Origin: a virus
Length of the DNA stretch: 40,796 nt
Direction: 5' to 3' (one strand)
Virus record (IMG/VR): IMGVR_UViG_3300048929_000057
Coordinates: 1-40,796 of that record
Shown here: positions 1 through 40,796 of the stretch, piece by piece
Numbering within the stretch: the first letter of the stretch is position 1
Layout of the letters: each line of letters opens with the position of its first letter
Notes under the pieces: model-generated
What the model was told of the DNA's origin: nothing
The model's database searches: none
The model's input: the letters and a program-made list of their open reading frames with translations, nothing else
Position numbers and translations under genes: made by a program

Positions 1-127
1 AATGTACAGTATTTTTATGTGAGGTTCCATTATGGGCTTTCCATCCCCGGCAAAAGACTACGCAGAAGCAGCTCTCACCATCACCAGCCTGTGCGGCTAT
101 GACGGAAACTGCCGCACCATCGAGACG
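1..127. repeat. Terminal direct repeat, left copy (assembly circle overlap)
   Basis: These 127 bases are identical to 40670-40796. The repeat starts inside a LexA box and ends inside the UmuD-like gene, so it does not respect any gene boundary. An exact length of 127 is a common de Bruijn k-mer size, so I read this as the overlap of a circular contig rather than a biological terminal repeat. The unique genome is then 40,669 bp. Confidence 0.9.
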
Positions 128-361
128 TCAGCGGGCTACGCAATCATCAATGTTTCGCACAAACCACATCCGGGTGACACTGTGCTGATTTCCTATTGCG
201 GCCGCACGGAGTTCGCCATTGTGCAGGGCAAGGCGCTGATCACTCCTGACGGTGAAGCGCTTGAAGGTGATGCGCTGGACGACACGACTGTGCACGGCGT
301 GGTAACCCACTTCCTGAACCGTGTTGGCCGCCAGGACGACGAACCAATACCAGTCATGTAA
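32..361 (+). CDS. UmuD-like (S24 family) small protein, probably catalytically dead
   Basis: This 109-residue protein opens with MGFPSPAKDY, which resembles the residues around the self-cleavage site of UmuD. Its C-terminal half (GDTVLISYCGRTEFAIV, then DTTVHGVVTHFLNRV) follows the UmuD' pattern of GDxVI...GEFTV...DVFGVVxHV. The middle segment that carries the catalytic Ser in a GDSM motif is missing, so peptidase activity is unlikely. The start lies after GTGAGG, and a strong promoter overlapped by a LexA box sits just upstream across the circle junction. It could interfere with LexA, UmuD or a phage repressor, or be a vestigial SOS protein. The family resemblance is good; the role is inference. 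Confidence 0.6.
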   Translation: MGFPSPAKDYAEAALTITSLCGYDGNCRTIETSAGYAIINVSHKPHPGDTVLISYCGRTEFAIVQGKALITPDGEALEGDALDDTTVHGVVTHFLNRVGRQDDEPIPVM

Positions 362-382
362 CATCTGCGCGGGCGTGATAGT

Positions 383-399
383 ATTACCTGCATGGTAAT
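383..399. promoter_or_regulatory. 17-bp operator-like palindrome (site 1)
   Basis: ATTACC-TGCAT-GGTAAT is a perfect inverted repeat with a 5-bp centre. It lies between the UmuD-like gene and the small terminase gene. The same palindrome recurs at many intergenic sites in this genome, including three in the immunity region, so it is probably the phage repressor's site. Confidence 0.7.
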
Positions 400-402
400 A
401 AA

Positions 403-419
403 ATTACTCAGGTGGTAAT
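403..419. promoter_or_regulatory. 17-bp operator-like palindrome overlapping the terminase ribosome binding site (site 2)
   Basis: ATTACT-CAGGT-GGTAAT has one mismatch from the palindrome at 383-399, with centres 20 bp apart. It contains the AGGTGG that serves as ribosome binding site for the small terminase and touches its start codon. Repressor bound here would block elongation or initiation at the head of the virion operon. Confidence 0.6.
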
Positions 420-1020
420 GATGCCCGCAACACCAAAACCGCATAAGCGCAAATCGACGCAATTTGAGCCTATCAGCGTTCTGAAGGAAGCCTATTGCCA
501 GGAATACATCAAATGCCCGGAGAATCAGACTCAGGCGGCGATTAATGCCGGGTATTCCCCCAATACAGCGGCTAAGTTTGCCAGCCAGAATATGCGCGAT
601 GAGCGCGTCCAGAAACGAATCGCAGAACTGATGGAAGAGCGCAACAAGCGCATGCGCGTCAGCGCTGATTACGTCCTCATGCGCCTGGTGGAGATCGACC
701 AGATGGACGTGCTGGACATCCTGAACGACGACGGCGGGATGAAGCCGATTAGTCAGTGGCCTAAGGTATGGCGAACGTCAATCAGTGCAGTGGATATAAA
801 CCGTATCAGGATGGCAATGAAGGATGATGAGGAAGATATCGAGTCCACTCTGCAAAAAATCAAATGGCCTGACAAGGTGAAGAACCTCGAGCTCATCGGT
901 AAGCACGTCGACGTCAACGCGTTCAAAGAGCGCCTTGAGGTTTCCGGTACCGTCACTATCGCCGAGCGCATGGCCGCCGCGCGCCGCCGCGTCAAAGAGC
1001 AGGCTGGTGGTGAAGAATGA
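418..1020 (+). CDS. Terminase small subunit
   Basis: About 200 residues of the Terminase_2 type. The N-terminal part carries a helix-turn-helix-like segment (LKEAYCQEYIKCPENQTQAAINAGYS followed by NTAAKFASQNM) typical of DNA-recognising small terminases, and the C-terminal part is basic and rich in R, K and A. It would recognise the packaging site and recruit the large subunit at the portal. ATG codons at 418 and 421 are both usable with the AGGTGG at 410-415. The stop overlaps the large terminase start (ATGA), the usual pairing of the two subunits. Confidence 0.9.
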   Translation: MMPATPKPHKRKSTQFEPISVLKEAYCQEYIKCPENQTQAAINAGYSPNTAAKFASQNMRDERVQKRIAELMEERNKRMRVSADYVLMRLVEIDQMDVLDILNDDGGMKPISQWPKVWRTSISAVDINRIRMAMKDDEEDIESTLQKIKWPDKVKNLELIGKHVDVNAFKERLEVSGTVTIAERMAAARRRVKEQAGGEE

Positions 1021-2492
1021 CAGCAGCAGCCATGTCGCCGGAAGAGCAGCTCGTCGAGGATATCGCATCGTTCACGTATGACCCGCTGGGCTATGCGCTT
1101 TATGCGTTCCCTTGGGGCGAGGAGGGTACGGAGCTGGCGCATGCCACCGGGCCGCGTAACTGGCAGGCTGACGGATTCCGTGAGATACGCGATCACCTGC
1201 AAAACCCTGCAACTCGTTATCAGCCAATCATGATTGCCCGCGCATCAGGCCACGGTATCGGTAAATCTGCATTCATCTCAATGCTGATTAAGTGGGGAAT
1301 GGACACCTGCGAGGACTGCAAGGTGGTGGTGACCGCCAACACCGACAACCAGCTGCGCACCAAGACCTGGCCGGAAATCATCAAATGGTCGAACCTGTCC
1401 ATAACGAAAGAGTGGTTCACCTGCACCGCAACGGCGATGTACAGCAACGATCCGGGTCACGATAAACGCTGGCGCGCTGACGCTATACCGTGGTCTGAGC
1501 ACAACACAGAGGCGTTCGCCGGCCTGCACAACGAGCGTAAGCGCATCATCGTAGTATTCGACGAAGCCTCCAACATTGCCGATCTGGTGTGGGAGGTTGC
1601 CGAGGGTGCGCTGACGGACGAAGACACTGAGATCATCTGGGTGGCGTTCGGGAACCCGACGCGTAACACCGGGCGTTTCCGCGAATGCTTCCGCAAATAC
1701 AAGCACCGCTGGAAGTGCGCGCAGATTGACAGCCGCACCGTCGAGGGAACGAACAAACAGCAGCTGCAGAAATGGGTAGATGATTACGGCGAAGACAGCG
1801 ACTTCGTGAAGGTCCGTGTGCGGGGGATCTTCCCTGACGCGTCAGAACTGCAGTTTATCCCGACCGGCCTCACCGACGAGGCAATGAAGCGAACGGTAAC
1901 CGCAGCGCAGGTTGCGCACGCTCCGGTGATTATCGGCGTCGACCCGGCTTATTCCGGCGTGGATGACGCGGTGATATATCTGCGCCAGGGTCTGCACAGC
2001 AAAGTCCTCTGGACCGGCAACAAGACCACAGACGATCTGATTATGGCGAAGCGCATCGCAGACTTTGAAGACCAGTACCAGGCTGACGCGGTGTTTATCG
2101 ACTTTGGCTACGGTACAGGGCTGAAGTCCATCGGTGACGGCTGGGGCCGGACGTGGCAGTTAATCCCGTTCGGCGGTGGCTCGACCGATCCGCAGATGCT
2201 CAACAAGCGCGGTGAGATGTTCAACAGCTGCAAGACGTGGCTGAAGCTCGGCGGTGCGCTGGATGACCAGGAGACCGCTGATGACCTGTCGGCGGCAGAG
2301 TACAAAGTCAGGGTGGACGGCAAGATCGTCATCGAGCCGAAGGAAGACATCAAAGAGCGTTTAGGCCGCTCGCCTGGCAAGGGTGATGCGCTGCTGCTGA
2401 CGTTTGCTTTCCCGGTCACGAAGCGCCTGCGCATGCCAGGGCAGGAGAACCAGCAGGGGAAAGCTGTTACAGAATATGACCCGTGGAAATAA
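1017..2492 (+). CDS. Terminase large subunit
   Basis: A 491-residue packaging motor. The Walker A motif GHGIGKS is at residues 78-84, and the Walker B strand IIVVFDE at 177-183 ends in the catalytic acidic pair. FGNPTRNTGRF near residue 211 is the coupling region. The C-terminal RNase H-like nuclease shows acidic residues in VIIGVDPAYSG (D309) and AVFIDFGYG (D362). It cuts concatemeric DNA and pumps it through the portal with ATP. The ATG overlaps the small-subunit stop. A circularly permuted genome fits a headful-type enzyme. Confidence 0.95.
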   Translation: MTAAAMSPEEQLVEDIASFTYDPLGYALYAFPWGEEGTELAHATGPRNWQADGFREIRDHLQNPATRYQPIMIARASGHGIGKSAFISMLIKWGMDTCEDCKVVVTANTDNQLRTKTWPEIIKWSNLSITKEWFTCTATAMYSNDPGHDKRWRADAIPWSEHNTEAFAGLHNERKRIIVVFDEASNIADLVWEVAEGALTDEDTEIIWVAFGNPTRNTGRFRECFRKYKHRWKCAQIDSRTVEGTNKQQLQKWVDDYGEDSDFVKVRVRGIFPDASELQFIPTGLTDEAMKRTVTAAQVAHAPVIIGVDPAYSGVDDAVIYLRQGLHSKVLWTGNKTTDDLIMAKRIADFEDQYQADAVFIDFGYGTGLKSIGDGWGRTWQLIPFGGGSTDPQMLNKRGEMFNSCKTWLKLGGALDDQETADDLSAAEYKVRVDGKIVIEPKEDIKERLGRSPGKGDALLLTFAFPVTKRLRMPGQENQQGKAVTEYDPWK

Positions 2493-2494
2493 CA

Positions 2495-2514
2495 TAGCCC
2501 GCATTAGCGGGCTA
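2495..2514. terminator. Hairpin between the large terminase and the reverse-strand gene
   Basis: TAGCCCGC-ATTA-GCGGGCTA forms a perfect 8-bp stem with a 4-nt loop just after the terminase stop. No T-run follows on either strand, so it is a weak intrinsic terminator or an RNA-stabilising hairpin between two convergent genes. Confidence 0.5.
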
Positions 2515-2532
2515 TCGTGACATGCCACGTAA

Positions 2533-2925
2533 TCAATAAGTGATTTTATCAAACGCAGCGTTGATCGCTTCTGCGATATTTTCTGCTAATGTTTTGTCGA
2601 ACCCCGAATTTTTCTCCAGCACCGAAGAGAGGCACTGAAGTTTGTGGACGTGAATGCACTCGGCGCGCTGTTGGTTTCGTTCAGCCTGGGTCGGCTCTTT
2701 AGCCATAAAAGAGCTATGAAAAGTTTCATGGGCGCCGCCGCCCATGTTGTACCACTGCCAGCATTTCCCGAATTCACGGTTCAGATCGACATCATTCAGG
2801 CAATAAAACACTGACGGGTCAGGTACCGCATCTTCATGCTCAGGCTGATAGCCTTCGCCGATAGCTTTTTTCAGGTATTCGATCATCTCGCCGCGCTTAT
2901 TATACTCTTCAATCTCGTTCATCAT
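2533..2925 (-). CDS. Hypothetical 130-residue protein, reverse-strand insertion in the virion operon
   Basis: Translation from MMNEIEEYNKRGEMIEYLKK, preceded by AAGGTGAAT, gives 130 residues. It is acidic at the N-terminus and contains CWQWYNMGGGAHETFHSSFMAKEPTQAERNQQRAEC, followed by a helical C-terminus. I do not recognise a family. It runs against the terminase and portal genes and lies between them, which is typical of a moron or lysogenically expressed cargo gene. A hairpin plus T-run lies directly upstream of its ribosome binding site on the same strand. Longer in-frame starts up to 3027 would run through that hairpin and are unlikely. Confidence 0.65.
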   Translation of the reverse strand: MMNEIEEYNKRGEMIEYLKKAIGEGYQPEHEDAVPDPSVFYCLNDVDLNREFGKCWQWYNMGGGAHETFHSSFMAKEPTQAERNQQRAECIHVHKLQCLSSVLEKNSGFDKTLAENIAEAINAAFDKITY

Positions 2926-2934
2926 ATTCACCTT

Positions 2935-2959
2935 AAAAAAATGCCCGGACGAACCGGGC
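2935..2959 (-). terminator. Intrinsic terminator reading leftward, in front of the 130-residue gene
   Basis: On the reverse strand GCCCGG-TTCGT-CCGGGC is followed by A and seven T residues. It would stop leftward transcripts arriving from the portal side, so the 130-residue gene is insulated or attenuated. On the forward strand no T-run follows, so late rightward transcription should pass. Confidence 0.75.
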
Positions 2960-2963
2960 GAAT

Positions 2964-3570
2964 GGAAGCAAGGGTCTACGGAGTGCCTTCCTTGGCGGGT
3001 GATGCAGGGTTTACAGCGCAACGTCATCGGGATGGCGTTCTGCTGTAAAAAGGGCGGTGGTCAGAAGTGGGAGCAACTGCCACCGCCAAAGCTACACGCA
3101 TTACCTGGTACTGCAGTATCACGGTCCTAAGGCGTGATTGGGTTGTGGTGGCCGGTGCTGAACTCCGGCTTGCTGCGACTGCCTACAGCGGGCTGCGTGG
3201 CCACACCGAATCCAGCGAAAGATTCTTGCCCTTGCGCATCAGCCTGCGCATTCACCACAACGGAAAGAGCACTATGCTCGGTTTCTAAGCCATGCCCACA
3301 CTCGCCGCGGGAAATGCTCTTACCTGTTATGGCCTCGTCTCTTCCGAGGTGTCACACCGTATCGCCACGATGGTGAGTCGTCATGTCGTGCATACCGATA
3401 ACACTGACTTGCACATTCCGGCTACCCGCTCAGAGGATAAGGAAACCAAGGAACCCCGCCGGACCGCTGCGGCACATGTGCCATATGCCGTACTGCTCAC
3501 ACCTGGAAGCGCACTCACCAGTTTGATTTAGCGACAAGACCTCACAGAACCGATATCAAAGTGCGCTTTC
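2964..3570 (+). ncRNA. Candidate large structured noncoding RNA between terminase and portal genes
   Basis: No ORF here has a convincing ribosome binding site or recognisable product, yet the stretch is dense in inverted repeats. The best is 3011-3048: TTACAGC pairs with GCTGTAA and ACGTCAT with ATGGCGT around a CGGG loop, with a single C-C mismatch over 17 positions. Others are 3053-3060 with 3080-3087 (8 bp), 3118-3123 with 3133-3138, 3148-3153 with 3199-3204, 3208-3212 with 3221-3225, 3233-3238 with 3245-3250, 3333-3337 with 3345-3349, 3468-3474 with 3486-3492, and 3505-3515 with 3560-3570 (11 bp). GGGTCT at 2972 can pair with AGACCT at 3537, closing the whole domain. The non-Watson-Crick positions in several helices are G-U as read on the + strand, so the RNA is probably rightward. 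Size and setting recall giant phage RNAs such as GOLLD and ROOL, but I cannot assign a family. Confidence 0.5.
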
Positions 3571-3577
3571 ATACTGT

Positions 3578-3594
3578 GTTACCTGAAGGGTAAT
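3578..3594. promoter_or_regulatory. 17-bp operator-like palindrome (site 3)
   Basis: GTTACC-TGAAG-GGTAAT, five of six positions symmetrical. It lies between the structured RNA candidate and the portal gene block. A perfect leftward -35 hexamer (TTGACA on the reverse strand, 3615-3610) is next to it, so it may control a promoter reading toward the 130-residue gene. Confidence 0.6.
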
Positions 3595-3621
3595 AATTAC
3601 ACGGCATTATGTCAATACACT

Positions 3622-3645
3622 ACGTAAAATAATCCGTATATGGTT
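3622..3645 (+). promoter_or_regulatory. Composite conserved element, degenerate copy
   Basis: The copy reads ACGTAA-AATA-ATCC-GT-ATATGGTT. It matches the elements at 24221, 32768 and 33933, apart from the first six bases. It stands upstream of the small gene that precedes the portal. Function unknown; position suggests transcription control. Confidence 0.45.
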
Positions 3646-3683
3646 AAATTGGTAATAATTTAATCGTGTGTGAGGTTATCGCT

Positions 3684-3890
3684 ATGTGTATCGGCAGCAA
3701 GCCATCAGTGCCAGCGGCACCAGAAGTTCAGGCCGCACCTCAGACCCAGGACGCTGCTGTGGTTGATGCGCGTTCAGAGGAAGAGCGCCGCCGCCGCGCA
3801 GCAGCAGGCACCAAATCGACAATGCTGACCGGTGCTCAGGGCGACACATCCGCAGCCAATACCAGCGGTAAAACGCTGCTCGGTCAGTAA
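3684..3890 (+). CDS. Small virion-associated protein (T7 gp7.3-like)
   Basis: Sixty-eight residues starting MCIGSKPSVPAAPEVQAAPQ, with GAGG eight bases upstream of the ATG. It has a Pro/Ala-rich N-terminus, then a basic stretch (RSEEERRRRAAAGTKSTMLTG) and a Gly/Ser/Thr-rich tail ending TLLGQ. Short proteins of this composition sit beside the connector gene in T7-like podoviruses and are thought to help tail assembly or be minor virion components. The assignment rests on composition and position rather than on a motif. Confidence 0.65.
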   Translation: MCIGSKPSVPAAPEVQAAPQTQDAAVVDARSEEERRRRAAAGTKSTMLTGAQGDTSAANTSGKTLLGQ

Positions 3891-3904
3891 CGGAGACCTG
3901 AGAG

Positions 3905-5575
3905 ATGGCGGAAACCGAGAAAGAGCGGCTGCTGAAACAGCTTGCGCAGCTGAAGAGTGAGCGCACAACGTTCGAGCCGCACTGGCGCGACCTGAGCGAC
4001 TTTATCAATCCGCGCGGTTCCCGCTTCCTGACGTCTGACGTTAACCGCGGCGACCGCCGCAACACCAAGATTGTTGACCCGACCGGCTCAATGGCTCAGC
4101 GCATCCTGTCCAGTGGCATGATGTCCGGCATTACCAGTCCGGCCCGCCCATGGTTCAAACTGGCAACGCCTGATCCGGACATGATGGATTACGGCCCGGT
4201 GAAAGTCTGGCTGGAAGTCGTGCAGCGCCGCATGAACGAAGTTTTCAACAAGTCGAATCTGTACCAGTCTCTGCCTGTCATGTACGCCAGTCTGGGTACT
4301 TTCGGCACTGCCGCAATGGCTGTGCTCGAGGATGACCAGGACGTGATCCGCACAATGCCTTTCCCGATTGGAAGCTACTACCTGGCGAACAGCCCGCGCG
4401 GCAGCGTCGACACCTCATTCCGCCAGTTCTCGATGACCGTGCGCCAGTTGGTGCAGGAGTTTGGCCTGGACAACGTGAGCTCGTCCGTTAAGAGCATGTG
4501 GGAAAACGGCACGTATGAAGCGTGGATCGAGGTAAACCACTGCATCACGCCAAACATCAACCGCGACAGCGGCAAGATGGACAGCAAGAACAAGCCGTTC
4601 CGCTCTGTCTATTTCGAAACCGGCGGTGACTCCGACAAGTTGCTGCGCGAATCCGGCTTTGATGAATTCCCGATCCTGGCGCCGCGCTGGGAAGTGAACG
4701 GCGAGGACGTTTACGCATCCTCATGTCCGGGCATGCTGGCGCTCGGCCAGGTTAAAGCCCTTCAGGTTGAGCAGAAGCGTAAAGCTCAGCTGATCGACAA
4801 AGCCACTAACCCGCCTATGGTTGCGCCGACGTCACTGAAGAATCAGCGTGTTTCTCTGCTGCCTGGCGACGTTACCTATCTCGACGTGCTGAGCGGTCAG
4901 GACGGTTTCAAGCCTGCTTACCTGGTCAATCCGAATACCGCAGACCTGCTGGCTGACATTCAGGACACCCGCCAGACCATCAACAGTGCCTACTTTGTCG
5001 ACCTCTTCATGATGCTGCAGAACATCAACACCCGCTCTATGCCTGTGGAAGCGGTGATCGAGATGAAGGAAGAGAAGCTGCTGATGCTCGGGCCGGTGCT
5101 GGAGCGCCTGAACGACGAAGCGCTCAACCCGCTTATCGACCGCGTGTTCTCCATCATGGCGCGCAAGAACATGCTGCCTCCACCGCCAGAAGTTATGCAG
5201 GGCATGCCGCTGCGCATTGAGTACATCTCCGTGATGGCGCAGGCGCAGAAATCTATCGGGCTCACCAGCCTGTCGCAGACCGTTGGATTCATCGGCCAGC
5301 TCGCACAGTTCAAACCTGAAGCGCTCGACAAGCTCGACGTGGATCAGGCCATCGACGCGTTTTCAGAAATGTCCGGCGTATCGCCTACCGTCATCGTTCC
5401 TCAGGAGCAGGTGCAGGGCATTCGAGAAGAGCGCGCCAAACAGGCTCAGCAGGCGCAGGCCATGCAGATGGGTATGGCAGCAGCGCAGGGTGCCAAGACG
5501 CTCAGCGAGGCGCAGACCACTGACCCAAGCGCGCTTACCGCTCTCACTAACGCAGCAGGAGCGGCGCAGCAATGA
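3905..5575 (+). CDS. Portal (head-to-tail connector) protein
   Basis: A 556-residue protein of the podoviral head-to-tail connecting family. The N-terminus (LKSERTTFEPHWRDLSDFINPRGSRF) and SSGMMSGITSPARPWFKL are typical of this family, as is the long middle domain ending near LFMMLQNINTRSMPVEAVIEMKEEK. The C-terminal tail is rich in Gln and Ala. Twelve copies should form the ring through which DNA enters and to which the tail attaches. It follows the small gene with 14 bases between, and its stop overlaps the next start. Confidence 0.95.
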   Translation: MAETEKERLLKQLAQLKSERTTFEPHWRDLSDFINPRGSRFLTSDVNRGDRRNTKIVDPTGSMAQRILSSGMMSGITSPARPWFKLATPDPDMMDYGPVKVWLEVVQRRMNEVFNKSNLYQSLPVMYASLGTFGTAAMAVLEDDQDVIRTMPFPIGSYYLANSPRGSVDTSFRQFSMTVRQLVQEFGLDNVSSSVKSMWENGTYEAWIEVNHCITPNINRDSGKMDSKNKPFRSVYFETGGDSDKLLRESGFDEFPILAPRWEVNGEDVYASSCPGMLALGQVKALQVEQKRKAQLIDKATNPPMVAPTSLKNQRVSLLPGDVTYLDVLSGQDGFKPAYLVNPNTADLLADIQDTRQTINSAYFVDLFMMLQNINTRSMPVEAVIEMKEEKLLMLGPVLERLNDEALNPLIDRVFSIMARKNMLPPPPEVMQGMPLRIEYISVMAQAQKSIGLTSLSQTVGFIGQLAQFKPEALDKLDVDQAIDAFSEMSGVSPTVIVPQEQVQGIREERAKQAQQAQAMQMGMAAAQGAKTLSEAQTTDPSALTALTNAAGAAQQ

Positions 5576-5868
5576 CGTATATCGACGATGAAGAACGCAA
5601 AGCGGAACTGGAAGCCAAGCAGGAGCTTCTGGCTCAGCGCGATATCGACGACATCCAGTTTGTCATGGGCAGCGAGCAGGGCCGCCGCGTCATCTGGTCA
5701 TTGCTGGAGAAAGGCCAGGTGTTCGGCGCCTGCTTCAACGTAGACCCGCACATCACAGCATTCAACGAAGGGCAGCGCAACCTGGCGCTGGTATTACTGC
5801 AACGCGTCATGACGCACTGCCCGGATCAGTATCTGAAGATGGCCGCAGAGGCCAGTGAACAGGAGTAA
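5572..5868 (+). CDS. Bbp19-like phage protein
   Basis: Ninety-eight residues, with DDIQFVMGSEQGRRVIWSLLEKGQVFGACFNVDP and ITAFNEGQRNLALVLLQRVM as the conserved core. I recognise the pattern of the Bbp19 family, first seen in Bordetella phage BPP-1, where the gene lies between portal and scaffold as it does here. Its role is not established; a head-assembly function is likely from context. It starts in the ATGA overlap with the portal stop. Confidence 0.75.
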   Translation: MTYIDDEERKAELEAKQELLAQRDIDDIQFVMGSEQGRRVIWSLLEKGQVFGACFNVDPHITAFNEGQRNLALVLLQRVMTHCPDQYLKMAAEASEQE

Positions 5869-5870
5869 CC

Positions 5871-6587
5871 ATGAATTTATTTGAACGTTTGCTGCATCGC
5901 CGTCTTTGCAATGAGCAATCCACTGAAGGTGGCCAGGCAGATACAGCTTCAACCGGCGCTACTGAAACAACTCAAAGCTCAGGCGAAACTCAGCAGCAAT
6001 CTCAGGAGCAAACCCAGACGCAGGATAACGCGACGGGTACTGATTCTGACAAAGGTTCAGAAACTCAGAAAACTGAGGAAGAACTTGCTGCTGATAAAGC
6101 TAAGGCCGAAAAGGCTGACAAAGAGCAGAAGCAGGAAGGCGCGCCGGAGAAATACGAGTTCCAGGCTGGCGAAGGTGTTGAGCTGGATACCGAAGCGCTG
6201 AAGGACTTCGAGCCGGTTGCCCGCGATCTGAACCTGACCAATGAGCAGGCACAGAAGCTGGTGGATGCATACCCGAAAATTCTTGCCGGTGTGCAGCAGC
6301 GTCAGGCCGAAGCCTGGCAGGCTCAGACCGAGCAGTGGGCCGTTGATGTGAAGGCTGACAAAGAGATCGGCGGCGACAAGCTGACCGCAAATCTCAGCGC
6401 CGCGCAGCGAGCCCTGGACCAGTTCGGCACACCAGAACTCAAAGAATACCTGAACACGACCGGGCTTGGTAACCACCCTGACCTGGTTAAGACGTTCGTG
6501 AAAATCGGTAAAGCCATGTCTGAAGACGGCATGGTCGATGGCAGTAATCAAGGCCAGCGTAGTGCGGCCGAAGTGCTTTATGGCTAA
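5871..6587 (+). CDS. Putative scaffolding protein
   Basis: The protein has 238 residues. The first hundred are low-complexity and rich in T, Q, E, S and K, followed by KYEFQAGEGVELDTEALKDF and a helical segment (LTNEQAQKLVDAYPKILAGVQQRQAEAWQAQTEQW). The C-terminus is GQRSAAEVLYG, and the ejection protein encoded at 15436-17340 contains a similar GTAAEVLYG. Acidic, helical and disordered composition directly before the major capsid gene is the normal profile of a podoviral scaffold. Confidence 0.75.
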   Translation: MNLFERLLHRRLCNEQSTEGGQADTASTGATETTQSSGETQQQSQEQTQTQDNATGTDSDKGSETQKTEEELAADKAKAEKADKEQKQEGAPEKYEFQAGEGVELDTEALKDFEPVARDLNLTNEQAQKLVDAYPKILAGVQQRQAEAWQAQTEQWAVDVKADKEIGGDKLTANLSAAQRALDQFGTPELKEYLNTTGLGNHPDLVKTFVKIGKAMSEDGMVDGSNQGQRSAAEVLYG

Positions 6588-6604
6588 TAAGAGAGGATAT
6601 AACC

Positions 6605-7591
6605 ATGGCTGTTAAAGGCGTAAATGCGCTGACGCTGGCTGACTGGGCTAAGCGCGCTGATCCAAACGGGAAGGTAGACAAGATTGTCGAGCTCCTTTCC
6701 CAGACCAACGAAATCCTGACGGACATGATGTTCGTCGAAGGTAACTTGCCGACCGGCCACCGCACTACCGTGCGATCTGGTTTGCCATCTGCCACCTGGC
6801 GTTTGCTCAACTACGGTGTGCAGCCAAGCAAATCAACCACCGTACAGGTTACTGACTCCTGCGGGATGCTGGAAACCTATGCGGAGGTTGATAAGTCTCT
6901 GGCTGACCTGAACGGCAACACTGCTGAATTCCGTCTGTCTGAAGACCGTGCGTTCATCGAAGGCATGAATCAGCAGATGGCGCAGACGCTGTTCTATGGC
7001 GATACCAGCGTTAACCCTCAGCAGTTTATGGGCCTGTCTTCCCGCTACTCAAGTTTATCTGCTGGCAACGGCCAAAACATTATCGACGCTGGCGGTACCG
7101 GCACTGACAACACATCTGTCTGGCTGGTGGTGTGGGGTGAAAACACCGTTCACGGCATTTTCCCGAAAGGGCAGAAAGCAGGCCTTCAGACCCAGAACCT
7201 TGGTGAGCAGACCCTGATCGATGCCAACGGTGGTAAATACCAGGGCTACCGCACCCATTACAAATGGGATAACGGACTGGCGCTTCGTGACTGGCGCTAC
7301 GTTGTCCGCATCGCAAACATCGATGTAAGCAATCTGTCGGTTGCTGGTTCTGCAGCAAACATCGTCACGCTGATGGTTAAGGCGCTTCACCGCGTTCCTA
7401 ACCTGAAGATGGGCCGCGCTGCGTTCTACATGAACCGAACCGTTGCTCAGGCTCTCGATCTTCAGTCTCTGGATAAAGCCTCTCTGGCTCTGACCGTTAA
7501 AGAAACTGAAGGCGAATGGTGGACCGCGTTCCGTGGCATCCCAATCCGTGAAACCGATGCGATTCTGGAAACAGAAGCGCGCGTTGTTTAA
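6605..7591 (+). CDS. Major capsid protein
   Basis: A 328-residue protein in the length range and position of the epsilon15 gp7 and BPP-1 capsid proteins (HK97 fold expected). Segments typical of this podovirus group include VDKIVELLSQTNEILTDMMFVEGNLPTGHRTTVR near residue 20 and FIEGMNQQMAQTLFYGDTSVNPQQFMGL near 115. GGTGTDNTSVWLVVWGENTVHGIFPKG follows near 165. The start has GAGAGGATATAACC upstream. No prohead protease gene is seen next to it. Codon use is strongly biased toward common codons, as expected for the most abundant virion protein. Confidence 0.93.
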   Translation: MAVKGVNALTLADWAKRADPNGKVDKIVELLSQTNEILTDMMFVEGNLPTGHRTTVRSGLPSATWRLLNYGVQPSKSTTVQVTDSCGMLETYAEVDKSLADLNGNTAEFRLSEDRAFIEGMNQQMAQTLFYGDTSVNPQQFMGLSSRYSSLSAGNGQNIIDAGGTGTDNTSVWLVVWGENTVHGIFPKGQKAGLQTQNLGEQTLIDANGGKYQGYRTHYKWDNGLALRDWRYVVRIANIDVSNLSVAGSAANIVTLMVKALHRVPNLKMGRAAFYMNRTVAQALDLQSLDKASLALTVKETEGEWWTAFRGIPIRETDAILETEARVV

Positions 7592-7607
7592 CGCCTGTCA
7601 TTAACTG

Positions 7608-7627
7608 ATGGGCCTTAACTGGCCCAT
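7608..7627 (+). terminator. Hairpin between capsid and cement genes
   Basis: ATGGGCC-TTAACT-GGCCCAT gives a perfect 7-bp stem with a 6-nt loop 17 bases after the capsid stop. There is no T-run, so it more likely protects the 3' end of the capsid message or tunes downstream expression than ends transcription. Confidence 0.5.
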
Positions 7628-7642
7628 GAATGGAGAAAGAAA

Positions 7643-8083
7643 ATGATCCTCGACAAACTGTTGATGTTCTCCGAAGCGCAGGCGGTTACGGCTTCTGCTG
7701 CTTCAACTGACGTTATCGACCTGGCCCCTATCGATGGCACCCGACGCGATATCGGCGTTGGCGATCCTCTGGAGTTCTGGGCAAACGTGAATACCACTGC
7801 AACTGCAGCTGGTGCCGCCACCCTGAACGTCCAGCTGCAGACCAGCCCGGATAACTCCACCTGGACCACTATCTACGACAGCGGCACGCTGGCACTGGCG
7901 GCGTTGACCGCTGGCAAGCGCCTGTTCTCTACCAAGGTTCCGGCTGGCGTCCAGCGCTATCTGCGTGTCAACTACGTGGTCGGTACCGGGCCGCTTACCG
8001 CTGGCGCGTTCACCTCGGGTATTAACCTGGATGTTGATAACAACACTCCATACTACCCAACCCGTTCCAAAGTGACTGGCTAA
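7643..8083 (+). CDS. Capsid cement protein, Bbp16-like
   Basis: The protein has 146 residues and begins MILDKLLMFSEAQAVTASAAS. It continues as a beta-rich, Thr/Ala/Gly-rich sandwich: DPLEFWANVNTTATAAGAATLNVQLQTSPDNSTWTTIYDSG, then KVPAGVQRYLRVNYVVGTGPLTAGAFTSGIN. This is the pattern of the Bbp16 family that trimerises on BPP-1-type capsids. Directly downstream of the major capsid gene, it should bind the shell exterior and strengthen it against packaged DNA pressure. Confidence 0.85.
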   Translation: MILDKLLMFSEAQAVTASAASTDVIDLAPIDGTRRDIGVGDPLEFWANVNTTATAAGAATLNVQLQTSPDNSTWTTIYDSGTLALAALTAGKRLFSTKVPAGVQRYLRVNYVVGTGPLTAGAFTSGINLDVDNNTPYYPTRSKVTG

Positions 8084-8093
8084 GGTGATGGCA

Positions 8094-8444
8094 ATGGAAA
8101 AAGCAAAATACCGCGTCCTGCGCTTATCCCATATTCACAACAACCTCTGGCCGGAAGGCTCTGAGATTGAATATGACGGTGAGCCAGGGTCGGCACTGGA
8201 GCCGATCAACGCAGCGGCAGAGAAAGCCAAAGCGGCAGCTCTTAAAAAGCGTGGTCTTGAGTTTGTTAAGCCAGAGTTGAAAGTTGACGATGGCAATAGC
8301 AATGACGATACCAGCGGTGATGACGATCTGGAGAAGCTACGCGAAGAGTATGAATTGCTCTTCAACGATAAGCCGCATCCAAATACCGGCGTCAAAACGC
8401 TCCGCGAGAAGATCGCAGAGAAGCGTGCAGAACTGGACGTCTAA
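8094..8444 (+). CDS. Head-associated protein with a C-terminal HeH/LEM-like motif
   Basis: About 116 residues from MEKAKYRVLRLSHIHNNLWPEGSEIEYDGEPG. AAGGTG six bases upstream favours ATG 8094 over the ATG at 8088. The middle is charged and flexible (VDDGNSNDDTSGDDDLEK). The end, LREEYELLFNDKPHPNTGVKTLREKIAEK, resembles the short helix-extended-loop-helix module found at the ends of several phage head proteins. It is probably a minor head protein; the function is not known. Confidence 0.6.
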   Translation: MEKAKYRVLRLSHIHNNLWPEGSEIEYDGEPGSALEPINAAAEKAKAAALKKRGLEFVKPELKVDDGNSNDDTSGDDDLEKLREEYELLFNDKPHPNTGVKTLREKIAEKRAELDV

Positions 8445-8461
8445 GCCTCGCGAATCAAACA

Positions 8462-8482
8462 GGGGGCTTCGGCCCCCTTCTT
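8462..8482 (+). terminator. Intrinsic terminator with UUCG loop inside the virion operon
   Basis: GGGGGC-TTCG-GCCCCC is followed by TTCTT. A six-GC stem with a UUCG tetraloop is very stable. With only four U residues in the tail it is probably a partial terminator that lowers expression after the highly expressed capsid and cement genes. Confidence 0.75.
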
Positions 8483-8495
8483 GCAGGAGTCAGTT

Positions 8496-8819
8496 ATGGA
8501 ACTGGTAAACCTTAAAACCGGCACCGATACCTATCAGGATGAGGATGGTAAAACCCAGACTCGTGATGATTATCCGTGGGGCCTGTGCATTAGCCTGGAC
8601 AATGACACGCTGAACAGACTCGGAATTACCACTCCACCAGTTGGTGGCATGGTGATGATTACTGCTAAGGCACTCGTTAAATCAACCTCTGAGCGCCAGG
8701 ACGAAGACGGAGTGTGCCGCCGGGCAGAACTGCAGATCACCGATATGGCAATGGCGCCTGATTCCAGCGAACCGCCAAAGACGGCAGCACAAACTCTCTA
8801 TGGTGGGGAGGACGATTAA
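8496..8819 (+). CDS. Capsid staple (decoration) protein, epsilon15 gp10-like
   Basis: The protein has 107 residues from MELVNLKTG, with AGGAG nine bases upstream. The signature DDYPWGLCISLDNDTLNRLGI, followed by VGGMVMITAKALV and RRAELQITDMAM, is that of the staple proteins that pin capsomers together in epsilon15-like phages. Its length is close to that of epsilon15 gp10. It is separated from the other head genes by a strong hairpin, which may set its dose. Confidence 0.85.
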   Translation: MELVNLKTGTDTYQDEDGKTQTRDDYPWGLCISLDNDTLNRLGITTPPVGGMVMITAKALVKSTSERQDEDGVCRRAELQITDMAMAPDSSEPPKTAAQTLYGGEDD

Positions 8820-9424
8820 TGGCCTCCGTAATCGAGATCTGCAACCGCGCGCTGAGCAATATCGGCAACAGCCGCAGCATTAACAGCCTGAACGAGGCTA
8901 GCAAAGAAGCGGATCAATGCTCCTTGCATTTTGATGCGTGCCGCGATGCTGCGCTGGCGGACTTCGACTGGAACTTTGCCACCAAGAGGTTGGCGCTGGC
9001 CGATACCAACAATCCGCCGCCGGACTGGGCTTATTCCTACCAGTACCCGACTGACTGCCTGCGCATCACTGAAATTATGGTGCCCGGAGTTCGTAATCCG
9101 ACAGCTGCCATGCGCATCAACTATGAGGTCGGCGCAAACGGTGAAGGCACTGGGAAGTTGATCTACACCGACCAGCCACAGGCGTGGATGAAATACATCG
9201 CGCGCGTCACTGATGTGAACATGTTCGATCCAATTTTCATGGAGGCGCTGTCCTGGCGTCTGGCGGCCGCTATCAATATGCCGCTCACCGGCAGTGCCGA
9301 TCTCGGAAACAATGCGCTGAACATGTACCGCAACGTCATCCTGAGCGCGGGCTCGCACAGCCAGAACGAATCCCAGGAGCCGCAGCCACCAGTCGATGAG
9401 TTTACTGCAGCGAGGTTGTCATAA
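8819..9424 (+). CDS. Tail tube adaptor protein (T7 gp11-like)
   Basis: A 201-residue protein. MASVIEICNRALSNIGNSRSINSLNEASKEADQCSLHFDACRDAALADFDWNFATKRLAL is characteristic of podoviral tail tubular protein A: small N-terminal helices and an LxDFDWNFA segment. It also carries YPTDCLRI and a FMEALSWRLAAAI helix. Twelve copies should bind under the portal and connect it to the nozzle. It starts one base before the end of the staple gene and its last base is the first base of the nozzle start. Confidence 0.88.
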   Translation: MASVIEICNRALSNIGNSRSINSLNEASKEADQCSLHFDACRDAALADFDWNFATKRLALADTNNPPPDWAYSYQYPTDCLRITEIMVPGVRNPTAAMRINYEVGANGEGTGKLIYTDQPQAWMKYIARVTDVNMFDPIFMEALSWRLAAAINMPLTGSADLGNNALNMYRNVILSAGSHSQNESQEPQPPVDEFTAARLS

Positions 9425-11895
9425 TGACTATCAGCTGGATACAGCCGAGCTTTGCCGGCGGTGAGATTGGCCCGTCGCTGTACGGGCGCATTGACATGTC
9501 GAAGTATCAGGTTGCGCTGCGCAAGTGCGACAACTTCATTGTTCGGCAGTATGGCGGCGTGGAGAATCGCCCGGGAACGCGCTTCGTCGGCGAAGCAAAA
9601 TATTTGAACAAAAAATGCCGCCTTATCCCGTTCCAGTTCTCGACCGTACAGACCTATGCGCTGGAGTTCGGCGACGGCTACATGCGCGTTATCAAAGACG
9701 GCTCATATGTGCTGAACAGCAGCAATGTGATCTACGAACTGGCGATGCCGTATGCAGAAGCAGACCTGTTCCGCATCAAATTCACGCAGAGCGCCGACGT
9801 GCTTACACTGGTTCACCCGGCCTACCCGCCGAAGGAACTGCGTCGCTACGCTCACGACAACTGGCAGATCGTCGATGTCACCACCAAAAACGGACCGTTC
9901 GAAGATATCAACGTTGACGAGTCAGTGAAGGTGTACGCCAGCGCCAGCACTGGTACCATTACGCTGACGGCAAACGCCTCTATCTTCGGTGCTGAGCAGG
10001 TTGGAAAACTATTTTACCTTGAGCAGCCTGCTGTTGACTCTGTGCCTGTCTGGGAGACTGGAAAGACAACTGCTATCAACGATGTGCGTCGTGCTGACAG
10101 CAACTATTACCGGGCCAATACTGCTGGAAAGACCGGCACCCTTAGACCTTCTCATACTGAAGGCATGTCATGGGATGGGTGGGGCGGAACAGGATCAACT
10201 GATACCGGCATACAGTGGGAATACCTGCACAGTGGATTCGGCATTGTACGCATCACTGCAGCGGCAGGAACAACCGCCACCGCCACGGTAATAAGCTTCA
10301 TCCCTTCCCAGGTTGTAGGATCTGCAAATGGCAGCTACAAGTGGGCGCGCTATGCCTGGAACAGCGTAAATGGCTATCCAAGCACCGTTGTTTACTACCA
10401 GCAGCGTCTTTACTTCGCCGCTTCCACCTCGTACCCGCAAACCATCTGGGCAAGCCGTACAGGTGATTACAAGGACTTCGGTAAGAACAACCCTATTCAG
10501 GATGACGATCGCATAATCTACACCTACGCCGGGCGACAGGTTAATGAGATCCGTCACCTTATTGACGTCGGCACCCTGGTCGCGCTGACATCTGGCGGTG
10601 AATATACGATATCCGGAGACCAGAATAAGGTCCTGACGCCATCAGCTTTTGCATTCAGCTCTCAGGGCAACAACGGCTCCAGCAATGTGCCTCCTATCGC
10701 CGTGGCAAACATCGCGCTGTTCATCCAGGAGAAGGGCAGCGTGGTCCGCGATCTGGCGTACTCTTTCGACGTGGACGGGTACCAGGGAACTGACCTGACG
10801 ATACTGGCAAACCACCTTTTCCAGAAGCGCAGCATTGTCGACTGGTCATTCTGTATCGTGCCGTACAGCAGTGCGTTTTGTATCCGCGACGACGGAAAAC
10901 TGCTGGTGCTGACCTATCTTCGCGATCAGCAAGTTTTCGCCTGGGCGCCACAGTCCAGCGCCGGTAAATACGAAAGCACATGCTGCATCAGTGAAGGAAA
11001 CGAAGATGCTGTTTATTTCGTGGTTAACCGCACAATCAACGGCCAGACGAAACGTTATATCGAGCGCCTGTCAAGCCGCCTGTTTACCAGCGATGAAGAT
11101 GCGTTCTTTGTCGACTGCGGACTGAGCTATGACGGGCGCAATACCTCAACACGCACAATGACCATCAGCGGAGGCACTGGCGACTGGAGCTACCAGGTAG
11201 ACTACCCGGTGACGATTAGCGGTGGGGCATATTTCGTAAGCACTGATGTTGGCGCTCAGATCCAGTTCCCGTACTCAGAAACGAATCCTGATACTGGCGC
11301 GGTGGTTGCGAAAGAATTACGCGGCGATATTGCTTCGGTGACCAGCAGCACGGCGGTAGTTGTGCGCTTTAACCGTAACGTTCCTGCAGTGCTGCGCAAT
11401 GCGGCTACAACTAACTGGCAGATGGCCCGTCAGACGTTCGGCGGCCTGTCACACCTCGAAGGGCAGACCGTAAAAATTCTTTCTGACGCCAGCGTTGAGC
11501 CTGACAAAACAGTTTCTGGTGGCGCTGTCACGCTAGAATCGCCGGGCGCAGTGGTGCACATCGGACTACCAATCATCGCAGAGTTCGAAACTCTGGACAT
11601 CAACATCAACGGGCAGGAAACGCTGCTGGATAAAAAGCAGGTTATCCCGACTGTCACGATGGTGGTCAATGCCAGCCGCGGTATCTGGGCAACCACGCCT
11701 GGCGGAACGTGGTACGAGTATCCGCAGCGTGAGTTCGAGTTTTACGACGACCCGGTTGATGATGCTACCGGTAAGGTTGAGGTGAAGCTCGACAGCAACT
11801 GGGATAAAAACGGACGCGTTAAGGTGCGTCAACTCGATCCTCTTCCGCTTTCAGTTCTGGCTGTAATACCACGCCTTGCCGTAGGGGGATTCTGA
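9424..11895 (+). CDS. Tail tube nozzle protein (T7 gp12-like)
   Basis: An 823-residue protein beginning MTISWIQPSFAGGEIGPSLYGRIDMSKYQVALRKCDNFIVRQYGGVENRPGTRFVGEAK, a very typical N-terminus for podoviral tail tubular protein B. Beta-rich repeats follow, including a propeller-like middle (QRLYFAASTSYPQTIWASRTGDYKDFG). It would form the hexameric nozzle that channels DNA and holds the tailspikes. The stop overlaps the next start (TGATG). Confidence 0.9.
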   Translation: MTISWIQPSFAGGEIGPSLYGRIDMSKYQVALRKCDNFIVRQYGGVENRPGTRFVGEAKYLNKKCRLIPFQFSTVQTYALEFGDGYMRVIKDGSYVLNSSNVIYELAMPYAEADLFRIKFTQSADVLTLVHPAYPPKELRRYAHDNWQIVDVTTKNGPFEDINVDESVKVYASASTGTITLTANASIFGAEQVGKLFYLEQPAVDSVPVWETGKTTAINDVRRADSNYYRANTAGKTGTLRPSHTEGMSWDGWGGTGSTDTGIQWEYLHSGFGIVRITAAAGTTATATVISFIPSQVVGSANGSYKWARYAWNSVNGYPSTVVYYQQRLYFAASTSYPQTIWASRTGDYKDFGKNNPIQDDDRIIYTYAGRQVNEIRHLIDVGTLVALTSGGEYTISGDQNKVLTPSAFAFSSQGNNGSSNVPPIAVANIALFIQEKGSVVRDLAYSFDVDGYQGTDLTILANHLFQKRSIVDWSFCIVPYSSAFCIRDDGKLLVLTYLRDQQVFAWAPQSSAGKYESTCCISEGNEDAVYFVVNRTINGQTKRYIERLSSRLFTSDEDAFFVDCGLSYDGRNTSTRTMTISGGTGDWSYQVDYPVTISGGAYFVSTDVGAQIQFPYSETNPDTGAVVAKELRGDIASVTSSTAVVVRFNRNVPAVLRNAATTNWQMARQTFGGLSHLEGQTVKILSDASVEPDKTVSGGAVTLESPGAVVHIGLPIIAEFETLDININGQETLLDKKQVIPTVTMVVNASRGIWATTPGGTWYEYPQREFEFYDDPVDDATGKVEVKLDSNWDKNGRVKVRQLDPLPLSVLAVIPRLAVGGF

Positions 11896-12359
11896 TGCTT
11901 AATGCTCAAATTGTACCGGCCACCGCAGAGCATATCGAAGCCATGCTTCCGTATGTCCGCCAGGCAGACGTCGATGAATTTCTGGCGACAAACGGGTGGG
12001 GCCCACGCCGCGTGCTTGAAACCGGGCTGCGCACGTCAACATTCTGCTGCGCAGGACTGGTCAACGGTGAGGTGGTGACCATATTCGGAGTGGCCCCGGC
12101 ATCAATGATCGGCGGCAGCGGAATCCCATGGCTGGTAGGCACTGACGCGCTGGAGAAATACCAGCGCACCTTCCTTCGCCGGTGCGGGAAAGTGGTCAAT
12201 GCAATGCTGTCCGTTTACCCGTATCTTGAAAATTATGTTGATGCCCGCAACCACGTTGCTCGCGTATGGCTTCACTGGCTTGGTTTCACTATTGAAGAGC
12301 CTAAGCCGTATGGCATCCAGCGTCTCCCGTTCCACCGTTTCCACATGGAGAGAAAATAA
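11895..12359 (+). CDS. T7 gp13-like protein, GNAT fold (DUF2833)
   Basis: A 154-residue protein with an acetyltransferase-like arrangement: IVPATAEHIEAMLPYVRQADVDEF at the start, then CCAGLVNGEVVTIFGVAP, and finally the C-terminal YVDARNHVARVWLHWLGFTIEEPKPYG. Members lie at this exact place in T7-like phages and are needed for assembly of the internal proteins without remaining in the virion. The acetyl-CoA binding residues are poorly conserved, so enzymatic activity is uncertain. Confidence 0.8.
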   Translation: MLNAQIVPATAEHIEAMLPYVRQADVDEFLATNGWGPRRVLETGLRTSTFCCAGLVNGEVVTIFGVAPASMIGGSGIPWLVGTDALEKYQRTFLRRCGKVVNAMLSVYPYLENYVDARNHVARVWLHWLGFTIEEPKPYGIQRLPFHRFHMERK

Positions 12360-12898
12360 TGTGTAGCCCAGCGATCGCACTGGTTGCTGTCACGGTAGCC
12401 TCAGCTGCCGCCAGCGCATACAGCCAGAACCAGCAGGCAAAATATACTTCTGCTGTTGCTGAGAAGAACGCAGATATTGCTGAAGCTCAGGCGCAGGACT
12501 CAATCAACAGAGGTAACGCTCAGGCTGACGAGATTCGCCGCCGTAACCGCCAGGCTGCAGGTAGCCAGGCAGCAATGATGGGGGCAACAGGAGCCGAACT
12601 CTCCACAGGTAACGCGCTGGATATCTTCGGTGATACTGCACAGTTTGGTGCTCTCGATGCACTGACAACGGTAAATAACGCCCAGCGTGAGGCATATGGA
12701 TATCAGGTGCAGGGCAGTAATTTCCAGTCTCAGGCTGATGCGACTCGCAGCGCAAATAGTGCCGCAATGACACAGACGCTACTGACAACTCCATTAAAGG
12801 CATACGGTGCGTATCAGATGGGTGGTGGAACCTGGTCTCCATTCAGCCAGAAGGCTGCGCCAATCAGTGCAGCTGTCGGCACCAGAACAGGTCGCTAA
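12359..12898 (+). CDS. Internal virion (ejection) protein, T7 gp14-like
   Basis: A 179-residue protein. A hydrophobic N-terminal helix (PAIALVAVTVASAAASAYSQNQQA) is followed by an Ala/Gln-rich amphipathic helix, GATGAELSTGNALDIFGDTAQFGALDALT and a C-terminal TTPLKAYGAYQMGG segment. This matches T7 gp14, which is ejected first and forms the outer-membrane part of the DNA channel. It lies between the gp13-like gene and the large ejection proteins and overlaps the former by one base. Confidence 0.85.
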   Translation: MCSPAIALVAVTVASAAASAYSQNQQAKYTSAVAEKNADIAEAQAQDSINRGNAQADEIRRRNRQAAGSQAAMMGATGAELSTGNALDIFGDTAQFGALDALTTVNNAQREAYGYQVQGSNFQSQADATRSANSAAMTQTLLTTPLKAYGAYQMGGGTWSPFSQKAAPISAAVGTRTGR

Positions 12899-12907
12899 GG
12901 AGACATC

Positions 12908-15436
12908 ATGCCAACAGTACCAACTGTAAACGGTCGTCAGGTAGAAAGCAGGGGATTCCAGTCTCCAGGCCTTCAGGCATTCAACACGCCGCAAACTGCT
13001 GACGTGCTTGGTCAGACCGCAGAGCAATATGCAGGCGCATTAGCGCAGGCCAAGCAACGCGCAGATGTTGCCCAGGCCCAGGATGCATCCCTGCAGCTCA
13101 GCCAGATTTCCAGCGATCTACTGACGAATCCTGATACCGGCCTGCTCAATATGCAGGGTAAAAATGCGCTCGGTAAGGGTCAGGAGTATACCCAGCAATT
13201 CGACTCGAAGGTTGAGCAGATTGCGATGACGCTACCGGAAGGTTCCCGCGCCGGATTCATGCAGCAGGCGCAGCAGCAGCGTATCCAGTTCACCTCTCAG
13301 GCCGGTCGCCATGAGATAACACAGCTGAATGCCTATGAAGAAGGCCAGTTCCAGGCGACGTTGACGAATAACGGGAAACTGGCGGCATCTGCTTACGGCG
13401 ACAATGCCAATTACGTGCTGTACAACCAGCAGACCTTCCAGCAAATCGACGACTACGGCGCCGCGCATGGCTGGAGCCCTGAACAGATTCAGGCGAAAAA
13501 GATTGAATTCAAGGAAAAGGTTGCCGACGCTTCGCTGTCTCAGTGGTCCGCAAATAACGCCATCGACTTTATTCACAGCAATGGCGAGCTCAGTGACACA
13601 GCAACAGGCTCTCGACGTGCGGTATCGGAAGGCGGTTCAGGGGATGGCTCACGCGGCATCCGCAATAACAACCCGGGCAACCTCGAGTACAGCAAAACAA
13701 ATCCGTGGATTGGACAGACCGGTGATGACGGCCGATTTGCCAAATTCGAAACACCAGAGCATGGCATTCGCGCGCTGGGTCGCAACCTGCTGTCGTACCA
13801 GCGTCAGGGCATTGATACCGTTAGCGACATCATTAACCGCTGGGCCCCGCCGTCTGACAATAACAATACCGACGCATACATCAAGGCGGTATGTGCACAG
13901 CTCGGCGTAACGGCAGATCAGCAGCTGGACGCGTCAAACCCTGACACTCTCAAAGCGCTGTGCGCCGCTATCATCCACCATGAAAACGGAAGCCAGCCGT
14001 ATACTGACCAGCAACTTTCTACTGGCGTAAGCGCGGCAATCGGTCTCTCTCAGTTGCCGACCAGCACCAAGCGCTATACAGGCAATGCTGCGTTCGACGC
14101 TGCATCTCCTGAAGCGCAGGCAACCTTCCTCCGCCAGGCTGACCAAATACGCAAGCAGCAGCAGGCGGAGTATCGCACCAGCATTGACAGCCGGGTACGT
14201 GACGCCAGCGCGGCATACATGCGTGGCGTTGATTTTCCTGATGCGCCAACACAGACCGACTTCATGGCTGCCTACGGCGTGCGGGAAGGTAACCTGCGGT
14301 ACACAGAGTTCAGGAATACGCAGATCGCCGGCCAGTACATCGGGTCATTCCGTAACATGCCGACGAGCAGCATCACAGCCTACGTTGATCAGCTTCGCCC
14401 GGGAACTGGAGAAACAGGCGAAGGTTACGCCTCTCGCGCTGAATTGTTCGATCAGGTGTCGGCGGCTGCCACGAAGGTTATCAGCCAGCGCCAGAACAAC
14501 CCGTTCAATGCTGCCGTGGAGATCGGCGCGTACAAGCCGCTATCCAGCAATAATCCGAACGACATTACGGCAGAGGTTGCCAACCGTTTCTCATCTCAGG
14601 AAAGCCTGCGCGCGCTTGGCATTAATGCGCCGATCCTTTCCAGTGAAGAGGCCGCTGCTCTTTCCGAGCAGGTGCGCGGCACAAAAGACGTAAACCAGAC
14701 CATCAGCCTGTTGCAGAGCATGGGTGAAACTCTTTCGGCCCCGGCGATGCGCCAGGTCGCATCCGCCATTGCGCCTAACAACGCAGCCACTGCCTATTCC
14801 GCGCTGCTGCTGGGGACGCCGGATAACCAGTACGACAACAAAAAGCCATCCATCGCATACAGTCAGTTCATTGGCTACAAGCCAACCATGAACAAGTACG
14901 ACGTATCGAAGGTGATCCTGGCCGGTGACCAGTTGCTGAACCCGACGAAGGCAATGAAAGATGCTGGCATAACCCCTGTACAGTTGCCGAGCGAAGATAA
15001 GCTGAAACGCGCATTCGACGATCAGGTGGGTAACTCTTTTGCCAATAACCCGCAGGCGCGCCAGCTGAGCTACAACCTGTTCAAAGCAGCCTACGCCGGG
15101 ATCGCTTATCAGTCAGGTGATGCCTCCATGACGCGCACTGATGCAGCTAACTCAGACGTGGTGGAGAAAGCAGCTCAGTACGCCACAGGCGGCGTGTACA
15201 AGGGCTTTAACGGTGGAGACGTGGTAATGCCTTTCGGCATGGACAAATCCACTTTCAAGGACCGCTACACCGCATCTGCGCAGCAGGCGCTGAAAGAAGC
15301 CGGGCTGAACGTCAACGCCGCGTCAAACTTCACCCCTGTTAATGTCGGTAACAACCAGTACCGGCTGGTCAGCGGCAGCGGGCGCTGGGCGACGGATCCG
15401 AAAACCAATGAAGCTATCGTCGTGAGGGTTGAATAA
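12908..15436 (+). CDS. Internal virion (ejection) protein with a lytic transglycosylase-like domain
   Basis: An 842-residue protein. After a helical, Gln-rich N-terminus there is a linker, GGSGDGS, and then RGIRNNNPGNLEYSK followed by RFAKFETPEHGIRALGRNLLSYQRQG near residues 245-300. That is a peptidoglycan-degrading motif found in phage structural proteins. It probably opens the murein layer locally during ejection and forms part of the trans-envelope channel. T7 keeps this activity in gp16, so the domain order differs here. The C-terminal part is helical with no clear motif. Confidence 0.82.
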   Translation: MPTVPTVNGRQVESRGFQSPGLQAFNTPQTADVLGQTAEQYAGALAQAKQRADVAQAQDASLQLSQISSDLLTNPDTGLLNMQGKNALGKGQEYTQQFDSKVEQIAMTLPEGSRAGFMQQAQQQRIQFTSQAGRHEITQLNAYEEGQFQATLTNNGKLAASAYGDNANYVLYNQQTFQQIDDYGAAHGWSPEQIQAKKIEFKEKVADASLSQWSANNAIDFIHSNGELSDTATGSRRAVSEGGSGDGSRGIRNNNPGNLEYSKTNPWIGQTGDDGRFAKFETPEHGIRALGRNLLSYQRQGIDTVSDIINRWAPPSDNNNTDAYIKAVCAQLGVTADQQLDASNPDTLKALCAAIIHHENGSQPYTDQQLSTGVSAAIGLSQLPTSTKRYTGNAAFDAASPEAQATFLRQADQIRKQQQAEYRTSIDSRVRDASAAYMRGVDFPDAPTQTDFMAAYGVREGNLRYTEFRNTQIAGQYIGSFRNMPTSSITAYVDQLRPGTGETGEGYASRAELFDQVSAAATKVISQRQNNPFNAAVEIGAYKPLSSNNPNDITAEVANRFSSQESLRALGINAPILSSEEAAALSEQVRGTKDVNQTISLLQSMGETLSAPAMRQVASAIAPNNAATAYSALLLGTPDNQYDNKKPSIAYSQFIGYKPTMNKYDVSKVILAGDQLLNPTKAMKDAGITPVQLPSEDKLKRAFDDQVGNSFANNPQARQLSYNLFKAAYAGIAYQSGDASMTRTDAANSDVVEKAAQYATGGVYKGFNGGDVVMPFGMDKSTFKDRYTASAQQALKEAGLNVNAASNFTPVNVGNNQYRLVSGSGRWATDPKTNEAIVVRVE

Positions 15437-17340
15437 TGTCTGATGTATTTTCTCTGGCACCGGAAGGCCAGGCATGGACCGATGACAAAACGGCGGCCAA
15501 CCCTGCGCGACCTGAAGACTACGAACCGACATTCTTCCAGGGCTCAATCGCTGCGCCGGTGCGCGGCGTGGCGGAAGGTACTCTCGGTCTGGCGCAGTCA
15601 GCTGTTGGATTCAGTAAGCGCCTGATCAGCGATCCGGCATTCACCGCCGACGTTGCGCCGACGGTCAATATCTTTCGAGTGATGTTTCCCGATGCCGACA
15701 AAACGCTGAATGACGCCTACGACACGATCGGCAAACAGCTACAGGATGCGCGCGGGTATGTGAAGCCTGATGCCGGTAGCCAGGGTACTGCTGCCGAGGT
15801 GCTTTATGGTCTCGGGCAGTTCGTTCCAGCCATCGGTGCAACCATTGTCGGCGGCCCGACCGTCGGCGCTGCGACAGCATTCAGCTCTACGTATGAACAG
15901 TCCTATCAGGATTTCAAAGGGAAGGGTGTCGATGAATCAACAGCGCGCAACCTGGCAACACAGCAGAGCCTTTTTAATGCTGCCGGGATGGCCTTGCCTG
16001 CTGCCGTCGGCACCACACTGGCAACGCGCATCGCCTCTGGTGTCGCAATCAACACCGGTTTCGGCGGCCTTAACCGTTACTCCGTCGGCGAAACGCTGGA
16101 AGAAAAAGGCTACACCGAGATGGCGAAGCAGTACCGTGTATTCGACGGTCAGGCCATGCTGGTGGATGCGGTGCTGGGTGGCGCCTTTGGTGGGGCTCAC
16201 CACCTGGCCGCGCGCAATGCTGACGTACCGCCACCGCCAGATGCTGAAGCACCAATCCCGGCGGCAGAGGTACAGAGCGCTCCGGATAATTCTCCACAGA
16301 CTCAGGGTGAAGCTGCGTCGCAACCAGCTCCATTGGGTGATGGACCTGCTGCGCAAGATGCCCCGCAGGTAACCTACGAATCACGAATTGCTGAATTGCA
16401 GCAGAACGCAGAGCAGCTTTTATCCCGCGGCGACAGGAAGGTGTGGCAGTCAGAAGTTGCTAACGGTGAGCGTACTGTAGCAAAACTTGAGGCTCAGGAT
16501 AAATCCATCCGTGATGCGGCTCCAACTGGAAGCGCCGGAGCTAACCGCCGGTATTATGCAGAAAACAGGGCGAAACTTGATGACATAGCCAGTCAACTTA
16601 CTGCTGCAAGGGAACGTCTTCAGAATGCCCGAGATACTCTCGCTCCACATCAGCAGGGCGGTCAGTTTTATGAGGCGCGTGCGGACTTATCACGCATTCA
16701 GCAGGGGATCATTCCTGAGAGTATGCGCGGTCTTGTCCGTGAGACACCCATTAAACCAAGCGATATTGATGCTGCTCACGCGCTGAATGAAGGTCTTTAT
16801 TACGATCTTGAATCGGCGCCTGTCCTGCACGCCAGCAACGAGAGCATCAACAGCCATGTGGCAGCTATGGACGAAGCATACCGCCAGCTGAATGACGGCC
16901 AGCCCGTTAACGTCGGAATGATGGCGCGCGGGCTGGATGGTCCCGCCCGGCCCGGCATGCTGGAATCTGCAAACGAGCAGTACCATGCAATGCAGCAGGT
17001 TTTCGAAGAGAATGGTGTCAGGTATGAAACGCCATCGGAACTGACTGGAGATGCTCCGGCGCCGCGCGCCGAAAGTGCTTTCACAGCAGCAGACGAAACA
17101 GGCGGTCAGGTCAGTGTTGATCCTGACACCGGACAGGCGATTTCATCAAACAGTTACGACCTGATGGCGGCGCGCGATATGGCGACCACTAATCCGGATC
17201 TGACAATTACGCACCCCGACACCGGGCAGCCGGCGAAACTCTCCGATGTTCTGGCTGATTTTGATGAGCAAATTCAGACCGTGCAGAAAGAATCGAAAGT
17301 GTATTCAGTCGCCGCGGCGTGCTTCCTGAGGAACCCATAA
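15436..17340 (+). CDS. Internal virion (ejection) protein, membrane-active
   Basis: A 634-residue protein. Residues 30-90 carry a Gly/Ala-rich region (APVRGVAEGTLGLAQSAVGFSKRL). Residues 115-260 are strongly hydrophobic and glycine-rich (VLYGLGQFVPAIGATIVGGPTVGAATAFSSTYEQSY, then AAGMALPAAVGTTLATRIASGVAIN), as expected for a segment that inserts in membrane. A Pro/Ala linker and a long charged helix (YESRIAELQQNAEQLLSRGDRKVW) follow. It is one of three successive ejection proteins; no enzymatic motif was recognised. The stop overlaps the next ATG (TAATG). Confidence 0.72.
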   Translation: MSDVFSLAPEGQAWTDDKTAANPARPEDYEPTFFQGSIAAPVRGVAEGTLGLAQSAVGFSKRLISDPAFTADVAPTVNIFRVMFPDADKTLNDAYDTIGKQLQDARGYVKPDAGSQGTAAEVLYGLGQFVPAIGATIVGGPTVGAATAFSSTYEQSYQDFKGKGVDESTARNLATQQSLFNAAGMALPAAVGTTLATRIASGVAINTGFGGLNRYSVGETLEEKGYTEMAKQYRVFDGQAMLVDAVLGGAFGGAHHLAARNADVPPPPDAEAPIPAAEVQSAPDNSPQTQGEAASQPAPLGDGPAAQDAPQVTYESRIAELQQNAEQLLSRGDRKVWQSEVANGERTVAKLEAQDKSIRDAAPTGSAGANRRYYAENRAKLDDIASQLTAARERLQNARDTLAPHQQGGQFYEARADLSRIQQGIIPESMRGLVRETPIKPSDIDAAHALNEGLYYDLESAPVLHASNESINSHVAAMDEAYRQLNDGQPVNVGMMARGLDGPARPGMLESANEQYHAMQQVFEENGVRYETPSELTGDAPAPRAESAFTAADETGGQVSVDPDTGQAISSNSYDLMAARDMATTNPDLTITHPDTGQPAKLSDVLADFDEQIQTVQKESKVYSVAAACFLRNP

Positions 17341-20096
17341 TGAAACAGGCATGTGTTGAAGCCATTGCGCAGACACTTGGCCGCCAGCCAAAGGCTGACG
17401 AGCTGAAAGGTATTGAGGACGGCATCAAAGAAGCCGTTCGCCAGGTGCATAAGAAAAATGCCAGGGAAGGAAAGACGGGCATCCCTGATGCGCAGACGTA
17501 CATGGAGGCCGCCAATCTTGTTCGTCAGCGCGTTGTGCATGACGTCTATAAGAAGCGACAGCGCGTCGCTCAGAATGCGATCGCAATCAGCAGGGTGACA
17601 GATACCCTTGACGCTAATATCCCGCCAGAGCAGCAAACACCTGCCAATTTGCAGCAGTTTATCTTCGCCGGGCGGCGCACTACTGACGGCAAAGATATTG
17701 CGGTGACATCCGCTGAGGAACTGGCTACCGGCGCATACCAGGACTGGTCCCGTCAGCTCAGCGCTGAATTGCTCAAAGCCGGTGATGATGTACGCAAATT
17801 CTTCGAGCAGAGCAAAGCGCTGGGCGAGCAGAGATTCCGCAGTCTTTTTGACCAGCAGGCGGCAAAATCCGCGCAGTTCCAGATCCTGAAAGAGCTTTAT
17901 GGTGAGGACACCGGGAACCCGCAGGCGAAGAAAATCGCGCAGGTCTGGAATGACGTTACCAGCCGAGCCCGCCAGGAAATGAACGATAACGGGTTCGATA
18001 TCGGCCTGCGCGACGACTGGCACCTGCCGTATGTTGACGACGCCGACTTTATCCGCAACGCCGGGCGTGATGAGTGGCTGGCATCTTTGCCGGTGGCAGA
18101 GCAGGCTAAAGCGCGCCTTTCCGGCCGCCAGCCGCCGATTGAGTTTGCCCGCCAGGCATGGGTTGATGACGTTTACAACACTCAGGACCGCAGCAACTAC
18201 GTTAATCCGGACGGCAGCCCGATGAATGACATCGAGTACCGCCAGGCGCTGGAGGCGATCTTTGAAACAAAGGCTACCGACGGCGCGAACAAAATCGACC
18301 CTGGCGCATTCATGGGCACCGGCGGGATTAAGAACCGTGGATCACAGAGCAGGGTGATGGCGTTCAAGGATGCTCAGTCACACTTTGCCTACATGGAGCG
18401 CTACACTCAGCAGCCGGTGGCGGGCGTAATGATGTCGCACCTGCAGTCTTCATCCCGTGATCTGGGTGTCGTTAAGGCCTTCGGCCCTGATGCTGCCCGC
18501 AACTTTTCCCTGGTGCTTGACCGCGTATATCAGCGTGCGGTAACCGGCGGGAAGGAAGTTGGAAAGATGAACGACGAGCGCAAGATGGTCGAGCGCATGT
18601 TTAACTCAATGGCAGGGCTTAACGGCGCGGCCACATCAAGCGTGTTCACGTCGGCGGTTGGCGGCCTGCGCAACCTGATGACCAGTGCCATGCTCGGTAC
18701 CAGCGTTCTGACGGCAACCAGCGACCAGGCGATCATGCGCGCCAATGCCCAGGCGCTTGGCTTCACCCGAGACGGCATGCGCCTGTCTGCCAACACCATT
18801 CGCAACCTGTTCAGCGGTGACGCGAAAAAAGCTAATGCAGAGCTCGGTCTGCTGGTGGATTCGCATGCTGCTGTCGTCTCGAAGATGGGTGGCTTCGACC
18901 TATCGCGAGGCATCACAGGCTGGTTTGCAGAGAAAACGCTGAAGTGGTCCGGACTGATCGCCATGGACCGGGCCAACAAGGCAGCGTTCGGCCTGCTGAT
19001 GTACAAAAACATTGGCGAACTGACCCGCAAATTTAAAACACTGGACGACGTGAAAGGATCAGATAAAACCATCCTGGCTAACAAAGGCTGGAGCAATGAG
19101 GACTGGGCTATCATGGCAGCGGCAGACCTCCAACCAATGACTACCGCCTGGCATATGGGTATGACGCCTGATGCGATTTACGCAGTTCCTGATGACGTGA
19201 TCACTGGTATCATGGCCGACCGCATTGCGCAGGTTCGCGCCGGGAGTGATGCAGCACTGGCAGCGCTTGGCGACATGCCACCAGAGCGCCTGAAGAAAAT
19301 GAAAGAGGCATTCAACGCAGAAGCAGAGCAGACCATCACACGCATGGTGCGCAACGCCCGAGCTGAAGCCGCTCAGAAACTGCTGGGTATCACTCACGGC
19401 GAGATGACCAGCGCCGTAACTACGGCCACCGGGCTTGATACCTACGCCAGAGACGATGCCGGGCAGCTGATCAAGAGCTTCATGCTCTTCAAAACCACTC
19501 CTTTCGCCGGGTTCCGGCAACTGGTTAACCGGGCGAATGATCTTGATACGGTACCTGCCATCAAATTTCTGGCCTCATATATCGCCGGTACGACACTGGC
19601 TGGAATGTTCGCTAACCAGATGAATAGCCTGCTGACAGGTAATGACCCGCTCGATATGACAAAGCCAACCACATGGGTGCAGGCGCTGTTAAAGGGCGGT
19701 TCATTCGGTATCTACGGAGATTTCCTCTTCCAGGACCATACGCAATATGGCTCGAGTATCGCGGCCACCATTGGCGGCCCGGTGCTGAGCTTTGCAGAGC
19801 AGTTAACCAAGCTGCTGATCACTAACCCGCAGAAGGCTCTGCAGGGGGAGGAAACTTCATTCGGGGCCGATGCTCTGAAGACAGCCCGCATGATCACCCC
19901 ATTCGCCAACCTGTGGTACGCGAAAGCCATTACCAACCACCTGATACTGCAGCAGCTTCAGGAGATGGCCAACCCAGGATACAACGACAGGGTAAGGGAC
20001 CGCGCTCAGCGGGAGTTCAACACAACAAGCTGGTGGGAGCCGGGCCAAACTGCACCGCGCCGTGCTCCAGACCTTGGAAAGGCAGTGGGGCAATGA
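17340..20096 (+). CDS. Large internal virion (ejection) protein
   Basis: A 918-residue protein from MKQACVEAIAQTLGRQPKADELKGIEDG, chosen over an in-frame start at 17319 because GAGGAA stands about seven bases upstream. It is mostly helical. Hydrophobic Gly/Ala segments occur near residues 440-490 (VFTSAVGGLRNLMTSAMLGTSVLTATSDQ) and near 740 (KFLASYIAGTTLAGMFANQM). It occupies the position of T7 gp16 as the last and largest ejection protein and probably spans the inner membrane. No transglycosylase motif is visible here, in keeping with its presence two genes upstream. Confidence 0.78.
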   Translation: MKQACVEAIAQTLGRQPKADELKGIEDGIKEAVRQVHKKNAREGKTGIPDAQTYMEAANLVRQRVVHDVYKKRQRVAQNAIAISRVTDTLDANIPPEQQTPANLQQFIFAGRRTTDGKDIAVTSAEELATGAYQDWSRQLSAELLKAGDDVRKFFEQSKALGEQRFRSLFDQQAAKSAQFQILKELYGEDTGNPQAKKIAQVWNDVTSRARQEMNDNGFDIGLRDDWHLPYVDDADFIRNAGRDEWLASLPVAEQAKARLSGRQPPIEFARQAWVDDVYNTQDRSNYVNPDGSPMNDIEYRQALEAIFETKATDGANKIDPGAFMGTGGIKNRGSQSRVMAFKDAQSHFAYMERYTQQPVAGVMMSHLQSSSRDLGVVKAFGPDAARNFSLVLDRVYQRAVTGGKEVGKMNDERKMVERMFNSMAGLNGAATSSVFTSAVGGLRNLMTSAMLGTSVLTATSDQAIMRANAQALGFTRDGMRLSANTIRNLFSGDAKKANAELGLLVDSHAAVVSKMGGFDLSRGITGWFAEKTLKWSGLIAMDRANKAAFGLLMYKNIGELTRKFKTLDDVKGSDKTILANKGWSNEDWAIMAAADLQPMTTAWHMGMTPDAIYAVPDDVITGIMADRIAQVRAGSDAALAALGDMPPERLKKMKEAFNAEAEQTITRMVRNARAEAAQKLLGITHGEMTSAVTTATGLDTYARDDAGQLIKSFMLFKTTPFAGFRQLVNRANDLDTVPAIKFLASYIAGTTLAGMFANQMNSLLTGNDPLDMTKPTTWVQALLKGGSFGIYGDFLFQDHTQYGSSIAATIGGPVLSFAEQLTKLLITNPQKALQGEETSFGADALKTARMITPFANLWYAKAITNHLILQQLQEMANPGYNDRVRDRAQREFNTTSWWEPGQTAPRRAPDLGKAVGQ

Positions 20097-20287
20097 TGGA
20101 TATCTTAATCAAGATAGGCATGATTCTGTTTTGGTTTGCTGCCGTAGTGATTTGCGGCACTGCATATCTTTGGGCGGTAATATTCGCGATCAGGAAAGGA
20201 TGGCTTGGTGAGACATCATCGAAGGTCGTTTACTTCTCGACCTTCGTTATCGTCGCCGCTATCGTGTTCAAGCTGTCATTATTGTGA
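20093..20287 (+). CDS. Small membrane protein, two predicted helices
   Basis: Sixty-four residues. Two hydrophobic helices (IKIGMILFWFAAVVICGTAYLWAVIFAI and VVYFSTFVIVAAIVFKLSLL) are joined by a charged turn, RKGWLGETSSK. The ATG overlaps the stop of the ejection protein, so it is translationally coupled and made late. It is followed by a terminator that ends the virion operon. Role unknown; superinfection exclusion or help in ejection are possible. Confidence 0.65.
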   Translation: MMDILIKIGMILFWFAAVVICGTAYLWAVIFAIRKGWLGETSSKVVYFSTFVIVAAIVFKLSLL

Positions 20288-20295
20288 CATGTCAC
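20284..20295. repeat. 12-bp palindrome at the operon end
   Basis: GTGACATGTCAC is a perfect palindrome overlapping the stop of the small membrane gene. Near copies sit at 2517-2528, just after the large terminase, and at 40620-40631, over the stop of the last early gene. Confidence 0.5.
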
Positions 20296-20296
20296 G

Positions 20297-20317
20297 AAGG
20301 CCGCCAAGCGGCCTTTT
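20297..20317 (+). terminator. Intrinsic terminator ending the virion operon
   Basis: AAGGCCGC-CAA-GCGGCCTT then TT: an 8-bp stem with a 3-nt loop and a run of four T residues counting the stem end. It lies between the convergent virion operon and the LexA-box gene and could serve both directions in part. Confidence 0.8.
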
Positions 20318-20319
20318 CC

Positions 20320-20580
20320 TTACATCGTTTCCTGCTTCAGTTTTTCAACACAGTAATCGAGATGCATCTGCAGATCCTTCATGGACATCTGCGAGCTGGT
20401 AACGTAGTTCACCAGGGCGGTAAGTTCTGCCATCGGGCCATCAACATTAAAGCCATCGTCACCGAGCTGGCGCAGCAACGTCATCAGGTGAGATTCTTCA
20501 ACAAGGGAGCGGACGCCTCCCGGCGTGTGTATGCGTTCGGCAAATCCTTTTTCCAGCGGGTGATGATACTGACGTTGCAT
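20320..20580 (-). CDS. LexA-box-controlled small protein, candidate antirepressor
   Basis: Eighty-six residues from MQRQYHHPLEKGFAERIHTPGG. This start has ATGGAGATT upstream, whereas the longer ATG at 20598 would place its ribosome binding site inside the LexA box. The rest is helical: VRSLVEESHLMTLLRQLGDDGFNVDGPMAELTALVNYV, then SMKDLQMHLDYCVEKLKQ. I do not recognise a family. It is a lone reverse-strand gene with a near-consensus LexA box directly in front, so it should be made when the SOS response is active. Since the phage repressor has no self-cleavage domain, an inducing antirepressor is a reasonable guess. That function is inference only. Confidence 0.65.
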   Translation of the reverse strand: MQRQYHHPLEKGFAERIHTPGGVRSLVEESHLMTLLRQLGDDGFNVDGPMAELTALVNYVTSSQMSMKDLQMHLDYCVEKLKQETM

Positions 20581-20599
20581 CTGATAATCTCCATGCATT

Positions 20600-20619
20600 C
20601 ACTGTATATATGTACAGTA
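20600..20619 (-). promoter_or_regulatory. LexA (SOS) box
   Basis: CTGT-ATATATGT-ACAG at 20602-20617 matches the CTGT-N8-ACAG consensus exactly, and 18 of 20 bases match the full consensus. It lies 20 bases upstream of the reverse-strand ATG at 20580 and contains TACTGT and TATACA, which could act as the -10 element. Confidence 0.85.
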
Positions 20620-20655
20620 GCAAAAGTCATGTAGACTATCCAGCACGATTTGCTA

Positions 20656-20672
20656 TTTACCCAAAAGGTAAT
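20656..20672. promoter_or_regulatory. 17-bp operator-like palindrome (site 4)
   Basis: TTTACC-CAAAA-GGTAAT stands between the SOS-controlled gene and the tailspike gene. A half-site GGTAAT follows at 20717-20722. Probably a repressor site guarding the divergent promoters of this interval. Confidence 0.6.
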
Positions 20673-20775
20673 AACTTTCCTGATTGTTATTCATTCAATT
20701 CATATAAGGGTTGCCAGGTAATAAACTGTCCAGATGATGCACGCGCGCCGGGCGCTGCTTTACTGGAGACAGGCC

Positions 20776-23103
20776 ATGACGGTATCAACCGTAGTTGACC
20801 ATAACGATTACACCGGGAACGGCGTTACCACATCATTCCCGTACACCTTCCGTATTTTTAAGAAGACAGATCTGACTGTTTCAGTTATCGATCTAAGCGA
20901 AAACATCACAGTGTTGGTGCTGGACACTGATTACACCGTAACAAACGCAGGTGGCTTTAATGGCGGAAGTGTTGTTCTAACCTCGCCGCTGGCGAACGGT
21001 TGGCAAATCTCAATTGCCCGTGAGCTTGAGCCAACACAGGAAACTGATCTACGCAATCAGGGTAAGTTCTTTGCTGAGGTTCATGAAGACGCATTCGATA
21101 AACTGACGATGCTGATCCAGCAGGTTGGAACGATGTTTAGCCTGGCGCTTCGTAAGCCGACAATTATCGCTAACTGGTACGATGCGTTAAATAACTACAT
21201 CAGAAACCTGCGAGACCCCAGAGATCCCCAGGATGCAGCGACAAAGAACTACGTTGATACCCTGGCAAGCAGCAACTTTAACAGAACACTACGCGTTCCA
21301 GAGCCGATTAATCAATTGCCAAATGTGGCAGGACGCAGAAACATGATGCCTGCGTTTGATAATGAAGGTAATGCAATAGTAGTAGTTCCGCCGTCAGGTT
21401 CAGCTTCTGATGTTTTGCTCCAACTGGCCAGCACAGCAGATGGAAAAGGTGATGCATTGGTTGCAGTAAAGCAACCATTTACTGGTGCCGTTGCAAGAAC
21501 TCAACACGATAAAAATAAAGATATACTAAACTATAAGGATTTTGGTGCTATTGGAGACGGAAATGATCACCCTCTTAGCGAAATTTTTTCTACGTTGTCA
21601 GCTGCTCAGATGGTATATCCGTTTGTCACATCTCTTTCTCAATCACAAGACTATGCTGCATGGCAATCAGTAATAAACGTTGCAAAAATAAGGAATGCAG
21701 GAGTCTTTCACCCATCAGGTGATTATATAATTAATAGTACCGTAGTTGCTGACTATGCCCCATCTCTTTATGGTGAAGGTGGTCAGGGGTTACGAGACGT
21801 ATCAAGTACCGCACACTCACCATCTCCGGTTCGCGGTACAGTATTCCACTCTAAAGTTGCCAATGGTAGAACTCTTTCAATTGCGCCTGACAAATACTGT
21901 TTCGGGCTTAACCTCCGTGATTTCGCTATTTGGGGTGTTGATGGTCAATGCGACGTAGGTCTGCATCTTGCAAATGTAGGTTGGATGGGCATTGTGTCAG
22001 GGGTTAATATCCAGAAGTTCCCCAATCAGGCTTTAGAACTTGGCTATATACAGGATACGTATTTTACAAATTGTTCATTCCTAAGCAGCGGTAATCAGAC
22101 TAATCCTGCGGTAACATGCCTTTCAGAATCAAATTATGTATATTTTGATGGTTGTCATTACGAGCTTACGCCGTACATGCTCAAACTTAACAATTGCTGG
22201 AACTGGTCCTGGAGTCATTGTCATTTTGAAGTAGCAAGACCTGCTGTAGATGGTGTCACTGATGATGACAGATACCACTATGCTAGTGCATGTATAGATC
22301 TTGGAAATAGCTACAGGCTTCAATTCAGTAATAATACATATGTTCCGGTAGACGCAGCATTCTTAGCCACTAAAAACTCTCAGGACCGTGGAAGTGTTCC
22401 TTACTTTATTTCTAGTACTGGTAATTACATTGACTTTTCAGGTGAGACGGTTATTGCCCCTGAAGGAAGTGTTGATTTCGGTTATTTTTCTGGCGACCAT
22501 GTAAACTTCCGTGGTGGTCATTTGTTTAAAATGAACCCATCCAAACAATCACTCTATATTAAAAAAGGAAAGGTTAGTGATACTACATACGCAATTCAGA
22601 TTGATGCTGATACAACAAGGCTAAACGGAATGTATGTTGGCGGGCATGCATCAAATAACACTATCGGATTCATAGGGGCAGACAATGGTGTTAAACGATT
22701 ATCTGGCTTTCTTCTTGGAGGAGCATGTCAAGCGGTTGGTAACTCATATGATGAATCTAACTCTGTTTGCAAGTATCTTGATAATGCCGCAACTGTAAAT
22801 GGATTCGATGGGTATGGTGTCAAGTATGTTAATATTACGGCCTCAGGAGATATTGATCTGACAAATTACCCACCGAATACACAATTAAGAATAGCTTCTA
22901 ATAATGTTACTATTAGTCATATTTATGGCGCTCCTTATGGACGCGATGTAATGGTAACGACAAACAACACTGGTAGTGTCATTGCATACTCATCAGATAA
23001 CATCCTTACCGCAGGAGCAACTAACTATTCTCTCGGTCAATACCATACCGCAATTTTTAAATGTGTTAATGCTGGTATTAGTGTGTTGCAGCAGATAGGT
23101 TAG
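20776..23103 (+). CDS. Tailspike protein with beta-helix (depolymerase-type) domain
   Basis: A 775-residue protein from MTVSTVVDHNDYTGNGVTTSFPYTFRIFKKTDLTVSV, a podoviral tail-fibre N-terminal adaptor that docks on the nozzle (residues 1 to about 160). GGAGA six bases upstream supports this ATG over the one at 20734. LNYKDFGAIGDGND at 251-264 marks the start of a pectate-lyase-like beta helix. Residues 265-775 show the repeating short strands of that fold. Such spikes bind and usually cleave O-antigen or capsule. The N-terminal part has the base composition of the virion genes; from about 21500 on the sequence is clearly AT-rich, which points to exchange of the receptor-binding part. Confidence 0.88.
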   Translation: MTVSTVVDHNDYTGNGVTTSFPYTFRIFKKTDLTVSVIDLSENITVLVLDTDYTVTNAGGFNGGSVVLTSPLANGWQISIARELEPTQETDLRNQGKFFAEVHEDAFDKLTMLIQQVGTMFSLALRKPTIIANWYDALNNYIRNLRDPRDPQDAATKNYVDTLASSNFNRTLRVPEPINQLPNVAGRRNMMPAFDNEGNAIVVVPPSGSASDVLLQLASTADGKGDALVAVKQPFTGAVARTQHDKNKDILNYKDFGAIGDGNDHPLSEIFSTLSAAQMVYPFVTSLSQSQDYAAWQSVINVAKIRNAGVFHPSGDYIINSTVVADYAPSLYGEGGQGLRDVSSTAHSPSPVRGTVFHSKVANGRTLSIAPDKYCFGLNLRDFAIWGVDGQCDVGLHLANVGWMGIVSGVNIQKFPNQALELGYIQDTYFTNCSFLSSGNQTNPAVTCLSESNYVYFDGCHYELTPYMLKLNNCWNWSWSHCHFEVARPAVDGVTDDDRYHYASACIDLGNSYRLQFSNNTYVPVDAAFLATKNSQDRGSVPYFISSTGNYIDFSGETVIAPEGSVDFGYFSGDHVNFRGGHLFKMNPSKQSLYIKKGKVSDTTYAIQIDADTTRLNGMYVGGHASNNTIGFIGADNGVKRLSGFLLGGACQAVGNSYDESNSVCKYLDNAATVNGFDGYGVKYVNITASGDIDLTNYPPNTQLRIASNNVTISHIYGAPYGRDVMVTTNNTGSVIAYSSDNILTAGATNYSLGQYHTAIFKCVNAGISVLQQIG

Positions 23104-23171
23104 TTTCATAGTCAAAGGTTGTTGAATGTGTGCTATCATAGCTCAATCTTTAAATTTTGCGATGTTAGAAA

Positions 23172-24203
23172 ATGAAGCACATTCAACAACTTGATGGATT
23201 AAGGGCGTTTAGTGTATTGGGTGTAATACTTTACCATCTAGGAATCCCTGGATTTGGCATGGGCTGGTTAGGGGTTTCTTTTTTCTTCGTTTTATCCGGG
23301 TTTCTTATTACCAGAATATTAATTGAATCTAAAGAAAATAATAATTTTTTCTCGAATTTCTACATAAGAAGAAGCCTTAGGATTTTCCCATTATATTATC
23401 TTTATATATTTGTAGTGTTCGTATATTGTTCATATTTTGGTGTTCAGGGTAGCAATAACTGGCTTTACTATGTCTTTTATTTGCAGAATTATACAATGGC
23501 ATGGAATGGATTTGCTTATGTTCCAGGGCAGGAGCTTGGCCACACGTGGTCTCTGGCAGTTGAAGAGCAGTTTTATTTGCTATGGCCGCTTGTTGTTTTT
23601 CTTTGCAACAGGAAACTTATTTTTATTTCAGCAATAATACTTTCATGTATAGCAATATCAGCAAGATTTTACCTTGCTGAATATACTTCAATAGTTTCTT
23701 TTGCGCCTCTATTCTCAACAATGGATACGCTACTAATTGGAGCTATAATTGCTGTTATCTCTGTAAATCAGCGAGCAATGAAAATACTTTCATGCACATT
23801 GCTCGCTGTGGGCCTGTTCTGGTTCATATCGGTAGTTGAATTTGGTGCGCTTATATATGGTTGGCATAAAGGGATTGAAGCGGCAAATCAAAGTCTTTAT
23901 CTTTCATCAAGCATTTTATTTGCTGGTGTAATAGGTGTCATCGCGTCAGGAGTGGTGAAGGCAAAATTTCTCACTATCGCTCCATTAATTTACTTTGGAA
24001 AGATAAGTTACGGCCTATACCTTTGGCATCCATTTGCAATACAGATTGTTGACTCTCTGCAGTACAGGGGACACTTCCTGTGGATAACCGGGTCAATGGT
24101 TTGGGTATCTAAACTAGCCCTGACTATAGCGATCTCTGCCCTGTCGTTTAAGTTTTTTGAACTGCCATTCCTTAAGCTAAAGGACAAATTTACAAAGAGA
24201 TAG
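23172..24203 (+). CDS. Membrane O-acyltransferase (acyltransferase 3 family), likely serotype conversion
   Basis: A 343-residue integral membrane protein with about ten hydrophobic segments. IQQLDGLRAFSVLGVILYHLG carries the conserved His of the OafA/YrhL-type acyltransferases; SFFFVLSGFLITRIL, YIRRSLRIFPLYYL and HTWSLAVEEQFYLLWP are further family blocks. It should move acetyl groups to a surface polysaccharide in the inner membrane. It is very AT-rich and sits right after the tailspike, as in phiV10. I infer lysogenic conversion: the prophage modifies the receptor recognised by the spike and blocks superinfection. Confidence 0.88.
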   Translation: MKHIQQLDGLRAFSVLGVILYHLGIPGFGMGWLGVSFFFVLSGFLITRILIESKENNNFFSNFYIRRSLRIFPLYYLYIFVVFVYCSYFGVQGSNNWLYYVFYLQNYTMAWNGFAYVPGQELGHTWSLAVEEQFYLLWPLVVFLCNRKLIFISAIILSCIAISARFYLAEYTSIVSFAPLFSTMDTLLIGAIIAVISVNQRAMKILSCTLLAVGLFWFISVVEFGALIYGWHKGIEAANQSLYLSSSILFAGVIGVIASGVVKAKFLTIAPLIYFGKISYGLYLWHPFAIQIVDSLQYRGHFLWITGSMVWVSKLALTIAISALSFKFFELPFLKLKDKFTKR

Positions 24204-24220
24204 TCCAGGCATTTTCCTAA

Positions 24221-24244
24221 GGTAATATCTATCCATATATGGCT
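24221..24244 (+). promoter_or_regulatory. Composite conserved element upstream of the lysis genes
   Basis: GGTAAT-ATCT-ATCC-AT-ATATGGCT follows the same spacing as the copies at 32768 and 33933. It lies between the acyltransferase and the holin genes. Further downstream an 8-bp inverted repeat (TTATTGTG at 24244-24251 and CACAATAA at 24287-24294) brackets the leader of the lysis cassette. Likely a control element for this module. Confidence 0.5.
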
Positions 24245-24306
24245 TATTGTGTATGATGAACTCACCAACTAAGGGGGTTCTTTATGCACAATAAACGGTG
24301 GTCACT

Positions 24307-24711
24307 ATGGCAACCACGCTGACAACGGAGTCGCTCAATCAGGGGCTTAGCCTTGGTGCGCTGGCTTCTGTCGTCGCCGGGGTTCCTCCTGAGGTGGCTT
24401 TAGGAGCGCTGGCTGGTGCGGTAATTTTTGTTACCTCAGCAGTTGAGTACCCTATAAAGCGCCGGCTTCTCCTGGCGCTTCTCAGCTTCCTCTGCGGTGT
24501 TCTCTTCTATAAAGCGACAGCTTCCATTCTGATTGGCTTTGCCAGCCTGATACCGACGATTACGCAGGACTCCTTCGAGAAGGGCATTGTGTATTCCGCC
24601 GGTGCATTCGTGTCGGCAATCGTCGCTGTTCGCATTGGCATATGGCTGTATCACCGTTCTGAAAATCCGCGCGACCTGATCCCGGGGAGAAAAGACGATG
24701 ACCAGTCCTGA
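24307..24711 (+). CDS. Putative holin or antiholin
   Basis: About 134 residues from MATTLTTESLNQGLSLGALASVVAGVPPEV. There are hydrophobic segments at residues 15-45 (LGALAGAVIFVTSAV), 53-75 (LLLALLSFLCGVLFYKA) and 95-120 (GIVYSAGAFVSAIVAVRIGIWLY), then a charged tail, SENPRDLIPGRKDDDQS. The three-helix layout and a place directly before a known holin family and the endolysin make a holin or its antagonist likely. GGTGG precedes the ATG by five bases. It overlaps the next gene by 14 bases. Confidence 0.75.
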   Translation: MATTLTTESLNQGLSLGALASVVAGVPPEVALGALAGAVIFVTSAVEYPIKRRLLLALLSFLCGVLFYKATASILIGFASLIPTITQDSFEKGIVYSAGAFVSAIVAVRIGIWLYHRSENPRDLIPGRKDDDQS

Positions 24712-24991
24712 TCTGCTTCTCATCCTTAACGCCGCTATCTGCGGCGGCATTGCAATCCGAGTCCTGCTATTCCGCCGTGACGGGTCACGCCATCGCTGGT
24801 GGGGTGGATGGCTCGCCTACATCCTGATTGTCGTGGCTGCCAGCGTTCCTATCCGCACCTTCTACGGATACTACGTCAGCGCCGACTGGTCAGAAGTCAT
24901 CATCAAAGCCGTGTTCCTTGCTGCGCTCATCAAGACAAAAGGGAACGTGGTGCAAATTTTCAAGATAACGAGGTCCCAGCATGGACATTAA
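24698..24991 (+). CDS. Phage holin, three-helix family (PF05449 type)
   Basis: Ninety-seven residues with the family pattern LLILNAAICGGIAIRVLLFRRDGSRHRWWGGWLAYILIVVAASVPIRTFYG, then WSEVIIKAVFLAALIKTKGNVVQI. Three membrane segments are visible. It should form the inner-membrane lesions that release endolysin and time lysis. It overlaps genes on both sides, as is typical in a compact lysis cassette. Confidence 0.85.
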   Translation: MTSPDLLLILNAAICGGIAIRVLLFRRDGSRHRWWGGWLAYILIVVAASVPIRTFYGYYVSADWSEVIIKAVFLAALIKTKGNVVQIFKITRSQHGH

Positions 24992-25610
24992 GCAATTTCA
25001 GCGTGCAGCTGGTATCAGCGACGTGTTGGCCACGCGCTGGTATCTGCATATCACCGCAGCCATGAAAGAGTTTGGTATAGAACAACCGCTGCACCAGGCG
25101 ATGTTTATAGCGCAGGTGGGGCATGAGTCAGGCGGCTTCACCCGGCTGCAGGAAAACTTCAACTACAGCGTTTCCGGGCTGGCAGGATTCGTCCGTGCAG
25201 GCCGACTCACCCAGGGCCAGGCCAACGCGCTTGGCCGCCGTGCTGGTGAGCCGTCGTTGCCGATGGAGCGCCAGCGTGCGATCGCCAATCTGGTGTACAG
25301 CAAGCGCATGGGGAACAATGGCCCAACCGATGGCTGGTTCTACCGCGGGCGCGGGCTTATCCAGATCACCGGCCTGAACAACTACCGCGATTGTGGCAAC
25401 GGCCTGAAGGTGGATCTAGTTAAGCAGCCAGAGCTGCTGGCGCAGGACGAGTATGCTGCCCGCAGCGCGGCGTGGTTCTTCGCCACAAAAGGCTGCATGA
25501 AGTACACCGGCGACCTGGTGCGCGTCACGCAGATCATCAATGGCGGCCAGAACGGTATCGACGACCGGCGCGCGCGGTACATCACTGCCAGTAAGGTGCT
25601 GTCGGTATGA
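24981..25610 (+). CDS. Endolysin, glycoside hydrolase family 19
   Basis: A 209-residue muralytic enzyme. GHESGGFTRLQENFNYS at residues 47-63 holds the two catalytic Glu residues (E49 and E58) of chitinase-like GH19 lysozymes. YRGRGLIQITGLNNYRDCG and INGGQNGIDDRRARY are further signatures. There is no signal peptide, so release depends on the holin genes upstream. It cleaves the glycan strands of peptidoglycan from the periplasmic side. Confidence 0.93.
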   Translation: MDIKQFQRAAGISDVLATRWYLHITAAMKEFGIEQPLHQAMFIAQVGHESGGFTRLQENFNYSVSGLAGFVRAGRLTQGQANALGRRAGEPSLPMERQRAIANLVYSKRMGNNGPTDGWFYRGRGLIQITGLNNYRDCGNGLKVDLVKQPELLAQDEYAARSAAWFFATKGCMKYTGDLVRVTQIINGGQNGIDDRRARYITASKVLSV

Positions 25611-26095
25611 TCTGGGCATTCGTCAAAGCGTACTGGAGACAGTTGCTTATCGTGTTGATGCTTGCTGCTCTGGTCATCGGCGGAGTGGTTGCCTGGAATG
25701 TACACGGTAGCCACCAGTACGATGCCGGGTACGCGCAGGCAAAGGCAGACCAGAAACTGGCTGATGATAATGCCAGGTCACAACGTGATCAGGAGAAGAC
25801 ACAAATTGAACGTGAAGCACAATCCCGTATCGATGTGGCGCGTGTTGATGCTGAGCATGCTAATACCGCTGCTGACAGCCTGCGCGCCGAGCTTGACAAA
25901 ACCAAGCGACTCGCCGAACACTATACCGGATCTTTCCCCACTGGCACGCCAGCCAGCAAGGTCATCGGTGTGCTCGCCGACATGCTTGAAGAGAGCAACC
26001 GATCTTACATCGCAGCAGCAGAAGAGGCTGAGCGATATCGGTCTGCAGGACTCACATGCGAGCGACAGTACGACTCCCTGAAAGCGGGGCACTGA
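25607..26095 (+). CDS. i-spanin, Rz-like (DUF2514)
   Basis: A 162-residue protein with an N-terminal membrane anchor (LLIVLMLAALVIGGVVAWNVHG). A long periplasmic coiled coil follows (AQAKADQKLADDNARSQRDQEKTQIEREAQSRIDVARVDAEHANTAADSLRAELDKTKRL). The C-terminus, IAAAEEAERYRSAGLTCERQYDSL, is typical of DUF2514 Rz proteins. It would link the inner membrane to the outer-membrane Rz1 and fuse the two in the last step of lysis. It overlaps the endolysin stop (ATGA). Confidence 0.85.
   Translation: MIWAFVKAYWRQLLIVLMLAALVIGGVVAWNVHGSHQYDAGYAQAKADQKLADDNARSQRDQEKTQIEREAQSRIDVARVDAEHANTAADSLRAELDKTKRLAEHYTGSFPTGTPASKVIGVLADMLEESNRSYIAAAEEAERYRSAGLTCERQYDSLKAGH
25833..26081 (+). CDS. o-spanin, Rz1-like lipoprotein embedded in the Rz gene
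   Basis: This ORF lies wholly inside the Rz gene in another frame. From MWRVLMLSMLIPLLTACAPS it has a positively charged start, a hydrophobic stretch and an LLTAC lipobox with Cys17, giving a mature lipoprotein of about 66 residues rich in Ser and Pro (SDSPNTIPDLSPLARQPARS). Embedded Rz1 genes are the rule for many Rz pairs. An ATG five codons downstream is also possible. The ribosome binding site is weak, so the exact start is uncertain. Confidence 0.7.
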   Translation: MWRVLMLSMLIPLLTACAPSLTKPSDSPNTIPDLSPLARQPARSSVCSPTCLKRATDLTSQQQKRLSDIGLQDSHASDSTTP

Positions 26096-26182
26096 TTTCC
26101 GCTGACGGTATATAAAACGGTACGGCGAAAATAAGTTTTCGGAAAGTTGTTACCAGTCAATTGGTTATGCTTGTCGTAAATA

Positions 26183-26197
26183 ATTGAATGGGAATGA
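26183..26197. other. attP: Candidate attP core matching the 3' end of guaA
   Basis: ATT-GAA-TGG-GAA-TGA reads as Ile-Glu-Trp-Glu-stop, the C-terminal end I recall for enterobacterial GMP synthase. It lies in a noncoding stretch, about 190 bases upstream of the integrase gene. A tyrosine-integrase phage that enters the 3' end of guaA would carry this identity segment so that the gene is rebuilt on insertion. The match is from memory of the protein end, not from a search. Confidence 0.55.
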
Positions 26198-26219
26198 TGT
26201 ATAGCTAGTTCATAGCACA

Positions 26220-26232
26220 TCATATCTATTCA
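26220..26232 (+). repeat. Direct repeat TCATATCTATTCA, copy 1 (possible integrase arm site)
   Basis: Thirteen bases are identical to 26283-26295 and 33911-33923. Around the first two the similarity extends leftward (ATAGC a few bases before). This copy starts 23 bases from the attP candidate. It could bind the integrase arm domain; this is inference. Confidence 0.5.
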
Positions 26233-26243
26233 ATTTCACCTCT

Positions 26244-26270
26244 AACCCTCTGTAATTGCAGAGGGTTTTT
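26244..26270 (+). terminator. Intrinsic terminator after the lysis cassette
   Basis: AACCCTCTG-TAATTG-CAGAGGGTT continues as TTTGTTT: a 7-bp GC-rich stem extended by two A-T pairs, then a T-run. It ends rightward transcription of the lysis genes before the integrase. Confidence 0.9.
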
Positions 26271-26282
26271 GTTTATAGCTAC

Positions 26283-26295
26283 TCATATCTATTCA
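26283..26295 (+). repeat. Direct repeat TCATATCTATTCA, copy 2
   Basis: Identical 13-mer 63 bases after copy 1, just behind the terminator. The region to its right also holds two spaced GACGGTA repeats (26314 and 26327) before the integrase start. Confidence 0.5.
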
Positions 26296-26331
26296 CTCTA
26301 CACCACATTTTTCGACGGTACAGGTGACGGT

Positions 26332-26348
26332 ATTACCCGAAAGGTATA
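26332..26348. promoter_or_regulatory. 17-bp operator-like palindrome upstream of the integrase (site 5)
   Basis: ATTACC-CGAAA-GGTATA, with five of six positions symmetrical. It stands 42 bases before the integrase start and probably links integrase expression to the phage repressor. Confidence 0.6.
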
Positions 26349-26389
26349 CTCTCATACCGACAAAAACATGGATGCATTACGGGTGAATT

Positions 26390-27640
26390 GTGCTTACCGA
26401 TACCAAACTAAAAAACCTGAAGCCGCAGGAAAAACTGTACAAGGTTTCCGACCGTGACGGGCTGTATGTCGCCGTGCTCACGTCAGGCTCTGTCTCGTTC
26501 CGCTACGACTATCGCATAAACGGCCGCCGTGAAACGCTGGTGATCGGCCAGTACGGTCGTGACGGTATCAGCCTGGCGGAAGCACGCGAGGAACTCATAT
26601 CCGCCAAGAAGCTCCTTAAGGCTGGCCGGTCGCCTGCTGCAGCGAAACGTGACGGTATCAGGCAAATCGCCGGGGCCGAAACATTCACGGTATATACCGA
26701 CGCCTACATGAAACACGTCACCCTTGCAGACAGCACCCGGGCCATGAAGCAGGCGGTGATCGACAGGGATATCCTCCCGGCTCTCGGCAACAAGATGATG
26801 ACTGAGATAACCACCAGAGTGGTGCGCGACCTTTGCGATCGTATCGTCGAGCGTGGCGGCCGGGCGACGGCAATTCAGGTCAGGGAGATAATCAGCAGCG
26901 TATACCGGTACGCCAATGACCGCGGGCACGGCCTGTTCAATCCTGCGGCCGACATTAAGCCATCATCCATCGCCATGTTTAAGCCGCGCGAACGCACGCT
27001 TTCACCTGAGGAGATCGGCATTTTCTTCCGCGCACTGGATGACGTCGGAGCGATGGGAACCATGAAGATGGCGCTGAAGTTGGTGCTGCTGACGCTGGTT
27101 CGAAAAAACGAATTTATCTCAGCGACATGGGAAGAGATCGATTTCAATAAATGGACGTGGACGATCCCTTCCGACCGTATGAAGGCCGGGCGTGCGCATG
27201 TGATTTACCTGCCGAAGCAGGCGCAGGATCTGCTGGTGGGATTGCAGATGTGTGCTGGTTGCAGTGAATACCTGGTGCCAGGTCGCTACAACTTCCGCAA
27301 GCCACTATCGAACGCCGCGCTGAACTCGCTTATAAACCGTACCGTGGAGGCCATAAACAAAGACGGCGAAAAGATACAGGAATTCACGGTGCATGACCTG
27401 CGCCGGACTGCCAGCACGCTGCTGCACGAAGCTGATTACCCGTCAGACTGGATCGAGAAGGCACAGGCACATGAGCAGAAGGGTGTGCGCGCGGTGTACA
27501 ACAAAGCGGAGTATGCCCGGCAGCGCGCATATATGCTGCAGCAGTGGGCCGATATGGTTGATTCCTGGATTAACGGGGAGCACACCGATCTGGTGCCGTT
27601 CTCCCCGTCGAAGTTTGAGAGGTGGATGGAAAGTCAGTAG
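26390..27640 (+). CDS. int: P4-type tyrosine integrase
   Basis: A 416-residue protein. The N-terminal DUF4102-type arm domain (LTDTKLKNLKPQEKLYKVSDRDGLYVAVLTSG) and a SAM-like core-binding domain (residues 95-185) precede the catalytic domain. Catalytic residues visible: R238 in LTLVRKNEF, H335 and R338 in HDLRRTAS, H361 in AHEQKG and nucleophile Y370 in AVYNKAEY. It recombines attP with the bacterial site. The GTG start follows GGGTGA. It converges with the left early operon, and the attP candidate lies just upstream. Confidence 0.93.
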   Translation: MLTDTKLKNLKPQEKLYKVSDRDGLYVAVLTSGSVSFRYDYRINGRRETLVIGQYGRDGISLAEAREELISAKKLLKAGRSPAAAKRDGIRQIAGAETFTVYTDAYMKHVTLADSTRAMKQAVIDRDILPALGNKMMTEITTRVVRDLCDRIVERGGRATAIQVREIISSVYRYANDRGHGLFNPAADIKPSSIAMFKPRERTLSPEEIGIFFRALDDVGAMGTMKMALKLVLLTLVRKNEFISATWEEIDFNKWTWTIPSDRMKAGRAHVIYLPKQAQDLLVGLQMCAGCSEYLVPGRYNFRKPLSNAALNSLINRTVEAINKDGEKIQEFTVHDLRRTASTLLHEADYPSDWIEKAQAHEQKGVRAVYNKAEYARQRAYMLQQWADMVDSWINGEHTDLVPFSPSKFERWMESQ

Positions 27641-27653
27641 CCGACTGTCGCGG

Positions 27654-28256
27654 CTATTCAATTACGATTTTTCCTGACTTGATAGCGTCGTAGATTCGCT
27701 TGGCATACATTGCTGCGGTAGCCATGCCAGTATCTGGCACATCACCTATGATTGCGTTTGCAATCTGTGATAGTGCCGCCTCTTTCTTCCTATCTGCTTC
27801 TGAGAGGATGGGGCGGATTTGCGTTCCTTCATGCTTAAGCCAGCTTTCCCCTTCATCATCAAGATGAACGATGCAGTATTTTTCTCCTGCATATTTCATT
27901 GTGCACTTAACCCATCGGCCTTTATCTGCGCCGAAGTTACCTCTCAGATACTCGAACTCAACTCCTGGTGGAGGCAAGCCCTCACCATCCCATGCTATCT
28001 TACTGGCTGAAAGTGCGGCTTCGTATTGCTCGCGAGTAACTGATTCACTACGTATTCCCGAATCTGGATCTCTTTTAATAACCGCCTCTCTGGCGAATTC
28101 AGCACCATACTTCAAATAACAATCACCATCCCAATTATCTTTCTCGTCATAGAAATCAATATTTGCTTCGTCAACAAACCGATGGCACTCGACCGCACCA
28201 TCAGGCCACCCACCAAATTTGTGTAAGTCGCGCACCAAAATATCGATAAGCTTCAT
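27654..28256 (-). CDS. Hypothetical 200-residue early protein
   Basis: Translation from MKLIDILVRDLHKFGGWPDGAVECHRFVDEANIDFYDEKDNW. The N-terminal part occurs in many enterophage early proteins of unknown function (GGWP, then CHRF and FYDE). A middle part, GVEFEYLRGNFGADKGRWVKCTMKYAGEKYCIVHLDDEGESW, looks like a small beta-rich recognition domain that may be shared by several phage proteins. The ATG overlaps the stop of the methyltransferase upstream (ATGA). It is the last gene of the leftward operon and meets the integrase end to end. Confidence 0.75.
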   Translation of the reverse strand: MKLIDILVRDLHKFGGWPDGAVECHRFVDEANIDFYDEKDNWDGDCYLKYGAEFAREAVIKRDPDSGIRSESVTREQYEAALSASKIAWDGEGLPPPGVEFEYLRGNFGADKGRWVKCTMKYAGEKYCIVHLDDEGESWLKHEGTQIRPILSEADRKKEAALSQIANAIIGDVPDTGMATAAMYAKRIYDAIKSGKIVIE

Positions 28257-28900
28257 GCCGCACGCTCCCGGCCCTGGTTGTCTGTTGGTGAAAGCGGAGC
28301 ATTTCCGAATGCCCGCGTCATCCCGGAGATATCCAGCGCGTAGCCAGGGTGCAACTGCACCGCCGGGCCTTCGCACTGGTTTCCCCATACGTCGAAACCA
28401 TGCGACGACTGGCGGGCGAAAAGCTCTATGCGCGGCACATCACCCAGTAACTGAACCAGTTTTTCCCGGATCACGTCAGGCTTGCGCGAGTTCTCCAGGC
28501 GCGGAGCAGTGACATGCTGGCAGATAGAGGCGTCCATGCGTGCAGGCAGTTTTCCGCGCACCGCAAACAGGCAGTCTTCGCTGTTCGCCCGCGTCATATG
28601 GCCCATGCCGATCGCGCTGTTGCCTTTATGCTTGTTCGTCTTGTGCCAGGTGAATCCCTTCATGGTCATCAATTTGAAACCCCATGCTTCGACAACCTTC
28701 AGTGCCTCGACCGGCTGAGTCGGAACCCACCACATCGCCAGCAGGCAATCTTCGGCAGCCAGATCCCATACTGGCAGGCGGCAGATATCCAGCACATTCA
28801 TGACCGGGTATTTGAACCCGGCGCCTCGCTCTCCGTCTGCTGCTTTGTCACGGTATACCCATGGCGGATCTGCATAGATAAGAGTGTATTTTCCGGTCAC
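28253..28900 (-). CDS. MT-A70 family DNA adenine N6-methyltransferase
   Basis: A 215-residue enzyme. The catalytic DPPW is at residues 11-14 (LIYADPPWVYRDK), followed by CLLAMWWVPTQPVEALKVVEAWGFKLMTMKGFTWHK and the SAM-site block ENSRKPDVIREKLVQLLGDVPRIELFARQ, with DVWGNQ near the end. It should transfer methyl groups to adenine N6, most likely in phage DNA, giving protection from host restriction or marking. The GTG start overlaps the previous stop (GTGA). Confidence 0.9.
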   Translation of the reverse strand: MTGKYTLIYADPPWVYRDKAADGERGAGFKYPVMNVLDICRLPVWDLAAEDCLLAMWWVPTQPVEALKVVEAWGFKLMTMKGFTWHKTNKHKGNSAIGMGHMTRANSEDCLFAVRGKLPARMDASICQHVTAPRLENSRKPDVIREKLVQLLGDVPRIELFARQSSHGFDVWGNQCEGPAVQLHPGYALDISGMTRAFGNAPLSPTDNQGRERAA

Positions 28901-29379
28901 TTTTCATCTCCTTTCACGAAAATCACCCAGTGGGTTTTGTCAGCCTTACCGGTACGCTGCCAGATGACAGGTTTCTCATCTGTCAAAGCCAGAATATTGC
29001 TTACCGGGATCTGCGTTTCGTTCCATTTGAAGATGAGTACGCCGTGTGGCCACAACACCCGAAACGCTTCTGTGAAGCCGGCACGCAGATCGTCTCTCCA
29101 TGTTTCTTTGTTGAGTCGCCCGTACTTTTTACCCATCCATGCATTATCTCCGACTCGCTCGAGGTGAGGCGGATCGAACACGACGACAGGAAAAGTGTTA
29201 TCGGCAAAGGGCAGGGCGCGGAAATCAGCTATAAGGTCAGGACTAATAACCAACTGGCGACCGTCACAAAGCTCGTGCTGTTCGGCACGGATATCACTGA
29301 ACACCGCGCGTTCGTCCTGCTTGTCGAACCAGAACATGCGTGACCCGCAGCACATGTCCAGAATCGTTGCGTCAGTCAT
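28897..29379 (-). CDS. Class I SAM-dependent methyltransferase, small
   Basis: A 160-residue protein. Motif I is ILDMCCGSRMFW at residues 6-17, an acidic FSDIRAE loop follows, and VVVFDPPHLERVGDN at 66-79 gives a DPPH motif IV. HGVLIFKWNETQIPVSNILAL follows. The DPPH tetrad and short length suggest a nucleic-acid methylase-like enzyme, though the substrate is unknown. It is coupled by overlap to the MT-A70 gene, so the two probably act together in DNA modification or counter-defence. Confidence 0.82.
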   Translation of the reverse strand: MTDATILDMCCGSRMFWFDKQDERAVFSDIRAEQHELCDGRQLVISPDLIADFRALPFADNTFPVVVFDPPHLERVGDNAWMGKKYGRLNKETWRDDLRAGFTEAFRVLWPHGVLIFKWNETQIPVSNILALTDEKPVIWQRTGKADKTHWVIFVKGDEK

Positions 29380-29534
29380 GCTGCCACCTTCTTGCTGTTC
29401 ATTAGCTCAGCCAGTCGCTGAGCCTTCAATGGGTTTCTGATAACCTGGCCGTCGGGTGCCAACCACCCGCGGCGCAGAGATGAATAAACCAGCGTGATAC
29501 TGCCTACGCGGATATTGTCGTGCGGATTAGTCAT
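29376..29534 (-). CDS. Small early protein, 52 residues
   Basis: Translation gives MTNPHDNIRVGSITLVYSSLRRGWLAPDG followed by QVIRNPLKAQRLAELMNSKKVAA. The pattern (VGS, LVYS, RRGW, RNPLKAQ) is one I recall from small conserved proteins of enterobacterial phages of unknown function. The stop overlaps the methyltransferase start (ATGA), and the start overlaps the end of the PerC-like gene by 8 bases. Compact beta-hairpin plus helix composition. Confidence 0.75.
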   Translation of the reverse strand: MTNPHDNIRVGSITLVYSSLRRGWLAPDGQVIRNPLKAQRLAELMNSKKVAA

Positions 29535-29823
29535 ACACCACCCCGCGACATCCGATCCCGCTGTAGTCCATGTTCATTTTGCGGTTCCCTTTGGTGATGC
29601 ACTGCTGGCGGCGCACCGCGATGCGTGCGCGCTCCACTTCACCAACTGCCGCATCAAGGCACTGGAGCCACAGGCGGGCCGCGATGCGGTAATGCCCGCG
29701 GCGTTCGCGCTCAATGGCCCGGCTTTCGATCTCCATCGCTTCAGGTGTCGATGCCACCACTCTTTCAACACGGCGCTGCGACACGTAATCTTCGTGATAG
29801 CGCTCAAGCTTCGTCTTTTTCAT
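29527..29823 (-). CDS. PerC/ANR-like regulator
   Basis: Ninety-eight residues from MKKTKLERYHEDYVSQRRVERVV. The core AIERERRGHYRIAARLWLQCLDAAVGEVERARIAVRRQQCI matches the E.xG.y.rAA..Wl..l.......eR..i..RR..C pattern of PerC/ANR proteins, which adjust virulence or phage gene expression through protein contacts. It lies in the middle of the leftward operon. An ATG farther upstream (29946) would run over the small gene before it, so the shorter form is preferred. Confidence 0.65.
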   Translation of the reverse strand: MKKTKLERYHEDYVSQRRVERVVASTPEAMEIESRAIERERRGHYRIAARLWLQCLDAAVGEVERARIAVRRQQCITKGNRKMNMDYSGIGCRGVVYD

Positions 29824-29837
29824 TTGATCCAGACCTC

Positions 29838-29936
29838 TCAACTGATTACCGCCGCCAGCCACATCAGGTAGGCGACAACGGCCAGATACAGGTAAACATC
29901 TGACCATCTGCCGATATGCTTCTTCAGCGCCGTCAT
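29838..29936 (-). CDS. Small membrane protein, 32 residues
   Basis: MTALKKHIGRWSDVYLYLA is followed by VVAYLMWLAAVIS. A basic N-terminus leads into a single hydrophobic helix ending at the C-terminus. The ATG overlaps the stop of the AlpA-like gene (ATGA), which supports real translation. Role unknown. Confidence 0.65.
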   Translation of the reverse strand: MTALKKHIGRWSDVYLYLAVVAYLMWLAAVIS

Positions 29937-30196
29937 GCTGCTGCACTCACGGATGCGCCCTTCACTGGACGATACTTACGCAACTCAACCGGTGGCTTTT
30001 TTCCCTGGAATTCGTCCGGGCTGTTCTTCCTGCGATCGTCCAGCCACTTCTCCACTTCTTCCTGTGTCCATGCCACTTTCCCATCGGTGATGTACCAGCG
30101 TTTCGGGAATTCGCCGTCACGCTCCAGTCGGTCAATCGTGCTCCATGACAGTGGCACCACCTCAAGGAGTTTTTTCTTACTCAATGCACCTTTCAT
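29933..30196 (-). CDS. AlpA/excisionase-like DNA-binding protein
   Basis: Eighty-seven residues with the winged-helix MerR/AlpA-type pattern LSKKKLLEVVPLSWSTIDRLERDGEFPKRWYITDGKVAWTQEEVEKWLDDRR, followed by a basic tail. GAGAGG stands before the ATG. Such proteins act as excisionases or prophage activators. No other excisionase candidate is visible and the integrase is on the opposite strand, so directionality control of integration is plausible. Confidence 0.8.
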   Translation of the reverse strand: MKGALSKKKLLEVVPLSWSTIDRLERDGEFPKRWYITDGKVAWTQEEVEKWLDDRRKNSPDEFQGKKPPVELRKYRPVKGASVSAAA

Positions 30197-30245
30197 AAAT
30201 ACCTCTCTTGGTTGCAGGTGTGGCGCCGTAGCGCCACGGTGGTGA

Positions 30246-31214
30246 TTACATAGGGACTTCGTTCAGCTCATCGCGGCGGATGTTATAAACGTCTTCTGCC
30301 ATTTCAATCCATTTACCAGACAGCGCATCTTTTGCACCAGGACGCTTTTTCCCGTCAGGCCATACGCCACCGTTGAAAATCAAATCCAGACTTTCTACGC
30401 TCTCTGCTTTGCCAGCTGCATCAGTGAAAGCGCACAGAATCTCTTCTGGATCGCGGTCGTCGCTGCTCTTTGGTTTCTCTTCCTGGTTCTGCTCAGGTTT
30501 AGAGTTGATCAGCTTGTTCATGCCTGAGGCGGTGGCCGGCGAAGGAGTGATATCGCGCTCAACGCGCGGCGCCGTCTCCTGCAATTCGTCAGGGGTGTAC
30601 ACGCCCATGATGACGTCTGGGCAATGCAGGCGTGACCAGCGTTTTGTTGCCAGGTATGCGAGCTGCTGTTTCGGATCGCTGGCCCAAAGCGTGGAGTTTC
30701 TTACCTGTGCCTGAGACAGCATTAACTCAAGCACCCGAGGCTGATCCTCGCCCTTCATGGTTGCCCATACACGAACACCGCAGCCTTCTTCATCTTTGAG
30801 ATTCCAGCCTGGAGCGATATACGGGTTGCCGTTTTTGGATGTTTTCTCAACAAACTTTCCGATTACGCGTTCCCACGGACCAAACCACTCGTAGTTGATG
30901 CGATCTTTTGTTGGAGACATGGTTGAGATAACTGCGTTTACTAACTGGGCTTCATAGCCGAGTGTTCCACTCACAACATGGGTTTTTTGCGCTACGGCGA
31001 ACGGGTTCATTCCCCACTGCGCAGCCTGCATTGCCACAGCCATGCAATCAGCTGGCTTACCGGCGAGGTGAGCAGGTACCGTTACGCGGCTTTGCGCCAT
31101 CACTTCTGCGAATTTCATCAGTTGGTTCAAACCCTCTGGACTGAAAATTGTTGCAGCAGTGCCAGCGATTGCTGTGTCTACTGGTGTGTTGATGTTTGCG
31201 ATGTCGTTGCTCAT
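30246..31214 (-). CDS. recT: RecT-family single-strand annealing protein
   Basis: A 322-residue protein from MSNDIANINTPVDTAIAGTAATIFSPEGLNQLMKFAEVMAQ. RecT features include ADCMAVAMQAAQWGMNPFAVAQKTHVVSGTLGYEAQLVNAVI, WKLKDE-type WNLKDEEGCGVRVWATMKG, and DPKQQLAYLATKRWSRLHCPDVIMGVYTPDEL. It anneals complementary single strands produced by the partner exonuclease. The ATG overlaps the exonuclease stop (ATGA), the usual RecE-RecT coupling. Confidence 0.92.
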   Translation of the reverse strand: MSNDIANINTPVDTAIAGTAATIFSPEGLNQLMKFAEVMAQSRVTVPAHLAGKPADCMAVAMQAAQWGMNPFAVAQKTHVVSGTLGYEAQLVNAVISTMSPTKDRINYEWFGPWERVIGKFVEKTSKNGNPYIAPGWNLKDEEGCGVRVWATMKGEDQPRVLELMLSQAQVRNSTLWASDPKQQLAYLATKRWSRLHCPDVIMGVYTPDELQETAPRVERDITPSPATASGMNKLINSKPEQNQEEKPKSSDDRDPEEILCAFTDAAGKAESVESLDLIFNGGVWPDGKKRPGAKDALSGKWIEMAEDVYNIRRDELNEVPM

Positions 31215-32032
31215 ACGTACATGTCCTGTTTGCGTGCCCACTCAGGGCGTTTAATAATTTCAAATCCACCCCATTCGCCTGTTTCTCGGCACTGGTGGTA
31301 TGTATTCAGATCACGGCGAAAAAGTGCGTGCCCGGCATCTAAGTCCGGCGCATCCAGTTCAAACACGCGCACCGGGTAGCGGCCGCAGTCGATGGTTTCA
31401 CTCACCGCCAGGAAGAAGAATCCGTGAGGCTCACCGGTGGTCTGCTTCGCGCCTTCACGGTACATAGCGTCCTGAACGTGGTACCGGAATTCCTCGATGT
31501 GGCGGGCGAACCTCTCCATGTCTGCAACCTTCTTCACGTCCATCAGAACCGGGTGATACTTCAGGCGCTTGTCCGGGCGAATGCGGCACAGTTCGCCAGT
31601 CTCCGGATCCGTCCAGTAGTGCGATGCTTCGCAGAAACCTTCCGCCTCAAGAAGCCAGCGTGCCGCCGGGTGTGCCATCGCGCTGTCGCGCATCAGTTTC
31701 AGTTGTCGATCCTGCTCAGCTTCCATCACAATTTTTCCGCTGCCTTCGCAGTCTTTAAGGAAGGCAGCTTCGTCTGCCTTTCCCTTATTCGTGCGGCGGT
31801 TGAACTGCGGCGCCACAATGAAGCGCTTATCAAACTCATCCGGCTCCAGCAGCAGGCAGTGCAGGGCGGTTCCCATATCCAGAGCTTTCAGTTTTTCGGT
31901 GTCGACCGGAGCGGATTTCTGCCACGGCAACAGGGCCGGGCTCAACGCCACCATATCCAGCTGCGACTTACTCACGCCGTCGCCGGCGTGGTAGTCCTCG
32001 TTGCTGATGTCGAAATAGATGCCAGGTTTCAT
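31211..32032 (-). CDS. recE: RecE-type exonuclease (PD-(D/E)XK fold)
   Basis: A 273-residue protein corresponding to the catalytic C-terminal domain of RecE. MKPGIYFDISNEDYHAGDGVSKSQLDMVALSPALLPWQ is the typical opening and DMGTALHCLLLEPDEFDKRF follows. The nuclease core shows IRPDKR (R152, D154) and VLMDVKKV (D165, K167). It degrades one strand of duplex ends to feed RecT. The long N-terminal extension of Rac RecE is absent, as is common in phages. It is coupled by overlap to the genes on both sides. Confidence 0.92.
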   Translation of the reverse strand: MKPGIYFDISNEDYHAGDGVSKSQLDMVALSPALLPWQKSAPVDTEKLKALDMGTALHCLLLEPDEFDKRFIVAPQFNRRTNKGKADEAAFLKDCEGSGKIVMEAEQDRQLKLMRDSAMAHPAARWLLEAEGFCEASHYWTDPETGELCRIRPDKRLKYHPVLMDVKKVADMERFARHIEEFRYHVQDAMYREGAKQTTGEPHGFFFLAVSETIDCGRYPVRVFELDAPDLDAGHALFRRDLNTYHQCRETGEWGGFEIIKRPEWARKQDMYV

Positions 32033-32328
32033 GCCGCGTTCCTCGCCGTGTCCAGCTGGTCAGCCAGATCCCACTTGGCGATGATGCTGGTCAACGCGGC
32101 CTGGTACGCTGCGAGAGCTTCTTCAAACTCGACGCTCATCATCAGCTCTTCCAGAATCTCCGTGCGAACGCCTTTGCGCTCCAGCTCGTAGAAAGGTTTC
32201 TGCAGCTGGTGGTACTTGATAGCGTCGATCAGCTCCACCTGGCGCTCGTAGTGCATTTGGCTCAGCTGGTAGTCGCTGTCGATGCTGTTCATGATTTTTT
32301 TCAGGTTATTAATCTGCTGGATGTTCAT
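32029..32328 (-). CDS. Hypothetical coiled-coil early protein
   Basis: Ninety-nine residues from MNIQQINNLKKIMNSIDSDYQLSQMHYERQVELIDAIKYHQLQKPFYELERKG. Largely helical and charged; no family recognised. Its position just ahead of the RecE-type exonuclease suggests an accessory to recombination or host nuclease inhibition, by analogy with Gam or Abc genes. That is context only. The ATG overlaps the previous stop. Confidence 0.65.
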   Translation of the reverse strand: MNIQQINNLKKIMNSIDSDYQLSQMHYERQVELIDAIKYHQLQKPFYELERKGVRTEILEELMMSVEFEEALAAYQAALTSIIAKWDLADQLDTARNAA

Positions 32329-32594
32329 GCCTCGTCCTCCAGATGCCCGTTGTCGCGCAGCCAACTGATAACTTCATCAGGTGAAAGGCGTTCCAGAATT
32401 TCAGAAACCTTATCTTTTGCTTCGGCCCAGTCGACGTAATCACTCAGCTCGACGTGTTCAAATACGTTTTCTTGCCCGACTTCCTCAAGCAATGAACCAA
32501 CGTCAACATTTGAAATAGAAACACTAATTTCATCACGATATCTGCCAGCCACTACCTCAATGCCAGAAGCGGTAATTTCGATATCTTTGTTCAC
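32325..32594 (-). CDS. Hypothetical acidic early protein
   Basis: Eighty-nine residues, GTG start in a GTGA overlap. Strongly acidic: DRYR-like beta strands (IEITASGIEVVAGRYRDEISVSIS), then SLLEEVGQENVFEHVELSDYVDWAEAKDKVSEILERLSPDEVISWLRDNGHLEDEA. The high negative charge would suit a DNA-mimic or inhibitor of a DNA-binding host enzyme, but this is speculative. Confidence 0.65.
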   Translation of the reverse strand: MNKDIEITASGIEVVAGRYRDEISVSISNVDVGSLLEEVGQENVFEHVELSDYVDWAEAKDKVSEILERLSPDEVISWLRDNGHLEDEA

Positions 32595-32740
32595 TTGCTC
32601 ACCCCCATATCCATTTCAGTTTTGACTGCCATCTTGGTGACAAATGCCCAGTTGATGGCCTCATGCAGAGTGCGGCACTTGGTGCTCATCAGCCCGCACG
32701 CCGTAACGCAGTACCAACCGTTGATGATTTTCCACTGCAT
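32591..32740 (-). CDS. Small early protein, 49 residues, first gene of the left operon
   Basis: MQWKIINGWYCVTACGLMSTK is followed by CRTLHEAINWAFVTKMAVKTEMDMGVSK. Three Cys residues, a beta hairpin and one helix are suggested. It overlaps the next gene (GTGA) and begins 17 bases after an operator palindrome, so it would be the first product of the leftward promoter, where other phages carry Kil or host-takeover genes. No family recognised. Confidence 0.7.
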   Translation of the reverse strand: MQWKIINGWYCVTACGLMSTKCRTLHEAINWAFVTKMAVKTEMDMGVSK

Positions 32741-32756
32741 AATTCGTTACCTCAGT

Positions 32757-32773
32757 GTTACCGTTGAGGTAAT
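32757..32773. promoter_or_regulatory. 17-bp operator-like palindrome at the leftward promoter (site 6)
   Basis: GTTACC-GTTGA-GGTAAT, with a further direct GTTACC at 32746-32751. It covers the expected -10 to +1 zone of the leftward early promoter. Confidence 0.7.
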
Positions 32774-32800
32774 AATTATCCTTATGTGGTTTGAAGTCAA
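32768..32800 (-). promoter_or_regulatory. Leftward early promoter (PL-like) with composite element
   Basis: On the reverse strand TTGACT at 32800-32795 is a good -35; A/T hexamers at 32780-32772 (GATAAT or AATTAT) can serve as -10. The + strand copy of the composite element (GGTAAT-AATT-ATCC-TT-ATGTGGTT, 32768-32791) covers this stretch. Two operators flank it. It would drive the recombination and methyltransferase operon. Confidence 0.6.
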
Positions 32801-32818
32801 TAGATATGATTATAAAAA

Positions 32819-32835
32819 ATTACCCGATGGGTAAT
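32819..32835. promoter_or_regulatory. 17-bp operator-like palindrome, perfect copy (site 7)
   Basis: ATTACC-CGATG-GGTAAT is perfectly symmetrical. It lies just upstream of the leftward -35 and downstream of the repressor gene. Confidence 0.75.
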
Positions 32836-32844
32836 ATTGATGGC

Positions 32845-32870
32845 AATAAAAAAGCCGCTCAGTGGCGGCT
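32845..32870 (-). terminator. Terminator of the repressor gene
   Basis: On the reverse strand AGCCGC-CACTGA-GCGGCT is followed by six T residues. It closes the repressor transcript before the leftward early promoter. Confidence 0.88.
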
Positions 32871-32891
32871 TAGTATCTGAAATTTATGGTT

Positions 32892-33482
32892 TTACTCTTG
32901 CGCTTTACCGTTCTGAACAATCACAAAATCGACGTAGCTCTCGATCTTGCTTTTCTCGCTCTCAGGTAACAATTCGTAGCGCGCCCGGTCGTAATGGATG
33001 GTCGCCGGGTCACGGGGATGGATAAGTAACTCATAGCCTCGGCGCCCGAACGCGCTGGCGATCGCCTCAAGTGTGGAGATGGAAACGCTAACCTCATTGT
33101 TCAGCATGCGGTTGATTGTCGCCTGGGCAACGCCAGACGCTTTCGACAACTTACCCTGAGATGACAGGTCTCGGTTGTTCTGCATCCATGCTTCGAGATT
33201 ATGCGCCGCCAGCTGGCCGATATCGGAAGGGGTGATCTCCTCCTGGGGGATGGCAACAGCAGATAATGAGTGGTCGACGTCCAGCCAGTTCGACGGCTTA
33301 TTCGCCGCTTTCTCAATCTTGCGCGCCACCGTGTCGCCGACTACCTTCTGCCCGCGGGCCCAGCGGTTCACCAGGTTTGCCTGAGTTCCCAGTTTTTCCG
33401 CCAGACGAGTCTGCACCCCGTTAAAGTCACGGTCGATGATATCGTTAATATTCTGCCTGCGGATATCCTGAATACTTTTCAT
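32892..33482 (-). CDS. Phage repressor with two helix-turn-helix domains, no S24 domain
   Basis: A 196-residue protein. A first HTH (TRLAEKLGTQANLVNRWARGQKVVGDTVARKIEKAANKPSNWLD, residues 25-68) is followed by a linker and a second HTH (GKLSKASGVAQATINRMLNNEVSVSISTLEAIASAFGRRGYELL, residues 110-155). The C-terminus is charged and has none of the LexA/CI peptidase landmarks. It is divergent from the Cro-like gene with three operators between them, and is surely the immunity repressor. Without a self-cleavage domain, RecA cannot inactivate it directly. The ribosome binding site is weak. Confidence 0.88.
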   Translation of the reverse strand: MKSIQDIRRQNINDIIDRDFNGVQTRLAEKLGTQANLVNRWARGQKVVGDTVARKIEKAANKPSNWLDVDHSLSAVAIPQEEITPSDIGQLAAHNLEAWMQNNRDLSSQGKLSKASGVAQATINRMLNNEVSVSISTLEAIASAFGRRGYELLIHPRDPATIHYDRARYELLPESEKSKIESYVDFVIVQNGKAQE

Positions 33483-33536
33483 GCTCTGGTGAATCGCCTC
33501 ATATATGAATTAGTTAGTGCGCCAATTAAAAGCGAA

Positions 33537-33553
33537 TTTACCTCACAGGTAAA
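33537..33553. promoter_or_regulatory. Immunity operator (site 8)
   Basis: TTTACC-TCACA-GGTAAA, a perfect palindrome, 55 bases from the repressor start. It abuts the next site without a gap, so two bound dimers would sit about 17 bp apart. Confidence 0.8.
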
Positions 33554-33570
33554 TGCACCTCACGGGTAAC
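33554..33570. promoter_or_regulatory. Immunity operator, weaker copy (site 9)
   Basis: TGCACC-TCACG-GGTAAC is a degenerate copy between two stronger sites, probably a lower-affinity operator like the middle site of lambda OR. Confidence 0.6.
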
Positions 33571-33575
33571 AAACC

Positions 33576-33604
33576 TTGATTTTTATTACCTTCTGGGTGA
33601 ATAT
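33576..33604 (+). promoter_or_regulatory. Rightward early promoter (PR-like) containing an operator (site 10)
   Basis: TTGATT at 33576-33581 and GAATAT at 33599-33604 are 17 bases apart. The operator ATTACC-TTCTG-GGTGAA at 33585-33601 fills the spacer, so a bound repressor would block RNA polymerase. It should drive the Cro-like gene. Confidence 0.6.
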
Positions 33605-33636
33605 TTGTTATCTGAAATTAATATCAGGCAATAGCT

Positions 33637-33867
33637 ATGAGCGAGAACGAAAAATTCGACTTCAAAAAACACTGGTTGCAACTCACTCCTGATGAGCGAA
33701 ATTCCTTTGCTGACGAGGCCGGAACGACCAGCCACTACATCCAGACGCATCTGACAGGCCGCAGGAAAATGCCCGGTAAGACATTGATGAATGGGCTGTT
33801 TAAGGCATGCAAACAACGCGGATGGGTAAGAACTAAGCCGGAACTGGCTATCTTCTTCTACGAATAA
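33637..33867 (+). CDS. Cro-like helix-turn-helix protein
   Basis: Seventy-six residues with LTPDERNSFADEAGTTSHYIQTHLTGRRKMPGKTLMNGLFKACKQRGW, a YdaS/Cro-type HTH core. It is the first rightward gene from the immunity region and diverges from the repressor, which is the classical Cro position. It would compete for the palindromic operators and favour lytic growth. A terminator follows 22 bases later. Confidence 0.82.
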   Translation: MSENEKFDFKKHWLQLTPDERNSFADEAGTTSHYIQTHLTGRRKMPGKTLMNGLFKACKQRGWVRTKPELAIFFYE

Positions 33868-33889
33868 AACCTCTTTCAAACCCCCATCA

Positions 33890-33911
33890 GGCCGCCATCT
33901 GGCGGTCTTTT
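33890..33911 (+). terminator. Terminator after the Cro-like gene
   Basis: GGCCGCC-ATCT-GGCGGTC is followed by TTTTC. It is a 7-bp stem with one G-U pair. Early transcripts must pass it to reach the replication genes, so an antitermination step or a second promoter is needed; no N-like gene was recognised. Confidence 0.8.
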
Positions 33912-33923
33912 CATATCTATTCA
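33911..33923 (+). repeat. Direct repeat TCATATCTATTCA, copy 3
   Basis: It is identical to the two copies next to attP although 7.6 kb away, and again lies directly behind a terminator T-run. This argues for a role other than, or in addition to, integrase binding. Confidence 0.45.
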
Positions 33924-33932
33924 GTCCTCTCA

Positions 33933-33956
33933 GGTAATAATGATCCGAATATGGTT
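33933..33956 (+). promoter_or_regulatory. Composite conserved element upstream of the right early operon
   Basis: GGTAAT-AATG-ATCC-GA-ATATGGTT has the same spacing as the copies at 24221 and 32768. It stands between the Cro terminator and the first gene of the replication operon. It could be part of a second rightward promoter. Confidence 0.55.
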
Positions 33957-34018
33957 GATCTTTTTTCGCCCATCGCACAAAATTACCGATAACAATAACC
34001 AAACGAGGGGCCGTTTTC

Positions 34019-34213
34019 GTGAAAATCGTCACCAGAATGGAGGCCGCTAAGGCTGGCCTGAACAGATTCTACACCGGCAAAGCCTGCCGGAATGGTCATA
34101 AGGCGGAGCGCTACGTACTGAATGGCACCTGTGTTGAGTGCGCACTTCAGAGCGCAAACCGTCACCGCAGCGAGTTCGCAATGGCATTAAAGACTGCCCA
34201 GGGGGAAGCATGA
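34019..34213 (+). CDS. Small zinc-binding-like protein
   Basis: Sixty-four residues, GTG start behind CGAGGGGCC. GKACRNGHKAERYVLNGTCVECALQSANRHR contains a C-x2-H ... C-x2-C arrangement that resembles the metal site of truncated HNH proteins. There is no complete HNH motif, so nuclease activity is not supported; nucleic-acid binding is likely. Its stop overlaps the ASCH gene (ATGA). Confidence 0.7.
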   Translation: MKIVTRMEAAKAGLNRFYTGKACRNGHKAERYVLNGTCVECALQSANRHRSEFAMALKTAQGEA

Positions 34214-34923
34214 AAGAGCGTGGAATGATTTTTAACGGCGAGATGGTGCGCGCCATCCTCGACGGCCGGAAGACGCAGACGCGCAGGATTATGAAGGTAC
34301 AGCCTGTCCTCAATGGTAGTTTTTATGAGGTATACGGTGCTGGATGGGTCCAGAGCATGAAATCTGTTCCTGCAATTCCAGGACACAGTCTTGCCAGTAA
34401 TTGTCCATTCGGTCTGGTTGGCGATCGCATCTGGGTTCGGGAGACGTGGGGTGTAGTGAGCCATGAACTGGATGAAGATGGTCGCATTCAGCCATGGAGT
34501 CCTGACCGTCCCGCCACAGCCATTCACGAAATGCCGTTTGGTAATGGTTACTACTCTGGTCACGCTATCTACGCAGCAGATGGGGATTTTGCCTGGGGTG
34601 ATGACGATGGCTATGAAGATGGCCGTTCGTGCTGGAAACCATCTATCCACATGCCACGCGCAGCATGTCGCATTCTGCTGGAGGTTACCGGCGTGCGGGT
34701 AGAGCGGTTAAACGATATCAGCCAGGAAGATGCGCAGGCTGAAGGCATGGAACTTACCGGATGGCGGCCAACATACTCTGACCCGGATAGCGGAGGGGAA
34801 GTCTGGACTCCATATGACAACTTTGCGCAGCTGTGGGAATCCATCTACGGCGAAGAAAACTGGCAGGCCAACCCTTGGGTCTGGGTAATCGAATTTAAGG
34901 TGGCTTCACCTGGGGGTGAGTGA
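34210..34923 (+). CDS. ASCH-domain protein
   Basis: A 237-residue protein from [32 protein letters not shown], in an ATGA overlap with the previous gene. [54 protein letters not shown] and WVIEFKV are the classic ASCH blocks. It is often annotated as a phage morphogenetic protein, but the fold points to RNA or modified-nucleotide binding. Found in many enterophage early operons. A longer in-frame start at 34138 would overlap the previous gene widely and is rejected. Confidence 0.8.
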
Positions 34924-35753
34924 TGGCCGGTGACTGGATCAAGATGCGTGCCGACCTGCACACGCACCCTAAAGTTGTCCGCATGGCGTCCGCATTGAAA
35001 GCGGACAGATTGCGGATAGTTGGCGGACTACATTCCGCATGGTGTCTTTTCGATGTCCACTCCGTTGACGGTTTGCTTGACGGATACAGCGCGGACACTC
35101 TCGACGACCTGATCGGATTTCCTGGTTTTTCACGGGCAATGATGGCTGTCGGATGGCTCGAAGAAAATGGCGAAAGCCTAGTAATGCCGCGCTTTGAATC
35201 CCATAACGGGCAGTCTGCCAAGCGTCGCGCACAGGACGCAGACAGGAAGAGAAACGTCCGCAAAGCGTCCGCATCAGAAGCGGACAAAAAGCGGACCAGA
35301 GAAGAGAAGAGAAGAGAAGATATAAAAGATAAACCCCACATAGGGGGCGAGCAAAATTCACCTGTGGATAACTCCGCTGGTGGCGGTGAACCAGATCCGG
35401 ATGCGAACAACGCGATGCTGAATGGCTATGTCGCTCCTGGTGGAATGGGGGAGTTTGGTAAATTCCAGATGCACGACAACTGGAAACCGGATCAGCAGTT
35501 CATCCAGCGCGCTGCTCTATGGGGCATAACCCTGAAGATGGAGATCACGCAGTTCGAGCTGGCAGACTTCATCACGTACTGGAAAGCGGAGGGCAAGGCA
35601 TTCCACCACGACCAGTGGCAGCAGAAGCTGGCGAGAAGCGTGCAGCAGTCCAGGGCAAGGCCGGTCTCCCAGCAGCAGCGAAGAGATATCAACGACGTTC
35701 CTGAGCCGGACAAGTCCATACCGCAGGGATTCAGGGGCTACCAGGCCACATAG
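34923..35753 (+). CDS. Replication initiation protein with DnaT-like C-terminal domain
   Basis: About 276 residues from [35 protein letters not shown]. The N-terminal winged-helix-like part is typical of phage replication proteins ([21 protein letters not shown]). Then comes a very basic linker ([15 protein letters not shown] ... [15 protein letters not shown]) and an acidic, disordered stretch. The C-terminal [55 protein letters not shown] is the DnaT DNA-binding pattern. It probably loads the host DnaB helicase. Repeats that may be the origin lie inside the gene. No phage helicase gene follows. Confidence 0.82.
34977..35297. repeat. Iteron-like GTCCGC/GCGGAC repeats, candidate replication origin
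   Basis: GTCCGC or its inverse GCGGAC occurs at 34977, 34988, 35001, 35023, 35091, 35256, 35267, 35280 and 35291, with near copies at 35012 and 35034. Two 30-bp blocks, 34977-35006 and 35256-35285, share the layout GTCCGCA-n3-GTCCGCAT-n4-AGCGGAC and are nearly identical. They encode the matching peptides [10 protein letters not shown] and [10 protein letters not shown]. Phage origins are often located inside the initiator gene, so these are probably its binding sites. Confidence 0.55.
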
Positions 35754-35763
35754 TGAGGTTTAC

Positions 35764-36030
35764 ATGGCAAGACCAAACACGCACTCAGAACGTAAGTCAG
35801 CCGTCAAACGGATAATCACCGCTGCAAAAGAGCGCGGCAGGATAACCACCCGACAGGCAGCAGAGATTCTCGGCCTCCACCTCAACACTGTGGAGAAATA
35901 CTTCAGAGACGCAGAGAAGAGCGGAGAGGTAATTCGTCACGGGAAATGCGGCCTGTTCAGGGATTATAGGGCCACGATTGATTTCGACATGGAGAGATTT
36001 TCAAGGCAGTACGGGAAAGGTAAGCAGTAA
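35764..36030 (+). CDS. Small winged-helix/HTH DNA-binding protein
   Basis: Eighty-eight residues. SAVKRIITAAKERGRITTRQAAEILGLHLNTVEKYFRDAEKSGEVIRHGKCGLFRDY is a clear helix-turn-helix followed by a beta wing, of the kind seen in DUF977-like phage proteins. GTGAGG precedes the ATG. It follows the replication gene with a 10-base gap and is followed by a terminator, so it closes this transcription unit and probably regulates early expression. Confidence 0.75.
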   Translation: MARPNTHSERKSAVKRIITAAKERGRITTRQAAEILGLHLNTVEKYFRDAEKSGEVIRHGKCGLFRDYRATIDFDMERFSRQYGKGKQ

Positions 36031-36043
36031 GGCAGAAGCACCG

Positions 36044-36063
36044 GCGCGGCAGCGCATTTTTTT
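36044..36063 (+). terminator. Short intrinsic terminator
   Basis: GCGC-GGCA-GCGC then A and seven T residues. The stem is short but all GC, and the T-run is long. It separates the replication genes from the following block. Confidence 0.65.
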
Positions 36064-36074
36064 ACGCCTGCATA

Positions 36075-36091
36075 ATTACCTTGCAGGTAAC
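36075..36091. promoter_or_regulatory. 17-bp operator-like palindrome (site 11)
   Basis: ATTACC-TTGCA-GGTAAC. It lies behind the terminator and before a possible promoter (TTGATT near 36111 with TAAATT about 18 bases on). Confidence 0.65.
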
Positions 36092-36136
36092 AAAATATGC
36101 GCATAGCTATTGATTTTAACTCTAATGTGGATTTAA

Positions 36137-36153
36137 ATTACCTAAGGGGTAAA
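36137..36153. promoter_or_regulatory. 17-bp operator-like palindrome over a ribosome binding site (site 12)
   Basis: ATTACC-TAAGG-GGTAAA includes the AAGGGG that serves as ribosome binding site for the gene at 36156. The arrangement repeats that of site 2 at the small terminase. Confidence 0.65.
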
Positions 36154-36155
36154 TC

Positions 36156-36497
36156 ATGAGAAAACAGTTACAGGCCCTTGGTCGACTCAAGACAGGTCAG
36201 ATGAACAAGACGGAAGAGGCTTATGCCGAGCACCTGAAGCGCATCACTGGCACCGTCATCGCCTGGTACAAGTTCGAAGGAATCAAGCTGCGACTGGCTG
36301 ACAACACGTTCTACACGCCGGACTTCGCAGTAATGCTCACCACTGGTGAGATGGAGTTACACGAAGTTAAAGGGTTCTGGACTGACGACGCCCGGGTGAA
36401 AATCAAGGTCGCCGCCGACATGTACCCGTTCACGTTCAGAGCGCTTAAGCCAATACCAAAAAGCAAAGGTGGTGGCTGGAACTGCGAAACGTTCTGA
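36156..36497 (+). CDS. Resolvase-like nuclease, DUF1064 family
   Basis: A 113-residue protein. MNKTEEAYAEHLKRITGTVIAWYKFEGIKLRLADNTFYTPDFAVMLTTGEMELHEVKGFWTDDARVKIKVAADMYPF carries the PD-(D/E)XK pattern of DUF1064: E near residue 20, the D of YTPDF, then E-V-K in LHEVKGFW. This fold is shared with small phage endonucleases and Holliday junction resolvases. It probably trims or resolves replication and recombination intermediates before packaging. Confidence 0.85.
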   Translation: MRKQLQALGRLKTGQMNKTEEAYAEHLKRITGTVIAWYKFEGIKLRLADNTFYTPDFAVMLTTGEMELHEVKGFWTDDARVKIKVAADMYPFTFRALKPIPKSKGGGWNCETF

Positions 36498-36558
36498 AAT
36501 AACGATCCTTTTTGATATCAACGTAATCAATAACTTATACGGGTAAGTGAGGGTAAAG

Positions 36559-36957
36559 ATGAAACCGAGTTATGAAGAGCTTGAAGCCAGATGCGCGGCG
36601 CTGGCTGCGGAGAATGCGGGGCTGAAGAACATACAGGCGTGGGCAGTTGCAGACGTATTCAAGGCGGGAGCTAAGCGATTCGAGTCAACCAAAGCAGCAG
36701 GGTTTGACACTGATGACTGCCTGCATGATGCCGTGCTTGTTATGCTTTCTGAACTGAAAACCCCAGCGACCGAAGCTTTCCTGGCTGAAGTGCGGGCCAG
36801 CGGTGTGGAAATGTTCGCCACCAAAACAGCAGAAGATTTACGTACGGCTGGAGGTGCTTGGGGAGTAATTCAAGAACCATACCATGAGGTTGCTGATTAT
36901 CTTGAAGACCGAGGTGAGAGTTTCGCCGCCCATCTTCGCAAAGGAGTGCGGTCATGA
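36559..36957 (+). CDS. Hypothetical early protein with N-terminal coiled coil
   Basis: A 132-residue protein from MKPSYEELEARCAALAAENAGLKN, a coiled coil very common at the start of enterophage Ea22-type proteins. The middle (WAVADVFKAGAKRFESTKAAGFDTDDCLHDAVLVMLSELKTPATEAFLAEVRA) is a recurrent helical segment in these families. Function unknown. It begins a run of small genes, nearly all joined by ATGA overlaps, that behaves as an accessory cassette. Confidence 0.7.
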   Translation: MKPSYEELEARCAALAAENAGLKNIQAWAVADVFKAGAKRFESTKAAGFDTDDCLHDAVLVMLSELKTPATEAFLAEVRASGVEMFATKTAEDLRTAGGAWGVIQEPYHEVADYLEDRGESFAAHLRKGVRS

Positions 36958-37241
36958 GCATCGTAGACGATTCGCATCTGACAGATGAGGTGGTAAACGC
37001 CGCCTTCGAAGGAACAAACTTCGGGCGTGAAGACTTCCGCACCATCCTGGCCGAAACGGTAATGAAACGTGCTGCCGGGTATCACTCTGGCTGGACTGCA
37101 ACAACTATCTGCGTGGGGCTTGGCTTGCTGAGCTCGAAAAACCAGAGTGCAACTAAGCTCGGACTGACGTTCGCTTTCCATCACTACTACAAGCCATGCG
37201 TGCGTGAAGCACTGTCGCCTGTCCAGGAGCCCGCCCAATGA
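36954..37241 (+). CDS. Hypothetical early protein, 95 residues
   Basis: MSIVDDSHLTDEVVNAAFEGTNFGREDFRTILAETVMKRAAGYHSGWTATTICVGLGLLSSKNQSATKLGLTFAFHHYY. A predicted mostly helical protein with a short hydrophobic centre. The G-W-T/S-A-T-T-I-C...L-G-L pattern recurs in enterophage hypothetical proteins. Start and stop both lie in ATGA overlaps with neighbours. Confidence 0.7.
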   Translation: MSIVDDSHLTDEVVNAAFEGTNFGREDFRTILAETVMKRAAGYHSGWTATTICVGLGLLSSKNQSATKLGLTFAFHHYYKPCVREALSPVQEPAQ

Positions 37242-37468
37242 GCAACATAGACAAACCAATGACAAACCGTGAACTGGTGGATGCCGCCATTGAACTGGCC
37301 GGAGAGTTCTATGCGATGCAGGGCTATTCGCATCGTCCAGGCTTCAAGTACTGGCAATCTCCGCACCCTCATGAGCGCCTGTGCTTTGAAATGGCTTGCA
37401 TGGCATTCGAAACTATTCGCGGCTCAGATGTAATGGACGCCGTATCTGAACTGGAGGATGAGGAATGA
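37238..37468 (+). CDS. Hypothetical early protein, 76 residues
   Basis: MSNIDKPMTNRELVDAAIELAGEFYAMQGYSHRPGFKYWQSPHPHERLCFEMACMAFETIRGSDVMDAVSELEDEE. Acidic, helical, no family recognised. Bounded by ATGA overlaps. Its opening codons resemble those of the genes at 37465 and 37786. Confidence 0.65.
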   Translation: MSNIDKPMTNRELVDAAIELAGEFYAMQGYSHRPGFKYWQSPHPHERLCFEMACMAFETIRGSDVMDAVSELEDEE

Positions 37469-37773
37469 GCAACGCAACCAAACCAACCAGCAAGGGTAAA
37501 TTTGATGGGGCAGTTGATTACCTCTGCTCTGATGAGGCTCGTTTTCTGGTTATGCGTGGCGACTATAGCGAGGCCGATATTATCCAGGCGTCTGTGGTCC
37601 AGAGTGTGATTGATGCTGAAGGCGCGGAGGATTTTGCTTCCAGCGCTCGCTATTACCAGTGCTGGTACAAAGTCAGCCCTATCGGAGGTCAGGATGGTTA
37701 TCGCGGCTGGCATCATCCGCGTGATACGCCTTGTCGCGGTGCGTATTTCGCATCTGTTCTGCAATGGGATTAA
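37465..37773 (+). CDS. Hypothetical early protein, 102 residues
   Basis: MSNATKPTSKGKFDGAVDYLCSDEARFLVMRGDYSEADIIQASVVQSVIDAEGAEDFASSARYYQCWYKVSPIGGQDGYRGWHHPRDTPCRGAYFASVLQWD. Mixed helix and strand with a Trp/Tyr-rich end. No recognised family. Expressed by coupling from the gene before it. Confidence 0.65.
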   Translation: MSNATKPTSKGKFDGAVDYLCSDEARFLVMRGDYSEADIIQASVVQSVIDAEGAEDFASSARYYQCWYKVSPIGGQDGYRGWHHPRDTPCRGAYFASVLQWD

Positions 37774-37785
37774 GGGGTGTGCAGC

Positions 37786-38154
37786 ATGAGCAACATCGAT
37801 AAACGCGCGCTAGCAATAACGAAAGAACTGGCTGTTCTCATGGTAGAGCGTTTCAGCATGAACCCTGTCAGTAGCAAATTACTCAATGAAGCATGGCAAA
37901 AGGAGTTCCCTGACGAAGTAGCCATTGCGAAGCGTATGCTGGCGCTGCTGGATGAGGTGGAAGCCAAAGACCGCCGCATCGAAGAAGAGATTGGAAGAGC
38001 CAACCGTGAGCACCACCGTGGCTTCATGATGGCGTGCGGACACCTTAAAGAGCATTCAAATGTTCATTACGCCGATGCTGCCGAGATGGAGATAGCGGCC
38101 CTCCGCAATCGCATCAATGAACTGGAAAACGCCGCAGCCGGTAAAGGAGAGTGA
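37786..38154 (+). CDS. Hypothetical early protein with a helical core
   Basis: A 122-residue protein from MSNIDKRALAITKELAVLMVERF. AAGGGG eight bases upstream of ATG 37786 favours it over the GTG at 37777. EVAIAKRMLALLDEVEAKDRRIEEEIGRANREHHRG and EIAALRNRINELENAAAGKGE are heptad-like, as in Ead/Ea22-type proteins. Function unknown. Confidence 0.65.
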   Translation: MSNIDKRALAITKELAVLMVERFSMNPVSSKLLNEAWQKEFPDEVAIAKRMLALLDEVEAKDRRIEEEIGRANREHHRGFMMACGHLKEHSNVHYADAAEMEIAALRNRINELENAAAGKGE

Positions 38155-38155
38155 A

Positions 38156-38275
38156 ATGATTGCAACTATTGGAACAATTCTGGTGTGGGCATTAATCATC
38201 CTGGGTGGAATTGCTGCGGCATTTTTCGCTGTCATCGGACTTATGTTTTTCCTGAGCTGGCCTAAGGGGAGATAA
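38156..38275 (+). CDS. Small membrane protein, 39 residues
   Basis: MIATIGTILVWALIILGGI is followed by AAAFFAVIGLMFFLSWPKGR. One long hydrophobic segment with a basic C-terminal end. AAAGGAG lies just upstream and the gene fits between its neighbours with 1 to 3 base gaps, so it is probably real. Role unknown. Confidence 0.7.
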   Translation: MIATIGTILVWALIILGGIAAAFFAVIGLMFFLSWPKGR

Positions 38276-38278
38276 CCC

Positions 38279-38704
38279 ATGAGCACTATTACCAAAAAAC
38301 AGCGAGCAGAGTTGCGCATGAAGTTCGGCGGCCGCTGTGCTTACTGTGGGTGCGAGCTTCCAGAAAAGGGCTGGCATGCTGACCACGTTGAGGCGGTGCT
38401 TCGTAAATCAGAGCAGTGTATGAAGGCTGCTGCGAAAGGCATCTTCAAACTGAAGGCTACTGGTGAATACTACAGGCCAGAGGCTGAAAGACTGGATAAC
38501 CTATTTCCGGCATGTGCGCCATGCAACCTGCTGAAAACGTCCTATTCGCTGGAAATGTTCAGAAAGCAGGTATCTCTTCAGGTCGAGCGAGGGCGCAAGA
38601 GCAGCATGAACTTCCGAACGGCAGAGCGTTTCGGCCTTATCGAGGCAGTGGAGAAGCCAGTGGTGTTCTGGTTCGAAAAATACCAAGAAGGAGCGACATC
38701 ATGA
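38279..38704 (+). CDS. HNH endonuclease
   Basis: A 141-residue protein. FGGRCAYCGCELPEKGWHADHVEAV gives the C20-x2-C23 pair and the H33-A-D-H36 catalytic element, and NLFPACAPCNLLK gives C79, C82 and N83. This is a complete HNH metal-finger nuclease. It lies among accessory genes rather than beside the terminase, so it may act on competing phage or host DNA, or be a homing-type insertion. Its first 16 bases are identical to those of the next gene. Confidence 0.85.
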   Translation: MSTITKKQRAELRMKFGGRCAYCGCELPEKGWHADHVEAVLRKSEQCMKAAAKGIFKLKATGEYYRPEAERLDNLFPACAPCNLLKTSYSLEMFRKQVSLQVERGRKSSMNFRTAERFGLIEAVEKPVVFWFEKYQEGATS

Positions 38705-39378
38705 GCACTATTACCAGGGAATGGCTGCAGCAGGCTATCAACGATTATGAAAGCGTTCGTGATGAGATTCCTTTCGGGCTTGATGATTATCAGGGGAATA
38801 TCCTTGCTGCCCTGCGTATCGCGCTGGCATCGCTCGAAGCGGAGCCCGTGGCGTATGTGGACCCGTTTGCCTTCAATAATTTCAGTGTTTACCGTGCTGG
38901 CGATACAGATAACAAGCGCATGGGCAGAGAATGGATGTGGGCCAATCCAGACGCAGGGCTTATTCCTGTTTACACCGCGCCGCCAGCACCGGTATCTGTG
39001 CCTGATGCGATGGATGACCAGGGAGGTGTTTGCTGCGAGGTTTCATACGCCGATGGTTGGAACGCCTGCCGCGCCGCCATGCTTCAGTCGTTCGGCAATT
39101 CCGAACAACTCAACTCTCCGGTGATTCCGGATGCATACGACATCAAAGCGTTTGGCATATTCAGTGCAACTGAAGGTGAAAACGGACTGATGATGGAGGT
39201 AGATCGTTTTCATTTTGAAACGGATAGCTGCCCAAAAATCGGTAAGGATGAATTTGTTCCTAAATTTGCTATTCAGGCAATCATCAACAGACTCCAGAAA
39301 CATTGCGACAACATGGAAGCTGATGCGCTTGTTAATGTTTTGTCAACGTCAGCAGCACCGCAGCAGGAGGTGAAGTGA
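38701..39378 (+). CDS. Hypothetical Ea22-type early protein
   Basis: A 225-residue protein from MSTITREWLQQAINDYESVRDEIPFGLDDYQGNILAALRIALASLEAEPVAYV. The EPVAYVDP ... LIPVYTAPPAPVSVPDAM linker is found in many composite enterophage proteins (Eae, Ead, Ea22 types). The C-terminal half (AFGIFSATEGENGLMMEVDRFHFETDSCPKIG) is less common. The in-frame start at 38512 lies inside the HNH gene and is rejected. Role unknown. Confidence 0.7.
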   Translation: MSTITREWLQQAINDYESVRDEIPFGLDDYQGNILAALRIALASLEAEPVAYVDPFAFNNFSVYRAGDTDNKRMGREWMWANPDAGLIPVYTAPPAPVSVPDAMDDQGGVCCEVSYADGWNACRAAMLQSFGNSEQLNSPVIPDAYDIKAFGIFSATEGENGLMMEVDRFHFETDSCPKIGKDEFVPKFAIQAIINRLQKHCDNMEADALVNVLSTSAAPQQEVK

Positions 39379-39632
39379 TGGGCAAGTTAACGTTCGTCAT
39401 TGATTTCGAAGACGGCAAGGAGCCGCCAGTGCACGCCCATATGGAAGCTTTCGGCGGGAAGGTTGTTGCGGTCGCGTTCCGTGATGTATTGCGAGAGGAT
39501 GATCACCCTACGACGATCACTACCTCTCCTCAGGTGCTTAGCGAGATGCGGTGCTTTATCTGCAATGGTAAGCATCCGATAGGTGTCGCCTGCCCATTTA
39601 GTTCGCCAACAGTGGTATCGCATAATGCCTAA
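39378..39632 (+). CDS. Hypothetical early protein, 84 residues
   Basis: MGKLTFVIDFEDGKEPPVHAHMEAFGGKVVAVAFRDVLREDDHPTTITTSPQVLSEMRCFICNGKHPIGVACPF. The C-terminal C-x2-C ... H ... C arrangement suggests a bound metal. The ATG overlaps the previous stop. No family recognised. Confidence 0.65.
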   Translation: MGKLTFVIDFEDGKEPPVHAHMEAFGGKVVAVAFRDVLREDDHPTTITTSPQVLSEMRCFICNGKHPIGVACPFSSPTVVSHNA

Positions 39633-39705
39633 CCCATTCGACGCAGTGATGTTCGTGCTGCTGGTCATCGGCGCACTTCAGGGTATGGGGTGGCTGCCAT
39701 GGTGA
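39625..39705 (+). CDS. Very small membrane protein, 26 residues
   Basis: MPNPFDAVMFVLLVIG is followed by ALQGMGWLPW. It is a single hydrophobic helix, overlapping the genes on both sides. The overlap pattern matches the rest of the cassette, but there is little to prove translation. Confidence 0.5.
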   Translation: MPNPFDAVMFVLLVIGALQGMGWLPW

Positions 39706-39905
39706 GCAAACTTAAACAGCGGCGCGTGCGCCGCCTTAAAGCAGACGTGGCCTGGTGGCGCGAGGAGGCAGAGGATTGCCGCTCCCGCCTGCTGGAACTG
39801 GCCGGCGAAATAGACAGGCTCAAAAAGCTGGTTATCCGCGTACCGATGCCGGTGGTGGTGCCAGAGTCCGTGGCCGATGAACTGAAACTGAGAGAGGTGG
39901 GGTGA
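39699..39905 (+). CDS. Small basic coiled-coil protein
   Basis: Sixty-eight residues from MVSKLKQRRVRRLKADVAWWREEAEDCRSRLLELAGEIDRLKKLVIRVPMPVVVPE. A basic N-terminus leads into a heptad-like helix and a Pro/Val-rich end. It may bind nucleic acid through RRVRRLK. No family recognised. Confidence 0.6.
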   Translation: MVSKLKQRRVRRLKADVAWWREEAEDCRSRLLELAGEIDRLKKLVIRVPMPVVVPESVADELKLREVG

Positions 39906-40102
39906 TGGATAAGTGTCATGGTATTTTCGGGAAATTGTTCGGGCACTCATATCGCCCAACTATCACCAAGGGAGCGCCTACTGCAAATCTTGGCGCAATG
40001 GAGGGAAGTAGCAGCGCAGTAATCGAAGTGATCAACAGCACCAGGCCAGAGACGTATCACGGTATTTACTGCAAGCGCTGCGGGAAGGTGATTAATGGTT
40101 AA
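39905..40102 (+). CDS. Small Cys-containing protein, DUF1660-like
   Basis: Sixty-five residues. MDKCHGIFGKLFGHSYRPTITKG at the start and ETYHGIYCKRCGKVING at the end recall the small phage family with CK.FGH.Y ... Y...CKRCG, in which the paired Cys and His residues are thought to hold zinc. Starts in an overlap with the gene before. Confidence 0.65.
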   Translation: MDKCHGIFGKLFGHSYRPTITKGAPTANLGAMEGSSSAVIEVINSTRPETYHGIYCKRCGKVING

Positions 40103-40292
40103 CGTAAACCAGGAAACACTGATCGCCCGCATCGAGGAACTGGAGTCAGCTCCTCGTTCGCTAAAAGAAGATTACCAGCTGCGTGCATTCAGGACTTTGC
40201 TCAGCTACATGCGTACTTGCCCTCACACATACGGGCGTATTTACACAACCAACTGCTGTTCAATGTGCGGGGAGAAACTAAGCAATGGCTAA
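40095..40292 (+). CDS. Hypothetical early protein, 65 residues
   Basis: MVNVNQETLIARIEELESAPRSLKEDYQLRAFRTLLSYMRTCPHTYGRIYTTNCCSMCGEKLSNG. A helical first half and a C-P-H ... C-C-x2-C end that may bind metal. It overlaps neighbours on both sides. No family recognised. Confidence 0.65.
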   Translation: MVNVNQETLIARIEELESAPRSLKEDYQLRAFRTLLSYMRTCPHTYGRIYTTNCCSMCGEKLSNG

Positions 40293-40623
40293 GACAGCAG
40301 CAGAACGCAAAGCAGCGAAGCGCGCCCGCCAGGCTGAAGCCGGTGAGCGCAAGCTGGAGCTGGTGCTCGACGAGCAGGAAATGGAGATGCTGGCGCGGAA
40401 CTGCGCTGAGCGTCGCCCGGGCCGCGAGCCATACGAACTGAGCGAGTACATTGCGCTGCTGATCCGCCAGGATGATGCGCGGGTGCGTGGCCGTATCAAG
40501 GCTATCAGTGCTAACCGGTGCGGAAGGTGCGGCGACAGTCTGCCGGTGAAGTCATGCCCGTGTACCGGTGATTCGGCGTGCTGGGTGACGCAAGGTTGGC
40601 ACGAAACGAAACTTGCGGTGTGA
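40285..40623 (+). CDS. Last early gene: basic protein with ribbon-helix-like and Cys-cluster parts
   Basis: A 112-residue protein. The N-terminus is very basic (AERKAAKRARQAEAGERK). LELVLDEQEMEMLARNCAERRPGREPYELSEYIALLIRQDD resembles a ribbon-helix-helix DNA-binding core. CGRCGDSLPVKSCPCTGDSACW is a Cys cluster able to bind zinc. As the final gene before the virion operon it stands where phages keep the late-gene regulator (Q). It does not look like a known Q family, so a late activator role is only positional inference. Confidence 0.65.
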   Translation: MAKTAAERKAAKRARQAEAGERKLELVLDEQEMEMLARNCAERRPGREPYELSEYIALLIRQDDARVRGRIKAISANRCGRCGDSLPVKSCPCTGDSACWVTQGWHETKLAV

Positions 40624-40631
40624 CAGGTCAC
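40620..40631. repeat. 12-bp near-palindrome at the operon end
   Basis: GTGACAGGTCAC overlaps the stop of the last early gene and differs at one base from the perfect palindrome at 20284-20295. Confidence 0.45.
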
Positions 40632-40637
40632 AGCGTA

Positions 40638-40680
40638 TTGACTAAATACTCACATGATTATACTGTTTAAATGTACAGTA
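40638..40680 (+). promoter_or_regulatory. Sigma-70 promoter overlapped by a consensus LexA box
   Basis: TTGACT at 40638-40643 is a -35; TATACT at 40659 or TACTGT at 40661 (17-base spacer) is the -10. The LexA box at 40661-40680 has CTGT-N8-ACAG with intact TACTG and CAGTA ends. It is only complete here because the circle was cut inside it; the left end of the window carries its last bases. It controls the UmuD-like gene and possibly read-through into the virion operon. Confidence 0.88.
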
Positions 40681-40796
40681 TTTTTATGTGAGGTTCCATT
40701 ATGGGCTTTCCATCCCCGGCAAAAGACTACGCAGAAGCAGCTCTCACCATCACCAGCCTGTGCGGCTATGACGGAAACTGCCGCACCATCGAGACG
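40670..40796. repeat. Terminal direct repeat, right copy
   Basis: Exact copy of bases 1-127. Joining the two ends gives a closed circle with an uninterrupted UmuD-like gene. Confidence 0.9.
40701..40796 (+). CDS. UmuD-like protein, truncated duplicate at the contig end
   Basis: The first 32 codons of the gene at 32-361, cut by the end of the sequence. Not a second gene. Confidence 0.85.
   Translation, partial: MGFPSPAKDYAEAALTITSLCGYDGNCRTIET

Follow-up and report, generated by a model that had tools for sequence, protein, structure and literature searches.

A modular structured RNA predicted on the minus strand between the terminase and portal genes of epsilon15-like phages

Described phage RNAs and their likeness to the locus

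GOLLD is a large RNA of phages and prophages, which is often encoded near tRNA islands, sometimes has tRNAs inside, is raised during lysis, and comprises a conserved and a variable part (PMC12286853). ROOL is also found in phages near tRNAs and exhibits pseudoknots and kissing loops (PMC12286853). STnc100 (RF02076) lies downstream of stx in Stx2 phages (PMC12370729) and was detected by RNA-seq in EDL933, with one copy verified by Northern analysis (PMC5331693); PasD has been described as its structural homologue (PMC13192938). RNA C and RNA D of T4 (species 1 and 2) are stable phage RNAs located within a tRNA cluster and in this resemble the RNA predicted here, but they were rejected as relatives, as the covariance models of its modules A and B (defined below) found no match in the T4 region.

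The locus under study lies in the window, i.e. the whole stretch of DNA that was analysed (a record of 40796 bases), whose gene order is that of epsilon15-like phages (Uetakevirus): TerS, TerL, a minus-strand gene, a gap, a small gene and portal. The gap between the terminase and portal genes (~2930-3660) contains only small ORFs. The first-pass annotation had remarked that it holds no credible ORF, and this was borne out: no reading frame is conserved, at most 16 of the 53 homologues of the module A core are open in any frame of either strand, and the spacing between conserved blocks takes all values modulo 3 in these homologues, so that a coding reading was rejected. The plus-strand ORF 3292-3528, which matches PHROG 6855, lies over module A and was rejected as a gene, being explained more simply as a member of an antisense ORF family. 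PHROG 6855 and gp37 of mEp460 (L005, 3062-3430, plus strand) are both antisense over A and are probably spurious families that arose from the conserved RNA.

The predicted RNA matches no catalogued RNA family. At the gathering score no Rfam family was matched in the window, and GOLLD, ROOL and STnc100 gave no match between 2800 and 3800 even at E-values up to 5. The window was also searched together with 28 related loci, at the gathering score or with relaxed limits, and nothing covering A or B was found; the matches at cutoff were tRNA, C4, isrK, int-alpA, an IS frameshift element and one STnc100. The module sequence strings were also sought in the literature, and none was found there. The likeness to GOLLD and ROOL proposed at first pass thus holds for the phage setting, the proximity to tRNAs and the pseudoknots, and fails for the strand and for the Rfam match. 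With GOLLD the RNA shares large size, a phage origin, neighbouring tRNAs (the window copy itself is without a tRNA) and a division into conserved and variable parts, but it measures about 540 nt rather than over 800 and has a different sequence. ROOL is similar in size to the window RNA, and it too is a large pseudoknotted phage RNA near tRNAs; unlike ROOL, the window RNA is built from modules that are also found alone.

The resemblance to STnc100 concerns module B, with which it shares, in the same register, GGUG, AAU, a hairpin, an insert, a CCGG(loop)CCGG hairpin and CACC, whereas the hairpin loops differ and module A and helix H are absent from STnc100. The B model scored STnc100 at 7.7 bits in the right register (search of 301 bases), which is a lead and not a significant match; conversely, the STnc100 model found no significant match in the window and does not recognise B. 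This comparison drew on the literature and on a copy in the Klebsiella phage UPM 2146, where a separate module matches RF02076 at 47.0 bits. In that phage (L232, MN478483.1) the minus strand of 300-3600 constitutes 3.3 kb without annotated genes upstream of tRNA-Met and tRNA-Arg, with many long hairpins with matching arms, one of which corresponds to B and one to the Rfam STnc100. DicF (RF00039) resembles the terminator hairpin of the RNA (22.3 bits), a score far under the family cutoff of 48, and its model is 52 positions long.

Ends, strand and modules of the predicted RNA

Comparison of related loci indicates that the interval very probably specifies a structured noncoding RNA on the minus strand, with the following features:

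3610..3615, minus strand: predicted promoter -35-like element TTGACA, from the alignment of epsilon15-like loci
3579..3593, minus strand: conserved inverted repeat TTACC..GGTAA near the predicted 5' end, a possible operator or 5' hairpin
3048..3580, minus strand: whole noncoding RNA, ~530-550 nt with predicted ends; promoter-like sequence, modules A and B, terminator
3505..3570, minus strand: 5' hairpin, arms 3560-3570 and 3505-3515 (AAAGCGCACT / AGTGCGCTT)
3303..3498, minus strand: module A, a doubly pseudoknotted conserved domain (covariance model R1, 186.4 bits)
3259..3328, minus strand: helix H with a variable loop, arms 3313-3328 and 3259-3273, partly inside the end of A and overlapping the B closing stem
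3142..3261, minus strand: module B (covariance model R2), with closing stem, P2, insert and P3
3253-3261 with 3142-3150, minus strand: B closing stem, 9 bp
3234-3249, minus strand: B hairpin P2
3170-3233, minus strand: B hypervariable insert between P2 and P3
3151-3169, minus strand: B hairpin P3
3047..3087, minus strand: intrinsic terminator of the RNA, GGCGGTGG..CCACCGCC followed by TTTTT, weakly DicF-like
3011..3048, no strand assigned: inverted repeat just past the terminator, conserved in the alignment of epsilon15-like phages
2935..2959, minus strand: second terminator directly before the downstream minus-strand gene, found by the scan and conserved
2533..2925, minus strand: downstream gene, 130 aa, PHROG 4846

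The TTGACA element is exact in 8 of 10 aligned epsilon15-like upstream regions (TTGACC and TTGGCA in the others), while the predicted -10 element, TACCCT at 3592-3587, is a poor match, and a consensus promoter scan of the window did not report the element at 3610..3615. According to the annotation of epsilon15, the region corresponding to the TTACC..GGTAA repeat contains an IHF site and one for the lysogeny repressor. Two strongly conserved copies of the motif AATTATTACC lie in the divergent promoter region (window 3579-3660); they are possible repressor operators common to the RNA and the portal operon. At the other end, the terminator at 3047..3087 is conserved in epsilon15-like relatives, and terminators are generally enriched 3' of B (35 of 113 copies, compared with 0.55 in shuffled sequences). 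The place of the downstream gene is variably occupied in relatives of the epsilon15-like type, among others by Tad2-like or Gp49/66 genes.

These boundaries modify the initial picture of a giant structured RNA on the plus strand of the virion operon, of which the large structured RNA persists and the strand and operon do not: the predicted RNA is divergent from the portal operon and heads towards the minus-strand gene downstream. Since the RNA ends near 3047, positions 2964-3047, including most of the 3011-3048 hairpin, are downstream of it. Both this hairpin and the 11-bp pairing of 3505-3515 with 3560-3570, singled out at first pass, do exist and are conserved, with most of the former outside the RNA; the proposed closing helix (2972-2977 with 3537-3542) involves sequence past the terminator and is unsupported. 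The central G-U pairs of the 3011-3048 repeat fit the plus strand. The 11-bp 5' hairpin is kept with a paired change in the phage Tyrion (L007), which has AAAGCGCGCT/AGCGCGCTT in place of the arms in the window.

The folding energy of the whole stretch is ordinary (z-scores of -1.14 for the plus and -1.59 for the minus strand, 200 dinucleotide shuffles) and that of module A alone gives a z-score of +0.68, so we discarded these values as uninformative on both strands. As the sequence alone folds no better than its shuffles, the question was decided by comparison, and strong covariation was found among relatives in both modules. Copies of A and B were gathered with exact patterns inside A and B, and near-invariance at the pattern positions is therefore partly due to selection, from which the other helices are free. 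In a sequence-based alignment of 53 copies, module A has 31 pairs, with 97.9% of cells forming standard pairs and double-sided changes in 15 pairs (115 double-change cells compared with 31.1 in shuffled alignments); none of 500 shuffles was as good and no slid version came close. In its predicted fold, the loop of a 5' hairpin pairs with downstream sequence (GCACAU/AUGUGC), CGGUCCG forms a helix with CGG and GCCG, the CACC loop of one hairpin pairs with a GGUG located further on, and CCUCG/CGAGG closes another hairpin. Module B has 22 pairs, 98.4% paired, 8 of them with double changes (14 double-change cells versus 1.2 shuffled; again 0 of 500 shuffles as good), and the loops of P2 and P3 are complementary, suggesting kissing pairs. 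The B insert varies from 11 to 161 nt and falls into 59 clusters among 126 copies. In the inserts of two loci (L022 and L138) we noticed a hairpin, CGGACTTTTAATCCG, with the look of a tRNA-Lys(UUU) anticodon arm, and a close variant of it in L102. Helix H is re-paired with different sequences in different phages: in a pooled comparison over near and diverged H arms, the mean duplex energy was -17.5 for a locus's own upstream sequence and -13.2 for the same upstream shuffled, and 44 of the 110 loci had an own upstream that fell within the top 5% of all upstream sequences.

The first-pass claim that G-U pairs fit the plus strand only is reversed by the pair statistics. At fixed pairs, G-U cells outnumber A-C cells by 108:4 in A, 37:1 in the 5' hairpin of A, 22:5 in B and 6:0 in the kissing pairs, and helix H is stabler on the minus (RNA) strand in 57 of 74 cases and less stable in 11. 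Module B model R2 gives 124.8 bits on the minus strand of the window versus 7.4 bits on the plus strand. The minus strand is assigned because of the G-U/A-C counts, the duplex energies of H, the strand of neighbouring tRNAs and the promoter-like and terminator sequences; on this comparative evidence we regard the existence of the RNA and its strand as near certain.

Genomic settings and the association with tRNAs

At an E-value of 0.01, similarity to some part of the RNA was seen in the DNA of 258 phage records, in 577 plasmids and in 2291 of the 5426 complete E. coli genomes; pattern scans located module A in at least 120 IMG/VR contigs and module B likewise in at least 120. The modules are scattered over unrelated phages (epsilon15-like, HK620, mEp390, P1, P7, Klebsiella giants). 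They occur together in the window, mEp460, SopranoGao and Tyrion; mEp390 has A alone, beside repressor genes, as have P1-like elements, close to a tRNA; in HK629 and HK620 it is B that stands alone, between the region of the late-gene regulator and holin. In P7 the modules reside in the C1-controlled tRNA/ban region under a C1 operator, and in HK620 B lies behind pR'/qut in the late leader near holin. A has a DUF2829/Tad2-like gene as its neighbour both in a Klebsiella prophage of the epsilon15-like type and in a plasmid of the P1-like type. Three loci (L143, 3950-4981; L004; L178) carry second A copies ~0.8 kb from the first.

When species genomes were scanned for the B pattern, 52 stretches were obtained, mostly from Enterobacterales, with some from Aeromonas, Janthinobacterium and others; some of the most distant (L241, L253) score low with the B model and may be due to chance. 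When the A and B models were run on 149 genomes of one bacterial family, strict filters, which make the counts lower bounds, left A in at least 2 genomes and B in at least 17. Copies of B scoring 73 and 72 bits (L259 and L289) were seen in contigs labelled as Chitinophagales and Desulfonatronovibrio MAGs, well outside Enterobacterales, although the binning of these phage contigs may be wrong.

Forty-one epsilon15-like loci, near-identical ones included, in which both flanks were recognised, have a promoter-to-terminator slot of 249 to 920 nt, filled by A then B, by A then tRNA-Arg(tct) (23 of the 41) or by other sequence. Comparison of these loci shows that the modules of the predicted RNA are exchangeable and that tRNA-Arg takes the place of B in many relatives. 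The slot is shortest in epsilon15, where all that is left of A is a remnant scoring 29.9 bits; the RNA would therefore be dispensable in that phage. Neither ARAGORN nor Rfam detects a tRNA in the window, whereas the slot of the RNA holds one in relatives.

Among non-redundant loci, all 35 tRNAs found up to 1 kb from A or B share the strand of the module and none is on the opposite one, and the modules have about eight times as many tRNAs per kb around them as sequence farther off (0.092 versus 0.011). Since a tRNA lies within 1 kb in only 21 of 191 non-redundant loci, the link is an enrichment and not a rule. In P7 and in a Taipeivirus the modules adjoin tRNAs. A T-arm motif was found in 7 of 74 H loops (0.036 expected under simple shuffling), although the Rfam tRNA model does not see these T-arms in the related loci searched. 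The sequence at the H position of a Massilia locus (L239) could be read by eye as a putative tRNA-Gly whose acceptor stem is extended. Upstream of one B copy (L019, 6883-7012, minus strand) there is a weak match to the Rfam permuted tmRNA (30.7 bits, cutoff 47).

Possible functions of the RNA

We propose that the minus strand of this locus would give rise to a structured RNA of ~540 nt from its own promoter, divergent from the portal operon, ended by the intrinsic terminator and composed of exchangeable modules, namely A, helix H and a frame B round a hypervariable insert. Its structure and strand come from the comparisons above, and we infer its promoter, ends and expression. During the lytic phase the RNA would serve in trans as a scaffold for a variable, sometimes tRNA-like cargo, which it would stabilise and present, and in this it might be functionally similar to GOLLD or ROOL. 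As a whole, the reading as a modular scaffold with variable cargo is, on balance, the probable one; it is favoured because of the covariation, the strand, the mobility of the modules, the tRNA link, the diversity of the cargo, the lytic setting and the anti-defence neighbours. The lytic-programme setting is given by annotation in the P7 and HK620 loci, and a repressor site is annotated in epsilon15. What speaks against the scaffold reading is the ordinary folding energy, the partly selected invariance of the pattern positions, the small share of loci with a tRNA within 1 kb, the presence of T-arms in no more than about a tenth of the H loops, the likeness of B to STnc100, which would favour a base-pairing sRNA, and the reduction of A to a remnant in epsilon15. 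Perhaps the scaffold could serve as a decoy against host RNA-targeting factors, for instance tRNA-cleaving defences? Such a decoy or anti-defence role, suggested by the resemblance to tRNAs and by the neighbouring anti-defence genes, is a tentative and somewhat unlikely proposition. The role in packaging, capsid content or lysis put forward at first pass finds no support, because the same modules are found in unrelated phages by repressor, tRNA, tail or helicase genes.

The main rival, which we hold to be unlikely, is that of a base-pairing sRNA (or sponge) of the STnc100/PasD sort bound by Hfq or ProQ, with the variable inserts as changing seed regions and the DicF-like terminator as the 3' end. 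The common register of B and STnc100 (GGUGAAU, hairpin, insert, CCGG(loop)CCGG, CACC) agrees with it, as do the late-leader position of B near holin in HK620/HK629 and that of STnc100 behind stx (PMC12370729), the detection of STnc100 in EDL933 by RNA-seq and Northern analysis (PMC5331693), its structural homology to PasD (PMC13192938) and the terminators following many B copies; but the B model barely responds to STnc100, STnc100 itself has no match in the window, and module A, the exchange with a tRNA and the long structured inserts are ill-suited to a short seed-bearing sRNA. It is still less probable that A and B work in cis, as elements of phage tRNA transcripts and of early or late ones that would guide processing or shield these transcripts from host ribonucleases: all 35 nearby tRNAs share their strand, as in the adjoining arrangements of P7 and Taipeivirus, and the epsilon15 record predicts an RNase III site in this region, yet most copies have no tRNA within 1 kb and the window RNA has its own terminator ahead of the next gene, which leaves hardly any downstream transcript to shield. 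A function of the DNA, such as recombination, packaging or operator sites, would explain the mosaic spread among unrelated phages, the very conserved ends with variable middles and the position by the terminase genes in the window phage, but it is very improbable, as the excess of G-U over A-C is not expected from DNA pairing, the strand is always that of the tRNAs, and terminators follow. Least credible of all is an RNA on the plus strand forming part of the virion operon transcript, to which the plus-strand G-U pairs of the 3011-3048 hairpin would conform, but to which both the B model scores and the pair statistics run contrary.

The modules are present in P7, HK620 and epsilon15-like phages, and about two fifths of complete E. 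coli genomes contain DNA similar to parts of the RNA, yet the modules have no Rfam family and are currently annotated as nothing or as antisense hypothetical proteins. A broader reading, in which arrays of up to ~3 kb combine A, B, H and further elements, is that the phages of enterobacteria draw on a common, large and uncatalogued set of exchangeable RNA cassettes, which move together with tRNAs and anti-defence genes and bear hypervariable tRNA-like cargo for RNA counter-defence; we consider this doubtful. As phages of the P1 and HK620 types are laboratory systems, the function of large tRNA-linked phage RNAs could be tested in E. coli, and the decoy reading, if true, would make such RNAs a general means by which phages counter the RNA-targeting immunity of their hosts.
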